From Metabacillus halosaccharovorans (GTDB lineage: Bacteria > Bacillota > Bacilli > Bacillales > Bacillaceae): a DNA stretch of 64,000 nucleotides. Shown one piece after another: positions 1 through 64,000 of this stretch (the stretch's first letter is position 1; each line of letters opens with the position of its first letter). Where the stretch lies: contig NZ_KV917372.1 of NCBI RefSeq assembly GCF_002019635.1, forward strand, positions 992,001 through 1,056,000, read 5' to 3'. The position numbers were made by a program, and so were the translations under genes. The notes beneath the pieces were generated by a model, which saw only the letters and a list, made by a program, of their open reading frames with translations, did no database searches and had not been told where the DNA came from.

Positions 1-1244
1 TTCGGATCTTCACTTCTAGGGTTATCTGAGGTGAAGATAGGCTCTTCACAATTTTCCACAGCAATCTTTGCCATTAAAGGTCTCTTGGTTTTATCTCGAT
101 CACCACCACAACCTATGATACAAAAGATCCTTCCTTCTGCAAATTGCTTAATAGTCTGCAGAACATTTTCCAGACTATCAGGAGTATGGGCATAATCTAC
201 GATAACAGTAAAATCTTGACCACCATCAACTAATTCAAAACGTCCCCTTACACCATCCATCGATTCAATTGCTTTTACGATTGTTTCTAAATCAATAGAA
301 GAACATAGTGTAGCAGCGACAGCAGCTAGAACATTATAAACACTGAACTTTCCAACCATTTGAATCGTGACAAATTCAGTGCCAACTGGAGTAATAAGCT
401 GAAATGTAGTACCTTTTGACGTCATTCTTATATCTTTAGCCATTATGTCTGCATCACTGTCAATTCCATATGTAACAATCTTAGCAATTGTCATCTTTTT
501 AAAATCTTCTGATGCTTCTTCATCCCCATTTAATACTGCATATTTCATGCGGTCATGTTCAAATCGATTTCCTAATTGTGCAAACAATAGGCCTTTTGCA
601 TATTTATAGGCTTCCATTGTTTTATGATAATCTAAATGGTCCTGTGTTAAATTTGTAAAAACAGCTACTTTAAAGTCACAACCATGAATTCTCCCCAGAT
701 GCAGGGCATGGGAAGAAACCTCCATCACTGCATGTGTCACATCAGCATCTTTCATTTCACGGAATGTTTTTTGAAGTGTCAAACTCTCAGGTGTCGTGTT
801 TTTCACCTCTTTTTGTTTTTCACCTATTTTCATATACATTGTACCGATTAAGCCGGTTTTTTTATTTGCTTCATTTAAGATTCTTTCTATGATATGAGTT
901 GTAGTTGTTTTGCCGTTTGTTCCGGTTACACCTATAAGATGCATTGAATGTGTAGGCTGACCATAGAAAATATCAGCAAGCACTGCCATAGACCTTTTCG
1001 TATCCTTTACAAGAATAACAGGAATTGTAACATCCAATTCTCTCTCGGCAAGGATAGCTGCTGCACCATTTTCAACAGCTTTATGAGCATAATCATGTCC
1101 ATCTACTGTGTACCCTTTTATACAGATAAACAAGCTACCCGGCTTCACTTCTCTTGAATCCATTTCAATAGAACCGATAGTTGGATTTGCTGTAGATATT
1201 GTTAAATCATCATGCAAATATGTAAGTAATTCCTTTAACTTCAT
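1..1244 (-). CDS. murE: UDP-N-acetylmuramoyl-L-alanyl-D-glutamate--meso-DAP ligase, 3' end beyond window
   Basis: This ligase adds the third peptide residue to the peptidoglycan precursor in the cytoplasm. The reading frame is open from the ATG at 1242-1244 to the left edge of the window, so about 414 of the usual roughly 490 residues are seen. The ATP-binding P-loop GTNGKTTT lies near residue 110, and the motif DNPR lies at the very left edge. DNPR is the signature of MurE enzymes that add meso-diaminopimelate rather than lysine, which fits a Bacillus-type wall. An RBS (GGTAGGA) precedes the ATG. The gene follows spoVD in the division and wall cluster but is separated from it by an intrinsic terminator at 1434-1486, so it probably has its own promoter in the 1245-1433 gap. 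Confidence 0.95.
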
Positions 1245-1433
1245 CTTTATTCCTACCTTCATCACTTGTTTCAATTCGTCTTCATAGAAAGACAATAATA
1301 AATCAATCTTTCATTATGTATGTATTTTTTCTCCGTACTTATTTTATCTTACTTATGAGAAAGAAGCCATCTTTCCTTTCATTTTCTTACGAAAAAGGCA
1401 GGAAATTTATTTAACCTGCATTTTTTAACATAA

Positions 1434-1486
1434 CAACAAAAAGAAAGCGTGCCAATGCAACTTTTTTTTGCAAAAGGCAAGCTTTC
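1434..1486 (-). terminator. Intrinsic terminator after spoVD
   Basis: GAAAGCTTGCC pairs with GGCACGCTTTC on the minus strand, with a long A/T-rich loop, and is followed by TTTTTGTTGTT. It starts five bases after the spoVD stop codon and separates spoVD from murE. Confidence 0.75.
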
Positions 1487-1491
1487 TTCAT

Positions 1492-3438
1492 TCATTCATT
1501 TTGTTTTGATTTTGTTTCGTTTTCCTCACCTAAATATACTCTTAGTGTAGAACCTTCCTTTACTTTAACACCTTCATTCGGGGATTGTTGCACAACAACA
1601 TCTCCTTCACCTGACACATCTAGATTTAAATTCACAAATTGTTCAGCAAGCTCTTTTTTTGATAACCCTATAATATTCGGTACTTCGACAAGTTTTGTGT
1701 CTAGCCAGTTATACTCTTTTTCAATTTGACCTTTTCTAGGCTTGACCCCAATTTCAGGTAATACATCTCTCATAATATTACCAACGATAGGCGCAGCAAC
1801 TGTCCCACCGAATTGAACAGTATCCTTAGGATTATCAACAGCCACATACACAACAATCTGAGGATCATCTGCAGGTGCAAATCCAATAAACGAAACGATA
1901 TGGTTATTTTCCATGTAACGACCATCTTTTACTTTTTGAGCTGTACCGGTCTTACCACCAACACGGTATCCATCTACAAATGCATTTCGTCCGGAACCAA
2001 GCGCCACTACACTTTCAAGAGCATAGCGAATCTCCTTTGAAGTTGCTTCTGAGATGACCTTTCTTTTTGCCTCAGGTGTATTTCTGCTAATTACTTCATT
2101 TGTAAGAGGGTCGACCCACTCTTTTGCAATATATGGAGTATAGAGCACACCTCCATTTATCGCAGCTGAAACAGCTGCAACTTGTTGAATTGGGGTAACT
2201 GATACACCTTGCCCGAAAGCGGTAGTTGCCAGTTCAACAGGCCCCACCTGTTCGGGCTTAAACATAATACCGGTTCCTTCCCCCTGAAGATCAATACCTG
2301 TTTTTTGCCCAAACCCAAAGTCTTTAATATATTTAAATAATGTTTCTTCACCAAGTCTTTGCCCTAACTCCACAAAGCCCGGGTTACAGGAATTTTGGAC
2401 AACTTCCAAGAACGTTTGATGGCCATGGCCTCCCCTCTTCCAACATCGAAGCCTCGCTCCATCAACTTCTACAGATCCCGAATCATTGAACTCATCTTTC
2501 TCTAAATCTACTTTCCCCTCTTCAAGAGCTGCAGCTAATGTAATAATTTTAAAAGTAGAACCCGGCTCATACGTACTCCATACCGGCAGATTTCGATTGT
2601 AAATCATAGGATCTACTTCCTTAAAATTCGAAGGGGCAAAATCAGGTCTACTTGACATCGCCAATATTTCACCATTATTAGGATTCATAGCGATGGCTAT
2701 AATTCCATCCGGATTATAGGTAGCCTGGGCATTATCCAACTCTCTCTCCACAATTGTTTGTACCCTTGAATCGATGGTTAATTTCAAATTGTCCCCATCA
2801 ACAGGTGCTGTATAATCATCAGCTTCATCCGGCATCCTTTTTCCTTTGGCATCAGAATAAAATTTCACATAGCCTTTTTGCCCTTTTAACTGCTCGTCAT
2901 AGTATGCTTCAAGACCTAATAAACCCTGGTTGTCTATACCGGCAAATCCTAATACATGGGACAGATAGCTTCCAAAAGGATAATACCGTACAGAATCTTC
3001 GGCAATATAGACGCCTTTAATATTTAAATCTCGTACTTCATTTGCTTTCTCATGTGATATTTTTCTTCCTTCAGGATTGATCTTCTCAATTGAAACCTTC
3101 TTCGTAATATGACTATACGCTTTTTCTTCAGACATATTTAATACTGCTGCTAATTGCTTTGCAGCATCTGCCGGATCCTCAATTTGCCTTGGTACGACAT
3201 ATATCGTTGGTGCACTCATATTTGTAGCGAGTTTTACACCATTACGATCCAGAATTTCTCCGCGCTCAGGCTCAAAAGGTATATTTCTACTCCATAAATC
3301 TTTTGCACCTGAGGTCAGTGTATTCCCAAGAAAAAATTGAACATATCCTAGACGTATATCAATCACTAAGAAAATGAGAAAACCGAAAAGCAACGTCAAA
3401 GCAAGACGTTTTCGAACGGTTACATTTGATACCCGCAT
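1492..3438 (-). CDS. spoVD: Sporulation-specific penicillin-binding protein SpoVD
   Basis: This is a class B transpeptidase that crosslinks the spore cortex peptidoglycan in the outer forespore membrane. It has 648 residues. An N-terminal membrane anchor at about residues 12-32 is followed by a PBP dimerisation domain, then a transpeptidase domain with the active-site SxxK (Ser294 in GSTFK), an SCN motif and KTG (Lys496 in GGKTGTAQ). One C-terminal PASTA domain (VEVPNIIGLS onward) follows. The single PASTA domain and the position between pbpB and murE identify SpoVD rather than a vegetative division enzyme. The RBS AAGGGGG lies upstream of the ATG. Expression in B. subtilis depends on sigma E; I could not mark a convincing sigma E promoter here. 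Confidence 0.95.
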   Translation of the reverse strand: MRVSNVTVRKRLALTLLFGFLIFLVIDIRLGYVQFFLGNTLTSGAKDLWSRNIPFEPERGEILDRNGVKLATNMSAPTIYVVPRQIEDPADAAKQLAAVLNMSEEKAYSHITKKVSIEKINPEGRKISHEKANEVRDLNIKGVYIAEDSVRYYPFGSYLSHVLGFAGIDNQGLLGLEAYYDEQLKGQKGYVKFYSDAKGKRMPDEADDYTAPVDGDNLKLTIDSRVQTIVERELDNAQATYNPDGIIAIAMNPNNGEILAMSSRPDFAPSNFKEVDPMIYNRNLPVWSTYEPGSTFKIITLAAALEEGKVDLEKDEFNDSGSVEVDGARLRCWKRGGHGHQTFLEVVQNSCNPGFVELGQRLGEETLFKYIKDFGFGQKTGIDLQGEGTGIMFKPEQVGPVELATTAFGQGVSVTPIQQVAAVSAAINGGVLYTPYIAKEWVDPLTNEVISRNTPEAKRKVISEATSKEIRYALESVVALGSGRNAFVDGYRVGGKTGTAQKVKDGRYMENNHIVSFIGFAPADDPQIVVYVAVDNPKDTVQFGGTVAAPIVGNIMRDVLPEIGVKPRKGQIEKEYNWLDTKLVEVPNIIGLSKKELAEQFVNLNLDVSGEGDVVVQQSPNEGVKVKEGSTLRVYLGEENETKSKQNE

Positions 3439-3562
3439 ATCCTTTTATTCCCCCTTGTCTAGGCTCGTTCAAATATATATGCTTGTACAAGGGAAGGTAG
3501 AACAGAAAACGAGTACTATAAACCACTTTCAGCTATACACCTTACTTTTCATTTTACATAAC

Positions 3563-3649
3563 ACAAAAAAAGAAGAACAGAGCATTATTGATATACTAAA
3601 ATAGCGATTTAACAATCATCTATTCCGTTAACAAATTTAGCCCTGTTCT
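3563..3649 (-). terminator. Probable terminator after pbpB
   Basis: On the minus strand AGAACAGGGC (3640-3649) pairs with GCTCTGTTCT (3574-3583) across a long A/T-rich loop, followed by TCTTTTTTTGTG. It lies directly downstream of the pbpB stop codon. Confidence 0.55.
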
Positions 3650-3659
3650 GCTTATTTAC

Positions 3660-5849
3660 TTAATCTGTTGCTTCTTTATTTTTTTCAGTTTTTACATCGG
3701 AAGAACTTAGTGTAATCGTAAGAACGTCTCCCTTTTTCAAAACTGTACCCTTCTTAACACTTTGTTTTGTTACGTATCCGGACCCTTCAGTTTTTATTGA
3801 TAAACCTAATAGATTTCCAAGCTTCATCACATCTCGTTTTGACCAGCCATTTAAATCAGGTATTTTCACATTTTCTGAGGTTTGAATGAGTATTTTTTCA
3901 TTTGACATCATCGCAGTACCGACAGTTGGGTATTGAGAGATTACTTTTTTTCCACTGCCAAGTATTATTGGTTCCAAGCCTGACTCTTTTAACTGATTCA
4001 CCGCATCCGTCGGACCTAAATCAACGGTGTCAGGTAGTTCAATTCCGTCTGAAGTCGTTTGTGACTGATTATTTGTGTTCACTTCTTCAGTTGGCTCAAT
4101 TTGCAAATATTGCAAGCTATTTTTCATAACAGTATTAAAGATCATCGACACTGGTACTGAGCCAGCCTTCCCTTTTAAATCAGGCTGTTGGACTGCAACA
4201 TAGACTACAAGCTCAGGGTCTTCCTTAGGTGCCATACCTAAAAAAGAAAAAATATAATTATCATGACCTGTCATATAGCCTTTTCCATTTGGGTTTGGAA
4301 TTTGGGCAGTTCCGGTTTTTCCTGCTACTTCATATCCATCAATTCTATATGGTTTACCAGTACCACCTTCTGAACTTACAACTGTTTCTAAAATATCGAG
4401 TGTTTCTTTTGCTGTTTTTTCCGAGATCGGCTGAGAAACAACTTTTGGACTGTTTTCTTTTACAATCTCATCTGTGTCTTGGTCAACAATTTTTTCAATG
4501 ACATAAGGCTTCATCATTTTCCCATTATTTCCAATGGCAGTTGCCGCTTGAACTAATTGAATTGGTGTAAAAGCAGACGCTTGTCCAAATGCAGTAGATA
4601 CTTTGTCAATTTCATAATTGAAGTTCATTTTACTCTCAGCTTCGTTTGGTAAATCAATCCCGGTTTTCTTAGTAAAACCGAATTTATCTAAGTATTGATA
4701 GAACCTATCTGTGCCTAATGCATCTTTAGCTAAAATGGAGAAACCGACATTAGAGGACTTTTGGACACCCTCGTTAAATGTTATAACACCCCATCCTCCA
4801 CGTTTATGATCTCGAACAACAGAAGGACCAACAGCATATGAACCTGATTGGAAAGTTGCATTTCCATTATAGACCCCTTCTTCAATCGCAGATGCCAGTG
4901 TAAATATTTTCATTGTTGATCCCGGTTCAAAAGGATAGGAAATAACATCATTATAATATGAGGTGATATCTCTTGTATTAGGATCAAAACTTGGGCGCTG
5001 GGCCATAGCTAGGATCTTTCCTGTCTTTGGGTCTGCTACGACTGCTATTATTTTTTCTGGTGAATATTCCTCCACTACTTGATTCATAGAGTCTTCTAGA
5101 AATGTTTGTATTTTTTGATCTATCGTTAAATAGACATTATTGCCATTCTTTGGAGCAACAATTTCATCATCACTATTAGGAAGTTTCCAATTATATTGAT
5201 CTTTTTCGAATTTTATATAGCCATCTTCCTCATGAAGATATTTTTCCAACGTTTTTTCTAGCCCCATCATACCAACGGTTTCTCCGGTATCTTCCTGGTT
5301 TTGAGCATATCCAATTAAATGAGAAGCAAACAAACCATTTGGGTAAAAGCGTTGTGTATCCCTATTAAACGTAATTCCAGGGAGTTCTAATTCTTCAATT
5401 TTCTCCTTTAGAGTGTGACTAATATCTCGGCCAGCTGAACCAAATTCCACCTGGTACAAGTCTTTTGATAGAACTTCTTCAACTTCATTTACTTCCATAT
5501 CAATCAATGGTGCGATTTTTTCAGCCGTTTCTTGAACATCAACTACATGTTGAGGGTTTTCAGGATCAGTCGTTATTTTATCATCTAATATTGCAACAAG
5601 TTTATAAGATGATTTATCTTCAGCAATTACTTCTCCTTTTCGGTCAAGAATCGAACCTCTTTTAGCTTCAATAGTCCTTTGGCTTTCATACAGCTCTTCC
5701 GCTTTTGCAGCAAGAGCTTGTCCATGAACCGAACCAGTTGATTGAATATAAAAGAAACGAATGAAAATAGTAAAAAACAGCACTCCAAATATTAACGCCA
5801 AAAAAGCAGCGCCTCTATTCATGTTCTTATTTTTTTGAGTCAATTTCAT
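3660..5849 (-). CDS. pbpB: Division penicillin-binding protein 2B
   Basis: This class B PBP is the transpeptidase of the divisome that makes septal peptidoglycan with FtsW and the FtsL/DivIB/DivIC complex. I place the start at the ATG at 5849, preceded by TAGGAGG, giving 729 residues; the longer upstream ORF has no RBS. It has an N-terminal membrane helix (about residues 12-32), the dimerisation domain, SxxK with Ser311 in GSTMK, an SSN motif, KTG in AGKTGTAQ, and two C-terminal PASTA domains. Two PASTA domains separate it from the neighbouring SpoVD, which has one. The gene follows ftsL by 108 bases in the same direction. Confidence 0.95.
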   Translation of the reverse strand: MKLTQKNKNMNRGAAFLALIFGVLFFTIFIRFFYIQSTGSVHGQALAAKAEELYESQRTIEAKRGSILDRKGEVIAEDKSSYKLVAILDDKITTDPENPQHVVDVQETAEKIAPLIDMEVNEVEEVLSKDLYQVEFGSAGRDISHTLKEKIEELELPGITFNRDTQRFYPNGLFASHLIGYAQNQEDTGETVGMMGLEKTLEKYLHEEDGYIKFEKDQYNWKLPNSDDEIVAPKNGNNVYLTIDQKIQTFLEDSMNQVVEEYSPEKIIAVVADPKTGKILAMAQRPSFDPNTRDITSYYNDVISYPFEPGSTMKIFTLASAIEEGVYNGNATFQSGSYAVGPSVVRDHKRGGWGVITFNEGVQKSSNVGFSILAKDALGTDRFYQYLDKFGFTKKTGIDLPNEAESKMNFNYEIDKVSTAFGQASAFTPIQLVQAATAIGNNGKMMKPYVIEKIVDQDTDEIVKENSPKVVSQPISEKTAKETLDILETVVSSEGGTGKPYRIDGYEVAGKTGTAQIPNPNGKGYMTGHDNYIFSFLGMAPKEDPELVVYVAVQQPDLKGKAGSVPVSMIFNTVMKNSLQYLQIEPTEEVNTNNQSQTTSDGIELPDTVDLGPTDAVNQLKESGLEPIILGSGKKVISQYPTVGTAMMSNEKILIQTSENVKIPDLNGWSKRDVMKLGNLLGLSIKTEGSGYVTKQSVKKGTVLKKGDVLTITLSSSDVKTEKNKEATD

Positions 5850-5957
5850 ACTAAACCTCCTACGGTGTATCATACCACCTAATGTGACAATTGAATAGGA
5901 TAAGAATGAAGAGGATGACTCAATATTCCGGGTCATCCTCTTCTTGTATTTTTACTA

Positions 5958-6320
5958 TTAATTTTGTACACTTTTGACGTTATTTTGATCTAATGTAAGC
6001 CCAAGCTCTTTTGCCTTTTCCCATATGCGGTCATATGTACTTAATTCCTCTACCTGAACATGGAGGTCACTGTTTAACTTTGTTTGTTTTTCAATCTGAG
6101 CTTCAATCTCTTGAATTTCGATGTTCGATTGGTAAACAGAATAAGAATTCGTCACAATCGCAATAGCTCCGATAACAAATAAAGAAACAAATACTAAAAT
6201 GAGAAATTTCTCTCCTGGTGTAATTGAGGCTCTTCTCTTAATAATAATTGGTTCTTGTTTTGGCATGTGCTGGATCTGTTCTTGTCGTTGTTGCTCTAAT
6301 TTCATTGCTAAATTACTCAT
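5958..6320 (-). CDS. ftsL: Cell division protein FtsL
   Basis: This is a small bitopic divisome protein of 120 residues that partners DivIB and DivIC and helps recruit PBP2B. It has a charged cytoplasmic N-terminus of about 35 residues, one membrane helix (FLILVFVSLFVIGAIAIV), and an extracellular heptad-type coiled coil (NIEIQEIEAQIEKQ onward). This architecture and its place between rsmH and pbpB identify it, although FtsL sequences diverge widely. AGGAGG lies nine bases before the ATG. Confidence 0.9.
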   Translation of the reverse strand: MSNLAMKLEQQRQEQIQHMPKQEPIIIKRRASITPGEKFLILVFVSLFVIGAIAIVTNSYSVYQSNIEIQEIEAQIEKQTKLNSDLHVQVEELSTYDRIWEKAKELGLTLDQNNVKSVQN

Positions 6321-6358
6321 TTTATTGCAACCTCCTTTATTTTTTAAGTAATCTCTTC

Positions 6359-7291
6359 TTATAATTTTTCAGCAATACGTAACTTAGCTGATCTTGCTCG
6401 ATTATTTTCTTCAAGTTCCTGTTCACTTGGCAAAATAGGCTTCCTAGTAATAACCTTCACTTTAGGCTCATATCCTTCAGGAATAAAAGGCATATTCCTT
6501 GGGAGTTCGGGTGGTGTAGCAGCTTCTTTAAATGCAGTTTTGCAAATGCGATCTTCCAGGGAATGGAATGTAATCACACTGACTCTCCCCTGTGGATTTA
6601 GCAACTCAATTGATTGAGCAATAGCTTCCTCAAACACTTTTAATTCGTCATTAACCGCAATTCTTATCGCTTGAAATATCCTTTTAGCAGGATGTCCACC
6701 TTTTCTTCTGGCTGGTGCTGGAATTGCATCTTTTATTAGTTCAACTAATTCGCCGGTAGTACGAATTGGCTGTATCTCTCTGTGAGATTCGATCTTTCTT
6801 GCAATCTGTTTTGAGAACTTTTCTTCACCATATCGAAAAAAGATTTTAACTAACTGTTCATAAGACCAAGTATTAACAACGTCATATCCTGAAATATCTG
6901 ATTGCTGATCCATTCTCATATCCAATGGCGCATCATGATGATAGCTAAACCCGCGTTCAGGGGTATCCAGTTGTGGTGATGAAACACCTAAATCAAATAA
7001 GATTCCGTCTACCTTTTCTACTTCTAATTCAGCCAATTTTTCAGCCAAATATCGAAAATTACTTTTAATAAACGTTACTTGTCCTTCATACGAAGCTAGT
7101 TTTTCTTTTGCATTATTCAGTGCTACATCATCTTGGTCAAATGCATATAAATGACCTTTTTTTGATAGCTTTGAAAGAAGATAGCTGCTATGGCCTGCTC
7201 CACCTAGAGTGCAATCAACATAAATCCCGTCTTCTTTAATATTTAAGCCATCCACAGTTTCTTTTAATAACACAGTTGTATGTTTAAACAT
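6359..7291 (-). CDS. rsmH: 16S rRNA (cytosine1402-N4)-methyltransferase
   Basis: RsmH (MraW) uses S-adenosylmethionine to methylate N4 of C1402 in the ribosomal P site. The 310-residue frame begins at the ATG at 7291, preceded by GAGGTGG; the GTG four codons earlier lacks a spaced RBS. The SAM-binding motif [11 protein letters not shown] lies near residue 27, followed by [10 protein letters not shown] and the conserved [25 protein letters not shown] lies in the C-terminal half. It is the second gene of the mraZ-led division cluster, 127 bases after mraZ. Confidence 0.97.
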
Positions 7292-7418
7292 AAGTTGTAC
7301 CACCTCTTCAAATCAGTTTCCTACTTTAGATGCCAAATCATTGGAAAGATATTTCTATCCTCAATTTTTTGTCTATCCTTAGCTTGTCCATTTTCATTTG
7401 TTTTCTGCAAAGTGAAGA

Positions 7419-7850
7419 TTAGAGATCAAAATCAATCATATTTTCCGCAATTTCCTCAAAAGAATCTTCCTGTTCAGCAACATAATTTTCCCAAATGGAC
7501 TTACTCCATAGCTCAATCCGATTTGAAACGCCTATGACAACACATTCTTTCTCTAGTTTTGCATATTGAAGTAATGGTGTGGCAATGTTAACACGACCTT
7601 GTTTGTCAATCTCACATTCAGTCGCACCTGAAAAGAAAAATCGAGTAAATGCACGAGCATCTTTTTTCGTTAGCGGGAGTGCTTTCAGCTTTTCTTCAAT
7701 TATGTTCCATTCACTCATTGGATAAACAAATAAACATTGATCAAGACCTCTTGTAACAACGAATGTTTCCCCAAGGCCTTCCCTAAACTTTGAAGGGACG
7801 ATCATTCTGCCTTTTATATCAATGGTGTGATGGTATTCTCCCATAAACAT
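7419..7850 (-). CDS. mraZ: Transcriptional regulator MraZ
   Basis: MraZ is a SpoVT/AbrB-fold DNA-binding protein that forms rings and represses its own division and cell wall cluster. The 143-residue protein starts at MFMGEYHH, as in B. subtilis, so the five extra in-frame codons upstream are excluded. Both halves carry the family motif: [15 protein letters not shown] near residue 10 and [14 protein letters not shown] near residue 83. The C-terminus ends with the conserved NMIDFDL. It is the first gene of the cluster and is preceded by GTGG-type boxes at 7860-7906. Confidence 0.97.
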
Positions 7851-7859
7851 GCTCGATGT

Positions 7860-7906
7860 CCCCACTTTCTCTCCCTAACTCACCACTTCCCCCCACTTAT
7901 CTCCAC
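7860..7906 (-). promoter_or_regulatory. MraZ-box operator in front of mraZ
   Basis: On the minus strand GTGGAG, GTGGGG and GTGGTG occur at 7901-7906, 7891-7896 and 7881-7886, an exact 10-base spacing. A degenerate box (AGGGAG) lies at 7871-7876 and another GTGGGG at 7860-7865. Repeated G-rich boxes at one-turn spacing before mraZ are the known binding sites of MraZ, so autoregulation is expected. The box series runs into the mraZ leader. Confidence 0.75.
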
Positions 7907-7929
7907 TTCTATTCTACATTTCTTTTCAC

Positions 7930-7956
7930 AAAAAAAAAACCCTGTAATCACAGGAT
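7930..7956 (-). terminator. Intrinsic terminator after bshC
   Basis: On the minus strand CCTGT pairs with ACAGG around GATT, followed by GTTTTTTTTT. It lies 18 bases past the bshC stop codon and insulates mraZ transcription from bshC. Confidence 0.75.
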
Positions 7957-7973
7957 TTTCAAAAAACTTTTAT

Positions 7974-9602
7974 TTAAATTTTGACAATTTTATGTTTTCC
8001 ATTAAAAGAATATGACAAGTTTAGCAGTTCTCCTACAAATTCCGGGCCGAACTTGTTTAAATAGTAATAAATATTCCATATTCTTTCTTGCGGATGCAAA
8101 CTTGGTAATAATTCTAATTCAATGGCTTGAAATTTTGATAGCATCACATCATGTTTTTGTCTTTTTCTTTTATCAACTGTTTTTGAAAAGAATTCGAGAT
8201 GATCCTGAATAAATTCACCGTTTTTTTTCAGCACAGGTTTTAAGCTTGGATCGATTTCAAGTGCTGCTTCTACTAATGATGAATGAATCTCTGCTATATT
8301 TAATTTCGCTTTTTCAATAAGCGGGTCCATATCGATTGGTGTTTCCTTTTGAAGAAATCGCTCTATTGCGCTCTCGACTCCTTCATCCAATACTTCCTCA
8401 ATCCTAATCCCTGTTTCATCGATATTTCTTTCTATTGCTCTTTCAAGAAATGTCATTTGTATTCTAGGCAATACAGGCGGCATTTTCATTTCAAACAACG
8501 AAAACACTTTTTTTAATTCTGCCCAATATGTTACTTCACCAGGCCCGGCAATAAACGCCAATGTTGGAAATAAATACTCTTGCATCAACGGTCTTGTAAC
8601 GACATTATTACTAAACTTCTCTGGAGAAGTTTCAATTAAATCTATTAATTCAGCCTTCGAATACGTTAAACCAATCTCCGATATATGGTAGGCATCATTT
8701 CCTCGTCGTTCAAATAAAAATCGTTCACCATTATGATGAAAAAAGAAATTTGCACTTTGATCACCCATTTCAATAATGGGGTTATATTGATGTTCGCGCA
8801 TTTCTATCTGCTGTGATTGAACCGCTTGATAAATTTCCTCATTACGATCAACGATTGCTCGAAAACAGGATTTCTCCAATAACTTTAAATCTGGATCCCC
8901 TGAATTTATAAGAACAAGTCCGGTATCACCGAAGAGCTTTAGTATGAGCTTTTCAAAAAATTCAACATATGTCTTTGAGCTTTCCACACACACTTTCATA
9001 GTACCAATTAACTGATTTGAATAATCTGTTTCTCCGAATGCTTCAAATACCTGCTCAATCCATTCAATTGTTTTATGTTTGTTTAAAGGTTGTTCAGAAA
9101 CAGATTGTTTTTTCAAAGGATTCTCATTAATGGCTAATTTCTTGGCCATTTTATTTTTCTTAATAAAGATATGATTAATTTCAGCAAAATCATGATCTTC
9201 TCCAGCTACCCAAAATACCGGAATAACAGGTACACCTAATTTCTGTTCTTGTTCTTTTGCAAGTTTTATAATCGTTATAATTTTATGTATTGTATATAGA
9301 GGACCTGTTAATAATCCCGCTTGTTGACCGCCAATCACAACTAAACTGCTTGGATCTTCTAACCTATTTATATTCTCCAATGTTTTCTCATTATGGTCTA
9401 AACATCGATTTGTATATTCTCTTAAATAAGTCGACAGTTCCCTACGCTGAAAGGAGCGTTTTTTCAAATCCTCTGCCCTGCTTTGGAAAACATCAGGTGA
9501 GTAAACATGATAATCGAAAAATAGTCCGTGATTTATAGTTTGATCTTGTATGTCGTTGACTAACTGGTTCGAAGAGCGTAGGGAGAGTTCAACAATCTCC
9601 AT
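7974..9602 (-). CDS. bshC: Bacillithiol biosynthesis cysteine-adding enzyme BshC
   Basis: BshC (YllA) adds cysteine to glucosaminyl-malate, the last step in making bacillithiol, the main low-molecular-weight thiol of Bacillus. It has 542 residues, the usual family length. The family stretches GGQQAGLLTGPLYTIHK near residue 92, VFWVAGEDHDFAEINH near residue 129 and AFIAGPGEVTYWAELK near residue 352 are all present, along with a C-terminal helical coiled coil. AAGGAAG precedes the ATG. In B. subtilis yllA sits at the same place, next to mraZ. Confidence 0.95.
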   Translation of the reverse strand: MEIVELSLRSSNQLVNDIQDQTINHGLFFDYHVYSPDVFQSRAEDLKKRSFQRRELSTYLREYTNRCLDHNEKTLENINRLEDPSSLVVIGGQQAGLLTGPLYTIHKIITIIKLAKEQEQKLGVPVIPVFWVAGEDHDFAEINHIFIKKNKMAKKLAINENPLKKQSVSEQPLNKHKTIEWIEQVFEAFGETDYSNQLIGTMKVCVESSKTYVEFFEKLILKLFGDTGLVLINSGDPDLKLLEKSCFRAIVDRNEEIYQAVQSQQIEMREHQYNPIIEMGDQSANFFFHHNGERFLFERRGNDAYHISEIGLTYSKAELIDLIETSPEKFSNNVVTRPLMQEYLFPTLAFIAGPGEVTYWAELKKVFSLFEMKMPPVLPRIQMTFLERAIERNIDETGIRIEEVLDEGVESAIERFLQKETPIDMDPLIEKAKLNIAEIHSSLVEAALEIDPSLKPVLKKNGEFIQDHLEFFSKTVDKRKRQKHDVMLSKFQAIELELLPSLHPQERIWNIYYYLNKFGPEFVGELLNLSYSFNGKHKIVKI

Positions 9603-9661
9603 ATAAAACTTCCTTTCTCGATTAAAATCTTATGCTGGCTATTTTTGAGCGATTTTATTCC

Positions 9662-10057
9662 CTATAAAGGAAATATGTTTTTTATCACTCCAGATGTAAA
9701 GCCGAGTACAGTTAAAATAATGTAACCTGCAACAAAAAGTAAAAATGCAGATCTCCATGTATTTCTTGCTACCCTCTTTATAGAAGGGTTCTTAAATTTA
9801 GTCTTTTCAACATAATAGAAGAACAAGATTAAACAACCAATACCAAGAATAATAAATAGTAAAAATGATTTCTCAAAAATAGCAATGAAATGAAAATGCA
9901 CTGAAACAATAAAAAAAACTGTTGAAAGATCAATTGTTAGAAGAATCGACTTTCTTTGATTATCTATAAAGATGCGTATGATAATATACAGCAAAAATAG
10001 ACTGATTATTGGCAGTGTAATTAATATTGAAATAATCCAGTTTATGAAGCCACCCAT
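9662..10057 (-). CDS. DUF3397 family membrane protein
   Basis: This is a 131-residue integral membrane protein with about four hydrophobic helices (residues 5-25, 42-58, 63-82 and 104-126) and a basic loop (KTKFKNPSIKRVARNTWR) between the third and fourth. Genes of this family sit between panE/ylbQ and bshC in many Bacillus genomes, but no function is established. The RBS AGAGGTGG lies just past the panE stop codon, twelve bases upstream of the ATG, so the two genes are probably cotranscribed. Confidence 0.75.
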   Translation of the reverse strand: MGGFINWIISILITLPIISLFLLYIIIRIFIDNQRKSILLTIDLSTVFFIVSVHFHFIAIFEKSFLLFIILGIGCLILFFYYVEKTKFKNPSIKRVARNTWRSAFLLFVAGYIILTVLGFTSGVIKNIFPL

Positions 10058-10069
10058 ATGTCCACCTCT

Positions 10070-10948
10070 CTACCTGACTTCGATCCCTTTAATGGCAGTG
10101 AAAAGAAATGATACATGAGGGATGCTTTTTCCGTTTGCATTTAAAATCAAATAACCTAAAATTGAATCAATTTCAGTTTTGCGTTGGTGATGAATATCTC
10201 GAAGCATAGATGATTCATTCTCAGAAGTTGAAGTACAAATTCCACACACATGGTCCCATAGTTTATCTTTATCTTCCATTCCAAGAATTAATATGACTTC
10301 TTCAAAAAGCTCATAAAATAATTTTTTATAATATTTATTGGTCAATAATTCTCCATTTTTCACTCGTAACAATGCTGTTAACGGATTTATAGTAGCATTG
10401 ACAATTAATTTTTCCTTTAACATTTTTTCCCATTCAGACAAAAATACAATTGGAAAGTGATTTATCTGTTCGTTTCTCAATAGGGACAGGTCATGAATTG
10501 GCTCAACTTGATCTTGATATAACGCAAGCTTTGTTAAACCTTCTCCTGTATGGTGAACAATATATTCATTTACCTTTAAAGCTCCGTGCTCGGCTATCCC
10601 TACAAATACGCGATGATGTAATAAAGAAGCTAATTGACTTACATGTCCCATTCCATTTTGCAGAAACACAATCGTTCTAGAGCTAAGCTTTTTTAGGTGA
10701 TTTATTATTGTTTCTAAATGGTATTGCTTTACAGTTATGATTAAAATGGACTCCTTATAACTTGTTTCCGATGTCGCACATACATTTGCAGTATGATAAG
10801 AATTCCCTTTAACCATCTGAATTCCTAAGTTATTAATCTGATCAGCCTGTTCTTGCCGCTTCGTATAAAGTGTAACTTTATGCTTTTTCGAAAGATAATA
10901 CGCATAAAGAAGACCTAAAGAACCTGCACCAATTACACCAATTTCCAT
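10070..10948 (-). CDS. panE: 2-dehydropantoate 2-reductase
   Basis: This NADPH enzyme reduces ketopantoate to pantoate in the pantothenate and CoA pathway. The start is taken at the ATG at 10948 (MEIGVIGAG), six bases after GTAGGTG, giving 292 residues. The N-terminal Rossmann motif GVIGAGSLGLLYA is clear, followed by FLQNGMGH near residue 98 and the substrate-domain stretch KLIVNATINPLTALL near residue 185 with its catalytic lysine. It matches ylbQ by position. coaD at 18.3 kb acts later in the same cofactor pathway. Confidence 0.9.
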   Translation of the reverse strand: MEIGVIGAGSLGLLYAYYLSKKHKVTLYTKRQEQADQINNLGIQMVKGNSYHTANVCATSETSYKESILIITVKQYHLETIINHLKKLSSRTIVFLQNGMGHVSQLASLLHHRVFVGIAEHGALKVNEYIVHHTGEGLTKLALYQDQVEPIHDLSLLRNEQINHFPIVFLSEWEKMLKEKLIVNATINPLTALLRVKNGELLTNKYYKKLFYELFEEVILILGMEDKDKLWDHVCGICTSTSENESSMLRDIHHQRKTEIDSILGYLILNANGKSIPHVSFLFTAIKGIEVR

Positions 10949-11141
10949 ATAATTCACCTACTTATTTAATACAATAAACACCCTTCCATTATACGTAATG
11001 ATCGTTTTTTTACATTAATCAGCACCATCATATCAAAAAAAACAACACTTATACTAGAATTTTGCCTATATTATTCTGATGAACAATAAACATGGATATG
11101 AAAGCGTTAAATCTTTTTCATATCACGTACTTCGCTCTGCA

Positions 11142-11150
11142 TGATATAAT
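11142..11150 (+). promoter_or_regulatory. Probable extended -10 of the ylbP promoter
   Basis: TGATATAAT is an extended -10 element (TGn plus TATAAT) about 70 bases before the ylbP start. No good -35 lies at 17 bases, which is typical of extended -10 promoters. Confidence 0.5.
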
Positions 11151-11219
11151 AGTATTACCTATTAATTTCATCTATTTTACATGATCTTTTCTAGATTATC
11201 GCATCAAGGGGGAAAAAAT

Positions 11220-11684
11220 ATGTTAAAAGTTGAAAGATTATTAGTCAATTATAAAACATTAGAGGAGTTTAAAAAGTTTAAAGAATATGGAATTCAAGAA
11301 CTATCAATGCTAGAGGATCTTCAATCAAACATAATTGAAGATGACAGCAACTCTCCATTTTATGGAGTTTACTTCGGAGATAAACTTGTGGCCAGGATGA
11401 GTCTTTATCAAGTTGACAAAAAATTCGACCAATACTTCCAACCCCAGCAAGATTACTTAGAATTATGGAAACTGGAGGTACTTCCTAATTACCAAGATAA
11501 AGGCTACGGAAGATCACTTGTTGAATATGCTAAATCTTTTCAACTACCCATTAAAACGAACCCCAGAGTAAAATCAAGTGAATTTTGGTCAAAGATGGGT
11601 TTTGAGCCTGTTAAGTATGATATGGATCGGGATAAAGGAGAAAACCCATTAGTATGGTATCCAGTTGGAACTACTCAGCAATAA
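11220..11684 (+). CDS. ylbP: N-acetyltransferase YlbP
   Basis: This is a GNAT-family acetyltransferase of 154 residues with unknown substrate. The start is set at MLKVERLLV, directly after AAGGGGG; thirteen upstream in-frame codons are excluded. The acetyl-CoA-binding motif follows the sequence LEVLPNYQDKGYGRSLVEYAK near residue 87, where Q/D-x-G-Y-G is the pyrophosphate loop. The position next to ylbO and panE/ylbQ matches ylbP of B. subtilis. Confidence 0.88.
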   Translation: MLKVERLLVNYKTLEEFKKFKEYGIQELSMLEDLQSNIIEDDSNSPFYGVYFGDKLVARMSLYQVDKKFDQYFQPQQDYLELWKLEVLPNYQDKGYGRSLVEYAKSFQLPIKTNPRVKSSEFWSKMGFEPVKYDMDRDKGENPLVWYPVGTTQQ

Positions 11685-11736
11685 ATTATTTCGACTTTTA
11701 GTCCGTATTCTAACTTGGTTTTAATAGTACAGAAAT

Positions 11737-11780
11737 ACAGCACGGAAGAAGTATAGTCCCCGTGCTGTTGTGTTTTCTCT
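11737..11780 (+). terminator. Intrinsic terminator after ylbP
   Basis: ACAGCACGG pairs with CCGTGCTGT, followed by TGTGTTTTCTCTTTT on the plus strand. It lies between convergent ylbP and ylbO. Confidence 0.7.
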
Positions 11781-11781
11781 T

Positions 11782-12408
11782 TTATTTTTCTACCCTCTCA
11801 AGGTTACCGTTTTTGTCCATTTGAAATTTAACCTTTCTGCTCCTTTCATCTTCTTGCAGAATCACCATTTTTCTAGCTCTATCCATTATTTCAATTAAAG
11901 CTCGATAATCCTCTTCAACTATTTGAATATGATTAACAAGTGATTGTTTTTCCTGCTGAAGCTCAGCTATTCTTCTTTCCAAACTTTGGATTTTATTTTT
12001 CAATTGACTATTCTCCTCTTGGACAACCTGAAGAGATGGAGCCTCTTCATATTGTTGAAGAAAGGAAATAAGCTCTTTTATTGTATTTTTCGATTGAGAA
12101 TCAGTCGGGATTGCAGGAGCTTCTCCGGCTACTTCATCATGAGATTCAGTAAGATCTTCTGTATCTTGTGAAATATGTGTTCTTAGTTCTTTTCTTTGTT
12201 TTTTCGCAACTTCAATTCCTGTTTTATATTGTTTTCGAACATATGAATTCCATCTAAACCCACAAGCTGCAGGTGTTCTGGATAGTTTGCGTCCAACTTC
12301 CTCAAAAGCTGCAAGTTGGGTAGCCCCTTCTCGAATATGTCTCAACACAACTTCAGCTAACAATAAATCTTCATCATGTGTCCACGCATCTTGACGAGTA
12401 GTTGTCAT
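11782..12408 (-). CDS. gerR: RsfA-family prespore transcription regulator (YlbO/GerR)
   Basis: This is a sporulation transcription factor of the RsfA family. The start is set at MTTTRQDAW, preceded by GGAGGGAGAT, giving 208 residues. The N-terminus is a Myb/SANT-like domain ([20 protein letters not shown] to [13 protein letters not shown], residues 4-60). A charged linker and a long leucine-rich coiled coil (about residues 125-185, [21 protein letters not shown]) follow. B. subtilis has two such proteins, RsfA and YlbO/GerR. The position between rpmF and ylbP points to YlbO/GerR, which shapes the sigma E programme in the mother cell. Confidence 0.85.
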
Positions 12409-12611
12409 GATATCTCCCTCCATAAATTACTTTTTTCTATACATATGCAGCTAATAGATTAAGTAGACTAAATTACACTCTATTATGTATGAAAAAAGAG
12501 GGGGACAAATCTACCCTTTTATATTTAAAGCATTAAAATCAAAATGGTAGAATATTACTGATGGTTATTTAATCTCAACATATATTCCATAACTCGTTGA
12601 ACTTAATACAT

Positions 12612-12650
12612 AAAAAAGCGTAAGAATCTAAGATTCTTACGCTTTTAAGC
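12612..12650. terminator. Intrinsic terminator after rpmF
   Basis: AAAAGCGTAAGAATCT and AGATTCTTACGCTTTT form a perfect 16-bp stem with a one-base centre. It ends the ylbN-rpmF unit on the minus strand; flanking A and T runs would let it work in both directions. Confidence 0.85.
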
Positions 12651-12663
12651 TGTTACAAATGTA

Positions 12664-12837
12664 TTATTTGCTAACAACGTCTTTTCCTTTGTATGTCCCA
12701 CATGCTTTACATACACGGTGAGCAAGTTTGCTTTCACCGCAGTTTGGGCATTCTACCATACCAGGTACTTGTAGTTTAAAATGTGTACGACGTAGTCGTT
12801 TTCTCGTTTTAGAAGTTCTTCTAAAAGGTACAGCCAT
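12664..12837 (-). CDS. rpmF: 50S ribosomal protein L32
   Basis: This is a 57-residue ribosomal protein of the large subunit. It begins [19 protein letters not shown], preceded by AAGGAGGTGGG; eight earlier in-frame codons are leader. It has the zinc-binding form: CPNC near residue 30 and CKAC near residue 43. The gene lies 85 bases after ylbN in the usual ylbN-rpmF pair. Confidence 0.98.
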
Positions 12838-12922
12838 TATTCCCACCTCCTTAAAGAGCATTACGCATAAAGAAACCGATTAGAACCGGTTCAATCGCTG
12901 TTGTTAAGCTATAAAAAAATAA

Positions 12923-13441
12923 TTAGCTTTCTTCATTTTCGAAGAAATTTGCCAGTCCAGCCAACCTGGGATCAATCTTTTTGTTTTGATCTTCTTCAGA
13001 AATAACTTCCCAATCTTTACCGGCTTGAGGAGCAGCACCTTCTTCATTTGTTACATCATCACAGAACACTTGCATTGGAATTTCAACCACTATGATTTCT
13101 TTAATAATGGGGATTAGATCAATCACGTCACCCTCTGGAAGATAAAAATCCTCTTCCGTTTCATAGTCTGATGGTTTTAATAAGAAAGTTTCCGTTGTAT
13201 CAATTGAAAATGGATACGGAACATCCACTAAAGTTCGAGAACAAGGTAAAACCATTGAACCTGAAATTGATAAGTGGAATGTAGCTTTGGTCGAACTAAT
13301 ATCAGCTCTTCCTTTAACATTTACTAATGAGATGTCTCGAATATCCGAATGAGTTCTAACCAAATCACTTAGATCAATTTCTTCATCAATCTTTAGCCCC
13401 TTGCTTTGCAATTGATGTAGTTGACTAATTGTCCATTTCAA
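12923..13441 (-). CDS. ylbN: YceD-family protein YlbN (DUF177)
   Basis: This is a 172-residue member of the YceD/DUF177 family, which accompanies rpmF across bacteria and is linked to 23S rRNA and ribosome accumulation; its biochemical activity is not settled. It starts with TTG at 13441 after GAGGTGAT. The conserved core CSRTLVDVPYPFSIDTTETF lies near residue 62, and the C-terminal VFCDDVTNEEG near residue 124 matches the family C-motif. ylbN-rpmF read as one unit. Confidence 0.93.
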   Translation of the reverse strand: MKWTISQLHQLQSKGLKIDEEIDLSDLVRTHSDIRDISLVNVKGRADISSTKATFHLSISGSMVLPCSRTLVDVPYPFSIDTTETFLLKPSDYETEEDFYLPEGDVIDLIPIIKEIIVVEIPMQVFCDDVTNEEGAAPQAGKDWEVISEEDQNKKIDPRLAGLANFFENEES

Positions 13442-13713
13442 TACATATCACCTCAAGGCAACAAAGGTAATTATAGCCTTCGCAATTATATTTGTCAATA
13501 TTTTTTCTTTACAGTGTAAGTATACATGATAATCTATTTATTTCAAAATATAATTAGTACATTCATTGATGGTTTGGTATATTTAATTCATTTCTCTTTA
13601 TTATTTTTCATTTTTCAGAAAAACTTTCGAACAAGATGAGATATAATGATAAGAAATTGGTTATTGTGATAGTAAATAACTATTTTGAAATTATAGTAAA
13701 ATGTGGTGAGAAT

Positions 13714-14937
13714 ATGAATGTTTTAGGAATTGTAGTTGAGTACAACCCATTTCATAACGGACATTTATTTCATTTAAATGAATCTAAAAAAATGACGAAT
13801 GCTGATATTGTTATAGCGGTTATGAGTGGATATTTTTTACAACGCGGCGAACCAGCAATTGTCTCAAAATGGACGAGAACTGAGATGGCTCTTGCCAGCG
13901 GTGTTGACTTAGTGGTTGAATTACCTTATGCATTTGCCACCCAAAAGGCTGAAACATTTGCTAATGGTGCTGTTTCAATTCTTGATGCCCTGTACTGTGA
14001 TTTCCTCTGTTTTGGGAGTGAGACAGGAGAAATCGAGCCTTTTTTAGCTACAAAAGAGATGTTATCAAAAGCAGAAAAGAATTACGAAGAACTTATTAAA
14101 CACTATATAAAAACTGGTATTAGCTATCCGAAAGCGCTAACACTAGCTTTTCAGAATCTTCAGTCTAGAGAACATGATTCATGTTTTATAGATCTTTCAT
14201 TACCTAATAATATTTTAGGTTATCATTATGTTAAAGCTATACATGACCAGGAATCATCCATGAAACCAACAACAATAAAGCGTACGTCTGCCGGATATCA
14301 TGATCTTCATTTCCATTCACCAACAATAGCTAGTGCAACTAGTATACGAAAAGCAATTTTTTCAGATAATCGAGAAATTGGCGCATATGTTCCTAATCAA
14401 ACATTTAACCTTTTAAACGATTATGAAAGACAACATCAAATTCTTCATCAATGGGAATGTTACTTCCACCTTTTAAAATATCGTATAATGACAATGAGCT
14501 TAGATGAAATTAACGCAATCTATGAAGTTGAGGAAGGTCTTGAATATAGGTTGAAACAACAAATTCAAAAAGCTACAAGCTTTCAGGAATTTATGGAAAG
14601 AATGAAAACAAAGAGGTATACCTGGACAAGACTACAAAGATTATGTACACATATATTAACTAACACGACTAAAAATCAAATAAAAAGTCAAACCCTTCAA
14701 AGATCTCCTTATATTCGGTTATTGGGAATGTCATCTAATGGCAGGGAATATTTAAGCACGCATAAAAAAAAGATGAAGTTACCAGTTATCTCAAAACTTT
14801 CAACGTTTAAACATCCAATATTAGATCTTGATGTAAAAGCTGCAAATACATATTTTATGATTATGCCTGAGCCTTTACGTTCCGAACTTCTTCAAAAAGA
14901 GTTTGCCACACCGCCTATTCGGATTGAAAAAATTTAA
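13714..14937 (+). CDS. tmcAL: tRNA(Met) cytidine acetate ligase
   Basis: TmcAL (YlbM) makes N4-acetylcytidine at the wobble position of elongator tRNA-Met, using acetate and ATP. The start is set at MNVLGIVVEYNPFHNGH after GTGGTGAG, giving 407 residues; 26 upstream in-frame codons have no RBS. The nucleotidyltransferase HxGH motif is His14-Asn-Gly-His17. SGYFLQRGEPAIVSKWTRTEMAL (near residue 48) and the second nucleotide motif SATSIRKAI (near residue 207) are also present. It is transcribed away from ylbN, as in B. subtilis. Confidence 0.95.
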   Translation: MNVLGIVVEYNPFHNGHLFHLNESKKMTNADIVIAVMSGYFLQRGEPAIVSKWTRTEMALASGVDLVVELPYAFATQKAETFANGAVSILDALYCDFLCFGSETGEIEPFLATKEMLSKAEKNYEELIKHYIKTGISYPKALTLAFQNLQSREHDSCFIDLSLPNNILGYHYVKAIHDQESSMKPTTIKRTSAGYHDLHFHSPTIASATSIRKAIFSDNREIGAYVPNQTFNLLNDYERQHQILHQWECYFHLLKYRIMTMSLDEINAIYEVEEGLEYRLKQQIQKATSFQEFMERMKTKRYTWTRLQRLCTHILTNTTKNQIKSQTLQRSPYIRLLGMSSNGREYLSTHKKKMKLPVISKLSTFKHPILDLDVKAANTYFMIMPEPLRSELLQKEFATPPIRIEKI

Positions 14938-14961
14938 GAGAAAGGAATCCCTTTCTCTTAA
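14934..14961. terminator. Hairpin between tmcAL and ylbL
   Basis: TTAAGAGAAAGG and CCTTTCTCTTAA form a perfect 12-bp stem that includes the tmcAL stop codon. T runs are weak on both strands, so its strength as a terminator is uncertain, but the convergent setting fits. Confidence 0.55.
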
Positions 14962-14979
14962 CGATCATCTTGTATTTGA

Positions 14980-16008
14980 TTATGCATTTTTTTGCTCCAA
15001 ATTATTTAGGTATTCAATCGCTTCATCAAACGTATCCACAGGGATTATTTCCATGTCAGTCCCAATCTTTTTCCCTGTTTCAACAGCCTCGTTGTAATTT
15101 GATGCTTGATCCCCGTTTTCATTTGGTGCAAAGAAAATGTCAATTCCTTCTTTATCAGCAGCAACAATTTTCTGTGATATACCACCAATTGGACCAACTA
15201 TCCCTTCAGCATTTATCGTACCGGTACCAGCAATTTGATAACCTTTCGTTAAGTCACCTTCGGTTAACTGATTGTAAATTTCAAGTGACATCATGAGTCC
15301 TGCTGATGGACCGCCTATTTCCTCTGTCTGAAGCTCAATTTCAGGCTCTACATCCATTTGTCGATCTGTCACCAGTGATATTCCCAACCCTATTTTTTCT
15401 GGTTGATTCGGGAATGCTGACAAGGTTACTCTAACTTCGTCCCGTTTTCCTTCACGCTCAAAAGTTATAATTACTTCTTCTCCCTCTTTCTTTTTCGCTA
15501 CATATTCAATAAATTCTTCAGCAGTTTGAAACTCTAATGAATCTACTTTATAAATCCGGTCTCCCACCTCTAATTTTGATGCAGCAGGCATATTTTTTAT
15601 CACCCCATCTACATAAATACCATGGAATGAATATTCTACTTTTTTATTTGCTTTTTCATACGCAACAGATATAGCTGCTTCTTGAGACACTTCCATCATA
15701 TGTAATTGTCTGTTCATATAATCTTTATCAGACTCATCTTCCCTCTTTATGTCTTCTAAAGGGTGAATATAGTAAAATTCGTTTACCTTTGCCCACACGT
15801 ATGTTAAAGGATTCGCACGACCAAAACGAACTGTTGTTAAGGAAAAGCTGCCTTTTTCATCATCAAAACCATTTTCAACCTTTATTATTGGTTCAAGTTC
15901 AGACGCCATACCAGGTTGGGTAATGTAAAAAGGAAGCTTTATGAAAGACATAATTAGCAAAACAATTGCTAATACCAAGCCTGAACGCAAAATTGTTCTA
16001 CTCTTCAT
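14980..16008 (-). CDS. ylbL: PDZ-Lon-type membrane serine protease YlbL
   Basis: This is a SepM-like secreted or membrane-anchored protease of 342 residues. It begins at MKSRTILRSG after AAGGAG, with its first codons overlapping the ylbK end by 11 bases. A single N-terminal membrane helix (about residues 7-29) is followed by a PDZ domain (VIKNMPAASKLEVGDRIYKV, about 120-200) and a Lon-type protease domain. The Ser-Lys dyad is visible in GGPSAGLMM and GISQKIVAADKEGI. In B. subtilis YlbL helps control the DNA damage checkpoint by degrading the division inhibitor YneA; the substrate here is inferred only. Confidence 0.9.
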   Translation of the reverse strand: MKSRTILRSGLVLAIVLLIMSFIKLPFYITQPGMASELEPIIKVENGFDDEKGSFSLTTVRFGRANPLTYVWAKVNEFYYIHPLEDIKREDESDKDYMNRQLHMMEVSQEAAISVAYEKANKKVEYSFHGIYVDGVIKNMPAASKLEVGDRIYKVDSLEFQTAEEFIEYVAKKKEGEEVIITFEREGKRDEVRVTLSAFPNQPEKIGLGISLVTDRQMDVEPEIELQTEEIGGPSAGLMMSLEIYNQLTEGDLTKGYQIAGTGTINAEGIVGPIGGISQKIVAADKEGIDIFFAPNENGDQASNYNEAVETGKKIGTDMEIIPVDTFDEAIEYLNNLEQKNA

Positions 16009-16852
16009 CAGAGTGATTCTCCTTCCACTTCTCAATCAAATCTTTTATTTTAGGAATATGCTGTTTAGCTTCCAATTCTCCTATCTCAATGATTTCCTTA
16101 ATGTTAGTAAATGCCCGTGAGCTGTACTGTTCAACATGTGGTCTAATCATTACATCAGAAGCAATTTCTCTATGATGTACTAGTTCATCCTGCATAATAT
16201 CCAGACTTTGGAGAATTACATCAAATATTGAGGTGATATCTTCATTTTTTTTCACATGTGATACATCGACTGCTATCACAATATCAGCACCCATAGATTT
16301 CACAACCGACACAGGCACCCGGTCAACTACTCCACCATCCACCAATAGTTTACCATCAATTTTTTCAGGAACAAAGATCCCTGGAATAGCAATACTAGCA
16401 CGAACTGCTTCTGCAACAGGTCCACTATTAAATATAACCTTTTTTCCATCATATAAATCTGTTGCCACAACGGCAACAGGTATATCTAATTCCTCAAATT
16501 TTTTTTGGTGAGTAAATAATCGAATAAGTTCTTTTACTCTGTTTCCAGAAATAAAGCCCATCTTTGGAACAGTGTAATCTAGATAGTATCTTCGCTTAAA
16601 TGCTAGAGCAAATTGATATAGTCTTTCCAAGCTAATTCCAGCAGCATAGAAACTTCCGACTAATGCCCCCATACTACTTCCCGCAATAAGGTTAATGGGT
16701 ATTCCTTCATCTTTTAAAACCTTCAATACACCTAAGTGTGCGAAGCCTCTTGCTCCACCTGATCCAAGCGCTAGTCCTATTTTAGGATCTCGTTCCAAGG
16801 AGAATCCCTCCTTACTTTGTCTATGCTTATTAAGAAATGATTGTACATTCAT
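15998..16852 (-). CDS. ylbK: Patatin-like phospholipase family protein YlbK
   Basis: This is a 284-residue RssA/patatin-type serine hydrolase. The oxyanion-hole loop GSGGARGFAHLGVL (near residue 30), the nucleophile elbow GSSMG (near residue 58) and the catalytic Asp in DGGVVDRVP (near residue 171) are all present, so the Ser-Asp dyad is intact. There is no signal peptide or membrane helix. The physiological substrate is not known. It is coupled to ylbL by an 11-base overlap. Confidence 0.9.
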   Translation of the reverse strand: MNVQSFLNKHRQSKEGFSLERDPKIGLALGSGGARGFAHLGVLKVLKDEGIPINLIAGSSMGALVGSFYAAGISLERLYQFALAFKRRYYLDYTVPKMGFISGNRVKELIRLFTHQKKFEELDIPVAVVATDLYDGKKVIFNSGPVAEAVRASIAIPGIFVPEKIDGKLLVDGGVVDRVPVSVVKSMGADIVIAVDVSHVKKNEDITSIFDVILQSLDIMQDELVHHREIASDVMIRPHVEQYSSRAFTNIKEIIEIGELEAKQHIPKIKDLIEKWKENHSDEE

Positions 16853-17039
16853 ACTTTAACGTTTTGTTAGGACTATATTATTCAAGCATTATCAAACTAA
16901 TGTATAAACTGGTGTAACATTCTTGTGGTCTAAAATATACACCTATTTACGTATATTGAATTAATGAGAACTGTACAAGTACTTGAACTTTTATTTCTAA
17001 GGAACTTGTTGCTTAAAAGATACTAGGGGGCGTCATATT

Positions 17040-18263
17040 TTGAGTTTTTCATCAAAACTAAAGACAATGTTCATCGCCATTTTTATTAGTGGTTTAACGA
17101 TTGCGATTATTCTCAATCCTAAGGAATCACTCGATGCTTCTCTAAGAGGCTTAACCATATGGTGGGAAGTTGTCTTTCCATCATTACTTCCCTTTTTTAT
17201 TGTATCAGAACTTCTTATCGGATTTGGGGTTGTAAGATTTATCGGAGTTTTATTAGAACCATTAATGAGACCTGTATTCCGGGTTCCAGGGGTTGGTGGA
17301 TTTGTCTGGGCAATGGGAATGGCCTCCGGTAATCCGGCCGGTGCCAAGCTTACAGCAAGAATGAGACAAGAAAAACAACTTACAAAAATTCAAGCCGAGC
17401 GATTAGTTTCTTTTACAAGCTCCTCGAATCCTTTATTTATCTTTGGGGCTGTGGCAGTAGGGTTCTTTGATAAACCTTCCCTTGGGATTTTATTAGCAGC
17501 TGCACACTATCTAGGAAATCTTTGTGTAGGGCTTACGATGAGGTTTTACGGAAAATCTGATGATACATTCAAAAATGGTAAGAAGAGGCTTTTTCCCTCT
17601 CCTTCTCAAGCATTTAAAGAGCTTCATTCAACAAGGGTCAACGAAACCCGACCTCTAGGGAAAATGCTTGGAGATGCTGTTATCTCGTCCATACAAACCT
17701 TATTAATGATTGGTGGGTTTATTATCCTTTTTTCAGTATTTAATAAAATCTTAGCCATCATTCATGTTACACAGCTGATCGGTGTTGTTTTTTCTGGCGC
17801 CTTATCACTTTTTCATATCGCTTCAGATCTTAGTGTTCCTTTAATTACTGGAATTTTTGAAATTACACTAGGTAATCAACTTGTTAGTGAGACAAACGCT
17901 AGTTTGCTTGAAAAAGTTATGATTGCAAGTTTTATCTTAGCCTTTGGAGGATTATCTATTCAAGCCCAAGTTGCAAGCATTTTAGCTGATACTGATATTC
18001 GGTTTAAACCCTTTTTTATTGCAAGAATTTTGCAAGGTATTTATTCTTCAATTATCGCATTTCTTCTCTTTAAGCCAATATATCTCAATCTGGAATCATT
18101 TAACACTAGCGAATTACCCGTTATGTTAATGAAACATGGACCAGGATTGGCTAAAGTTTATTGGGAAATGATTGTACAAAGTGGTCCGCTCATTACAATT
18201 ATTTCGTTACTTTTCTATATTTTTCTATATAGTAAAAGAAATGTCTTTACGAAAACGAGTTAA
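17040..18263 (+). CDS. ylbJ: Sporulation integral membrane protein YlbJ
   Basis: This is a polytopic membrane protein of 407 residues needed for normal sporulation in B. subtilis, where it is in the sigma E regulon. It starts with TTG at 17040 after CTAGGGGG. I count about eight hydrophobic segments, and it has the nucleoside-recognition (gate) domain signature VFPSLLPFFIVSELL near residue 46 and a glycine-rich GVGGFVWAMGMASGNPAGAK near residue 87. It is convergent with coaD across a shared hairpin. The transported or sensed molecule is unknown. Confidence 0.92.
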   Translation: MSFSSKLKTMFIAIFISGLTIAIILNPKESLDASLRGLTIWWEVVFPSLLPFFIVSELLIGFGVVRFIGVLLEPLMRPVFRVPGVGGFVWAMGMASGNPAGAKLTARMRQEKQLTKIQAERLVSFTSSSNPLFIFGAVAVGFFDKPSLGILLAAAHYLGNLCVGLTMRFYGKSDDTFKNGKKRLFPSPSQAFKELHSTRVNETRPLGKMLGDAVISSIQTLLMIGGFIILFSVFNKILAIIHVTQLIGVVFSGALSLFHIASDLSVPLITGIFEITLGNQLVSETNASLLEKVMIASFILAFGGLSIQAQVASILADTDIRFKPFFIARILQGIYSSIIAFLLFKPIYLNLESFNTSELPVMLMKHGPGLAKVYWEMIVQSGPLITIISLLFYIFLYSKRNVFTKTS

Positions 18264-18272
18264 TTGCACGGC

Positions 18273-18295
18273 AAAAGGTGAGGGGGCCTCACCTT

Positions 18296-18297
<2 letters not shown>
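18273..18297. terminator. Shared terminator of ylbJ and coaD
   Basis: AAAAGGTGAGG pairs with CCTCACCTTTT around GGG, an 11-bp stem flanked by A and T tracts. It overlaps the coaD stop codon and lies 10 bases past ylbJ. Confidence 0.8.
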
Positions 18298-19350
<1,053 letters not shown>

Positions 19351-19675
19351 CTGTTTCACCACTACTTCTAATTTTTACTTTTTAAGATATGTAATATGCA
19401 TCAAAAAACTTGACTTTTCCCGCTTCCTATCGCGAAGATATTTGTTTCCTTATACTCTCGTTCATATTTTTACCGATCGTATAATGTGGATTGAAATCAA
19501 TTAACCAAAAAGAATCCACTTTCAAGTTTCACTTTATCCTACCACAGCCATTCTATAGGATACAAACATTTCCTTTCTAGACGTACTTAGTCATTAAAGC
19601 CTTTAAATACCTTAGTATGTTAAAAGAATTTTTTTGAAATTACTATGTATACAGATAGATGAATTGGTGATAATG

Positions 19676-19834
19676 AGTAGTAACAACATCGATTCGTTGA
19701 TGTTGTTGCCAACCGCGGAGAAGACTTACGTTTCCCCATAAGTTCTTCCTCCGGTTTCTCCTCTCCCTTTGCCTTCAGCCTTTAGGAAAAGGTATTGAAG
19801 GACCCTGCAGGATGTATCTGTAGGGTTTTTTTTG
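19676..19834 (+). ncRNA. Structured small RNA at the ylbG-ylbH locus
   Basis: Four hairpins follow each other on the plus strand. H1 is a perfect 9-bp stem (19682-19690 with 19699-19707). H2 is a long, slightly bulged stem (19711-19728 with 19739-19756) with a C-rich loop. H3 is a 6+5-bp stem (19772-19783 with 19788-19801). H4 is a terminator (ACCCTGCAG with CTGTAGGGT, 19802-19826) followed by seven further Ts. Between H2 and H3 a single-stranded TTTCTCCTCTCCCTTT tract is complementary to Shine-Dalgarno sites. A conserved RNA motif called the ylbH leader is known at this locus in bacilli. The terminator T run is on the plus strand, so this copy looks like a free RNA divergent from rsmD, not its leader. 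The promoter is unclear: GATAAT at 19670-19675 would place the 5' end just before H1. Confidence 0.7.
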
Positions 19835-19982
19835 TCCTGTTCAACGATTCAACTATCTTAACAAATTTAATATAAGAATAGACACCAAAATTAGTACACT
19901 ACCCTCTTAACTTTTTACTAGGTTCATGCTATAGTGATATTCGGTAAAATGTACGGATAAACAAATCTTTAGGGGGATAAAT

Positions 19983-20372
19983 ATGATTCAACGATTCATT
20001 GAACTTGGTGAAGGATATTCAGATATTTATGAGTTAATAGAAACTTCCAAGGCTAATCAACATAGAGTGACTCAGTTAATAGCATTACATACGAAACGTA
20101 ACACAAAAGAAGTTACTTCACTTGTTGTTATAATGAAGCCAACAGATCCTGGAAATTTTCAAGCTATTTATATTTGTCGTGAAGGAATTTCTAATCCAAA
20201 TTTTATTACAAACAAACGTTATGAGTTATTTAAAGAACTTGCAGAATTATTACATAAACAAATTATTGAAATTGAAGTAAAACCTTCATCAATGTTTAAC
20301 GAAATAGACTTATATTACCAGTATTTAATTGGTATTCTCCGTTTAAATCACTTATTACCACCATTACAGTAA
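19983..20372 (+). CDS. Conserved Bacillaceae protein, DUF7147-like
   Basis: This is a soluble protein of 129 residues with no membrane segment or known catalytic motif. It begins MIQRFIELGEGYSDIYELIE, and similar proteins in other bacilli carry the label DUF7147. TAGGGGGA lies five bases before the ATG, and TTAACT-17-TATAGT at 19907-19935 is a fair sigma A promoter. It lies just downstream of the structured RNA terminator and converges on ylbG. It is absent from the B. subtilis ylb order as I remember it. Confidence 0.7.
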   Translation: MIQRFIELGEGYSDIYELIETSKANQHRVTQLIALHTKRNTKEVTSLVVIMKPTDPGNFQAIYICREGISNPNFITNKRYELFKELAELLHKQIIEIEVKPSSMFNEIDLYYQYLIGILRLNHLLPPLQ

Positions 20373-20398
20373 ACACTATCTTAAAATAGCTGTAAATA

Positions 20399-20441
20399 AA
20401 AAGAATGTTTGAAGGTGACTTTACCCTCAAACATTCTTTTT
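20399..20441. terminator. Shared terminator between DUF7147 gene and ylbG
   Basis: AAAAGAATGTTTGA pairs with TCAAACATTCTTTT, with an inner GGT/ACC, flanked by A and T runs. It serves both convergent genes. Confidence 0.85.
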
Positions 20442-20443
20442 GT

Positions 20444-20716
20444 TTATAGCCCTATCTTATAATCGTATTCTTTCGCTTTATCAACCTTTGATTCAAATTC
20501 AAGCTTTAGAAATGGTTTATATGAAGGTTCAACATGTTTAACAAACGAGTAGGATGACAGTCTTTGAATCGTTTGCTCCACAACATCCATATTGCAATAA
20601 AGCACAACATATTTTAATCGCTTTGAAACATAGTGTACATTGCCAAACTTCCTAAGCATTTTTAGTTGCTTTAATGTATGAAGCCAAACTACAATACCTT
20701 GACGCTTTTCAAACAT
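20444..20716 (-). CDS. ylbG: YlbG family protein (DUF2129)
   Basis: This is a small soluble protein of 90 residues, beginning [17 protein letters not shown]. The second ATG is chosen because AAGGGAG lies seven bases upstream of it. YlbG is conserved in Firmicutes next to ylbF and has no proven function. The core [20 protein letters not shown] (residues 22-41) alternates charged and hydrophobic residues in the way of a small alpha-beta fold. Confidence 0.9.
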
Positions 20717-20911
20717 ACTCATTCTCCCTTAATATCTAAACAGAATGTATAATTAAATCTAATCATTAAAAGTCTAGCAAAAATTTCGACTTCAAACAAT
20801 ATTTTGACAAAAATTAATAAGAAAAACACGACTTACCGCCAAAGTGGAGGAAACCGATGTTTTTTCTTATACATTAAACCTTAAGTAAATAATACGAGTG
20901 CTAGACTCGTT

Positions 20912-21355
20912 TTATGAAACTTTACAACCGCAGCTTCCTCCGGTACCACAGCCTCCACCACAGCTTGATTCGAAAAATGGATTCCCGGTAGGAACTTTTA
21001 TATGAACAGAAACAGCTTGACCTATTTGAACACTGATTTCATCTAGTAGGGACTGAACTTCGTTTTCCGCTTTTTTAAAATTTGCGACATGATCATTTAA
21101 ATCCACGGTTCTTTTAACATCCCGCAACTCTTTTGTAATTTTTCGATAATCTGGATGATATTTACCGAAGCGTTGAACATCTTCATATAGATCCTTAATT
21201 TTCGTGAATTCACTGATTAGTTGCTGTGCTTCTGTATCATTTTTTAATATTTGATAACAACGGCGATACTCTTTTACAATCTCTGATTGAAGTACCCAGT
21301 TCGCAAGTTGTTCTGCTTGATCTATTATCTTTGTGCTTTCAAGTGTAGCAAACAT
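20912..21355 (-). CDS. ylbF: YlbF/RicF, Fe-S subunit of the RicAFT (Y) complex
   Basis: With YmcA (RicA) and YaaT (RicT), this protein forms a complex that directs RNase Y to certain mRNAs and speeds sporulation, competence and biofilm programmes in B. subtilis. It has 147 residues, mostly helical with a central YRRCYQILKNDTEAQQLI segment. The C-terminus CGGGCGTGGSCGC holds four cysteines, matching the ligands of the oxygen-sensitive iron-sulfur clusters reported for the complex. A GGAGGTG RBS precedes the ATG. It is 196 bases from ylbG in the same direction. Confidence 0.93.
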   Translation of the reverse strand: MFATLESTKIIDQAEQLANWVLQSEIVKEYRRCYQILKNDTEAQQLISEFTKIKDLYEDVQRFGKYHPDYRKITKELRDVKRTVDLNDHVANFKKAENEVQSLLDEISVQIGQAVSVHIKVPTGNPFFESSCGGGCGTGGSCGCKVS

Positions 21356-21434
21356 AGAGTTTTAGCACCTCCGTTATTCATTTTAACACGAATAACAGAA
21401 AATGAAAAATAATAGCGTCATTTCATTATCGGTC

Positions 21435-21866
21435 TTATCTAATGTTAACGTTCCATGATTTTTTCAATTGATAATCAGCCGAATCATTATGAACAACCTC
21501 TATCATAAGATGATGTTTTCCCTTCTCTAACCCCTTTATAATAAAGGCAGCTGTGAAGATTTCATCGACTTTTTTACCGTCAACATACACTTGCATATGG
21601 CCTTCTCCATTAACATTAGTCCCGCCTTTTTCCTTAAAAGTAAAGGATGGGATATAACATTCCACATAAATATCTTGACCTCGTACATGGTGATTAACAA
21701 CTATGTCTTTAGACTGTTTTAGACTAGAAACTTCAATTGCAGATTCTGTTGCTTCCACAATCTCAAGTGGCACAACGCTCATACTTCCTTTCGGTCTGGG
21801 CTTATCCTCAACACACCCTGATAAAACACATAAAAAACATGCAAACATTAAAACAAAACGATTCAT
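21435..21866 (-). CDS. Predicted lipoprotein of unknown function
   Basis: This is a 143-residue secreted protein with a type II signal peptide: MNRFVLMFACFLCVLSGC, with lipobox LSGC. The second ATG is chosen, nine bases after AAAGGAGG. The mature part is mainly beta: residues 65-140 include YVECYIPSFTF, MQVYVDGKKVDEI and KGLEKGKHHLMIEV, which resembles a small immunoglobulin-like or Ni/Cu-binding fold in which a short ligand-like strand is presented. I cannot name the family. It sits between ylbE and ylbF, where B. subtilis has no gene. Confidence 0.7.
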   Translation of the reverse strand: MNRFVLMFACFLCVLSGCVEDKPRPKGSMSVVPLEIVEATESAIEVSSLKQSKDIVVNHHVRGQDIYVECYIPSFTFKEKGGTNVNGEGHMQVYVDGKKVDEIFTAAFIIKGLEKGKHHLMIEVVHNDSADYQLKKSWNVNIR

Positions 21867-21962
21867 ATTCATAAGCCTCCTTTATTTTTATTGTTTACAG
21901 AGACTTAGAAAAACATGAATCGTTTCAAAGAACTTATTGGATAACAATACGCAAGCAAGTTT

Positions 21963-22202
21963 TTAATCTTGCTGTCTCATAGATTGGAACATCGCGATCA
22001 TCATAGATGCCATCTGGACAGAGTTAGAAAATTGTTGAACTTTGTGTGGAATTGTTTTTTGATAATAATTCATCATATTTAGCTCCATTGAATCAAGATC
22101 ACTGGGATTTCTGGAAAGTTTTCGATACCAATACGGTTGTTCTCTTATAAATCTTACACGTTCTTCATTTGCCCGAATGTATTCTTGAACATCCTTCCTC
22201 AT
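21963..22202 (-). CDS. ylbE: YlbE-like protein
   Basis: This is a 79-residue protein conserved next to ylbD in bacilli, with no known activity. The stretches QPYWYRKLSRNP (residues 21-32) and NYYQKTIPHKVQQFS followed by ASMMIAMFQSM match YlbE as I know it. GGTAGGGGGA precedes the ATG. It is 32 bases after ylbD and likely cotranscribed with it. Confidence 0.88.
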   Translation of the reverse strand: MRKDVQEYIRANEERVRFIREQPYWYRKLSRNPSDLDSMELNMMNYYQKTIPHKVQQFSNSVQMASMMIAMFQSMRQQD

Positions 22203-22234
22203 AGCTTCCCCCTACCTTATCAATAGTTACTTTT

Positions 22235-22633
22235 TTAATCCTTTCTAAATGAAAAAGGATGTTGACTTGAGGTAGAAGAGTTCTGGCCGGATCCTTTAGA
22301 ACCAAATTGATCAAACAATCCTTGTAATGTTGAAATCGTACTACTCACATTGGTTAGATGATGATTAACTGTATTCATATCCATTTTCTTTACAGCAGTG
22401 AATAATTGATTCATAAAATCTGCTTTACTTGTTTCATCTTTTTCTTTTGTTTCAGTAGATTGTTCGTCTTTATATTGTTGCCATATCATATCGTTTTCTC
22501 CAAGTAGATACCAATCTTCAAATACTTCTTGCCAGTCTTTATTCCCCTTTCGAACTTCTTGAATAAGTTTTGGATGCTTTTTCACAAAATCTTTAAACTG
22601 TTGAACGGATGGATGGTTTTTTTTCGATGTCAT
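22235..22633 (-). CDS. ylbD: YlbD family spore coat-associated protein
   Basis: This is a 132-residue protein: a conserved N-terminal half (HPSVQQFKDFVKKHPKLIQEVRKG, then WQEVFEDWYLLGENDMIW, residues 7-56) followed by a low-complexity, serine- and glutamine-rich C-terminus. In B. subtilis YlbD is a coat protein of the YlbD family under sporulation control; the coat role here is inferred from homology. A GAGGTGAGG RBS precedes the ATG. It is followed by ylbE. Confidence 0.87.
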   Translation of the reverse strand: MTSKKNHPSVQQFKDFVKKHPKLIQEVRKGNKDWQEVFEDWYLLGENDMIWQQYKDEQSTETKEKDETSKADFMNQLFTAVKKMDMNTVNHHLTNVSSTISTLQGLFDQFGSKGSGQNSSTSSQHPFSFRKD

Positions 22634-22790
22634 TTCCTCACCTCATTGATACATTTGCCTATAGTATCTTATTTTCTAATCAGCAAAACTGTTCGCCCAA
22701 TATTTTTTAATATTAATAAAATAATGAAGAATTGAAAATCAAATGAAATATTTGGTAAAATAGCACTAACCAAAAGGAGAGGGTAAAAAG

Positions 22791-23279
22791 ATGAAAAAAG
22801 AGAAACTGTTGCAATTAACTAAAGAAGTAATTGATCAAGCAAGTGAAGAAGATCAATATGTAATCGAACTTTTATTAAATGGGTTAAAAAAGAAACAATA
22901 TCATGAACAAGGATCCTACATAGGTGCTCTCCTTCACGCCACATCTGAATATAGAGATGAGAAATTTTATATAAAAATACCCAATACACCTATTATACAA
23001 AATTCATTAAATATTGTTCATGGAGGGATTACAGCTACTCTGCTTGACTCCGCAATGGGCGGACTCGTTCATCACATTCTTCCACCTGATAAGGCTGCAG
23101 TTACGACCGAAATTAAAATAAACTATGTTGCTCCAGGTGTTGGAAAAGAACTATCTTGTATCTCACGTGTGATTCACAAAGGAAATAAAACAGTTGTCAC
23201 AGAAGGTCAGGTATTTCGAGATGATGGAACTTTAATTGCTCATAGTACCGCTAGCTTCTTTATAATAAACAGGCAATAG
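22791..23279 (+). CDS. PaaI-type hotdog thioesterase
   Basis: This is a 162-residue protein with a single hotdog fold of the PaaI/YdiI type, which hydrolyses acyl-CoA thioesters; the substrate is unknown. The signature NIVHGGITATLLDSAMGG (near residue 75) carries the HGG turn and the following helix with the catalytic acidic residue. VTTEIKINYVAPG near residue 106 is the typical following strand. AAAAGGAGAGGG precedes the ATG. It lies divergent from ylbD and convergent with ylbC. Confidence 0.87.
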   Translation: MKKEKLLQLTKEVIDQASEEDQYVIELLLNGLKKKQYHEQGSYIGALLHATSEYRDEKFYIKIPNTPIIQNSLNIVHGGITATLLDSAMGGLVHHILPPDKAAVTTEIKINYVAPGVGKELSCISRVIHKGNKTVVTEGQVFRDDGTLIAHSTASFFIINRQ

Positions 23280-23300
23280 TCGTGTGATTTTAAAAAAATA

Positions 23301-23344
23301 AGGTGTCAAACCATTCCCTTTAATGGGTTTTGGGTTTGACACCT
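23301..23344. terminator. Shared terminator hairpin with TGTCAAACC arms
   Basis: AGGTGTCAAACC (23301-23312) and GGTTTGACACCT (23333-23344) form a perfect 12-bp stem. A-rich sequence precedes it and T-rich sequence follows it, so it can end both the thioesterase gene and ylbC. Hairpins with GGTTTGACACC arms recur in many Bacillus genomes, so this may be a dispersed repeat. Confidence 0.75.
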
Positions 23345-23359
23345 CTTTAAAATACTTAC

Positions 23360-24442
23360 TTAATTTGAATTCCAGGTTGTTATAAAATTTTGAGTGTAGT
23401 ATAGACCATCTACACCGACCCCTAGATGAGTAAAATCTTCATTCAATAATGTATCACGATGTCCCTTGCTATTTAACCAACCTTCGCTAGCTGCAATACC
23501 ATCAACATACTGCGCAGCAATGTTTTCTCCAGCCATTTGGTATTTTATCTCTTGTTTTGACAATCTATTGACAAGACTTCCCTCAGTAGGAGATTCGTGT
23601 GCAAAATAATTATTTTCTTTCATGTCCCTGCTGTGTAAAAATGCAACTTCTGAAGTAGCTTGATCCCATTTTACTCTTTCTAAACCATGCCTTTTACGAA
23701 GCATGTTCGTAATAGATAGAATTTGTTGTTCAGCACCATCTTCTATTCTCTCCCATTTTTCATCCGTTATTTCTTGAGGCTTAATCAACTCACCACGATA
23801 AGTCACTTCATAAGATCTCTGTTTTATAAAAGTTTCAGCGTCTAACAATCGAATACTTGATAATATACCATCAAACTTATCAATATATAATTGAACATAT
23901 ATATCGCCGATCTTTATCGTCGGTCTGGTATTCATATCCTCTTCTGAAAATTCAAATCGATAGGAGTTTCCTTCAAACTCTAATGACAGACTAGACGAAA
24001 CAGGTTGAATTTTAAACACATCCTGTACAGATTGTCCAATTTGAAAAGGTTTTACATTAACTTCGCTACCAATTGCATAAACTGTAACAACTCTTTGATT
24101 TAATATTCCTATTTGGATATATTCGTTTTCAGATATATCGTAAATCCACCAATCATAATCATAGGCAGAAGGATCAATCCTGTCAGGTTCACCAAGAAGT
24201 GCTGTAATTTCCTCTGAAGATTTTTCCATTAAAGACAAAACGCCTTCATTTGGTACAGTTTCCTTACCCACATCCGATTGCTCTTCTTCCGAGTTTGTTA
24301 ATTCCTCATTTGAGATTTGCACATTTTCTTCTTCATGTTGCTCATTCGGAGTATATTGGCCGTAATAAATAAATAGAGTATAACTAATAAAAATAATAAC
24401 AAAAATGATAATAGTCCTACTAATAACACGCAGTTTGCCCAC
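23360..24442 (-). CDS. ylbC: YlbC, membrane-anchored CAP-domain protein
   Basis: This is a secreted or anchored protein of up to 360 residues. An N-terminal membrane helix (about residues 9-27) is followed by an acidic linker, a CAP-associated N-domain (LLGEPDRIDPSAYDYDWWIY near residue 82) and a C-terminal CAP/SCP domain (residues 235-360) with NMLRKRHGLERVKWD, SRDMKENNYFAHESP, AGENIA and the final HRDTLLNEDFTHLGVGV. Its biochemical role is unknown. The start is unusual: the RBS AAGGGAGGT overlaps the GTG at 24442. The next in-frame codon with good spacing is CTG, three codons later, so the true start is uncertain. Confidence 0.88.
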   Translation of the reverse strand: MGKLRVISRTIIIFVIIFISYTLFIYYGQYTPNEQHEEENVQISNEELTNSEEEQSDVGKETVPNEGVLSLMEKSSEEITALLGEPDRIDPSAYDYDWWIYDISENEYIQIGILNQRVVTVYAIGSEVNVKPFQIGQSVQDVFKIQPVSSSLSLEFEGNSYRFEFSEEDMNTRPTIKIGDIYVQLYIDKFDGILSSIRLLDAETFIKQRSYEVTYRGELIKPQEITDEKWERIEDGAEQQILSITNMLRKRHGLERVKWDQATSEVAFLHSRDMKENNYFAHESPTEGSLVNRLSKQEIKYQMAGENIAAQYVDGIAASEGWLNSKGHRDTLLNEDFTHLGVGVDGLYYTQNFITTWNSN

Positions 24443-24756
24443 CTCCCTTTAATTACCTTCTGTTTTTCTATCATTATATGTGACCTTAAAATAGATATTC
24501 TGGTTATACATTCCAGCATCCACGAACATAAATAAGCTTAACTAAACTCTTTCTTTCATTATTACCACGACAATTAAATCTAAAACATGAACAAAAGTCT
24601 TACGAATATTGCCTTACTTCCTAATCTTTTTATTTTTATTGTACCAAAATTGTGAGTAAATGGTGATTAAAAAGCATTGTATAAGTCATAATTAAAGAGA
24701 GATTCATTAATAACTTTCTATAAAGGTGTAATTTTCACGTCTACTCTGTTTTTTGG

Positions 24757-24795
24757 GGGAAGGAAAACATTTCCCAATAATAGAAGTTTCACTTT
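24757..24795 (+). repeat. 39-bp direct repeat, copy 1
   Basis: This is identical over 39 bases to 24928-24966. It begins GGGAAGGAAAACATTTCCCA and ends with AGTTTCACTTT. The GGGAA/TTCCC arms form a hairpin. In copy 1 the left flank no longer extends the stem. Confidence 0.9.
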
Positions 24796-24796
24796 G

Positions 24797-24906
24797 CCAC
24801 ACCCATAACTGGCAGTAATATTTATCTTTAATTGTATTTTTTTGGCCGACTCTGTTTCTAAGTTCTTTTGTTTTTCTTTTTTCTACAACTGCCAGTAATG
24901 GTCTGG
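24797..24906. repeat. Segment with imperfect terminal inverted repeats
   Basis: The ends match as inverted repeats of about 20 bases: 24797-24816 (ending ACTGGCAGT) and 24888-24906 (beginning ACTGCCAGT) pair with roughly three differences. The interior is T-rich and non-coding. The segment sits between the two 39-bp direct repeats, which gives the whole block the look of a miniature inserted element, but no family is recognised. Confidence 0.55.
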
Positions 24907-24927
24907 TAAGGTCAACTAACTATTATT

Positions 24928-24966
24928 GGGAAGGAAAACATTTCCCAATAATAGAAGTTTCACTTT
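24928..24966 (+). repeat. 39-bp direct repeat, copy 2
   Basis: This is the second exact copy of the 39-bp repeat. Here the hairpin is longer: CTATTATTGGGAA pairs with TTCCCAATAATAG (13 bp). The repeat ends at the likely -35 of the ylbA promoter (TTAACT or TTTAAC, then TATAAT at 24988-24993). Confidence 0.9.
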
Positions 24967-25027
24967 AACTTTTACATGTATTTAAGCTATAATAAATTAC
25001 GTGAAAAGGCTTTAGGAGGGAATTTAG

Positions 25028-25387
25028 ATGAGAATGGAAGATACAGGTATAGAGGGTATTAAGATAGACTTATCACGTTTAGATGAACTTATGGATGAGA
25101 TTGGTTTAGTTCGTGCGGGGCAATGGGATTATGAGCGAGTTACATATGACCGTAAGATTGAAACAAAAGGTGATATTTTCTACCTCCGTGTTCAGGCATA
25201 TGCTGTTGAAGGAGATATTGGCGGAAGACATGCTGTTGTAAAATTAATGACACCGCTTTTAGGCAAACATTATTATCCACACGGTGTTGAATATGGCGAG
25301 GGTGAAGATTTCCCTGCAGCAGTTGTAAACACTTCCAAGAACTTACTTTCACAAGTTGCAGAAGAACTGAAAAAAGTTCAATCCTAG
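25028..25387 (+). CDS. ylbA: YugN-like family protein YlbA
   Basis: This is a 119-residue soluble protein of the YugN-like family, whose function is unknown. The core MDEIGLVRAGQWDYERVTYDRK (residues 21-42), FYLRVQAYAVEGDIGGRHAVVKL and LGKHYYPHGVEYGE match the family. TTTAGGAGGG lies seven bases before the ATG, and TATAAT at 24988-24993 is a good -10. The position near ctaG matches ylbA of B. subtilis; ylbB, which follows it there, is not present. Confidence 0.87.
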   Translation: MRMEDTGIEGIKIDLSRLDELMDEIGLVRAGQWDYERVTYDRKIETKGDIFYLRVQAYAVEGDIGGRHAVVKLMTPLLGKHYYPHGVEYGEGEDFPAAVVNTSKNLLSQVAEELKKVQS

Positions 25388-25410
25388 TATCCACAAATTG
25401 TCCAATATGA

Positions 25411-25453
25411 AAAAATAATAAAGCAGGGTCTAGTACCTGCTTTATTATTTTTT
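25411..25453. terminator. Terminator after ylbA
   Basis: AAAAATAATAAAGCAGG pairs with CCTGCTTTATTATTTTT around a short loop, followed by a T run. It is convergent with the GNAT gene at 25554. Confidence 0.9.
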
Positions 25454-25553
25454 GTCTATCATGTAATTTTCATAAAATTAATACTTTATATATTGTATGG
25501 TATAGCTATCACCTAACAGGAACTCTACCAAGACACATGCTGGATTTTTCTTG

Positions 25554-26066
25554 TTATTCCTCCTCTTTTTGAATTTCCCAAGTAAAGAATTCGCCATCTT
25601 TTTTTGTACAGATTAAACCTAATTTATCAAATAGTCGTATTGACTCCTTGTCCTGTACTTCACATTCCATTACAACCTTTTTCACAGCCATCTGATATGT
25701 TAACCAGTCAATAAATGCATCTATTGCCTCATATGCTATTGATCCATCTGTTGTAGCTTCTTCAATATGATAAGTTAATCTTACATTTTGTTCTTGAACT
25801 GGTTTCCCTTGCATAACGATATCTCCAATTATTTTTTTCTCTTCATATAATATAATCATCCATACACCACAGTCTAAATCCTTATCGTCCTTTTCTAGAC
25901 TTTCGATATAGTAAGGCAAGAAACCACGCACATAAGCAGAAGGCCAACTGGCGGGAATTTCTATGGGAGAACGTTTATCAAGTTCCTTTCGATGGAAAAC
26001 TAATGATTTGGCAATATCAAGTGAACAGGGTATAATCATTAACCGATTTGTTAAGATTTCAATCAA
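25554..26066 (-). CDS. GNAT family N-acetyltransferase
   Basis: This is a RimJ/RimL-like acetyltransferase of about 170 residues. The longest frame starts at 26123 without an RBS. GAGGGGAG lies eight bases before a TTG at 26066, so the protein probably begins there and leads into LTNRLMIIPCSLDIAKSL, the usual beginning of this family. The C-terminal MECEVQDKESIRLFDKLGL (near residue 138) is the conserved E-x-N/D-x-x-S-x-x-x-x-x-K-x-G-F motif. The acceptor is unknown. It is the last gene before the tandem terminators following the DUF420 gene. Confidence 0.8.
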   Translation of the reverse strand: MIEILTNRLMIIPCSLDIAKSLVFHRKELDKRSPIEIPASWPSAYVRGFLPYYIESLEKDDKDLDCGVWMIILYEEKKIIGDIVMQGKPVQEQNVRLTYHIEEATTDGSIAYEAIDAFIDWLTYQMAVKKVVMECEVQDKESIRLFDKLGLICTKKDGEFFTWEIQKEEE

Positions 26067-26191
26067 TCCATCCTCTCCCCTCTTTGTATTTTCAGCATAC
26101 CTGGGAGTAACTATATAATCCATACATATTCATCATTCCATATACAAATGAGGAATTTCACCTTTACATAAACTAAATAAGTGCAGGATAG

Positions 26192-26216
26192 AAAAAAACC
26201 TAAAGGATACCTTTAG
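26192..26216 (-). terminator. Second tandem terminator after DUF420 gene
   Basis: On the minus strand CTAAAGG pairs with CCTTTAG around TAT, followed by GTTTTTTT. Confidence 0.7.
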
Positions 26217-26221
26217 AGGGC

Positions 26222-26257
26222 AAAAAAAAATGGTTTAGAATATTTTATTCTAAACCA
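26222..26257 (-). terminator. First tandem terminator after DUF420 gene
   Basis: TGGTTTAGAAT pairs with ATTCTAAACCA around a five-base loop, followed on the minus strand by TTTTTTTTTG. It lies 14 bases past the DUF420 stop codon. Confidence 0.85.
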
Positions 26258-26271
26258 CCTTGAAAATATGT

Positions 26272-26739
26272 TTAAAATCCTAATATTGCTTTAATAACTG
26301 ATGTTGTTTCTCCACCATGATAAAAAACATATAAAAGTAAATACACAGCAACACCTGTTATGGCAGTAAAAAACCATACGATACTTGTTATTGGACCAAG
26401 TTTACGATGCTTTTGATAATTTTTTTTGTAGCCTGTAATTAAAGATATAATACCTAATACAGCACCGACAGTCGCTAATGTAATATGAAAAACAAGAAAA
26501 ACTGTATAGTAGATTTTGATTTCATCAGGACCCCCAAATGCTGTGTTACCAATAAAAATGGTTCGTGAGGCATAGATAATAAAGAATATTATTGCAGCAA
26601 TCGCAGCTCCAAACATGACTTTCATATGTGCCTCAATATTACGCTGCTTTATTAAATACCATCCAATTGCAACTAATATTGCACTAAGAACGATAAACGA
26701 AGTACTTATAGTAGGTAAAATAGGTAAAGATGTATTCAT
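26272..26739 (-). CDS. DUF420 family membrane protein (YozB/CtaM-like)
   Basis: This is a 155-residue membrane protein with five predicted helices. The start is set at MNTSLPILPTI, eight bases after AGAAAGGA. DUF420 includes YozB of B. subtilis and CtaM of Staphylococcus aureus; CtaM is needed for a functional aa3-type quinol oxidase. Conserved histidines lie in EAHMKVMF (residue 38 region), FHITLA and HRKLGPITSIVWF. It follows ctaG by 81 bases on the same strand, which supports a role in heme-copper oxidase assembly in this organism. Confidence 0.82.
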   Translation of the reverse strand: MNTSLPILPTISTSFIVLSAILVAIGWYLIKQRNIEAHMKVMFGAAIAAIIFFIIYASRTIFIGNTAFGGPDEIKIYYTVFLVFHITLATVGAVLGIISLITGYKKNYQKHRKLGPITSIVWFFTAITGVAVYLLLYVFYHGGETTSVIKAILGF

Positions 26740-26820
26740 ACATGAAATCCTTTCTTTTAATACAGCTTTTAATTGGTATATCATATGTAAAGACTGACGA
26801 ACATTTAGTCAGCCTCATAA

Positions 26821-27723
26821 TTATTTTATAGGATCAGGTGAAAAATTCTTATTTAAATCAATTTCATCTTTTTCTCTTTCTCTACGAGCCCATTGGAAGA
26901 AGATATATGCAAGAATGGATCCATATACAATTTCCTGGATAATTTTCATAAGGACACCACCCAGTTGTTGATCTTCAACAATCGGTAATGTGTTAAACAT
27001 TTCCGGTCCTGTTAAATTTAAACCTGACAGCATATCAGCTGGTACACATAACTGCAATGCATTCAACCATGCTTGTGGTTCGGAATAAGTTAAATAAAGA
27101 GGGTCACTTGCAAAAATAATTAGTGCACAAGCGGGTGTTAATAACACACCATCAGCAAATATATAGCCAACTTTTTTTATCCCTGATAGTGACTTCCAAT
27201 CTGGTAATGTAGTAAGCAGTGGCCACCACATACACAATGCTCCAAAAAATATAAGCGTTGTCATGACTGAATGATAAATTGGATCAGTTTTCACAAAGTC
27301 AAATACTAATGGAACATGATAAAGAGAAAAAATTCCATTAAAGAAGATAAGTGCGACAATTGGATTAGTAAAAAGTTTTATAACAGGCTTTACAATTGGT
27401 CGGTACAATATGGATTTCCATAACCAGTCAGGGATTCCTAAAATAAGTAATGGTGGTACAACCAAATATAAAACAGCCATCTGTGTCATATGTGCACTAA
27501 ACATAATATGTCCCAAAAGATCAACAGGACTACCTTTACTAATATAAAGAAAAAGTATTGCTAAAACAAACAGCAACTGTTGCTTGAGAGGAACAGTTGA
27601 GCTTTCTTTAAATTTTGTTCTCCAAGGCCCTATAATCATAAAATAAAGCGCAGTGATCAATAAGATCACAACAATAAAATATGGACTCCATAAAGCGCGA
27701 AATCCAAATATATCAAAGCTCAT
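26821..27723 (-). CDS. ctaG: Cytochrome c oxidase assembly factor CtaG
   Basis: This polytopic membrane protein of 300 residues is required for formation of active caa3 oxidase in B. subtilis, probably for the copper centre. About seven or eight helices are visible. [22 protein letters not shown] near residue 76 and the histidines in [17 protein letters not shown] are typical of the family (Caa3_CtaG). GAGGAGCTG precedes the ATG. It lies 149 bases after ctaF, beyond a terminator, so it may have its own promoter. Confidence 0.93.
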
Positions 27724-27826
27724 TAAAATATCAGCTCCTTAAGCTAGTCCTTCAAAGTTATTATACACTTCCATATATTTTGTAGCAATGAACGTTCTAT
27801 GACAAATCCGTTATAAATATTGCACT

Positions 27827-27859
27827 AAAAAAAGCAATTGGCATCCATTTGCCAATTGC
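27827..27859 (-). terminator. Terminator after ctaF
   Basis: GCAATTGGCA pairs with TGCCAATTGC, then TTTTTTT on the minus strand. It closes the ctaBCDEF unit 13 bases after the ctaF stop codon. Confidence 0.88.
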
Positions 27860-27872
27860 TCTTTCAAAATAA

Positions 27873-28205
27873 TTACCACCAGATTATAGTAACAAACGTT
27901 AGTACTGTTAAGGCAGCTACTCCTACTCCTGAGAATAAGAACAGTGCTGGAGTCTCATGACCTTTGTGGCTCATATGCATGAAATAATAAAGTTGAAATA
28001 TTACCTGTATCACAGCAAGAGTAATGATGAACGGAATCTTAAACCATTCCCCAATTCCATCATAACCAACAGCGATAAAAGCAACGATTGTTAAGAAGAT
28101 CATCATACCAAAAGTAACCACTTGGTGTTTCATATCTTCTGCATTTTTCTTACGTCGATAGGCTAAGTCTACTTTTGGGTTTGCTGAATTGTGATTATTT
28201 GCCAT
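27873..28205 (-). CDS. ctaF: Cytochrome c oxidase subunit IVB
   Basis: This is the small membrane subunit of the caa3 oxidase, 110 residues. After a charged N-terminus there are three hydrophobic helices (VVTFGMMIFLTIVAFIAVGY, then IPFIITLAVIQVIFQLYYFM with HMSHKGHE, then ALFLFSGVGVAALTVLTFVT). It starts four bases beyond the ctaE stop codon with the RBS inside ctaE, and is the last gene of ctaBCDEF. Confidence 0.93.
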   Translation of the reverse strand: MANNHNSANPKVDLAYRRKKNAEDMKHQVVTFGMMIFLTIVAFIAVGYDGIGEWFKIPFIITLAVIQVIFQLYYFMHMSHKGHETPALFLFSGVGVAALTVLTFVTIIWW

Positions 28206-28209
28206 CAGT

Positions 28210-28836
28210 TTATCCCACCATTCCCATTAAGTATACAACTGTAAAGATAAACACCCATACTACGTCGATAAAGTGCCAATATAAACTTGCTACGTAATAT
28301 TTAGGCGCATTGTATAAGCTTAGTCCACGTTTTGCGTTTCTTACAATTAGTGTAGTGATCCAAAGTAGGCCGAATGCAACGTGAAGTCCATGTGTTCCAA
28401 CTAATGTATAGAAGGATGAACCAAGTGCACTGTCAGTAATTGTAAAGTGAAACTCATGAACATAGTGATTGAACTCATAAATCTCCAATATTAGGAAGGC
28501 CAATCCTAAAAGAACTGTTATGATCAACCACAATTGCATTTTTCCAAAATTAAAGTTTTTCATGTGATACATTGCGTAAACACTTGTTAAACTTGATGTT
28601 AAAAGTAACATTGTTGCTGCAAATACAAGTGGTATCTCAAAAAGTTCTTGTGTTGTTGCTCCTCCTGCGTTTGATTCCCTTAAAGCTAAGAAAGTTGCAA
28701 AAAGGGTTGCAAACAACACAGTTTCTCCACCTAGAAATAACCAAAAGCCAATAAATTTATTTTTTCCTTCGAGGGTAGCTTTTTCAGGCGCAGCCGGATA
28801 GTTTTCAGCTGTTAATTTCTCTTCAACAGATGCCAT
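28210..28836 (-). CDS. ctaE: Cytochrome c oxidase subunit III
   Basis: This is membrane subunit III of the caa3 heme-copper oxidase, with 208 residues and five helices. The family stretches FWLFLGGETVLFATLFATFL (near residue 32) and SFYTLVGTHGLHVAFGLLW (near residue 140) are clear, as is YWHFIDVVWVFIFTVVYL at the end. The ATG overlaps the ctaD stop codon by one base (TAATG), so translation is coupled. Confidence 0.96.
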   Translation of the reverse strand: MASVEEKLTAENYPAAPEKATLEGKNKFIGFWLFLGGETVLFATLFATFLALRESNAGGATTQELFEIPLVFAATMLLLTSSLTSVYAMYHMKNFNFGKMQLWLIITVLLGLAFLILEIYEFNHYVHEFHFTITDSALGSSFYTLVGTHGLHVAFGLLWITTLIVRNAKRGLSLYNAPKYYVASLYWHFIDVVWVFIFTVVYLMGMVG

Positions 28837-30701
28837 TATGCTTTCCCTCCTTTATCTTCATTAAGTAAATCTTCTTTATGGATGTGATACCCATGATCAT
28901 CAATTACTGAACGTAAGAACATACATCCAAACGTAATTAGGAAACCTACAATAATTGCAGGAAGTCCCCATCCGTAATCTTCGCGGTACATTAACCCAAA
29001 GGATACGATGAATAAACCAAATGACATAATAAACGGTAAGATTGAACCATTAGGCATATGAATGTCACCAAGTGGTTCTGCCGGTGTCATTTCTTTATTA
29101 CCTTCCATCTTTTCAATCCATAATGGATCTAATCCACGGACAAGTGGAGTTTGTTTAAAGTTATATTCAGGTGGTGGTGAAGAAATTGCCCACTCTAGAG
29201 TTCGGCCGTCTCCCCAAGGGTCTCTTCCAACCTTTTTACCTTTGACAGCTGTAATAACAATATTAATTAGTAATAGAATTGTTGCTGCCGCCATTAAGAA
29301 AGCACCTATTGTACTTATAAAGTTCCCCATATCTAAACCTTGACCTGGCAGGAAAGTAAATACACGACGAGGCATACCCATTAGTCCAAGGAAATGTTGA
29401 ATAAAGAAGGTTAAATGGAAACCTGTAAAGAATAGCACAAAAATGACCATATTTAACTTTTCATTTAACATCTTACCAAACATTGTTGGCCACCAGTAAA
29501 TAGCACCAGCGAATAATGAGAATACTACCCCACCTACAATTACATAGTGGAAGTGAGCTACTACGAAGTAACTATCGTGATATTGATAGTCTGCTGCAGC
29601 TGCTGCAAGCATAACCCCTGTAACCCCACCCATTACAAACGTAGGTATAAATGCTACTGACCATACCATAGGAGATGTAAATCGAATTGATCCACCCCAA
29701 ATAGTAAATAACCAGTTGAAAATTTTTATACCTGTAGGAACGGCGATAGCCATAGTAGCCACTGCAAAAATAGCGTTAGCAATTGGTCCTAATCCTGTTG
29801 TAAACATGTGGTGAGCCCAAACCATGAATCCTAAGAATCCAATTAATACAGTTGCAAATACCATGGATGAATATCCAAACAAGCGTTTTCTAGCAAATAC
29901 CGGAAGAATATCTGAAAAAATACCGAATGCAGGTAAAACTAAGATATATACTTCTGGGTGTCCGAAAATCCAGAAAATATGTTCGAATATTACTGTATTA
30001 CCACCTAATGCAGGATCAAAAAACGCTGTACCAAATAGTCGATCAAACATTAAGAATGCTAAACCTACTGTTAATGCAGGGAAAGCAAATAAAATAAGTG
30101 CAGATGCAACAAATGTAGTCCATGTAAATAATGGCATACGCATATATGTCATTCCAGGTGCACGCATATTGATAATTGTAACAAGGAAGTTAATCCCTGC
30201 AATCAATGTACCTAAACCTGAAACCTGTAAACCTAATAGGTAAAAATCAACACCATGCCCTGGTGAATCTAATGCAAGTGATGCATAAGAAGTCCAACCA
30301 GCATCTGGAGCTCCATCTAAAAACCAACTTAAGTTTAAGAAAACTCCTCCAAAGAAGAATAACCAAAAACCTAAAGAGTTCAAAAATGGAAACGCAACAT
30401 CACGAGCTCCAATTTGTAATGGTACAACCGCATTCATTAATGCGAATAATAACGGCATTGCAGCTAGAAATATCATTGTTGTTCCGTGCATTGTTAGTAT
30501 CTCGTTATACAAACCTGCACTAACAAAATCATTATTCGGAACAGCTAGCTGAATGCGGATCAGCATTGCTTCTAATCCACCAACAAGGAAGAAGAAGCCA
30601 CCGGATATCAGGTAAAGGATGGCGATTTTCTTGTGGTCTACTGTTGTTAAGTAGTCCCAAATCGTCGCACCGACCCCTTTTTTCTGAGTTAACGTGCTCA
30701 C
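28836..30701 (-). CDS. ctaD: Cytochrome c oxidase subunit I
   Basis: This is the catalytic subunit of caa3 oxidase in the cytoplasmic membrane, holding heme a and the heme a3-CuB centre. It has 621 residues and about 14 helices. Ligand motifs are present: TMHGTTMIF (heme a), WIFGHPEVYILVLPAFG (CuB His with the linked Tyr), WAHHMFTTG (CuB pair) and HFHYVIVGG (heme a3 and a). The C-terminal extension after residue 540 is typical of the SoxM/caa3 type. It starts with GTG after AAGGGAGG and lies 33 bases after ctaC. Confidence 0.98.
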   Translation of the reverse strand: MSTLTQKKGVGATIWDYLTTVDHKKIAILYLISGGFFFLVGGLEAMLIRIQLAVPNNDFVSAGLYNEILTMHGTTMIFLAAMPLLFALMNAVVPLQIGARDVAFPFLNSLGFWLFFFGGVFLNLSWFLDGAPDAGWTSYASLALDSPGHGVDFYLLGLQVSGLGTLIAGINFLVTIINMRAPGMTYMRMPLFTWTTFVASALILFAFPALTVGLAFLMFDRLFGTAFFDPALGGNTVIFEHIFWIFGHPEVYILVLPAFGIFSDILPVFARKRLFGYSSMVFATVLIGFLGFMVWAHHMFTTGLGPIANAIFAVATMAIAVPTGIKIFNWLFTIWGGSIRFTSPMVWSVAFIPTFVMGGVTGVMLAAAAADYQYHDSYFVVAHFHYVIVGGVVFSLFAGAIYWWPTMFGKMLNEKLNMVIFVLFFTGFHLTFFIQHFLGLMGMPRRVFTFLPGQGLDMGNFISTIGAFLMAAATILLLINIVITAVKGKKVGRDPWGDGRTLEWAISSPPPEYNFKQTPLVRGLDPLWIEKMEGNKEMTPAEPLGDIHMPNGSILPFIMSFGLFIVSFGLMYREDYGWGLPAIIVGFLITFGCMFLRSVIDDHGYHIHKEDLLNEDKGGKA

Positions 30702-30733
30702 AGTGTTACCTCCCTTTTCATTTTGCTCAATAA

Positions 30734-31819
30734 TTAATTACTAGAGACTTTTAATCCCATTAAGTATTCAGTAAGAGCATCAAGCTCTTGATCCGTTAAT
30801 TCATCATATGTTCCTGTCATTTTATTAGCAGGCTTATATGTCTCAGGATCTTCTAACCATTTTCGAACATTTTCTTCATTATGTTCTAGCACACCTGCTA
30901 CACGGGCGCGTTCTCCAAATGTAGCTAAGTTAGGAGCAGTTCTTGCTGCAGCTGGTCTTTCATCTGTTGGAGAAACTGCATGACATGCGATGCAACCTTT
31001 TTCCTCAAATAGTTGCTCACCTTGAACAGCTAAATCTGTTGAAGCAACTGCTTTTGCATTTTCCATATCAGAGATCCATTGGTCAAACTCATCTCTTGAA
31101 ACAGCTTTCACTTTAAAATCCATTAGTCCGTGTGAAGGACCACATAGCTCAGCACATTTACCGTAGAAATACTCTCCAGCTTGGTCAGCTCTTTCTGAGT
31201 CAAATGTCAACCACATTTTGTTTACATTGTCTACGTTAGTATCCATTTTCCCACCTGCAGATGGAATCCAAAATGAATGCTTTACATCTGATGCAATTAA
31301 GTTAAAGTAAACTTTCTCATCAGTTGGAACAATCAAATCTTGACTTGTAATTACTCCGTAGTCAGGATATTCAAATTCCCACCAATAAAGATTTGCACGA
31401 ACGTTAACTACGATCGCTTCTTCAGGTTTACGGTTCTCATCATCAATTGCATCTACTTCTGCAAGTTTAAATGTTGCTGAAACAACTGGAACAGACAAGA
31501 CAAGTAGTAAAAGAATAGGAATAACAGTCCAAATGATTTCTAGCTTATGATTCCCTTCAACTTGTACAGGAATGTTGTTCTCTTCCCCTTTACGTCTACG
31601 GAATCTAACGACAACGTAAATGAAGATTACTGTTACGACTGCAATGACAACAACCATAATAAGTGTACTTAACACCATCAGGTCATACTGCATATCCGCT
31701 ACTTCACCAGCAGGCTTAAGCGTGGAAAGAAACGGTTCACCACAGCCGGCCAAGACAAGCGTCAATAATGCAAATAGTGATAATAGACGCCACTTTGTCA
31801 GCCATTTTCTCATAGCCAA
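30734..31819 (-). CDS. ctaC: Cytochrome c oxidase subunit II with fused cytochrome c
   Basis: This is a lipoprotein subunit of 361 residues that receives electrons and passes them to CtaD. The signal peptide ends in the lipobox LAGC (near residue 26) and is followed by two membrane helices. The CuA domain ligands are visible in CAELCGPSHGLM near residue 227, with His in VKHSFWIPSAGGKMD. A C-terminal cytochrome c domain follows with CIACH near residue 281 and a distal Met in KPANKMTG. The fused heme c makes this a caa3 enzyme. TTG at 31819, six bases after AGAGGGG, is the likely start. Confidence 0.97.
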   Translation of the reverse strand: MAMRKWLTKWRLLSLFALLTLVLAGCGEPFLSTLKPAGEVADMQYDLMVLSTLIMVVVIAVVTVIFIYVVVRFRRRKGEENNIPVQVEGNHKLEIIWTVIPILLLLVLSVPVVSATFKLAEVDAIDDENRKPEEAIVVNVRANLYWWEFEYPDYGVITSQDLIVPTDEKVYFNLIASDVKHSFWIPSAGGKMDTNVDNVNKMWLTFDSERADQAGEYFYGKCAELCGPSHGLMDFKVKAVSRDEFDQWISDMENAKAVASTDLAVQGEQLFEEKGCIACHAVSPTDERPAAARTAPNLATFGERARVAGVLEHNEENVRKWLEDPETYKPANKMTGTYDELTDQELDALTEYLMGLKVSSN

Positions 31820-31912
31820 ATCAAACCCCTCTTTCAGTAATTTAAAATTCCTATCACTTTAACATACAGGAACTTTTTATAAGTAAATTCTTATTAAGAA
31901 AGAATTTATAAA

Positions 31913-32842
31913 TTAAACAATGGTAAAAAGCACCATTGATACAAACAAGATTGTTAAGTAATTAATAGAGTAAACAAACATTTTTGTCGCCCATTTTAAT
32001 TCCAGGTCTTTATTATTAAACCCTTTTATTCCAAGTATAATCCAGCCCAAATTCAACAAAGTAGCTAGAATTAAAAAACCAATCCCAAGTTCATATAAAT
32101 AGAACGGTAAAGGTAGAAGACATGCAATCCATACCATGATTTGACGTTTTGTAATATCAAATCCATGAACAACTGGGAGCATAGGAATGTTTGCAGCACG
32201 ATACTCGTCAGTCCTTCTCATTGCTAATGCTAAAAAATGAGGTGGCTGCCATATGAACATAATTAAAAACAGCACCCATGCCATGACACTTAGATTTGAA
32301 TCAATTGCCGCCCATCCAATTAAAGGTGGAACAGCACCTGATATACTACCAATTACTGTATTAATTGTATAAAGACGTTTTGACCACATAGTATAAAGGA
32401 ATACGTAGGTGACAACTCCAACCATTGAAATGATAGTAGCGGTTATTGTTGTCATAAGCATAAAAGCAAGTCCTACTGTTAATAGAAATATCCCAACCCA
32501 TAACGCATAGTAAGGATTCATTTTTCCTGTGACAGTTGGTCTTTCTTTCGTTCTCTCCATCAAATAATCAATATCTCGGTCATAGTAATTGTTAATTGCA
32601 CATGATCCTGCAATAACCAGCGAAGAACCGATTAAAGTAAATAAGACAACGTCTATATTGGCTAAAAATCCTTTATTACTAAAATAAAGAGCTAGCCAGA
32701 TACCAGTAAATGTAGTGATTGCATTGGAATTTACAATCCCTACTTTTATTAGTGCAAGGAAATCTTTCCAAAGGGTTGTTTCTTGTATATCATTTGAATG
32801 GTGCGTAACAGTTGCATCATTCAATGCTTTTGTTTCAGCCAA
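31913..32842 (-). CDS. ctaB: Protoheme IX farnesyltransferase (heme O synthase)
   Basis: CtaB attaches a farnesyl chain to heme b to give heme O, the precursor CtaA oxidises to heme A. It is a UbiA-family polytopic membrane enzyme of 309 residues. The first allylic diphosphate motif [19 protein letters not shown] lies near residue 86 and the second, around [13 protein letters not shown], is followed by [20 protein letters not shown] near residue 197. It starts with TTG after GGAGG. It is the first gene of ctaBCDEF, divergent from ctaA. Confidence 0.97.
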
Positions 32843-33056
32843 CTATATACCTCCTTCCCCCTTCATTACATTAGGAATTCGTATATTCCTCTGTAAATCA
32901 CTTTCTTATTTTGATTTAGGGTAATTCTGATAATGACATCTTAGAAAGCAATATATGAAGGCGGTTCCAACATATAAATTTTCTACATCTTATGATACTA
33001 AAAAAATGATAATTTAAAAACGGTCTACTTGATATTAAAACATAATTCTTCCATCA

Positions 33057-33360
33057 ATTGTGAATAATTTATGAAGTATTTTTGTCGAAATTGTGAAAGG
33101 TCATTCATACAAAAAAATGACTCTACGCTTAGGTTACCCTATTTATCATAATTTCTTAATGGTTTCTTTTTTAAACAAAGTGTTTATGTATAAAATCGAA
33201 CACATATCTAGTTCTAGCAAAATCCTTCTGAATATTCAACCCTTTCTATCCAAATAAGAAAAATTTTTTATGAATTTTCATTATGTTTTACATTTCATAT
33301 TTCTTACGTATTCAAAAGGAGTAAAGCGCTTCACAAAAATATCTAATAACTTTGTGAACT
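33057..33360. promoter_or_regulatory. Candidate ResD-binding sites between ctaB and ctaA
   Basis: Four sequences resemble the ResD box TTTGTGAAT: ATTGTGAAT at 33057-33065, ATTGTGAAA at 33090-33098, TTTGTGAA on the minus strand at 33330-33337, and TTTGTGAAC at 33351-33359. ResD activates ctaA and ctaB in B. subtilis, and this is the corresponding divergent gap. The 612-base intergenic region shows no ORF or hairpin of note. Confidence 0.5.
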
Positions 33361-33374
33361 TTTCCTTCATTATA

Positions 33375-33403
33375 TTGTCTTTTTCTTCTACATTGTGTAC
33401 TAT
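33375..33403 (+). promoter_or_regulatory. Probable ctaA promoter
   Basis: TTGTCT (33375-33380), a 17-base spacer and TACTAT (33398-33403) fit a sigma A promoter about 50 bases upstream of the ctaA start, with ResD-like sites just upstream. Confidence 0.55.
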
Positions 33404-33454
33404 ACGATGAGTATTTACTATTATTTATACCAATTATATAAGTAGGTGAACATT

Positions 33455-34393
33455 TTGCAACGTGCTCTTAAATGGTTCTCAATTTTCACAACCATTATTA
33501 TGTTATTCGTGTTAATTGGTGGAGCCCTTGTGACAAAAACTGAGTCAGGTGCAGGATGTGGAGATTCTTGGCCATTATGTCATGGTGAACTTGTTCCGAG
33601 CCAAATTACTTTTGAACTTGTAGTAGAATTAAGTCATCGACTTGTTAGTGGACTTGCTGGAATTGCTGTTCTCATACTTTCAATTTGGTCATGGAAAAAA
33701 ATAGGCCATATAAGAGAAACGAAATTTTTAGCTGTTCTTTCTATGTTTTTCTTAATACTACAGGCTTTGATTGGAGCAGCGGCAGTTAAATGGGGACAAT
33801 CTGACGCTGTACTTGCTCTCCATTTCGGGATTTCACTTATATCCTTTGCATCAGTGTTGCTTTTGACATTACTAATTTTTGAAGTGGATAAAAAATTTGA
33901 TTCGAAAGCGCTTATAATTGACAAAACAATGAAATTCCATATGGTCGGTATTATAGTCTATTCGTATATCGTTGTATATACAGGTGCCTATGTGAGACAT
34001 AAAGGAGCAAGTCTCGCATGTCCTAAATGGCCAATATGTAGTAATAGAGCTAACGGTCTCCCTACTACATTACACGAGTGGATCCAAATGGGACACCGAA
34101 TGGCAGCAGCTATTATTTTTATTTGGATCACCTATACAGCTTGGCGTGCTCTAAAATACCATAGAAACCAAAAGGTCATCTATTGGGGTTGGATAATTGC
34201 GTTTATATTAGTTTCAATGCAAGTAACCTCCGGTGCATTGGTGGTCCTTACCGGGTTAAACTTATATGTATCTTTAGCACATGCCCTTATTATTTCGTGT
34301 TTATTTGGACTACTTAGCTACTTCCTGCTACTAGTAAGCAGGAGTAATATTAACGCTGAAATAAGATCTACAAATGATCAAAACTTTTCATAA
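33455..34393 (+). CDS. ctaA: Heme A synthase
   Basis: CtaA oxidises the C8 methyl group of heme O to give heme A for the caa3 oxidase. It is an integral membrane protein of 312 residues with eight helices. The start is set at TTG 33455, because AGGTG lies at the right distance and the alternative GTG overlaps that site. The first extracellular loop holds the cysteine pair in [11 protein letters not shown], and a second cysteine pair is in [11 protein letters not shown] near residue 190. Heme-ligand histidines lie in [24 protein letters not shown] and LAHALII. The gene is divergent from ctaB. Confidence 0.96.
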
Positions 34394-34410
34394 TAAAATA
34401 TGGTATACAT

Positions 34411-34471
34411 AAAAGACAAAAATGGACATGAAGATAATCGCTCTGGTGCTCATGTGAATTTTTGTCTTTTT
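34411..34471. terminator. Terminator after ctaA
   Basis: AAAAGACAAAAAT pairs with ATTTTTGTCTTTT, and ACATGA pairs with TCATGT inside it, followed by TTTATCTTTTG. It lies 17 bases past ctaA. Confidence 0.82.
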
Positions 34472-34527
34472 ATCTTTTGTCTAACTAACAATTAAATCTC
34501 CTTTCAAGCATATACCCTTCAAATGCA

Positions 34528-34554
34528 AATGAAAAACACCTCGTGTTTTTCATT
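34528..34554. terminator. Second hairpin between ctaA and ftsW
   Basis: AATGAAAAACAC and GTGTTTTTCATT form a perfect 12-bp stem with loop CTC. No gene stop is next to it. It may be a leftover terminator of a lost gene or a backup for ftsW or ctaA. Confidence 0.5.
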
Positions 34555-34624
34555 CCTCCGAATTCTCCTGTATAAAACTATTTAAACAAAAAGTCATATT
34601 ATCGTTCAAATTTATATAATAGAA

Positions 34625-34655
34625 CAAAAATAAAAAGACTAACTAAAAAGTTAGC
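34625..34655 (-). terminator. Terminator after ftsW
   Basis: On the minus strand CTAACT pairs with AGTTAG around TTTT, extended by G-U/G-C neighbours, then TCTTTTTATTTTTG. It lies 10 bases past the ftsW stop codon. Confidence 0.75.
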
Positions 34656-34665
34656 CTTATACAGG

Positions 34666-35889
34666 TTAGAAGCTTTTAAATACCGATTTTTCTCTTGGTT
34701 GGACAGCCTTGATATCAGGTACATCTTTTTGTTCAGTTCGAGTAGGCTTTTTATATATTTCTCTGTAATTCGTAAACATTGAGACATTTACTAAAAGCCC
34801 CATTGAAATTAGCAATAATAGTATTGAAGATCCTCCATAACTAATAAAAGGTAAAGGCACCCCAGTTATTGGAATAAGCCCTGTTAAACCACCTAAATTT
34901 ATCATGGTTTGTATAGCAATCATACTTGAGATCCCTACAGCCAAAAGTGTACCGAAAGGATCCTGACATTTACGGGCTACAGCAAACCCTTTTAATACAA
35001 CAAAAGCCATCAAAATTATTACAAAAAGCACACCTAAAATTCCAAGTTCTTCAGCAATAATTGCCATAATAAAGTCTGTATGAGATTCAGGCAAATAACC
35101 ATACTTTTGAACACTTTGTCCTAAACCAAGACCTTTAAGCCCGCCAGATCCGATTGCATAGAAAGAGTTCACTAATTGATAACCTGCTCCCCCTTCGTTC
35201 CCGAACGGATCAGAAACACCTGTAAAACGACTAAGCTGTTCATCACTGAAAAAACCTTTTATAAAAATATACGGAGTCATTAGCAATGCAAACAAAAGTA
35301 AAAAAGAAATAAGTTTTAACATACTTTTGACTGCCATACCAGATGAAACTATCATACAAACGGCTATCATTCCAATGATAAATGCAGTACCAAAATCAGG
35401 CTGAATGACAACAAAAAAACATATTAAACCTGTAAAAATAAGGGGTGGTAAAACACCTCGACCAAATTCATCAATATATGTCTGCTTTTTATCATACACT
35501 GCGGCTAAATATATAATAACACTCAATTTAACAAATTCACCTGGCTGTAGACTCATTCCGCCTACTTTAATCCAACTTTGTGCATTACCGGCAACATGTC
35601 CAATAAAAAACAAAGAAAGTAAAAGGCCAATTGAACCAAACACAATAAACTTTAAGATTCGCCCGTCTAAAAATGCTCTATATGGAAGAATCATCATGAC
35701 CAAAAAAGCTAATCCGCCTGCAATAAGTGCAAGCTTTTGTCTTTGGAAAAAATGATCCGGTTCAAATCCATAACGGGCAACTGCAGTTATCATACTTGAA
35801 CTGTAAACCATCACAAGCCCGAATGAGCAAAGTAATATAACAGCTAATATTAATGAATAATCATATGATTTTATTATTTTTTTCACCAT
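34666..35889 (-). CDS. ftsW: Septal peptidoglycan glycosyltransferase FtsW
   Basis: This SEDS-family polymerase makes glycan strands at the septum with its partner PBP2B. It has 407 residues from the ATG at 35889, which follows AAGGAAGAG; nine earlier codons lack an RBS. About ten helices are visible. SEDS signatures include GLVMVYSSS near residue 26, FQRQKLALIAGG, LQPGEFVKLSVIIYLA near residue 112, the loop with LPESHTDFIMAIIAEELG near residue 263, and GLIPITGVPLPFISYGGSS near residue 340. The position beside ylaN identifies FtsW rather than RodA. pycA does not precede it as it does in B. subtilis. Confidence 0.94.
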   Translation of the reverse strand: MVKKIIKSYDYSLILAVILLCSFGLVMVYSSSMITAVARYGFEPDHFFQRQKLALIAGGLAFLVMMILPYRAFLDGRILKFIVFGSIGLLLSLFFIGHVAGNAQSWIKVGGMSLQPGEFVKLSVIIYLAAVYDKKQTYIDEFGRGVLPPLIFTGLICFFVVIQPDFGTAFIIGMIAVCMIVSSGMAVKSMLKLISFLLLFALLMTPYIFIKGFFSDEQLSRFTGVSDPFGNEGGAGYQLVNSFYAIGSGGLKGLGLGQSVQKYGYLPESHTDFIMAIIAEELGILGVLFVIILMAFVVLKGFAVARKCQDPFGTLLAVGISSMIAIQTMINLGGLTGLIPITGVPLPFISYGGSSILLLLISMGLLVNVSMFTNYREIYKKPTRTEQKDVPDIKAVQPREKSVFKSF

Positions 35890-36017
35890 TTTTATCTCTT
35901 CCTTACTTAGAAACATGAAGTCAATCTAGTTGTTTTCATTTTACTATAACTTCGACTGAAAATGAGTAAAAACCTTTAAAAACATTACTTTATTCATATA
36001 TTTGAATAAATGATTAA

Positions 36018-36054
36018 AAAAACCCAAACTAATAAAATCAGCTTGAGTTTTTAG
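36018..36054 (-). terminator. Terminator after ylaN
   Basis: On the minus strand AAACTCA pairs with TTTGGGTTT (one G-U) around an A/T-rich loop, then TTTTTT. It lies just past the ylaN stop codon. Confidence 0.65.
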
Positions 36055-36057
36055 TCA

Positions 36058-36339
36058 TTATTTTGTTGTAAATGCATCATGTAATGCAGACAACTCTCGC
36101 TCCAATGTATCGAGCAGATCTTTACCCTCATGTTCCTCTACAAGGCCAAGTCTTACAGCAAAGTCTATTTCTCTAGATAAACCAAACATTTGTGTATCTA
36201 AAACCTCTTCATAAAGTGGACATTGAGGCATTGTTAAATTATCCATTTGAACCTTGATCAGTCTCATGATCTTATCAGCATCTGCCTTAAGTACCGCAAG
36301 TGCTTTATCTCGATGATTAACAGCAATCTCAGACGCCAA
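36058..36339 (-). CDS. ylaN: YlaN, iron-linked regulator of Fur
   Basis: This is a small helical protein of 93 residues (UPF0358). Work in B. subtilis and S. aureus connects YlaN with ferrous iron and with relief of Fur repression, and it is essential under low iron. The sequence ([32 protein letters not shown] and [20 protein letters not shown]) is typical. It starts with TTG after CGGAGGG. It neighbours ftsW as in B. subtilis. Confidence 0.94.
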
Positions 36340-36548
36340 TTTAATCCCTCCGTTTCCGAGCGATTACCCTATTATATATTTTAATATTAAGCCCATTAAG
36401 AGAAAAAAGCAAGGACAAACCGCCTAAAGAAAAAGTTTTGCTTAAAATAAAAGAGATCGTTAAGTAATTGTGTTCAAATATCCCAATATATGTGACAAAA
36501 TTTACATAAAAGCTTATACTTATTTTGATGAAAAGGGGTGTACATTGA

Positions 36549-37046
36549 ATGAATTCAATTATTTTAATAAAAGGCAAGGTGGATTATCAAATCACTTTAG
36601 ATCCTGGTGTTTGGATATTTGATGATAGAAAAATTGATCTAACAACATATTTTCAACAAGACCAAGTAGAAAAAGATGAACTGGAAGAATATACAAAGGC
36701 TGTTTCTAAACATTGGGAAAGGGAAATTAGAGAAGGTGCTGTTTTTCCTCCAACACTTAAAACTGAACAAAAATACGAAAAAATAAAAATTTTAACTGGA
36801 ACTTTTGGAATACCGTTTAAGCCTTTCCTTTTGAATGCTGAGGTTCACGATGATGCTACAGAGGTAAAATTAATCACAAAAGATCAAGAAATTACAGTAC
36901 CTCTTTCCGATGCTCATCAATTAATTTTTGGATTTAGCAAAGAAGGTAAACCACTAACAAATGATGGACCAATCCATGTCTATTTTGGAGATGGGTCAAA
37001 TTTAAAAAATCCGATTAAAAACATAAAAGAAATTATAATCCAATAA
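36549..37046 (+). CDS. ylaL: YlaL family protein
   Basis: This is a soluble 165-residue protein found at this spot in many bacilli and of unknown function, though sometimes labelled as a peptidyl-prolyl isomerase without evidence visible here. The N-terminal GKVDYQITLDPGVWIFDDRKIDLTTYF (read in two halves, residues 9-35) and the FGIPFKPFLLNAEV segment are the most conserved-looking parts. AAAGGGGTG lies eight bases before the ATG. It is convergent with ylaK. Confidence 0.85.
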   Translation: MNSIILIKGKVDYQITLDPGVWIFDDRKIDLTTYFQQDQVEKDELEEYTKAVSKHWEREIREGAVFPPTLKTEQKYEKIKILTGTFGIPFKPFLLNAEVHDDATEVKLITKDQEITVPLSDAHQLIFGFSKEGKPLTNDGPIHVYFGDGSNLKNPIKNIKEIIIQ

Positions 37047-37055
37047 CATCCATCG

Positions 37056-37094
37056 GAAAATGAGCCAACTATGGTAGTTAGCTCATTTTCTTTT
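37056..37094. terminator. Shared terminator between ylaL and ylaK
   Basis: GAAAATGAGC pairs with GCTCATTTTC, with an inner ACT/AGT, followed by TTTT on the plus strand. It lies nine bases past ylaL. Confidence 0.82.
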
Positions 37095-37117
37095 CTGCTA
37101 CTAGAAAAAGATAGCCC

Positions 37118-38446
37118 TCAGAGCAAATCTGCTGCTAATTGTGCTAACCCCGAACGCTCACCTTTCACTAATTTTACATGTCCTGCAATTGGTTGATCTT
37201 TGAATTTTTCCACCACATAGGTTAGTCCATTGTTATACTCGTCTAAATACGGATGGTCTATTTGTTCCGGATCTCCCATTAAAACAATTTTACTACGTTC
37301 CCCTACCCGAGTTAAGATTGTCTTCACTTCGTGTTTTGTTAAATTTTGAGCTTCATCAATAATAATAATTTGGTCAGGAATACTTCTTCCCCTAATATAT
37401 GTTAATGCCTCTACTTCAATAGACCCCATACCTGCCAAAATGGCATCTAGTTCACCTGGTTTTTTCGTATTAAAAAGATATTCTAAATTATCAAATATAG
37501 GTTGCATCCAAGGTCTGAGCTTTTCCTCTTTTTCTCCGGGAAGAAAACCTATATCTTTTCCGACTGGAACAATAGGCCGGGCAACAAGCAACTTTTTATA
37601 AGTGCCTAAATCTTCTGTTTGCATAAGTCCAGCCGCTAAAGCAAGCAATGTCTTTCCGGTACCGGCTTTTCCAATTAAAGTGACTAGTGGCAAGTCCGTT
37701 CTTAGCAAAAGTTCCAATGCCATTGTTTGCTGAACATTCCTGGGTCTTATCCCCCAGATATGATCATGGTCAAAAACCAGACGTTGAATTTTTTTCCCTG
37801 TATGATCTACCTTTCCAATTGCTGATGAAGATCCGCCTAAAGCATCTTTCATAATGACAAATTGATTAGGATAGAAAGGATGATTTGTAATTTCAGATAA
37901 AATCAATTCATTTTTTTCGTAAAATCGATTTAAATTCTCCCCACTTATATATAAGTCAAGAAAACCTGAATAAATATGATCAATCTCAACCACTCGATCA
38001 CTTAGAAAATCCTCAGCTATTAGCCCAATAGCATCCGCTTTGACTCGAACCAACGTATCTTTACTAACTAAAATTACTGTTCGTCCATCTTCCTTCGTTT
38101 GCTCCTCTAACGACAAGTTCTTTGCTACAGCTAAAATACGGTTATCATTCGTTTTCTCAACAAAAATCTCTTGCAACTGATGAAATGACCGATGGTTAAG
38201 TTCTATTCTTAATGAGCCACCATTCGTCAATGGGATCTTTTCATGTAATTTCCCTGTTTCTCTAAGTTGATCAATCAGTTTTGAAACTTGTCTAGCATTT
38301 CTGCCGATCTCATCCATATAGCGTTTTTTTGAATCCACCTCTTCCAAAACGACTGCTGGAATAACAACCTCATTTTCCTCAAATGAAAAAATGGAATTCG
38401 GATCTTGCAATAATACATTTGTGTCTAGAACATAAATCTTCCTCAA
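37118..38446 (-). CDS. ylaK: PhoH-family PIN-ATPase YlaK
   Basis: This is a 442-residue PhoH2-type protein with an N-terminal PIN nuclease domain (MRKIYVLDTNVLLQDP, acidic residues at 8 and about 42, plus DNRILAVA near 108) fused to a PhoH ATPase. Walker A is GKAGTGKTLLALAAG near residue 260 and Walker B is IIIDEAQN near residue 365; GDPEQIDHPYLDE follows. PhoH2 proteins of this type are RNA helicase-nucleases in other bacteria, so a role in RNA processing is likely. It starts with TTG after GGCGGAGG. Confidence 0.92.
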   Translation of the reverse strand: MRKIYVLDTNVLLQDPNSIFSFEENEVVIPAVVLEEVDSKKRYMDEIGRNARQVSKLIDQLRETGKLHEKIPLTNGGSLRIELNHRSFHQLQEIFVEKTNDNRILAVAKNLSLEEQTKEDGRTVILVSKDTLVRVKADAIGLIAEDFLSDRVVEIDHIYSGFLDLYISGENLNRFYEKNELILSEITNHPFYPNQFVIMKDALGGSSSAIGKVDHTGKKIQRLVFDHDHIWGIRPRNVQQTMALELLLRTDLPLVTLIGKAGTGKTLLALAAGLMQTEDLGTYKKLLVARPIVPVGKDIGFLPGEKEEKLRPWMQPIFDNLEYLFNTKKPGELDAILAGMGSIEVEALTYIRGRSIPDQIIIIDEAQNLTKHEVKTILTRVGERSKIVLMGDPEQIDHPYLDEYNNGLTYVVEKFKDQPIAGHVKLVKGERSGLAQLAADLL

Positions 38447-38718
38447 ACCTCCGCCTCCTACTCCGTTGCTATTTTTTTATGGAGTGAAACAATTAGGGTG
38501 AAAAAAGTCAAGCTGTGAATGAAGCGTTGCTAAAATATATGAAAGAATGAATAAAGATAGAAGGTTTATTAGACAATAAAAATTAAAAAGCAGGAAAAAA
38601 CCTCTTTCAGCACTTTCATATTGTTCATTCTAGAAACAAAAGTGTTATATCAAAGATATTCCTGCAAGATTAACACCATATTCTACCATTTAGTTATTCA
38701 GAATAAAGGAGTGATGAC

Positions 38719-39321
38719 ATGAAATTTTTACTTACGATATTGTTAATTTTGACCCTGGCCGGATGTACTACTAATCAAGGTGCTCCAAAAACAGATCAAG
38801 AAAAAGATAATGGCAGCGAGCCGATTAACGTTAAAAATAGTGTAGAAGAACATGTAGATCGTAAGTCCGGGCAGGAAATTTCAAAACATCTTGTAGATCT
38901 TGCAAATGAAATTCCTGAAGTAAATGATGCGACCGCTGTAGTTCTGGGACCCTATGCTGTAGTCGGCATAGATGTTAATTCCAAACTGGACCGTAATAAA
39001 GTGGAGACAATTAAATATACAGTAGCTGAGAGTCTTATGCATGATCCATACGGAGCTAGAGCAATTGTAATCGCTGATGCTGATACAAACGTTAGATTAC
39101 GTGAAATGGCCAATGATATACAAGAAGGGCGGCCGATTGTTGGAATACTTGATGAATTAGCCGCAATTGTCGGTAGAATAGTTCCGGAAATACCAAGTGA
39201 AATTCTTGATAATCAACAAAAACAACCTACCAACCAAAATAATGATCAGTTAAATGAAAAAGAACAACAAAAATTGGAAAAAGAACAACAAGATCAGTCC
39301 AACAATCATTTAAATAAGTAA
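38719..39321 (+). CDS. ylaJ: YhcN/YlaJ family sporulation lipoprotein
   Basis: This is a 200-residue lipoprotein with signal peptide MKFLLTILLILTLAGC (lipobox LAGC). The middle holds the YhcN/YlaJ domain (AVVLGPYAVVGIDVNSKLDR near residue 73, and ESLMHDPYGARAIVIADADT near residue 110). The C-terminus is glutamine- and asparagine-rich. The family is expressed in the forespore and found in the spore inner membrane. AAAGGAGTG precedes the ATG. Confidence 0.92.
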   Translation: MKFLLTILLILTLAGCTTNQGAPKTDQEKDNGSEPINVKNSVEEHVDRKSGQEISKHLVDLANEIPEVNDATAVVLGPYAVVGIDVNSKLDRNKVETIKYTVAESLMHDPYGARAIVIADADTNVRLREMANDIQEGRPIVGILDELAAIVGRIVPEIPSEILDNQQKQPTNQNNDQLNEKEQQKLEKEQQDQSNNHLNK

Positions 39322-39326
39322 ACGAT

Positions 39327-39419
39327 AAAAAGACTGCCTATTCCCTATCCTAAGACCTTTTATCATCTATTTGGTAAAGTGATCTCTTGATGGTGATTCA
39401 TATGGCAGTCTTTGTTTTA
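39327..39419. terminator. Shared terminator between ylaJ and PPOX-like gene
   Basis: AAAGACTGCC (39329-39338) pairs with GGCAGTCTTT (39404-39413) across a 65-base insert, flanked by A and T runs. The long insert makes it less certain than its neighbours. Confidence 0.6.
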
Positions 39420-39875
39420 TATATGATTCTTCAATGCATCTATTACTTGTTTATCAAGTTTTGCAGCTGCTTTTTCGTCATATGTTTTTTCATATTGGGG
39501 TACGGTCGAAATTTTTGAACCATAGAACATAACATCTCTTACTTCTATAATAGATAGTTCTACCACTACTAGTTTTAATGGAACATTCTTTAATTTTTCA
39601 ATATTTAGATGTGCATTTCCATTAATCGAGTATGTTGATTCGTTAGCGATTAAAGTTAAAACAACAGCAGGATGTTTCTTTATATTCTCAACAATTCTCG
39701 ACTTTTGATCTATCGCAATTAATATACGATTTTGATCTGGTGCAAATACCCATGAAAGTGCACTTACATTTGGTGAGCCTGTTTCATGATCGATTGTAGA
39801 TATTGTTACAAAACGTTCTTTTTGTAACTCCTGAAATAATGGATCGATGAGTGCTGTTTCTACTCTATTTGCCAT
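39417..39875 (-). CDS. Pyridoxamine 5'-phosphate oxidase-like split-barrel protein
   Basis: This is a 152-residue flavin-binding split-barrel protein of the general PPOX family. The N-terminus RFVTISTIDHETGSPNVSALSWVFAPD (residues 21-47, first half shown) is the characteristic first strands. DQKSRIVENIKKHPAVVLTL near residue 55 follows the family layout (S-R-x-x-x-N-I). No substrate can be assigned. It lies between ylaJ and ylaI, where B. subtilis has no gene, and reads against both. Confidence 0.8.
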   Translation of the reverse strand: MANRVETALIDPLFQELQKERFVTISTIDHETGSPNVSALSWVFAPDQNRILIAIDQKSRIVENIKKHPAVVLTLIANESTYSINGNAHLNIEKLKNVPLKLVVVELSIIEVRDVMFYGSKISTVPQYEKTYDEKAAAKLDKQVIDALKNHI

Positions 39876-40067
39876 TTCAACCCTTCCTTTCCACTTTATA
39901 CAAATATCATACCTGTTTTTTTCACTTTGTCCAACAAAATATATTCAACTAAATCTTTTCATCCTTCTGTGGTATAATAATTTTGTATAATCAACCAAAA
40001 AAAAGGAAATCCCTTATTTATATTCATAAAGAAACAAACCAGGCAGATTATCTAATAGAGGTGTTTT

Positions 40068-40268
40068 ATGAGAGTGAAATGTGTTATATGTGACCTTGTG
40101 GAATCAATAGTGGATGAAACTTTAGTCGCAAAAAGATTAAGAAATCGCCCCATTCATACATATATGTGTACTACATGCCAAGATCGAATTACAGAGAAAA
40201 CAAAAGCCAGAGTGGCAACTGGTAAGTTTCGCTTTTACCGTGATAAAAAGAATGACGACAATTGGTAA
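40068..40268 (+). CDS. ylaI: YlaI family zinc-ribbon-like protein (DUF2197)
   Basis: This is a 66-residue basic protein with two cysteine pairs, CVIC (residues 5-8) and CTTC (residues 34-37), which predict one zinc ribbon. YlaI proteins are conserved in bacilli with unknown function; a nucleic-acid role would fit the lysine- and arginine-rich C-terminus. GAGGTG precedes the ATG. Confidence 0.9.
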   Translation: MRVKCVICDLVESIVDETLVAKRLRNRPIHTYMCTTCQDRITEKTKARVATGKFRFYRDKKNDDNW

Positions 40269-40345
40269 GAAATCGATTTGAATTCTTTCAGGATTCATCA
40301 GTAGTGTTGCTTAGGGTTTATGATTAAAAGTTACTCAGTTAACAA

Positions 40346-40398
40346 ATAAAAAGAGTAAGACCGGGTTTTGATTGCAAATCCTGGCCTTACTCTTTTTT
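40346..40398. terminator. Shared terminator between ylaI and ylaH
   Basis: AAAAAGAGTAAG pairs with CTTACTCTTTTT, with an inner stem CCGGG/CCTGG region, and flanking A and T runs. It is convergent between ylaI and ylaH. Confidence 0.82.
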
Positions 40399-40400
40399 AA

Positions 40401-40718
40401 TTAACGAACATCTTCCGCTTCTTGATTTTTAGATTGATGAAGACGGATCTTGTAAATAATTAGAATTAGAGCTGCTACTACTAACCCTTCTGCAACAGGT
40501 AAAAAGATTCCTAAAAATGTCAGTACAGTACAGCCAAGCGCTAAAAATGTATATATAACAGCTGACTTTAATATCGGTAATTTTTTAGCAAATCCCAGCT
40601 TATAAACTAAAATGGATAGAAACAAAATTGTCAAGTACAACATCCACATTCCTACCTCTGGATGATCAATTACTCGATATAAGCTTGGAAAAAAAGACAA
40701 TCTTTCTGAAACATCCAT
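40401..40718 (-). CDS. ylaH: YlaH-like membrane protein
   Basis: This is a 105-residue membrane protein with three hydrophobic segments (residues 22-40, 50-70 and 72-92) and a charged C-terminal tail. It starts at ATG 40718, seven bases after AAAGGAGGA. YlaH lies next to typA in bacilli; no function is known. Confidence 0.88.
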
Positions 40719-40810
40719 CAACTTGTCCTCCTTTATAAATAAAACGCAAGGCGCTCGAGGCTAGACACCAAAACTAAGCACAAAATTTCTTATATCAATA
40801 CACCTTAAAG

Positions 40811-40861
40811 AAATAGGCTGATTCAAAACCAAAGAATCCTCCAGTAGAATCAGCCTTATTA
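40811..40861 (-). terminator. Terminator after typA
   Basis: AATAAGGCTGATTC on the minus strand pairs with GAATCAGCCTATT across a 22-base loop and is followed by T-rich sequence. It lies 11 bases past the typA stop codon. Confidence 0.65.
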
Positions 40862-40871
40862 CTTCGAATTT

Positions 40872-42713
40872 TTACATACCAGCTAATTTCTTTTTCTTAG
40901 CTGCTTTTTCACGTTCATTTTTATCAAGAATTTTCTTTCTTAATCTAATGGATTCCGGTGTTAGTTCACAGTATTCATCATCATTTAAATACTCTAACGC
41001 TTCTTCCAATGACATAATACGTGGTTTTTTCATCGTACTCGTTTGGTCTTTTGTAGCAGAACGGATATTTGTCTGTTGCTTCATTTTACAAATATTAACG
41101 ACTAGATCATTTTCACGAGTATGCTCTCCCACGATCATTCCTTCGTATACATCAACACCTGCTTCAACAAAAATGATTCCTCTGTCTTCAACACCTTGGA
41201 TACCATATGTTGTTGATTTCCCATTCTCCATTGAAACAAGTACACCTTGACGACGACCGCCAACTTTACCTGGCTGCATAGGTTGGTAGCTATCAAAAGT
41301 GTGGTTGATAATACCAAAACCACGAGTCAAAGACATAAACTCTGTAGAATAACCAATTAGACCACGTGCAGGAACATTAAAGATCAAACGAACTTGACCA
41401 TTACCGTTATTGATCATATCAATCATTTCGCCTTTACGTGCCCCAATTGATTCCATGACACCCCCTGTATGTTCTTCAGGGACATCAATTTGCACTCGCT
41501 CAACAGGTTCACATCTAACACCGTCGATTTCCTTAACGATAACTTCCGGCTTAGATACCTGTAATTCATAGCCCTCACGACGCATATTTTCAATTAATAT
41601 TGAAAGATGCAACTCCCCACGTCCTGAAACAACCCAAGCATCAGGAGAATCAGTTGGGTCAACTCGTAAACTTACATCAGTTTGAAGCTGAGATAATAAA
41701 CGTTCCTCTATTTTACGAGCAGTAACAAACTTACCTTCACGACCAGCAAATGGACTGTTGTTAACGGCAAATGTCATTTGTAAAGTTGGTTCATCAATAC
41801 GTAAAATCGGAAGAGCTTCTTGATGTTCAACCGGACAAACTGTCTCTCCGACATTGATGTCTTCCATACCCGATACTGCAACTAGGTCTCCAGCAATTGC
41901 TTGCTCAACTTCAACACGCTTTAATCCTTGGAAACCAAATATTTTTGATACACGGAAGTTCTTAATTGAACCATCAATTTTCATAAGTGAAACTTGTTGC
42001 CCTACTTTCATTGTTCCACGGAACACACGACCGATTCCAATACGACCAACATAATCATTATAGTCAAGTAATGCTACTTGGAATTGAAGAGGTTCCTCTT
42101 GATTGTCGAATGGTGCTGGAATATGATCGACAATAGCATCGAATAAAGAAGCCATATTTTCCTCTTGATCAGCAGGATCCGGACTAGTACTAGCTGTTCC
42201 ATTGATCGCTGAAGCAAATACAACCGGGAATTCTAATTGATCTTCATTCGCATCAAGTTCAATAAATAAATCTAAAACTTCATCAACTACTTCTGAGGGA
42301 CGAGCAAAGTCACGGTCAATCTTATTAACTACAACGATAGGTGTTAAATTTTGTTCTAAAGCTTTCTTCAATACGAATCTTGTTTGTGGCATACAGCCTT
42401 CATATGCATCAACAACAAGCAAAACACCATCAACCATTTTCATGATACGTTCTACTTCACCGCCAAAATCAGCATGCCCTGGAGTGTCCATGATGTTAAT
42501 GCGACTGTCTTTATAATTAATTGCTGTATTTTTTGCTAATATTGTAATTCCACGTTCACGCTCAAGATCATTTGAGTCCATTGCACGTTCAGCAACTTGC
42601 TCATTTGTACGGAATGTTCCAGATTGGTGTAACAATTGGTCAACCAAAGTTGTTTTCCCATGGTCAACGTGGGCAATAATAGCAATGTTGCGAATATCAT
42701 TTCGAAGTTTCAC
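40872..42713 (-). CDS. typA: Translational GTPase TypA/BipA
   Basis: BipA is a ribosome-binding GTPase related to EF-G that supports 50S assembly and growth in the cold or under stress. It has 613 residues. G motifs are intact: G1 [10 protein letters not shown] (residues 14-23), G2 ERGITI near 54, G3 DTPGHADF near 76 and G4 NKID near 130. Domain II, the EF-G-like domains and the BipA-specific C-terminal domain (near residues 480-590) follow. It starts with GTG after AGGAGATG. It is YlaG in the B. subtilis ylaF-ylaG-ylaH order. Confidence 0.97.
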
Positions 42714-42912
42714 TATTTCATCTCCTAAAAATGTATAATAACAAGAAAAAGCATCTAAATCCTATTCTTGCTGTATTCTGAGGTAATATATTCATTATTT
42801 CAAAATCACCTTCGATATTATACCATAAACAATCTAGAAAAGCTGAAAGTTTTTAAGTAAACTGTAGAAAGATGTAAAAATATCTGTTATAAGGTTGGGA
42901 GCTGTCTGTATA

Positions 42913-43098
42913 ATGAAACCAGGAAAATGGATTTTTCTCGTATTAGCTATTTTAGCAGCTGTATGTATGGCTGGTATTGGAATTGCCATTGGCGAACGAA
43001 GCATTGTTGGGATCCTGTTAGCTATTATCGGTTTAAACGGTGTAATGGCTACAGGTTTTATTTTCAAAAGAAAAATGCGTGAAAAAGGTTTAATTTAA
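42913..43098 (+). CDS. ylaF: YlaF-like small membrane protein (DUF5325)
   Basis: This is a 61-residue membrane protein with two helices (residues 5-25 and 29-48) and a basic C-terminal tail FKRKMREKGLI. ATG at 42913 is preferred over the upstream TTG. The position next to typA fits YlaF; the function is unknown. Its end is covered by a terminator shared with the convergent GNAT gene. Confidence 0.75.
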   Translation: MKPGKWIFLVLAILAAVCMAGIGIAIGERSIVGILLAIIGLNGVMATGFIFKRKMREKGLI

Positions 43099-43141
43099 AA
43101 CAAAAAGAAGGGATCAATTAGATTCCTTCTTTTTGTTTTAA
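43099..43141. terminator. Shared terminator between ylaF and GNAT gene
   Basis: AAAACAAAAAGAAGG pairs with CCTTCTTTTTGTTTT around a 13-base loop. It begins one base past the ylaF stop codon and overlaps the stop codon of the gene at 43138. Confidence 0.87.
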
Positions 43142-43605
43142 AGAGGTAAAACTGAAATCATGTATTCCTTTTGTGTTACTACATCTTTCTCCACTTTAAA
43201 TTGTTCAAAACCACATTTCCCTAAAAATTGCATCCAAGAATCCCGCTGAATTGGGCACCCTGCAAACAATACTCTATAACCTTTTTTCGATAATTCTTCC
43301 TTATAATGAGCTATTATCATCTTTCCAAAACCTTTGTGATGTTTTGAAGGATGAATTAAGATGGTTCCAATCCAAGGCTTTTCATTCGACGGTGACCACT
43401 CAATCATAAAGCTGACACCTACATTTTTGTCAGACTCATCACACCAGATTCTCCACTGTCCTTTATACATAGAGTAAGAAAGTAAATAAGTCTCCAGCTC
43501 GACACTCACACATTCCTCTTCCTGCCACTCCGGACTAGCATCTATTAATTCCTGAAAAAATGGGAGGTCTTTTGACTGAAGTTCGCGCGCCTTAATTCTC
43601 GTCAC
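43138..43605 (-). CDS. GNAT family N-acetyltransferase
   Basis: This is a 155-residue acetyltransferase with the acetyl-CoA loop region IGTILIHPSKHHKGFGKMIIAHY near residue 80. The C-terminal KCGFEQFKVEKDV lies near residue 128. The substrate is unknown. Its GTG start overlaps the suhB stop codon by four bases (GTGA), with GAGG upstream inside suhB, so it is translationally coupled to suhB. This gene is not part of the B. subtilis order at this place. Confidence 0.85.
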   Translation of the reverse strand: MTRIKARELQSKDLPFFQELIDASPEWQEEECVSVELETYLLSYSMYKGQWRIWCDESDKNVGVSFMIEWSPSNEKPWIGTILIHPSKHHKGFGKMIIAHYKEELSKKGYRVLFAGCPIQRDSWMQFLGKCGFEQFKVEKDVVTQKEYMISVLPL

Positions 43606-44393
43606 TTATTTAAATATTCCTCTATAATATGTTGATGCAAATGCTTTTCACCGATAAAGAAGCTGTTTTTGGAGATAATGTCTAGCGGCTCTCCATCTAG
43701 TGTAGACACGCTACCACCAACTTCCTCTATTAAGATAATGCCCGCTGCGAAATCCCATGGAGCCAATCTCATTGTTATGTAAGCATCTAATCTCCCTGCT
43801 GCAACATATGCGCATTCAATTGCAGCGGAACCATAGGAGCGTGTTCCCCGTACCTTTTTTACAATTGGTACAATAACATTATGATCAAATCGTTTATTTT
43901 CTGTTACCCAAACCGGGTTTATACTTATAACTGCTTCCTCAATTTTAACTTGATCAAGCTTAGGCAGAGGTATTTCATTCATATAGGCTCCATTACCCTT
44001 AAATGCATGATAAAGCTCTTCATGAACAACATCATAAATTAGACCTATGTATCCGACACCATCACCATAAATGCCAATTGATATCGCAAAATTACGCTGT
44101 TGGTGTACAAAATTCATCGTTCCATCAATTGGATCAATAATCCATACAACTCCATTAAGATCCGTTACCTCATCACCATAGCCTTCTTCTCCAAGAATCC
44201 GATGATCGGGATATGTATCTTGTATTTTACCAATAAGAAATTGCTCTACTTCCTTATCCATATTTGTTACCAAATCATTTGGATTTGATTTATATTGAAT
44301 AGAAAGTGTTGATTCAAATGATGATCTAATGATCTCTCCGGCTTCTTTTATCCATTTTTTTGCGTGTTGATCAATTTCATGCCAATTCGTCAT
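43602..44393 (-). CDS. suhB: Inositol monophosphatase family protein
   Basis: This is a metal-dependent sugar or nucleotide phosphatase of the IMPase family, with 263 residues. The metal-binding motifs are LGEEGYG near residue 68, WIIDPIDGTMNFVHQ near residue 84, and APWDFAAGIILIEEVGG near residue 209. In B. subtilis the gene here is yktC/suhB. The physiological substrate may be inositol phosphate or another small monophosphate. AAGAGGTAG precedes the ATG. It is coupled to the downstream GNAT gene. Confidence 0.92.
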   Translation of the reverse strand: MTNWHEIDQHAKKWIKEAGEIIRSSFESTLSIQYKSNPNDLVTNMDKEVEQFLIGKIQDTYPDHRILGEEGYGDEVTDLNGVVWIIDPIDGTMNFVHQQRNFAISIGIYGDGVGYIGLIYDVVHEELYHAFKGNGAYMNEIPLPKLDQVKIEEAVISINPVWVTENKRFDHNVIVPIVKKVRGTRSYGSAAIECAYVAAGRLDAYITMRLAPWDFAAGIILIEEVGGSVSTLDGEPLDIISKNSFFIGEKHLHQHIIEEYLNK

Positions 44394-44490
44394 TTTGCTA
44401 CCTCTTTTCTATGTATCAATCCTACTTACTATTTTTAGGATACTGTAATGAATTAACTGAAATCAAGTAAGAGTACCTTTATCGCGCAGA

Positions 44491-44519
44491 TAAAAACGAA
44501 CCTATTCGCGAGGTTCGTT
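44491..44519 (-). terminator. Terminator after ykzI
   Basis: AAACGAACC pairs with GGTTCGTTT around CTCGCGAAT-type loop, followed by TTATC on the minus strand. It lies 22 bases past ykzI. Confidence 0.8.
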
Positions 44520-44540
44520 TGCAGATAAACTTATCTCCAT

Positions 44541-44729
44541 CTAGGCCTGGAGCTTCATCCACTCTTTTCTTAACTTCTCTAATTTTTGTTTACACTCTAT
44601 TTTTTTCTTTTGATCTTTATTTTGCATTGCCTCATAAAGGGTGGCTAATTCGTAATCAAGTTCGAGTCTTAACACCCCAATACGATTATTCATCATTTTC
44701 TGACCACTCGTCTTTACAATTTGTTTCAT
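44541..44729 (-). CDS. ykzI: YkzI-like small coiled-coil protein
   Basis: This is a 62-residue highly charged protein, probably two helices (NNRIGVLRLELDYELATLYEAMQ and KKKIECKQKLEKLRKEWMK, quoted in parts). It starts at ATG 44729 after AGGGGCGG. Its place between suhB and yktB matches ykzI; the function is unknown. Confidence 0.82.
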   Translation of the reverse strand: MKQIVKTSGQKMMNNRIGVLRLELDYELATLYEAMQNKDQKKKIECKQKLEKLRKEWMKLQA

Positions 44730-44958
44730 TTTTACCGCCCCTTTCATTCTCTTGATTTTATAAGTAATAACTAAGCGATTTCAAAGAGTCAATTTAGGTT
44801 TTTAATAGTTTTTTATATAATATGTGTATATAAAAAAAGTTGGAACTGCTTAGACGAAATTGTGTATATACCTAGTAAATACCACCTAAATGAATGTTCA
44901 AAACGTCGTTTCAGTTTCATAAATAGATGATATCAACAAAAGAAATGAACACAATTCA

Positions 44959-44987
44959 TTGTGAAAAAGCCAATCATTGTTTATAAT
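44959..44987 (+). promoter_or_regulatory. Sigma A promoter of yktB
   Basis: TTGTGA (44959-44964), a 17-base spacer and a perfect TATAAT (44982-44987) lie 50 bases before the yktB start. The rest of the 44730-45036 gap shows no other clear feature. Confidence 0.8.
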
Positions 44988-45036
44988 TAATAATTATTAT
45001 AAAAAGAGAATTTATCTAACTAGGAGGACGCATAAG

Positions 45037-45657
45037 ATGAAAGAATTTAATGGTTTTACTAAAGAGGATTTTAATTCATTTACTATAGATGGTCTTGAAA
45101 ATAGAATGGATGCTATTCGTGAGAGGATACAACCAAAATTTAAAGAACTTGGACAAACCTTAACAGATGATCTTTCCGCCAGCCTGCAGACTGAAATGTT
45201 TTTGCATATTGCCAAGCATGCAAGAAGATCAGTTAATCCACCAAAAGACACCTGGTTAGCGATTGCCGGAAATAAACGGGGATATAAACAACATCCTCAC
45301 TTTCAAGTTGGTTTATTTGATGACCATTTATTTATTTGGTTGGCCTTTATTTATGAGTTACCTAATAAAGATGGAATTGCGAAAACATTTATAACACATA
45401 TCGATGAATTTAATAAGCTTTCTTCAAAAGATTATGTCATTTCTCTCGATCATACAAAAAAAGATGCAAAGCCTTTTGAAGAAATTGACTTGAACCGTTC
45501 TTTGGAACGTTTTAGAGATGTTAAGAAAGCAGAATTTCTTATCGGCCGCCACTTTCGAGCAGATGATCCAGTAGTTCGAAACGGTAAACAATTATATGAA
45601 ATCATCAGGGAAACCTTTAAAGAGTTAACACCATTATATAGACTTTCATTTAAGTAA
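45037..45657 (+). CDS. yktB: YktB family protein (DUF1054)
   Basis: This is a 206-residue soluble protein of the DUF1054/UPF0637 family, whose function is unknown. It starts at MKEFNGFTKEDFNSF after AGGAGG. The stretches WLAIAGNKRGYKQHPHFQVGL (first 20 residues, near 86) and FLIGRHFRADDPVV near residue 168 mark the family. It is convergent with yktA across a shared terminator. Confidence 0.92.
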   Translation: MKEFNGFTKEDFNSFTIDGLENRMDAIRERIQPKFKELGQTLTDDLSASLQTEMFLHIAKHARRSVNPPKDTWLAIAGNKRGYKQHPHFQVGLFDDHLFIWLAFIYELPNKDGIAKTFITHIDEFNKLSSKDYVISLDHTKKDAKPFEEIDLNRSLERFRDVKKAEFLIGRHFRADDPVVRNGKQLYEIIRETFKELTPLYRLSFK

Positions 45658-45696
45658 TTATTATGGGTAAAATGTTAATTGAGTTTTTATAAAATT

Positions 45697-45732
45697 TAAA
45701 AGTCTGATCCAAAATGATGGATTAGACTTTTA
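45697..45732. terminator. Shared terminator between yktB and yktA
   Basis: TAAAAGTCTGATCC pairs with GGATTAGACTTTTA (one G-T) around an eight-base loop. Confidence 0.85.
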
Positions 45733-45737
45733 ACGAG

Positions 45738-46007
45738 TTAAGACATTCTAATTGTATGTTCATTGCTATCTTTTGCCTTTTTTATAACCTTGTATGATGA
45801 GTATCCACTAACTTCTTCAAACTCGTTGCAAATTGTTTTTTCTTCCGCTTTACTTGGAACAATTTCTTTAAACCTTCTATAAACAGTAAGCAACTCGTTA
45901 CGTTCAATTCCTTTTTCATAAACCTTTTCAATGCATTCAAAAAACTTTATCACATCGACAATTTCCTCTGTACTCCAATCAAGGGAGATAGGATATTGAT
46001 AATCCAT
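45738..46007 (-). CDS. yktA: YktA, UPF0223 family protein
   Basis: This is an 89-residue helical protein (UPF0223). It begins [20 protein letters not shown], and [20 protein letters not shown] near residue 47 is typical of the family. The function is unknown. AGAGG lies before the ATG. It precedes yktB in inverted orientation, as in B. subtilis. Confidence 0.92.
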
Positions 46008-46055
46008 TACATAACCTCTTTCTTATGTTTTCTAACCCAATAATGTTCCCGGATG

Positions 46056-46242
46056 CTATGCATAACTCTTGAACAGATAGGCTCTTTTACTAACCATATA
46101 ATTTGTCCCGCCATTAAGAAATCCACCATCAATCTTACCATTTTTTATATATTTTATGGCATCTTCACTAATATAATTTTTCTTTTCACCATTTTGTAGG
46201 AAATAGTATCTATTTTAAATTATTTTTATATACCTTTATCAT
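46056..46242 (-). pseudogene. Frameshifted remnant of a small protein gene
   Basis: An ATG at 46240-46242 opens a frame MIKVYKNNLK that meets a stop after 10 codons. A shift of one base at an AAAA run enters a second frame, which stays open for 52 codons to a TAG at 46056-46058 and looks like real protein (FLQNGEKKNYISEDAIKYIK, then GGFLNGGTNYMVSKRAYLF). Joined, it would give a protein of about 61 residues. No RBS is seen and no family is recognised. The rest of the 46008-46467 gap holds the speA leader and no other clear feature. Confidence 0.4.
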
Positions 46243-46467
46243 TTTAGACTTAGTATAAAAAATGTTGACTGAGCTAATTGATAACGATATAATTCATTTG
46301 TTTTATGTTAAATAAATAGTCAGATTTCGACACAAACTCTAATAATAGAAAATGTAACCGAAACTGAAATAATTCGTTTATCGGCATATATACACAAAAT
46401 TAAAATTTCATCATGTCCTTTACGTGATAAACATTAACAATAAAAAAGAAAAGAAGGTGGAAATACG

Positions 46468-47943
46468 TTGTCACAATATGAAACACCATTGTTTACAGGT
46501 CTAATAGAACACGCAAAAAAGAATCCAATTCAATTCCACATACCAGGTCATAAAAAAGGTGCAGGTATTGACCCTGAATTTAGGGCTTTCATTGGTGATA
46601 ATGCACTATCTATTGATTTGATCAATATTGGACCATTAGATGATTTACATGCACCTAAAGGTATAATAAAAAAAGCTCAGGACTTAGCTGCAGACGCATT
46701 CGGAGCCGACCATACCTTTTTCTCTGTACAAGGAACAAGCGGAGCCATTATGACTATGGTGATGGCTGTATGTGGCCCTGGAGATAAAATTATTGTCCCT
46801 AGAAATGTACATAAATCTGTTATGTCGGCTATTGTCTTCTCCGGGGCTACACCGATTTTTATACATCCGGAAATTGATAAAAGATTAGGGATCTCTCATG
46901 GCATCACGACAGATGCAGTTGAAAAAGCACTTGAACAACATCCTGATGCAAAAGGAGTATTAGTTATTAATCCAACATATTTTGGTATTTCCGCAGATTT
47001 ACAGAAAATTGTTGAGATTGCCCATTCATACTCTGTACCTGTATTAGTAGATGAAGCACATGGTGTACACATTCATTTTCATGAAGACCTGCCTTTGAGT
47101 GCTATGCAAGCTGGAGCAGATATGGCCGCAACAAGCGTTCATAAGCTTGGTGGTTCTATGACTCAAAGCTCAGTTTTAAACGTAAGAGAAGGGCTTGTAT
47201 CGCCTCAGCGGGTGCAATCTATTTTAAGTATGATGACTACAACCTCAACATCCTATTTATTATTGGCGTCACTTGATGTAGCAAGGAAAAGATTGGCAAC
47301 AGAAGGTCATGAATTAATTCAAAAAACAATTGAATTAGCTAATTACACAAGAGGCCAATTAAATGAAATACCAAACATATCTTGTATAGGAAAAGAAATT
47401 ATCGGGACAAAAGCTACCTTTGATTATGACCCCACCAAATTAATTATTCCTATTTATGAGCTCGGAATTACAGGCTATGATGTTGAAAAATGGCTACGGG
47501 AAAATTATCAAATTGAAGTGGAATTATCTGATTTATATAATATACTTTGTATTATTACACCGGGTGATACGAAAGAGGATGTAGATATGTTAATTCGCGC
47601 ATTAAAAGAATTATCACATCAAATTCAAGTAACCCAAGACCAGGCAAAATCTAAGGAACGAATCTTTTTACCGGATATACCAGTTCTTGCATTAACCCCT
47701 CGTGATGCATTTTATGCTGAAACAGAAGTAATTTCCTTTAACGAATCTGCCGGAAGAATTATAGCGGAGTTTATTATGGTTTACCCACCCGGTATTCCAA
47801 TCTTTATTCCCGGTGAAATCATTACAGAAGAAAATTTAACATACATTAAGAAAAACTTAGAAGTGGGTTTACCTGTACAAGGACCAGAAGACCCCACATT
47901 AGATACTTTAAGAGTCATTAAAGAACACCGTGCTATCAGGTAA
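46468..47943 (+). CDS. speA: Arginine decarboxylase (aminotransferase-fold Orn/Lys/Arg decarboxylase)
   Basis: SpeA is a pyridoxal-phosphate enzyme that decarboxylates arginine to agmatine, the first step of polyamine synthesis in Bacillus. It has 491 residues. IPGHKKGAG lies near residue 25, the cofactor-binding aspartate and histidine are in VDEAHGVHIHF near residue 196, and the Schiff-base lysine is Lys226 in TSVHKLGGS. The C-terminal TPRDAFYAE domain is present. It starts with TTG after AGAAGGTGG. It is convergent with the SR1-like RNA; in B. subtilis the same two genes are neighbours. Confidence 0.94.
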   Translation: MSQYETPLFTGLIEHAKKNPIQFHIPGHKKGAGIDPEFRAFIGDNALSIDLINIGPLDDLHAPKGIIKKAQDLAADAFGADHTFFSVQGTSGAIMTMVMAVCGPGDKIIVPRNVHKSVMSAIVFSGATPIFIHPEIDKRLGISHGITTDAVEKALEQHPDAKGVLVINPTYFGISADLQKIVEIAHSYSVPVLVDEAHGVHIHFHEDLPLSAMQAGADMAATSVHKLGGSMTQSSVLNVREGLVSPQRVQSILSMMTTTSTSYLLLASLDVARKRLATEGHELIQKTIELANYTRGQLNEIPNISCIGKEIIGTKATFDYDPTKLIIPIYELGITGYDVEKWLRENYQIEVELSDLYNILCIITPGDTKEDVDMLIRALKELSHQIQVTQDQAKSKERIFLPDIPVLALTPRDAFYAETEVISFNESAGRIIAEFIMVYPPGIPIFIPGEIITEENLTYIKKNLEVGLPVQGPEDPTLDTLRVIKEHRAIR

Positions 47944-47956
47944 ATGATGAAAAAAC

Positions 47957-48030
47957 AAGGACAGACTCCCAAGAATATACTAGTTCTTTTAAAAGATCTA
48001 GTATATTCATACTTAGGAGACTGTCCCTTT
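47957..48030. terminator. 68-nt palindrome, bidirectional terminator of speA and the SR1-like RNA
   Basis: From 47959 to 48026 the sequence is almost perfectly symmetric: GGACAG/CTGTCC, CTCC/GGAG, AAG/CTT, AATATACTAG/CTAGTATATT and the central TCTTTTAAAAGA. T-rich DNA follows on the plus strand and TTGTTTTTTC on the minus strand. It lies 15 bases after the speA stop codon. Confidence 0.85.
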
Positions 48031-48063
48031 ATTTTACTTTACTATATATTATGTGGTACCTAT

Positions 48064-48204
48064 TTAATTGATCTCTACTTTTACTACATTTTGGTTTTGG
48101 TTACAACAATCCTGATGACTACATTTCCCATACAAAGTTGTCACTTTTTCACCTTCAATATGACCAATTGTAGAGTTGCAGTGCTGACATACGATTGTTC
48201 CCAT
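48064..48204 (-). CDS. SR1P-like GapA-binding peptide
   Basis: This is a 46-residue peptide beginning MGTIVCQHCNSTIGHIEGEK, followed by VTTLYGKCSHQDCC. It closely follows the SR1P pattern: MGTIVCQ-C near the start and a KVTTLYG core with cysteine pairs. In B. subtilis SR1P binds the glycolytic GapA and the complex stimulates RNase J1. AAAAGGGG lies seven bases before the ATG at 48204; an ATG two codons earlier overlaps the RBS and is less likely. The C-terminal tail (NQNQNVVKVEIN) is longer than in B. subtilis. Confidence 0.85.
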   Translation of the reverse strand: MGTIVCQHCNSTIGHIEGEKVTTLYGKCSHQDCCNQNQNVVKVEIN

Positions 48205-48260
48205 CTCCATACCCCTTTTCAATCAATTTTACACTCTCAAAACCTCTAATTCTATGAAAG

Positions 48261-48297
48261 CGTATAACATTTCTTAATTTCATAATAATATAACACA
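48261..48297 (-). promoter_or_regulatory. CcpN-type operator pair at the SR1-like promoter
   Basis: TGTGTTATATT (48287-48297) matches the CcpN consensus TRTGHYATAYW at all 11 positions and lies in the promoter spacer, touching the -10. A second site, AATGTTATACG (48261-48271), matches 9 of 11 and lies just downstream of the predicted start point. CcpN represses sr1, gapB and pckA in B. subtilis under glycolytic conditions. Confidence 0.6.
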
Positions 48298-48310
48298 TTT
48301 AATTCGTCAA
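48282..48310 (-). promoter_or_regulatory. Promoter of the SR1-like RNA
   Basis: On the minus strand TTGACG (48305-48310), a 17-base spacer and TATTAT (48282-48287) form a good sigma A promoter about 80 bases before the SR1P start. Confidence 0.78.
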
Positions 48311-48499
48311 TACCTAATTTGTATAACTTAATTAATCAATTAGTCATAACAATACAAAAACGTCACATTATTCAGAAAATAAGCAAATACAAAATAGCCA
48401 TTAAATATCCTTTTATACATTCGTTATGTTAGACATGTTCTTACATGAACAACAAATTTTTCATATTATAATTCCTCTATTTTCTCCAATGTGTCATAC

Positions 48500-48751
48500 T
48501 CATACTATAACAAAGAACAATAGCACTTTGTATGAGATAACATACGTTATAAGAGATGAAATAGAAAAAATAATCGCAGCTTTTCTTTTTTCCATCAATG
48601 TCAGAGCAATCAAATAGGAGAGATAGAAAAACATCAGCAGCAAAATGGACTTAGCTAACAAACTGTCTTTATTAGATAACCATTCAATTACACTGTATCC
48701 ACTCCATAATATTATATGTATACAGGATAGTAAACTTAAAGTAAATTTCAT
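48500..48751 (-). CDS. Small membrane protein of unknown function
   Basis: This is an 83-residue protein with three hydrophobic helices (residues 2-22, 32-51 and 57-80) and few charges except MEKRK between helices two and three. The start is ATG 48751, seven bases after GAGGTG, which supports it as a real gene. I do not recognise a family. It lies between slp and the SR1-like RNA, reading in the same direction as the RNA. Confidence 0.6.
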   Translation of the reverse strand: MKFTLSLLSCIHIILWSGYSVIEWLSNKDSLLAKSILLLMFFYLSYLIALTLMEKRKAAIIFSISSLITYVISYKVLLFFVIV

Positions 48752-49023
48752 TTCACTACACCTCTTCAATATGTATGAAAACGGACTACATTATAGAATA
48801 CCCTACATCAAAATAGGTAATTGAATTGGAAATTTTAAGTATTTGTATAGGTAAAACGTAATATTTTTCATTTATGTAACAAATAGATGACAAGAGAAGG
48901 TTAAACCAATATATATGATAAAATAGTTATAATTTAGTCTTATTGTACGTATCTAGTTAAATATAACCTTGCTGTACATACTATTTTGGAACTATTTAAA
49001 TTATTTAGAAGAGGTGGACATGG

Positions 49024-49398
49024 ATGAAAAGATCAATACTTATTATTTTCATTATTCCAGTCGTTGTTCTTTCCTCCTGCAAAAACATTATAAATTCAGA
49101 TGTGCCCACAGATTTCACTCTTAATAGAGATAAACAAATCGTGTTTTTTTCTGATGATAAAAATATTGATAGAGAAGCGATTTACTATGATGCATTATTA
49201 GTCATTAAAGAAGATTTTCCAGAAGAGTTTGAGAATATGAGAGTGATTTCTGAAAATATGGATAAACATTTATATGAGGTCGATACATACCCTTCCCTTT
49301 TAGTTGTCTCAAAAAAGGAAATTCTTGTACAAATTGAAGGAACAGTTTTATCGAAAGAAGAAATTTTAGAGCCAGTTTCTAATGCATTATTAGAGTGA
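49024..49398 (+). CDS. slp: Small lipoprotein, Slp-like
   Basis: This is a 124-residue lipoprotein with signal peptide MKRSILIIFIIPVVVLSSC (lipobox LSSC). The mature part has a thioredoxin-like outline (KQIVFFSDDKNIDREAIYYDALLVIK, then YPSLLVVSKKEILVQIEG, quoted in parts) but no CxxC. Its position next to pdhD and near speA, and its length, fit Slp, the small peptidoglycan-associated lipoprotein of B. subtilis. GAGGTGG precedes the ATG. It is convergent with pdhD. Confidence 0.7.
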   Translation: MKRSILIIFIIPVVVLSSCKNIINSDVPTDFTLNRDKQIVFFSDDKNIDREAIYYDALLVIKEDFPEEFENMRVISENMDKHLYEVDTYPSLLVVSKKEILVQIEGTVLSKEEILEPVSNALLE

Positions 49399-49437
49399 GA
49401 AAAGGCATTTCATTAGCTCCTTTTAAAAATCGAACAA

Positions 49438-49473
49438 TAAAAAGATGCTAACTTTGAAGTTAGCATCTTTTTA
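49438..49473. terminator. Shared terminator of slp and the pdh operon
   Basis: AAAGATGCTAAC pairs with GTTAGCATCTTT around TTTGAA, with A and T runs on both sides. Confidence 0.9.
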
Positions 49474-49476
49474 TGA

Positions 49477-50886
49477 TTATTTTACAATATGGATTGGGCT
49501 ACCGATTGCAACTTCAGCAGCTTCCATTGTAATTTCACCTAATGTAGGGTGAGCGTGAATTGTCATAGCGATATCTTCAGCTGTCATTCCAGCTTCAATC
49601 GCTAAACCAAGTTCTGAGATCATATCAGACGCACTTGGCCCAGCAATTTGTGCACCAATAACTAATCCATCTTCTTTACGAGTAACAAGCTTTAAGAAAC
49701 CATCAGTATCATTTAATGATAATGCACGACCATTAGCAGCAAATGGGAACTTAGCAGCATTTACTTCAATTCCATCTGCTTTAGCATCTGCTTCTGTATA
49801 ACCAACAGATGCAAGCTCAGGCTCAGAGAAGACAACAGCTGGAATACCAAGGTAGTCGATTTCAGCTTTTTCTCCTGCAATTGCTTCTGCAGCAATTTTT
49901 CCTTCATAAGAAGCTTTATGTGCTAATTGAGGACCTTCAACAATATCACCAATTGCATAAATATTAGATATATTAGTGCGGCATTGCTTATCAATTTTGA
50001 TAATTCCTCTATCAGTCATTTCCACTCCAACTTGCTCTAAACCAAGTTCATCAGTGTTTGGACGACGTCCTACAGAAACTAATAAATAATCAGCTTCGAT
50101 CGTTTTTTCTTCACCATTTACTTCAAATGTAACTTTCACGCCATTTTCGTTTTCTTCAACACTTTTTGCTGACGCTTTTGTGTGAATTTCAGCACCTTTT
50201 TTCTTAAGGTTGCGTTTTACGATAGCGCTCATTTGTTTTTCAAAACCTGCTAGGATTTCATCCGCAGCTTCAATGAACGTAACTTCTGTTCCAAAGTTAG
50301 CATATGCAGAGCCAAGTTCGATTCCGATTACCCCTCCACCGATGACAACTAGCTTTTTAGGAATTTCTTGAAGGTTTAATGCGCCTGTTGAATTGATTAC
50401 TCGCTTCGTATATTTGAAAGTTGGAATCTCAACTGGGCGAGAACCTGTTGCAATGATGCAATTTTTAAATTTGTACGTTTGTGAAGATGTTTCATCCATC
50501 ACTTTAACTGTTTCATTATCAACGAAGTACGCTTCACCAGAAACGACATCAACTTTATTACCTTTAAGTAATCCGGCTACACCGCCAGTTAATTTTTTTA
50601 CAACACCTTGCTTGAATTCTTGAACTTTAGAAAAATCAACTGTTACGTTATCAGCTTTAATACCCATTTCTTCAGAGTGTTTAGCTGTTTCATAACGATG
50701 ACCGGCAGCGATCAACGCTTTTGAAGGAATACAACCTACATTTAAGCATACTCCTCCAAGTGTTGCTTTTTCTACTACTGTTACCTTTTGCCCTAATTGA
50801 GCAGCGCGGATCGCTGCAACGTATCCGCCTGGGCCTGCTCCAATGACAAGAGTATCTGTTTCAATCGGGAAATCTCCAACTACCAT
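49477..50886 (-). CDS. pdhD: Dihydrolipoyl dehydrogenase (E3)
   Basis: E3 reoxidises the lipoyl groups of the pyruvate dehydrogenase complex with FAD and NAD. It has 469 residues. The FAD motif [19 protein letters not shown] starts near residue 14, the redox disulfide is in [13 protein letters not shown] near residue 44, the NAD motif is [19 protein letters not shown] near residue 182, and the catalytic base is in [10 protein letters not shown] near residue 445. It starts three bases after the pdhC stop codon and ends the operon. Confidence 0.98.
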
Positions 50887-50889
50887 CGA

Positions 50890-52233
50890 TTACGCCTCCA
50901 TTAAGATTAATTGTGGATCGTTTAGTAAACGCTTGATGTGGTTAAGAGCATTTTGAGCTGTAGCACCATCGATCATTCTGTGGTCGAAGCTTAAAGATAA
51001 AGCTAGAACCGGAGCTACAACAATCTCTCCATCACGAACAATTGGTTTATCAGCAATACGACCAATACCTAAGATCGCAACCTCAGGATGGTTAATAACA
51101 GGTGTAAACCATTGTCCACCAGCCGAACCAATGTTTGTAATTGTGCATGAAGCACCTTTCATTTCATTTGGTGCAAGCTTACCTTCACGTGCTTTTGTAG
51201 CTAGTCCATTAATTTCATCTGAAATTTCAAAAACAGATTTACGTTCTGCATTTTTAACAACCGGTACAAGTAGACCTTTTTCAGTGTCAGCCGCAATACC
51301 GATGTTGAAATAATGTTTTTGAACAACTTCTTCTGTTTTATCGTCAAGAGATGTATTAAGAACCGGATACTTTTTAAGTGCTGAAGTTAGAGCTTTCACT
51401 ACGTACGGTAAATATGTTAACTTAATTCCTTGCTCTGCTGCAACATTTTTGAATTGCTTTCTGTGAGCAACTAAATTTGTTACATCCACTTCATCCATAA
51501 GTGTAACGTGTGGAGCTGTATGTTTAGAGTTAACCATCGCTTTAGCAATTGCTTTACGGATTGGGCTCATTTTTTCACGAGTTTCAGGGAAATCTCCTTC
51601 TGGAATCGCTTGTGACGCAGCTGGCTTCGCTTGTTTTTCTTGTGCTGCAGATGGTGCTTCTTCAGCAGCCGGTTGTGCTGCTACTCCTCCACCTTGAAGG
51701 AAGGAATCAACATCCTCTTTTAGTACGCGACCATTTTTACCGCTGCCTGATACTTGAGTAATATTAACATCTTTCTCACGAGCATATTTACGTACTGATG
51801 GCATAGCGATAACACGCTTGTTCGGATCTACTTCAACCTCTGGTTGTACACCTTCTTGTTTTTCTTGTTTAGGCGCTTCTTCTTTTTTCACATCCTGGCC
51901 AGCCTCGGCAGTAGATTGAACTTGTGCCTCTGTTTTTTCTTCAGCTTTAGGCTCATCATCACCGTGATCGCCTTTAAATTTCAGATTTTCATAACCAGGT
52001 GCATCAAAGGTAATAATCGTTTGACCTACAGTCGCAACTGTACCTTCTTCAACGTTAACTTCTGTTACTGTCCCTTTTACTGGTGATGGGATTTCTACAA
52101 CTGCTTTATCATTTTGTACTTCAGCTAGGACATCATCTTCTTCAACTTTGTCGCCTGCTTTTACAAACCACTTTACGATTTCACCTTCGTGGATACCTTC
52201 ACCGATATCAGGCAGTTTAAATTCGAATGCCAA
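50890..52233 (-). CDS. pdhC: Dihydrolipoamide acetyltransferase (E2)
   Basis: This is the core subunit of the pyruvate dehydrogenase complex, with 447 residues. One lipoyl domain has its lysine in [12 protein letters not shown] near residue 44. An Ala/Pro/Gln/Glu-rich linker and a peripheral-subunit-binding domain ([16 protein letters not shown] near residue 144 to [10 protein letters not shown]) follow, then a second linker and the acyltransferase domain with the active site [10 protein letters not shown] near residue 416. It lies 54 bases after pdhB. Confidence 0.98.
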
Positions 52234-52287
52234 ATCATTCTACCTCCTAAGTAATTGTGTTATGTCAATTATGATTTATGGATCAAA

Positions 52288-53265
52288 TTAAAAATTGATT
52301 ACTTTTTTAGCTGTTTCAAGAATATCTTTATAAATTGGAAGCCATACATTTTCAGCTTCAGTAAATGCGTAAACAGTATCAGGTGCTGTTACACGTAATA
52401 CAGGAGCTTCTAAGCTTAAGATTGCACGTTCATTAATTTCAGCAACAACGTTAGCTGCTATACCAGCTTGTTTTTGTGCTTCTTGAACAACAATTGCACG
52501 GCCTGTTTTTTCTACAGAAGCAATGATTGTTTCGATATCTAACGGACTTATTGTACGTAAGTCAACAACCTCAACAGATACACCATCTTTTTCTAATTCT
52601 TCCGCTGCTTTTAATGATTCATGAACCATTGCACCGTAAGTAATGATTGATAGGTCTGTACCTTCACGTTTTACATCTGCTTTACCAATTTCAATTGTAT
52701 ATTCCTCTTCTGGAACTTCTTGACGGAATGAACGATATAATTTCATGTGCTCTAAGAAAACAACAGGATCGTTGTCACGAATAGCAGAAATTAATAAACC
52801 TTTTGCGTCATAAGGAGTTGAAGGAATAACTACTTTTAATCCTGGTTGTTGAGCAACAAGACCTTCTAAGCTATCTGCATGAAGTTCTGGTGTATGTACA
52901 AATCCACCAAAAGGAGAACGGATTGTAACCGGTGCTGTCCAACGACCGCCTGAACGGTAACGCATACGTGCTAATTGACCACTTAAAGAATCCATTACTT
53001 CGTATACAAAACCGAAGAATTGAATTTCCATTACTGGACGGAATCCAGTTAAACCAAAACCAACTGTTAAACCACCGATACCTGACTCAGCAAGTGGAGT
53101 ATCGAATACACGATCTTCACCAAATTCTTTTTGAAGTCCTTCCGTTGCACGGAATACGCCACCATTTACACCAACGTCTTCCCCATAAACAAGGACGTTT
53201 TCATCGTTTTTTAATTCGGTGCGTAATGCATCAGTGATGGCTTGAATCATTGTCATTTGTGCCAT
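52288..53265 (-). CDS. pdhB: Pyruvate dehydrogenase E1 component, beta subunit
   Basis: This is the transketolase-like beta subunit of E1, with 325 residues. Typical stretches are [19 protein letters not shown] near residue 23, [29 protein letters not shown] (its first half near residue 106), and [17 protein letters not shown] near residue 228. It starts three bases after pdhA ends and forms the alpha2-beta2 tetramer with PdhA. Confidence 0.98.
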
Positions 53266-53268
53266 GGC

Positions 53269-54444
<1,176 letters not shown>

Positions 54445-54622
54445 TCAACTTGAACATATTTAGTATTAGTAAGAGAATTCCATTATTCACAGCAATAGGT
54501 TACCCTAAAATCTTTTGGATGACACAATTTTTTTGAATTCAACTCTTCTTACCGTTAATACCACTCATGAGATGTATAAAACGTTCTCTATGTATGGTCT
54601 ATGAACTTTATAAAGTCCACAC

Positions 54623-54655
54623 TGTATTAGTTAAAATTTTATATAAACTAATACA
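54623..54655. promoter_or_regulatory. Inverted repeat upstream of pdhA
   Basis: TGTATTAGTT (54623-54632) and AACTAATACA (54646-54655) are a perfect 10-base inverted repeat 13 bases apart, 240 bases before pdhA. There is no T run, so it looks more like an operator than a terminator. TTGACG on the minus strand nearby could be a -35, but no convincing -10 follows. Otherwise the 54385-54861 region shows no ORF or clear feature. Confidence 0.4.
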
Positions 54656-54861
54656 CGTTAACAATTCATTTACAAGTTTACACTAATATTTTCTCCTCCG
54701 TCAATTAGTTTGTATAAGGATTTTTAAAGACAATTCTTTCTGAAAACTCAAATCAAATAAAACTGTATTATTACAAATGTATTATCTGTAACAGTGTTGT
54801 TGGTACAGTTGCTTCGAGGTCAACCTTTTTTCACAAATTGTTTTTCATAGTAAATCTGTTT

Positions 54862-54900
54862 AAAAAAAAAGAGAATGACTCTTTGTTAAAGTCATCCTCT
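54862..54900 (-). terminator. Terminator after ykyA
   Basis: On the minus strand AGAGGATGACT pairs with AGTCATTCTCT (one mismatch in the stem), followed by TTTTTTTTT. It begins at the ykyA stop codon. Confidence 0.82.
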
Positions 54901-55561
54901 ACTCATTTTCATTTATTTCAACATCCAGTTCAGCTTGTTCATAGAACGTCATTTTTTGTTCATTATATTTCTCTGTATATTTATTGAATTCCTCATTTTG
55001 CTCCATAACGCTTTTATAAGCTGCATTAATTTTTGAAATTTGCGCATCTAATTCTTCAATAGTTAAATCCTCTTTTTGTAATATTGTATATAATTCCTTA
55101 TCTAGTGTAAGAGAGGTTTCATAATTCTTGAAAAGCGTTTCATAGGATTTATATCGATCTTCCATTGTCTTTTTTAGCTGATTTGCAGATTCTCTTAATG
55201 CTTCATCTTTAATATTAGCTATATCATCAGTAATTTCTTCAAATTTTTTCTTTGATGACATAATACTATCATTCTCAGCTTTAATTTTGCTCTCACGTTC
55301 TTCAACAACCGTTATCGCTTCTTTTGACAAGATTACAACTTGATCAAATTCGGTCATACCTAAGTCCATAATTTTGTTATAAAGTTCAGATTCCTTCTTT
55401 TCAAGCTCAAGTAGTGGTTCCTGTTGTTCTTTAAATGTGTCTTCCAGTGAGGCAACCTCTTCTAATGTTTGATAGATATTTTCTTCCGGTGAGGGACCTA
55501 AACAACCTGATAGTAAAATAATACATAAAAATAGCATTAATACCGTATGTTTTTTCATCAT
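54899..55561 (-). CDS. ykyA: YkyA family lipoprotein
   Basis: This is a lipoprotein of about 220 residues with signal sequence MMKKHTVLMLFLCIILLSGC (lipobox LSGC). The mature protein is almost entirely charged alpha helix and coiled coil (EEVASLEDTFKEQQEPLLEL and KKKFEEITDDIANIKDE among others). YkyA sits next to the pdh operon in B. subtilis; a link to the cell wall has been suggested but is not proven. The start is ambiguous: the RBS AGGGGG is close to a TTG three codons before the ATG chosen here. Confidence 0.82.
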   Translation of the reverse strand: MMKKHTVLMLFLCIILLSGCLGPSPEENIYQTLEEVASLEDTFKEQQEPLLELEKKESELYNKIMDLGMTEFDQVVILSKEAITVVEERESKIKAENDSIMSSKKKFEEITDDIANIKDEALRESANQLKKTMEDRYKSYETLFKNYETSLTLDKELYTILQKEDLTIEELDAQISKINAAYKSVMEQNEEFNKYTEKYNEQKMTFYEQAELDVEINENE

Positions 55562-55830
55562 TTTTAACAAATTCCCCCTAATCATTCAGACAGTTTCTAC
55601 TATAATCTGTTCCATTTATTTGCACAATCTTTTTTTGATATTTTTGGAATTAAATGGAGAGATTTGAATTCGTCTTCTATTGTTATCAAATATATGAATA
55701 CTTGTCTTTTCATTAGACCATCTTTTTAACTAAAGCTTCTTTAGGCATCTGTCTATACACTTTTACCTAAGTGACATAATGTGTACTATACGTCTCGGTA
55801 TGGCGTAATGATTTCGAGGAGGTACTTACA

Positions 55831-55980
55831 ATGCATTATTACGACTTTGGAAATCACGAAGGATGCGGAAATTATGATTACGGATTTGCAGCTCCTGTTG
55901 GCTATGGCAATGGCTTTGCATTAATAGTTGTATTGTTTATCTTGTTAATAATTGTTGGGGCAGTATATTTAGGTTGTTAA
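55831..55980 (+). CDS. YjcZ-family sporulation miniprotein
   Basis: This is a 49-residue protein. The N-terminus is rich in Gly, Tyr and Asn ([19 protein letters not shown]), and the C-terminus [20 protein letters not shown] is the typical membrane helix of YjcZ/YtrI-type sporulation miniproteins. CGAGGAGG lies seven bases before the ATG. The longer, cysteine-containing N-terminus is unusual. Such proteins are made in the forespore or mother cell and have no known function. A terminator follows at 55990-56030. Confidence 0.85.
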
Positions 55981-55989
55981 TATTTGTAG

Positions 55990-56030
55990 AACGTGGATAT
56001 CTACATTTTTGATCATCCACGTTTTCCTTT
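55990..56030 (+). terminator. Terminator after the yjcZ-like gene
   Basis: AACGTGGAT pairs with ATCCACGTT, followed by TTCCTTT on the plus strand, ten bases past the stop codon. Confidence 0.75.
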
Positions 56031-56153
56031 TCGTTTCTTATCCGTTCATTTATAATCTAAGTATATATTATTGTGTTATGGAGACTTTCTACATACAAAG
56101 ATTAATATGTAAAAACAATAAATTTGTCACCGTGTTAAAAGGAGTGTTACACC

Positions 56154-56708
56154 ATGATTACAATGGAAGATATTATTAGAGAAGGACATCCAACGTTAAA
56201 AGAAGTAGCAAAAGAGGTTTCTCTACCTGCATCTGATGAAGATAAACAAATATTAAAAAAGATGCTTGAATATGTAAAAAATAGCCAAGATTCTGAGATA
56301 GCTGAAAAATATGGACTACGACCTGGGATTGGTCTTGCAGCTCCCCAAATAAACGTGTCAAAACGTATGATTGCTATTCATACCTTGGACGAAAAAGGAA
56401 ACCAACACAGCTATGCACTCTTTAATCCTAAGATTGTTAGTCATTCTATTGAAAAAAGTTATTTAACTTCGGGAGAAGGCTGCTTATCAGTGGATCGTGC
56501 TGTTCCTGGTATTGTTCCTCGTTTTGCTCGTATTCGTGTAAAAGCAACTACCCTCGAAGGTGAACAAATAGATGTTCGTTTAAAGGGACTTCTTGCGATC
56601 GTCTTTCAACATGAGATTGATCATTTAAATGGCGTAATGTTTTATGATCATATCGATAAAAACAACCCACTTCAAGAACCTGAAAATGCGATACCAATTG
56701 AAAGGTAA
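56154..56708 (+). CDS. def: Peptide deformylase
   Basis: This enzyme removes the formyl group from nascent proteins and uses a divalent metal, usually iron. It has 184 residues and is a type II enzyme, as usual in Gram-positive bacteria. Motif 1 is GIGLAAPQ near residue 61, motif 2 EGCLSVD near residue 108 and motif 3 the metal-binding HEIDHLNG near residue 154. AAGGAGTG precedes the ATG. In B. subtilis defB neighbours ykyA and pdhA in the same way. Confidence 0.96.
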
Positions 56709-56735
56709 GCAAGGACAATATGTCCTTGCTTTTTT
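56709..56735 (+). terminator. Terminator after def
   Basis: GCAAGGACA pairs with TGTCCTTGC around ATA, followed by six Ts. It begins directly after the def stop codon. Confidence 0.88.
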
Positions 56736-56898
56736 AGTTCACCTAATTATGTAACCTATCTTTCCTACCTTTAAAAGGATTTAACAACAGTAAATAATTC
56801 CCACTAATCAAAATGCAAAAGAAATGTCCCTTCTCCATATACTATAACTGCATTAATATGGGACGGCTCTTGATGAAATTAAAAAGGAGGTAATCAAT

Positions 56899-56970
56899 TT
56901 GCTGAAAAAATTAAAAAAATCACTCCGCGAACATATAAACCAGTTACTTAAAAGAAAATTTATAGCTTAA
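56899..56970 (+). CDS. Possible 23-residue basic peptide
   Basis: A TTG at 56899 is preceded by AAAAAGGAGGT at good spacing and opens a 23-codon frame, MLKKLKKSLREHINQLLKRKF followed by IA. The peptide would be an amphipathic basic helix. No family is recognised. The perfect Shine-Dalgarno site is the main support; the short length leaves open that this is only a leader or chance. The surrounding 56736-57070 DNA holds nothing else clear. Confidence 0.4.
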   Translation: MLKKLKKSLREHINQLLKRKFIA

Positions 56971-57070
56971 ACCTTGTCATATATGGTTTTAATGGATAAA
57001 AACAAAAATTAAAAAGTGTTCAAATATATATTCGGATAAAAAAGAACTCCCTACACTTTTGTTGATATAC

Positions 57071-57099
57071 TTGGCTTGAATAAGAATATCGAATATAAT
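57071..57099 (+). promoter_or_regulatory. Sigma A promoter of rpoY-rnjA
   Basis: TTGGCT (57071-57076), a 17-base spacer and a perfect TATAAT (57094-57099), 47 bases before the rpoY start. Confidence 0.85.
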
Positions 57100-57145
57100 A
57101 GAAAAAGTTAGTCTAACATTCGGTAGTTAAGGAGAGATTTGGTAA

Positions 57146-57355
57146 ATGATTTTTAAAGTGTACTATCAAGATAAAATTACTGAGGTGCCTGTTCGAGAAA
57201 GAACAAACACTCTATATATTGAAGCAACATCTGAAGAGGATGTTCGATCTAAATTAAAAGAGCGCGGGTTTAACATCGAATTTATCACTCCAGTTGATGG
57301 GGCATATTTAGAATATGAAAAGCAAAGTGAAAACTATAAAGTATTGGAGAACTGA
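57146..57355 (+). CDS. rpoY: RNA polymerase epsilon subunit
   Basis: RpoY (YkzG) is a small accessory subunit of Firmicute RNA polymerase with 69 residues, reported to guard against some phage proteins and to resemble Gp2. It begins [20 protein letters not shown] and contains [20 protein letters not shown] (residues 23-42). AAGGAGAG precedes the ATG. It ends five bases before rnjA, forming the conserved rpoY-rnjA pair. Confidence 0.95.
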
Positions 57356-57360
57356 TCGTT

Positions 57361-59028
57361 ATGAAATTTGTAAAAAATGACCAAGTTGCAGTTTTTGCAT
57401 TAGGCGGACTTGGTGAAATTGGTAAAAACACGTACGGTGTTCAGTTTCAAGATGAAATCATTCTTATCGATGCCGGAATAAAGTTCCCGGAGGATGAACT
57501 TCTTGGTATTGATTATGTCATTCCTGATTATTCGTACCTAGTTAAAAATGAAGATAAAATTAAGGGATTATTTATTACGCACGGACACGAAGATCATATT
57601 GGGGGTATTCCATATTTACTTCGTCAAGTTAATATCCCTGTTTACGGTGGGAAATTAGCGCTTGGTTTACTTCGAAATAAATTAGAAGAGCACGGCCTTT
57701 TACGTCAATCTAAATTAATTGAATTTCAAGAAGACGACATTATTAAGTTTAGAAAAACATCTGTTACGTTTTTTAGAACAACACATAGTATCCCTGACTC
57801 CTATGGAATTGTTGTCAAGACACCTCCTGGTAACATCGTACATACTGGTGACTTCAAATTTGATTTTACGCCTGTAGGTGAGCCAGCTAACTTAACAAAA
57901 ATGGCTGAAATTGGCCGAGACGGTGTATTATGTTTACTCTCAGATAGTACAAATAGTGAAATCCCTAACTTCACAATGTCTGAAAGACGTGTTGGGGACA
58001 GCATCCATGAAATTTTCCGGAAAGTAGATGGACGAATTATATTTGCAACATTCGCATCAAATATTCACCGACTACAGCAAGTAGTTGAAGCAGCGGTATC
58101 TCATGGGCGTAAAATCGCAGTATTCGGTCGTAGTATGGAAGCAGCTATTCAAATCGGACAAGATTTAGGTTATATCAGTTGCCCTAAAGATACATTTGTT
58201 GATGCTCATGAAATTAATCGAATGCCAGCTCACAGAGTAACAATACTTTGTACAGGTAGCCAGGGTGAACCAATGGCAGCTTTATCACGTATTGCTAATG
58301 GAACTCATCGTCAAATACAAATTATACCTGGAGATAATGTTGTTTTCTCTTCTTCACCAATTCCAGGGAACGCACTTAGTGTAAGTAAAACAATTAATCA
58401 ACTTTTCAGAGCCGGTGCTGAGGTAATCCACGGACCATTTAATGATATCCATACGTCAGGTCATGGTGGTCAAGAAGAGCAAAAACTAATGCTTCGTTTA
58501 ATGAAACCGAAGTATTTCATGCCAATACACGGTGAATACCGGATGCAAAAAATGCATGCTAAACACGCTGTTGATTGTGGTGTGGAAGAAGAAAATTGCT
58601 TCATCATGGATAACGGGGAAGTTTTAGCTATCGGTGATCGTGAAGTTGGAATAGCTGGAAAAATTCCTTCGGGAAATGTATATATTGACGGAAGCGGTAT
58701 TGGAGATATCGGAAATATCGTGCTTCGTGACCGTCGTATCCTTTCTGAGGAAGGTCTTGTAATCGTTGTTGTGAGCATTAACATGAAAGATTTCAAAATT
58801 GCAGCTGGGCCTGACATTATTTCAAGAGGATTTGTGTATATGCGTGAATCAGGCGATTTAATCAATGATGCTCAAACACTAATTACTAAACACTTAAATA
58901 AAATTATGGAACGTCGTACAAGTCAATGGTCTGAAATTAAAAACGAAATAACAGATACCCTTTCACCATTCTTATACGAGAAAACAAAACGTCGACCTAT
59001 GATCCTTCCGATTATTATGGAAGTTTAA
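57361..59028 (+). CDS. rnjA: Ribonuclease J1
   Basis: RNase J1 is a 5'-3' exonuclease and endonuclease for mRNA turnover and 16S rRNA maturation. It has 555 residues. The metallo-beta-lactamase motif is His74-Gly-His76-Glu-Asp78-His79, followed by [11 protein letters not shown] near residue 161 and SDSTNSEIP near residue 196. The beta-CASP domain includes [13 protein letters not shown], and [14 protein letters not shown] with MPIHGEYRM near residue 390 follows, then a C-terminal dimer domain. The RBS GGAG lies within the end of rpoY, so the two are coupled. Confidence 0.97.
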
Positions 59029-59030
59029 TT

Positions 59031-59074
59031 AAAAATACAAAAGCCGTCACTCAAGTGACGGCTTTTGTATTTTT
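59031..59074. terminator. Shared terminator of rnjA and ktrC
   Basis: AAAAATACAAAAGCCGTCACT pairs perfectly with its complement around CA, a stem of about 20 bp. It begins two bases after rnjA and overlaps the ktrC stop codon. Confidence 0.93.
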
Positions 59075-59732
59075 ACCCAAGTAATCGCTTTTCAAAACGG
59101 TTGATATCTGTATCCGCTCCGATAACGATAAGGATATCATTTTTTCTAATAATCTCATTTGCTTGCGGTGAAACGATAATATCTTTATCCCTTTTCATCG
59201 CTACTATATTGATTCCATATTTTGCACGGATATCCAAATCAATAATAGAATGACCATTAAGTTTTTCATTTGCAACAATTTCTACAATACTGTGTTCATC
59301 TGACAGCTCCAAATAGTCTAATACATTGTTTGAAATAATATTATGGGCAATCCTTCTCCCCATGTCACGCTCAGGATGAACAATTCGGTCTGCCCCAATT
59401 TTAGAAAGTACTTTTTCATGATAATCATTTTGAGCTTTTACTGTGATATGTTTCACTCCAAGTTCTTTTAAGATAAGTGTTGTCAAAATACTAGCTTGTA
59501 TATTATCACCTATCGCAACGATTACATGATCAAAGTTACGTATACCTAAACTTTTTAAAACTGTTTCATCAGTGGTATCTCCAACAACAGCGTGTGAAGC
59601 AATATTAGCAAATTCATTCACCTTATCTTCATCTGTGTCAATCGCCATAACTTCCATGCCTTCTTCACTTAACGCACGACAGATACTACCTCCAAACCGC
59701 CCAAGTCCAATAACTGCAAATTCTTTTCCCAT
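59073..59732 (-). CDS. ktrC: Potassium uptake regulatory subunit KtrC
   Basis: This is a cytoplasmic RCK-domain protein of 219 residues that gates a KtrD-type potassium channel in response to ATP/ADP and c-di-AMP. The start is MGKEFAVIGLGRFG after GGAGGAG. The N-terminal Rossmann motif GLGRFGGSICRAL (residues 9-21) binds nucleotide, and the RCK_C domain occupies about residues 135-219. The position next to rnjA matches ktrC of B. subtilis. The membrane partner ktrD is not in the window. Confidence 0.93.
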   Translation of the reverse strand: MGKEFAVIGLGRFGGSICRALSEEGMEVMAIDTDEDKVNEFANIASHAVVGDTTDETVLKSLGIRNFDHVIVAIGDNIQASILTTLILKELGVKHITVKAQNDYHEKVLSKIGADRIVHPERDMGRRIAHNIISNNVLDYLELSDEHSIVEIVANEKLNGHSIIDLDIRAKYGINIVAMKRDKDIIVSPQANEIIRKNDILIVIGADTDINRFEKRLLG

Positions 59733-60015
59733 AAGTACTCCTCCACATACCAACCATTAGAAAATCTCGGTTTGTTGTCAATTTGAATGGTAATAGCCAA
59801 ATTTACTCCATAAGATCCTTCATAACATTTTCATGCCAAAGATCGTTTAATGCTTTCTAAAAAATCGTACCATAAATCAGAATTCTTTTACAGAAGAACT
59901 AATCATCATACAACAGGAATTATGATAAAATGGAAAGAATAAATGATGACATAACCGAAATGGTTTACATGCTTAAGTTTTGATTATTTGGTGATATTCA
60001 CTGGAGGATTAGATA

Positions 60016-61074
60016 TTGAATAAAATTAAAGCGACCATCTTCCCCTATATTATTGGTTTTTTAGGTGGATATATTTTTTATCTTTGCCACATTCCACTCG
60101 CATGGATATTAGGGCCTATGACCTTCTTGATCTTATGGCGATCTATTTTTACGGATTATGATCAATTCTCACAACCTAGTATTTTAAAAAACAGCTCTTT
60201 TATTATACTAGGAATATCTTTTGGTCTTTCTTTCACAAAAGAAACCTTTCTTCTAGTAGGACCTTATATACTACCTTTTTTAGTTGTTACAATATTATTG
60301 ATTATCATTAGCGTGATAAACGGTGTCTTAATTAGTAAAATTGTCAATATCGATCGAAACACAAGTATTTTCGCATCCATACCTGGTGGATTAACTGAAA
60401 TGGTTGCAGCAAGTGAATCTGTTCAAGCGAACTCATCTCTTGTAACAATTTTTCAGACTGTTAGACTTTTAACTGTCGTTTTTTTGGTACCCTTTACAAT
60501 TCAACATATGTTTAGCACAAATCAAATTGCACAAACAATTGTTACTACGGATGTTAACACAAGTAATTTAGCGTTTGGTTGGTATATACTAGCTGGCTTA
60601 GTTGGATGGAGCCTTAGAAAAGTTTTACCTGCAGCATTTGTTATTGGACCACTCCTTACGACAGCTTTATTAAATATCATCGGCTTGAATTTACCTGTAT
60701 TTCATGATTTTTTACTTGTTTTTGCTCAGGTATCTATCGGTGTAGGTTTTGGTTTAATGATTACATTTCAAGATCTAAAAAGCGGAGGAAAATATTGTGG
60801 ACTTTATTTACTATCAACTATTTTATTAATTGGAGCTAGTTTTGGATTTGGTTATGTGTTCACTCTTATAACGGATATAGATATAGGAACGGCGATGCTA
60901 TCATTCGCACCAGGCGGTCTTGTTGAAATGGTGTTAACCTCATCTACAATAGGTGCAGATCCTGCAATAGTAAGTTCCCTGCAATTCATCCGATTAATTT
61001 TTATTATTAGCTTTGTTCCTTCTATATTGAAATTCAGTATAAGTAAAGTACAAAATAAACATTTAAGTACATAA
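60016..61074 (+). CDS. AbrB-family membrane protein (duplicated AbrB_dup domain)
   Basis: This is a 352-residue polytopic membrane protein of the AbrB family that was once tied to ammonia monooxygenase regulation; it is not the AbrB DNA-binding protein. About ten helices are arranged as two repeats, each with a GGL(T/V)EMV motif: PGGLTEMVAASES near residue 121 and PGGLVEMVLTSST near residue 304. Transport or gene regulation has been proposed, without clear proof. It starts with TTG after GGAGG. It is convergent with recQ. Confidence 0.87.
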   Translation: MNKIKATIFPYIIGFLGGYIFYLCHIPLAWILGPMTFLILWRSIFTDYDQFSQPSILKNSSFIILGISFGLSFTKETFLLVGPYILPFLVVTILLIIISVINGVLISKIVNIDRNTSIFASIPGGLTEMVAASESVQANSSLVTIFQTVRLLTVVFLVPFTIQHMFSTNQIAQTIVTTDVNTSNLAFGWYILAGLVGWSLRKVLPAAFVIGPLLTTALLNIIGLNLPVFHDFLLVFAQVSIGVGFGLMITFQDLKSGGKYCGLYLLSTILLIGASFGFGYVFTLITDIDIGTAMLSFAPGGLVEMVLTSSTIGADPAIVSSLQFIRLIFIISFVPSILKFSISKVQNKHLST

Positions 61075-61080
61075 AAAGTA

Positions 61081-61116
61081 CGCACATCTTGTTATAACCA
61101 GATGTGCGCTTCTTTT
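61081..61116. terminator. Shared terminator of the AbrB-family gene and recQ
   Basis: CGCACATCT pairs with AGATGTGCG around a 10-base loop, followed by CTTCTTTT. It lies six bases past the AbrB-family gene. Confidence 0.8.
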
Positions 61117-63250
61117 AATTTTTCACTCTATCCATTTTCAATTTACTAATTACTGCTTTTATTTGAAAATAATCGATGTGATTTGGTAAGTTTTCTTTAA
61201 GCGGCTTTAATAAATCCGCCCCAAATTCTTTAATTTTATTTTTTATTATTTCTTCTTGCTTTTCAGTAAGAATTCTTGACCAATCAATAGATTGACCTTC
61301 TTCAATAGCACGAATAATATGATTTTGAACGGTGATTTCGGTTAACTCTCGTTGTTCGCTAATTTCTTTAATCGTTACGTCTTCAATAAACAATTGAAAT
61401 GTTATAAGGTGGCTTGGCGTTTTATCGTGGTTTTCAATTACTTTTTTGCTTATAACTTGAGCACTGGACTTGGTTCTTTCTACCTTAACATACTCACAAA
61501 TAGCAGAAATAAATACCTCTCCATAGCGTTCTAACTTTGTTTGAGCAACACCCTTAACTTCCAGAAAATCCTCATCATTTGTTGGACATTTATTACTCAT
61601 ATCCCTTAAACTACTATCCGAAAATATTATATAAGGTGGGACACCTAATTCTGTTGCAAGATCTCTCCTTATTATCTTCAACTTATCAAATAATTCATCA
61701 TTCACTTGGATAGCTTGAACAGTCATTTGTTCTTTTTTGAACACTTGCTTTTTCTCCACCAATACCTCTATAGCCTTCTTCGTGAGCAGTATTACAGGAT
61801 ATTGAGCATTTGTTAATGACAAGTATCCTTCAGCTATTAAAAAATCAATAAAATCAACAATTTGTTTTTCTGTTTTACTTTTCATAAGGCCGTATGTTGT
61901 GAGATTATGAAATTCGAATTGAGATATTCGTTTATTATTCGATCCTCTCAATACTTGTGCAACCATTGTTTTACCGAATTTCTCATTCATTCGCTTTACA
62001 CATGAAAATACCATAAGGGCATCTCTGGTCACTTCAATCTTAGTACGCGTATCACGGCAATTCATGCATTTCCCACAATCCACTTCAGGGATTTTTTCAC
62101 CAAAGTATTCAACTATATAGGATTGGATGCATTTTTCTGTATGACATAAGTCCACCATTTGCTGAAGCTTTTGGTATTCATGGATCTTCTTATCATGATT
62201 CAGGCTTGATTGCTCAATCAAAAACTTCTGAAGCTGTATATCTTGTCCTGCAAACAAAATAAAACATTCACTCGGTTCACCATCTCTTCCGGCGCGTCCT
62301 GCTTCTTGATAATATGCTTCAATATTTTTGGGTAGATTATGATGAATGACATAACGAACATTCGATTTATCAATCCCCATACCAAATGCATTCGTAGCAA
62401 TCATAATCTGAAATTCATCAAACAGAAATTGATCCTGTTGTGCAGCTCTGGCATGTTCAGACATACCAGCATGATATTTACCGCATTCAAATCCGCTTTT
62501 CTCTAGAAAATTTGATAATTCATCAACTTCCTTGCGAGTTGCTGCATAGATAATGCCTTGTTCACTTGGATTTGCTTTTAGATATTTCAAAATAAAATCG
62601 CGTTTATTTTCACCTTTTATCACATTAAATGTTAAATTATCCCTTGTAAAACCAGTAACAAATGTATGCTCCTGATTTAGATCCAACAACTGACAGATAT
62701 CTGCTGTTACTTCTTTTGTTGCTGTAGCCGTTAAGGCAACAACCAACGGTTTTATTTGTAGGATCGAAATCATATGTGCGATATTTCTATAGCTTGGTCG
62801 AAAATCATGCCCCCACTGTGAAATACAGTGTGCTTCATCAATTGCTACCATGGAAATCGGTAGAGAAACAAGCAGGTCACGAAATGAGGCAGACTCTAAT
62901 CTCTCTGGAGCGATATACACGATTTTGTACTCACCTGCGCTCAATTCGATTATTCTTTCTTTCAGTTCTTCTGAGGATAAACTGCTATTTATAAAAGTAG
63001 AAGAAATACCAACACTTGTCAGTGCATCTACCTGATCTTTCATTAGAGAAATTAACGGTGATATAACAATCGTAATCCCTTCCAGTAATAATGCTGGAAT
63101 TTGATAACAGATTGACTTTCCCCCACCAGTTGGCATAATAGCTAATGTATCATTGCCTGCCAATAAATTTTTTATTATATCCTCTTGTCCTTTACGAAAA
63201 GAGGTATAACCAAAGTATTCTTTTAAAAGTTCTTCTGCTTTTTGAAACAT
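61115..63250 (-). CDS. recQ: RecQ family ATP-dependent DNA helicase
   Basis: This is a 3'-5' DNA helicase of 711 residues acting in recombination and fork repair. The helicase core has motif [13 protein letters not shown] near residue 39, [17 protein letters not shown] near residue 137 and motif [16 protein letters not shown] near residue 316. The zinc-binding RQC region has cysteines in CHTEKC and CGKCMNC (near residues 368-395). An HRDC domain ([20 protein letters not shown], near 527) and a C-terminal helix-turn-helix ([19 protein letters not shown]) follow. The extra C-terminal domain makes it longer than the 590-residue RecQ of B. subtilis. Confidence 0.95.
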
Positions 63251-63461
63251 TTCATCACCCTTGTATTAATTGGTCCTATCGTTTACATAAATCTAAGTAT
63301 AACACGAGAATCATTTTCCGTAATTTTAGTAATATTGAACTTTTAAATGATAAAACTACTATTTAAGGTAATCAAAACAACCAAAATATATTTTAGTTCA
63401 TCGAATTATGATAGTGAATATTGTTTTTGGGTTTATTGAGAAAAAAATAACATTTATTACA

Positions 63462-63512
63462 GAAAAAGAAAAACTAACTCATTTCCCTCCGAATGAAGAG
63501 TATGAGTTAGTT
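63462..63512 (-). terminator. Terminator after the immune inhibitor A gene
   Basis: AACTAACTCAT pairs with ATGAGTTAGTT across a 19-base loop, followed on the minus strand by TTTCTTTTTC. It lies six bases past the stop codon. Confidence 0.82.
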
Positions 63513-63518
63513 ATTAAT

Positions 63519-64000
63519 TTATTTATAAATCCATACAGCGCCTGCCGAGTTGTCTTTTGCTTCGCCAATCACCTCAAACTTTAAGCCATGATTTGGAATA
63601 AGTCGACCAGCATCCGGGATTACAGAATCGATATACTTATTGGAATCATCAAACTTTTTCACTCCTTTGAGACCTACAAATTCGTATGCTCCACGTGTAG
63701 GAGAATCCACAAAGAAACTTGGCGTTTTATCCAATGAAAACGCAGCATCTGCAATTTGATAACGAGTACTTTGAGCTACAGTTTTCTGTCCGTTTAATGT
63801 ACCATAGACCGCCTTAGGATGTGAATCAACAACACCAAGGAAACCTTGGCCCGGATGAACACCCACCCAGTTATCTGTGTAGCTTTCATCTGCGTACCAA
63901 ACTAGCAAACCTGTATTATATACTGCTTCACGAGAATATGCTAAAGCTTTATCAGATCCAGCGTAGTTTCTCCACTCAAGATAGTAATGATTATTCGCTT
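63519..64000 (-). CDS. inhA: Immune inhibitor A metalloprotease, C-terminal part
   Basis: The frame is open through the right edge of the window, so only the last 160 residues are seen. [40 protein letters not shown] and [12 protein letters not shown], then [20 protein letters not shown] and the ending [22 protein letters not shown] (in parts), match the C-terminal region of M6-family InhA proteases of Bacillus. InhA enzymes are secreted zinc proteases that degrade host antimicrobial peptides in insect pathogens. The catalytic HExxH lies in the part outside the window and cannot be checked. Confidence 0.88.

Follow-up and report, generated by a model that had tools for sequence, protein, structure and literature searches.

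Genomic locus

The window, i.e. the whole 64-kb stretch of Metabacillus halosaccharovorans DNA under analysis, contains a gap flanked by rsmD (ylbH; 18784-19362, minus strand, PF03602) and by a DUF7147 gene (19983-20372, plus strand, PF23648), and ylbG lies at 20444-20722 on the minus strand. The initial annotation had placed a structured RNA between rsmD and a DUF7147-like gene, which agrees with the flanks found. The gap harbours the following features.

19646-19651, plus strand: TGTATA, -35-like element of the sigma-F/sigma-G type; in 110 aligned loci, conservation is 80-90% at T19646 and at least 90% at each of the remaining bases
19666-19674, plus strand: GGTGATAAT, -10-like element that fits GGNNANANT; A19670, T19671, A19672 and T19674 conserved in at least 90%, the other bases in 30-99%
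19676-19834, plus strand: putative CsfG sRNA gene, named after PMC3574147 and PMC8216469; 5' end guessed near 19680
19682-19707, plus strand: hairpin 1, outside the Rfam model; two-sided changes in 9 of 9 pairs, 93.6% of cells paired (63 sequences)
19713-19835, minus strand: match to Rfam RF00516 'ylbH leader' (105.8 bits; gathering score 50), on the probably untranscribed strand
19716-19753, plus strand: hairpin 2; 13 pairs, 9 of them invariant, 1 with one-sided and 3 with two-sided changes; 100% of cells paired
19729-19738, plus strand: loop CGUUUCCCCA of hairpin 2, the first C-rich segment; unpaired probability 0.76 over 19730-19739
19755-19770, plus strand: single-stranded UUUCUCCUCUCCCUUU, the second C-rich segment; mostly unpaired, nearly invariant and the likely pairing seed
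19772-19801, plus strand: hairpin 3 with variable apex and the base CCUUC/GAAGG; two-sided changes in 4 of 5 pairs, 93.3% of cells paired
19803-19833, plus strand: putative intrinsic terminator, hairpin 4 (19803-19825) and T x8 (19826-19833); two-sided changes in 7 of 8 pairs, 97.2% of cells paired

The element at 19676-19834 is very probably the local orthologue of CsfG, a plus-strand sRNA of spore-formers; this confidence refers to the identity and the strand of the element only. CsfG of Bacillus subtilis was reportedly described by Marchais et al. in 2011. The csfG peak at 1569212-1569347 sits between ylbG and ylbH (PMC3574147), and the element found in genome G036 at 1569199-1569319 overlaps with it. 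Like its B. subtilis counterpart, the element in the window is located upstream of and divergent from rsmD, near ylbG, and both share conserved C/U-rich segments, the probable strand and, presumably, the promoter type, whereas in the window the DUF7147 gene intervenes between CsfG and ylbG. In sequence, the window's copy departs from that of B. subtilis in the hairpin 1 loop, hairpin 3 and the terminator (L001 versus L002). YlbG has been called possibly involved in CsfG activity (PMC3814617). The segment name S547 is used in two ways, for CsfG itself (PMC8216469) and for a Bvs196 homologue beside CsfG (PMC9147052).

A known ylbH leader motif, expected at this locus by the initial annotation, was recovered: the RF00516 match covers model positions 1-122, the full length, and is the only Rfam match at gathering score within the 64 kb. 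The gathering score of RF01820 (RoxS/RsaE) was not reached anywhere in the window. RF00516 and CsfG are one and the same DNA element, but the Rfam entry runs along the other strand, is classed as a cis leader and covers neither hairpin 1 nor the promoter. It was entered as a leader in two transcriptome papers of 2015 (PMC4342826, PMC4634765).

Secondary structure and conservation

The four consecutive plus-strand hairpins of the initial annotation, the last one followed by a T run, are present in the sequence, in the predicted fold and in pairs conserved among relatives. The plus-strand fold of 19660-19850 reached -63.6 kcal/mol in comparison to -43.6 kcal/mol (sd 4.4) for shuffled sequences (z -4.6; 0 of 200 shuffles as stable). 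With z -4.7 the minus strand folds equally well, so that folding energy alone cannot pick the strand. The structure was compared over 35 pairs in 63 diverse sequences, taken from loci that had been retrieved with the Rfam model and with the core itself, substitutions being allowed in the latter. In total 96.8% of the cells were paired (shuffled mean 92.7%; slid at most 53.2%), with the slid control biased in favour of the structure, which had been named from the window's own sequence. Two-sided changes were seen in 23 of the 35 pairs (shuffled mean 8.5; slid at most 15) and in 81 cells (shuffled mean 14.8; slid at most 30), and 0 of 500 shuffles were as high in either measure. Compensating substitutions alter the hairpin 2 stem in L107 and L115, two loci from the same family.

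The same cells comprise 2013 Watson-Crick pairs, 93 G-U pairs on the plus strand, 18 A-C combinations, which equal G-U on the minus strand, 52 other combinations and 29 gapped cells. This wobble asymmetry (93 versus 18) appears to favour the plus strand.

A conservation profile was calculated from 110 distinct loci, the window's copy included. Conservation starts at TGTATA (19646-19651), goes on in part of GGTGATAAT (19666-19674), reaches at least 80% at every base of 19699-19776 and falls at 19834, directly after the T run; little conservation is seen at 19555-19645, on the rsmD side. The core was held with at most 5 substitutions by 111 of 117 scanned loci, by 108 of them exactly and the remaining 6 being weak second matches; as the scanned loci came from Rfam-model matches, this conservation is partly a selection effect. 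Two runs of a simple terminator scan reported none at this site on either strand, an absence that the stated rule of the scan does not explain. The putative terminator is called from the hairpin and T run in the sequence and from their conservation in relatives.

Promoter-like block and transcribed strand

The promoter-like block at 19646-19674 was absent from the sequence-only reading. We took GYATA-N13..15-GGNNANANT as a sigma-F-like and GYATR-N16..18-(C/G)ATNNT(A/G) as a sigma-G-like pattern. Among 107 distinct upstream stretches, these patterns occurred in place in 70 (sigma-F-like; 0.0005 per base-shuffled stretch) and in 75 (sigma-G-like; 0.002 per base-shuffled stretch), thus missing 37 and 32 loci, respectively. 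In the window, GTATA-N14-GGTGATAAT fits the sigma-F-like pattern, and the sigma-G-like one only if G is permitted for C. GTATA has been given as a sigma-F match (PMC4383634), and CsfG is described as being under sigma-F/G control in the forespore (PMC9147052, PMC8216469). Its expression was also reported outside sporulation, during anaerobic growth and upon glucose exhaustion (PMC8216469), with a possible induction by oxidative stress (PMC4409812).

The wobble asymmetry, the promoter-like block and the T run together would place the transcript on the strand opposite rsmD. The preference of the initial annotation for a plus-strand sRNA over a cis leader of rsmD is thus supported by the comparative data as well as by a northern blot of B. 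subtilis, in which the strand opposite ylbH alone gave a signal (PMC3574147). The Rfam reading, a cis-acting leader of rsmD on the minus strand, can invoke the type of RF00516 (Cis-reg; leader) with its minus-strand match of 105.8 bits, the equally good folding of the minus strand, the position of rsmD downstream on that strand and the terminator scan, which listed nothing on either strand. We regard it as very improbable in view of the wobble asymmetry, of a promoter-like block and a T run that both lie on the plus strand, of the poor conservation of 19555-19645 towards rsmD and of the missing northern signal on the ylbH strand (PMC3574147); a 5' untranslated region of rsmD is not what the wobble asymmetry and a T run on the other strand indicate. 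It is equally improbable that CsfG also encodes a small peptide. A frame of 22 codons starts from ATG 19673, an inner ATG at 19700 leaves 13 codons, and some ATG in frame with a TAA behind the CCCC loop occurs in 44 of the 63 sequences, 25 times with exactly 13 codons. However, ATG 19673 shares bases with the -10 element, no in-frame ATG exists in 16 of the 63 sequences and the stop motif searched for is missing in 3, the lengths vary, no Shine-Dalgarno (SD) sequence was seen ahead of 19700, and the constraint on the RNA applies to these bases in any case. The frame is taken as a by-product of RNA conservation.

Between CsfG and rsmD, TTATCCTACCACA at 19534-19546 resembles TATCCTACCATAA in several relatives and is perhaps the -10 region of a minus-strand rsmD promoter.

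C-rich segments and their likeness to RoxS and FsrA

The coordinates given by the initial annotation for a single-stranded C/U tract (19755-19770) were exact, and those for a C-rich loop fall correctly into the segment at 19729-19738. For the UUUCUCCUCUCCCUUU tract, the mean unpaired probability was 0.79 over 19754-19771 in the 63 sequences, in comparison to an all-position mean of 0.39; it exceeded 0.7 in 55 of the 63 sequences, with a minimum of 0.47, and GGTTTCTCCTCTCCC was the same in all 63. Accessible, single-stranded C-rich segments of the kind present in RoxS and FsrA were thus found, with the exception of the diverged copy in genome G118. Of 151 genomes sampled from the class, 103 contain the 17-base core CCGGTTTCTCCTCTCCC with no more than one mismatch.

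RoxS/RsaE (RF01820) likewise has a CCCC-loop hairpin followed by UUUCUCCCAUCCCCUUUG and by a terminator, and it has most of the tract in common with CsfG, where the tract reads UUUCUCCUCUCCCUUUG; it differs in being a separate gene under other control and with another 5' structure. The window's genome has its own RoxS (G000:C2:2072439-2072557). In RoxS, the third of the C-rich segments serves to block the ribosome-binding site (RBS) of ppnKB, and CsfG and FsrA have been noted as similar (PMC4409812). FsrA likewise pairs with other RNAs through C-rich segments but is Fur-regulated (PMC8216469); it is likened to CsfG by description.

Among the genomes of the family, 10 weak second RF00516 matches below the cut-off were noted and 6 of these loci were examined. 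Five (L058, L059, L060, L061 and L062) are the opposite strand of RoxS and were ruled out as CsfG paralogues. The sixth, L063:2531-2625 on the minus strand, is an unexplained match of 27.8 bits away from RoxS. The weak matches on RoxS are a sign of a C-rich layout common to CsfG and RoxS, and a shared descent of both is possible.

Target searches

The excerpts of PMC9147052 and PMC8216469 name no CsfG target. CsfG and the protein KrrA are said to regulate mRNAs, with the 2011 CsfG paper among the two works cited (PMC12456014). A search of seven genomes for 18-base complements with at most 3 mismatches yielded 62 sites, 7 of them CsfG itself, leaving 55 versus 49 for the reversed pattern and hence no clear excess of extended complements in a search that disallowed G-U pairs and admitted sites anywhere, not at RBSs only. 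The RBS-placed motif AAAGGGAGAG-N2..12-ATG gave 149 matches versus 36 for the reversed motif in 18 genomes, an excess expected of any SD-like string, given that the reversed motif was the only comparison and that some of the 149 were counted repeatedly for neighbouring ATGs. Target prediction from the CU tract, a check proposed by the initial annotation, was therefore not convincing in either search (55 vs 49; 149 vs 36).

From two sets of matches, 44 distinct places (30 loci with the RBS-placed motif and 20 from a further set, 6 shared) were judged by eye from the first residues of the proteins and had a mixed look. Among the places read were two small proteins of low complexity from the window's genome (L191, L192), which could be spore proteins. 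The best single case lies at the RBS of a gene for a 203-aa protein in G036 and G005, where AAAGGGAGAGAAGAAACATG matches the complement of CsfG at 16 of 18 bases:

G036:C1:1545545-1545564, minus strand: AAAGGGAGAGAAGAAACATG site (loci L127, L173)

The duplex of the tract with AAAGGGAGAGAA had an energy of -17.1 kcal/mol, with 3 of 500 shuffles as strong, and for the duplex with UAAGGAGGAAA 18 of 500 shuffles were as strong. Pairing with particular G-rich RBSs is thus possible. A general anti-SD binding by the tract is not supported because its affinity for the plain consensus-type SD AAAGGAGGUGA (-9.1 kcal/mol) was no better than that of shuffles, of which 282 of 500 were as strong. Given this result, the idea of the tract as an 'anti-SD mimic' was dropped in favour of a class of G-rich RBSs. 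Of the pairing with RBSs suggested by the initial annotation, the accessible C-rich segments stood, whereas no convincing target and no extra affinity for a plain SD were found.

Diverged copies and distribution

The rsmD flanks were read in eight genomes without or with a weak model match, and diverged copies were found in three of them, G118, G304 and G184, the latter two being those with weak RF00516 matches. In G118 (L205), GGTTTCTCCTCTCCCTT is kept and followed by a hairpin resembling a terminator, and hairpin 2 can no longer be recognised. In G304 (L206), CTTCCCCAT is kept as the loop on a quite different stem, with TTTCTCCTCTCCC behind it, and G184 has a copy with small changes. No copy was seen in the 850 bases read of the rsmD flank in G238, G274, G211, G295 and G147. 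The tract was predicted to be unpaired with probabilities of 0.99 in G304, 0.80 in G184 and 0.30 in G118, for which the 5' end was guessed. Because the tract persists in G304 and G118 while the preceding stem is replaced or gone, the comparison suggests that function resides in the C-rich segments, as it does in RoxS and FsrA.

RF00516 was present in all 80 genomes of the family and in 229 of 249 genomes sampled from the order, 226 of them over the cut-off under strict filters. In a test of 40 genomes for Spo0A_C, the three without it were all without an RF00516 model match. A tie to sporulation is not thereby proved, since 17 of the 40 genomes carry Spo0A_C and have no model match.

Discussion

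The sequence-only observation was right and its interpretation largely right, and the element is already known. Within a limited check of literature excerpts, our additions are small: the covarying hairpin 1 absent from Rfam, diverged copies with changed stems, and a wrong-strand model that cross-matches RoxS.

CsfG would be transcribed on the plus strand from the sigma-F/sigma-G type promoter at 19646-19674, and its transcript would end at its own terminator (19803-19833). Action in trans is the most likely mode: the UUUCUCCUCUCCCUUU tract and the UUCCCC loop may pair with particular G-rich RBSs of mRNAs of the developing spore, which would prevent translation or make the mRNA accessible to RNases. 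The anatomy, the strand signal from comparison, the conservation and the promoter-like match were observed here; the pairing and its targets we infer, the anti-Shine-Dalgarno step by analogy with RoxS and FsrA. We consider this pairing mechanism fairly probable. Among the points against it, pairing of the tract does not account for the near-invariance of the hairpin 2 stem, and the diverged copy of G118 has its tract mostly paired in the predicted fold (0.30 unpaired).

Alternatively, CsfG might mainly bind a protein through the invariant hairpin 2 and the C-rich segments, as a sponge or ribonucleoprotein, rather than pair with mRNAs. Nine of the 13 hairpin 2 pairs are invariant in the 63 sequences, extended targets were not found (55 vs 49 in 7 genomes), the tract binds a plain SD string no more strongly than its composition would predict, and an association with Hfq, by co-purification, was reported for CsfG (PMC3574147). 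We nevertheless hold protein binding as the main function to be unlikely: G304 has another stem sequence and G118 no recognisable hairpin 2, yet the tract stays, and it is by means of C-rich segments of this kind that RoxS and FsrA pair with RNAs (PMC8216469, PMC4409812).

Trans-acting pairing with particular G-rich RBSs hence remains the preferred reading. It has a broader and distinctly doubtful form, in which CsfG would damp the translation initiation of many forespore mRNAs at once by binding G-rich, non-standard AAAGGGAGAG-type RBSs through its UUUCUCCUCUCCC tract and its UUCCCC loop, both C-rich and nearly invariant.

For the family, the database label is to be corrected, as the RF00516 leader is drawn on what is probably the wrong strand. 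The wide spread of the 17-base core CCGGTTTCTCCTCTCCC in the class calls for an explanation, and the diverged copies hint at which bases matter first. If CsfG acts on many mRNAs at once, no single extended target would exist, and the variants of G304 and G118 would mark the minimal working unit of this sRNA.
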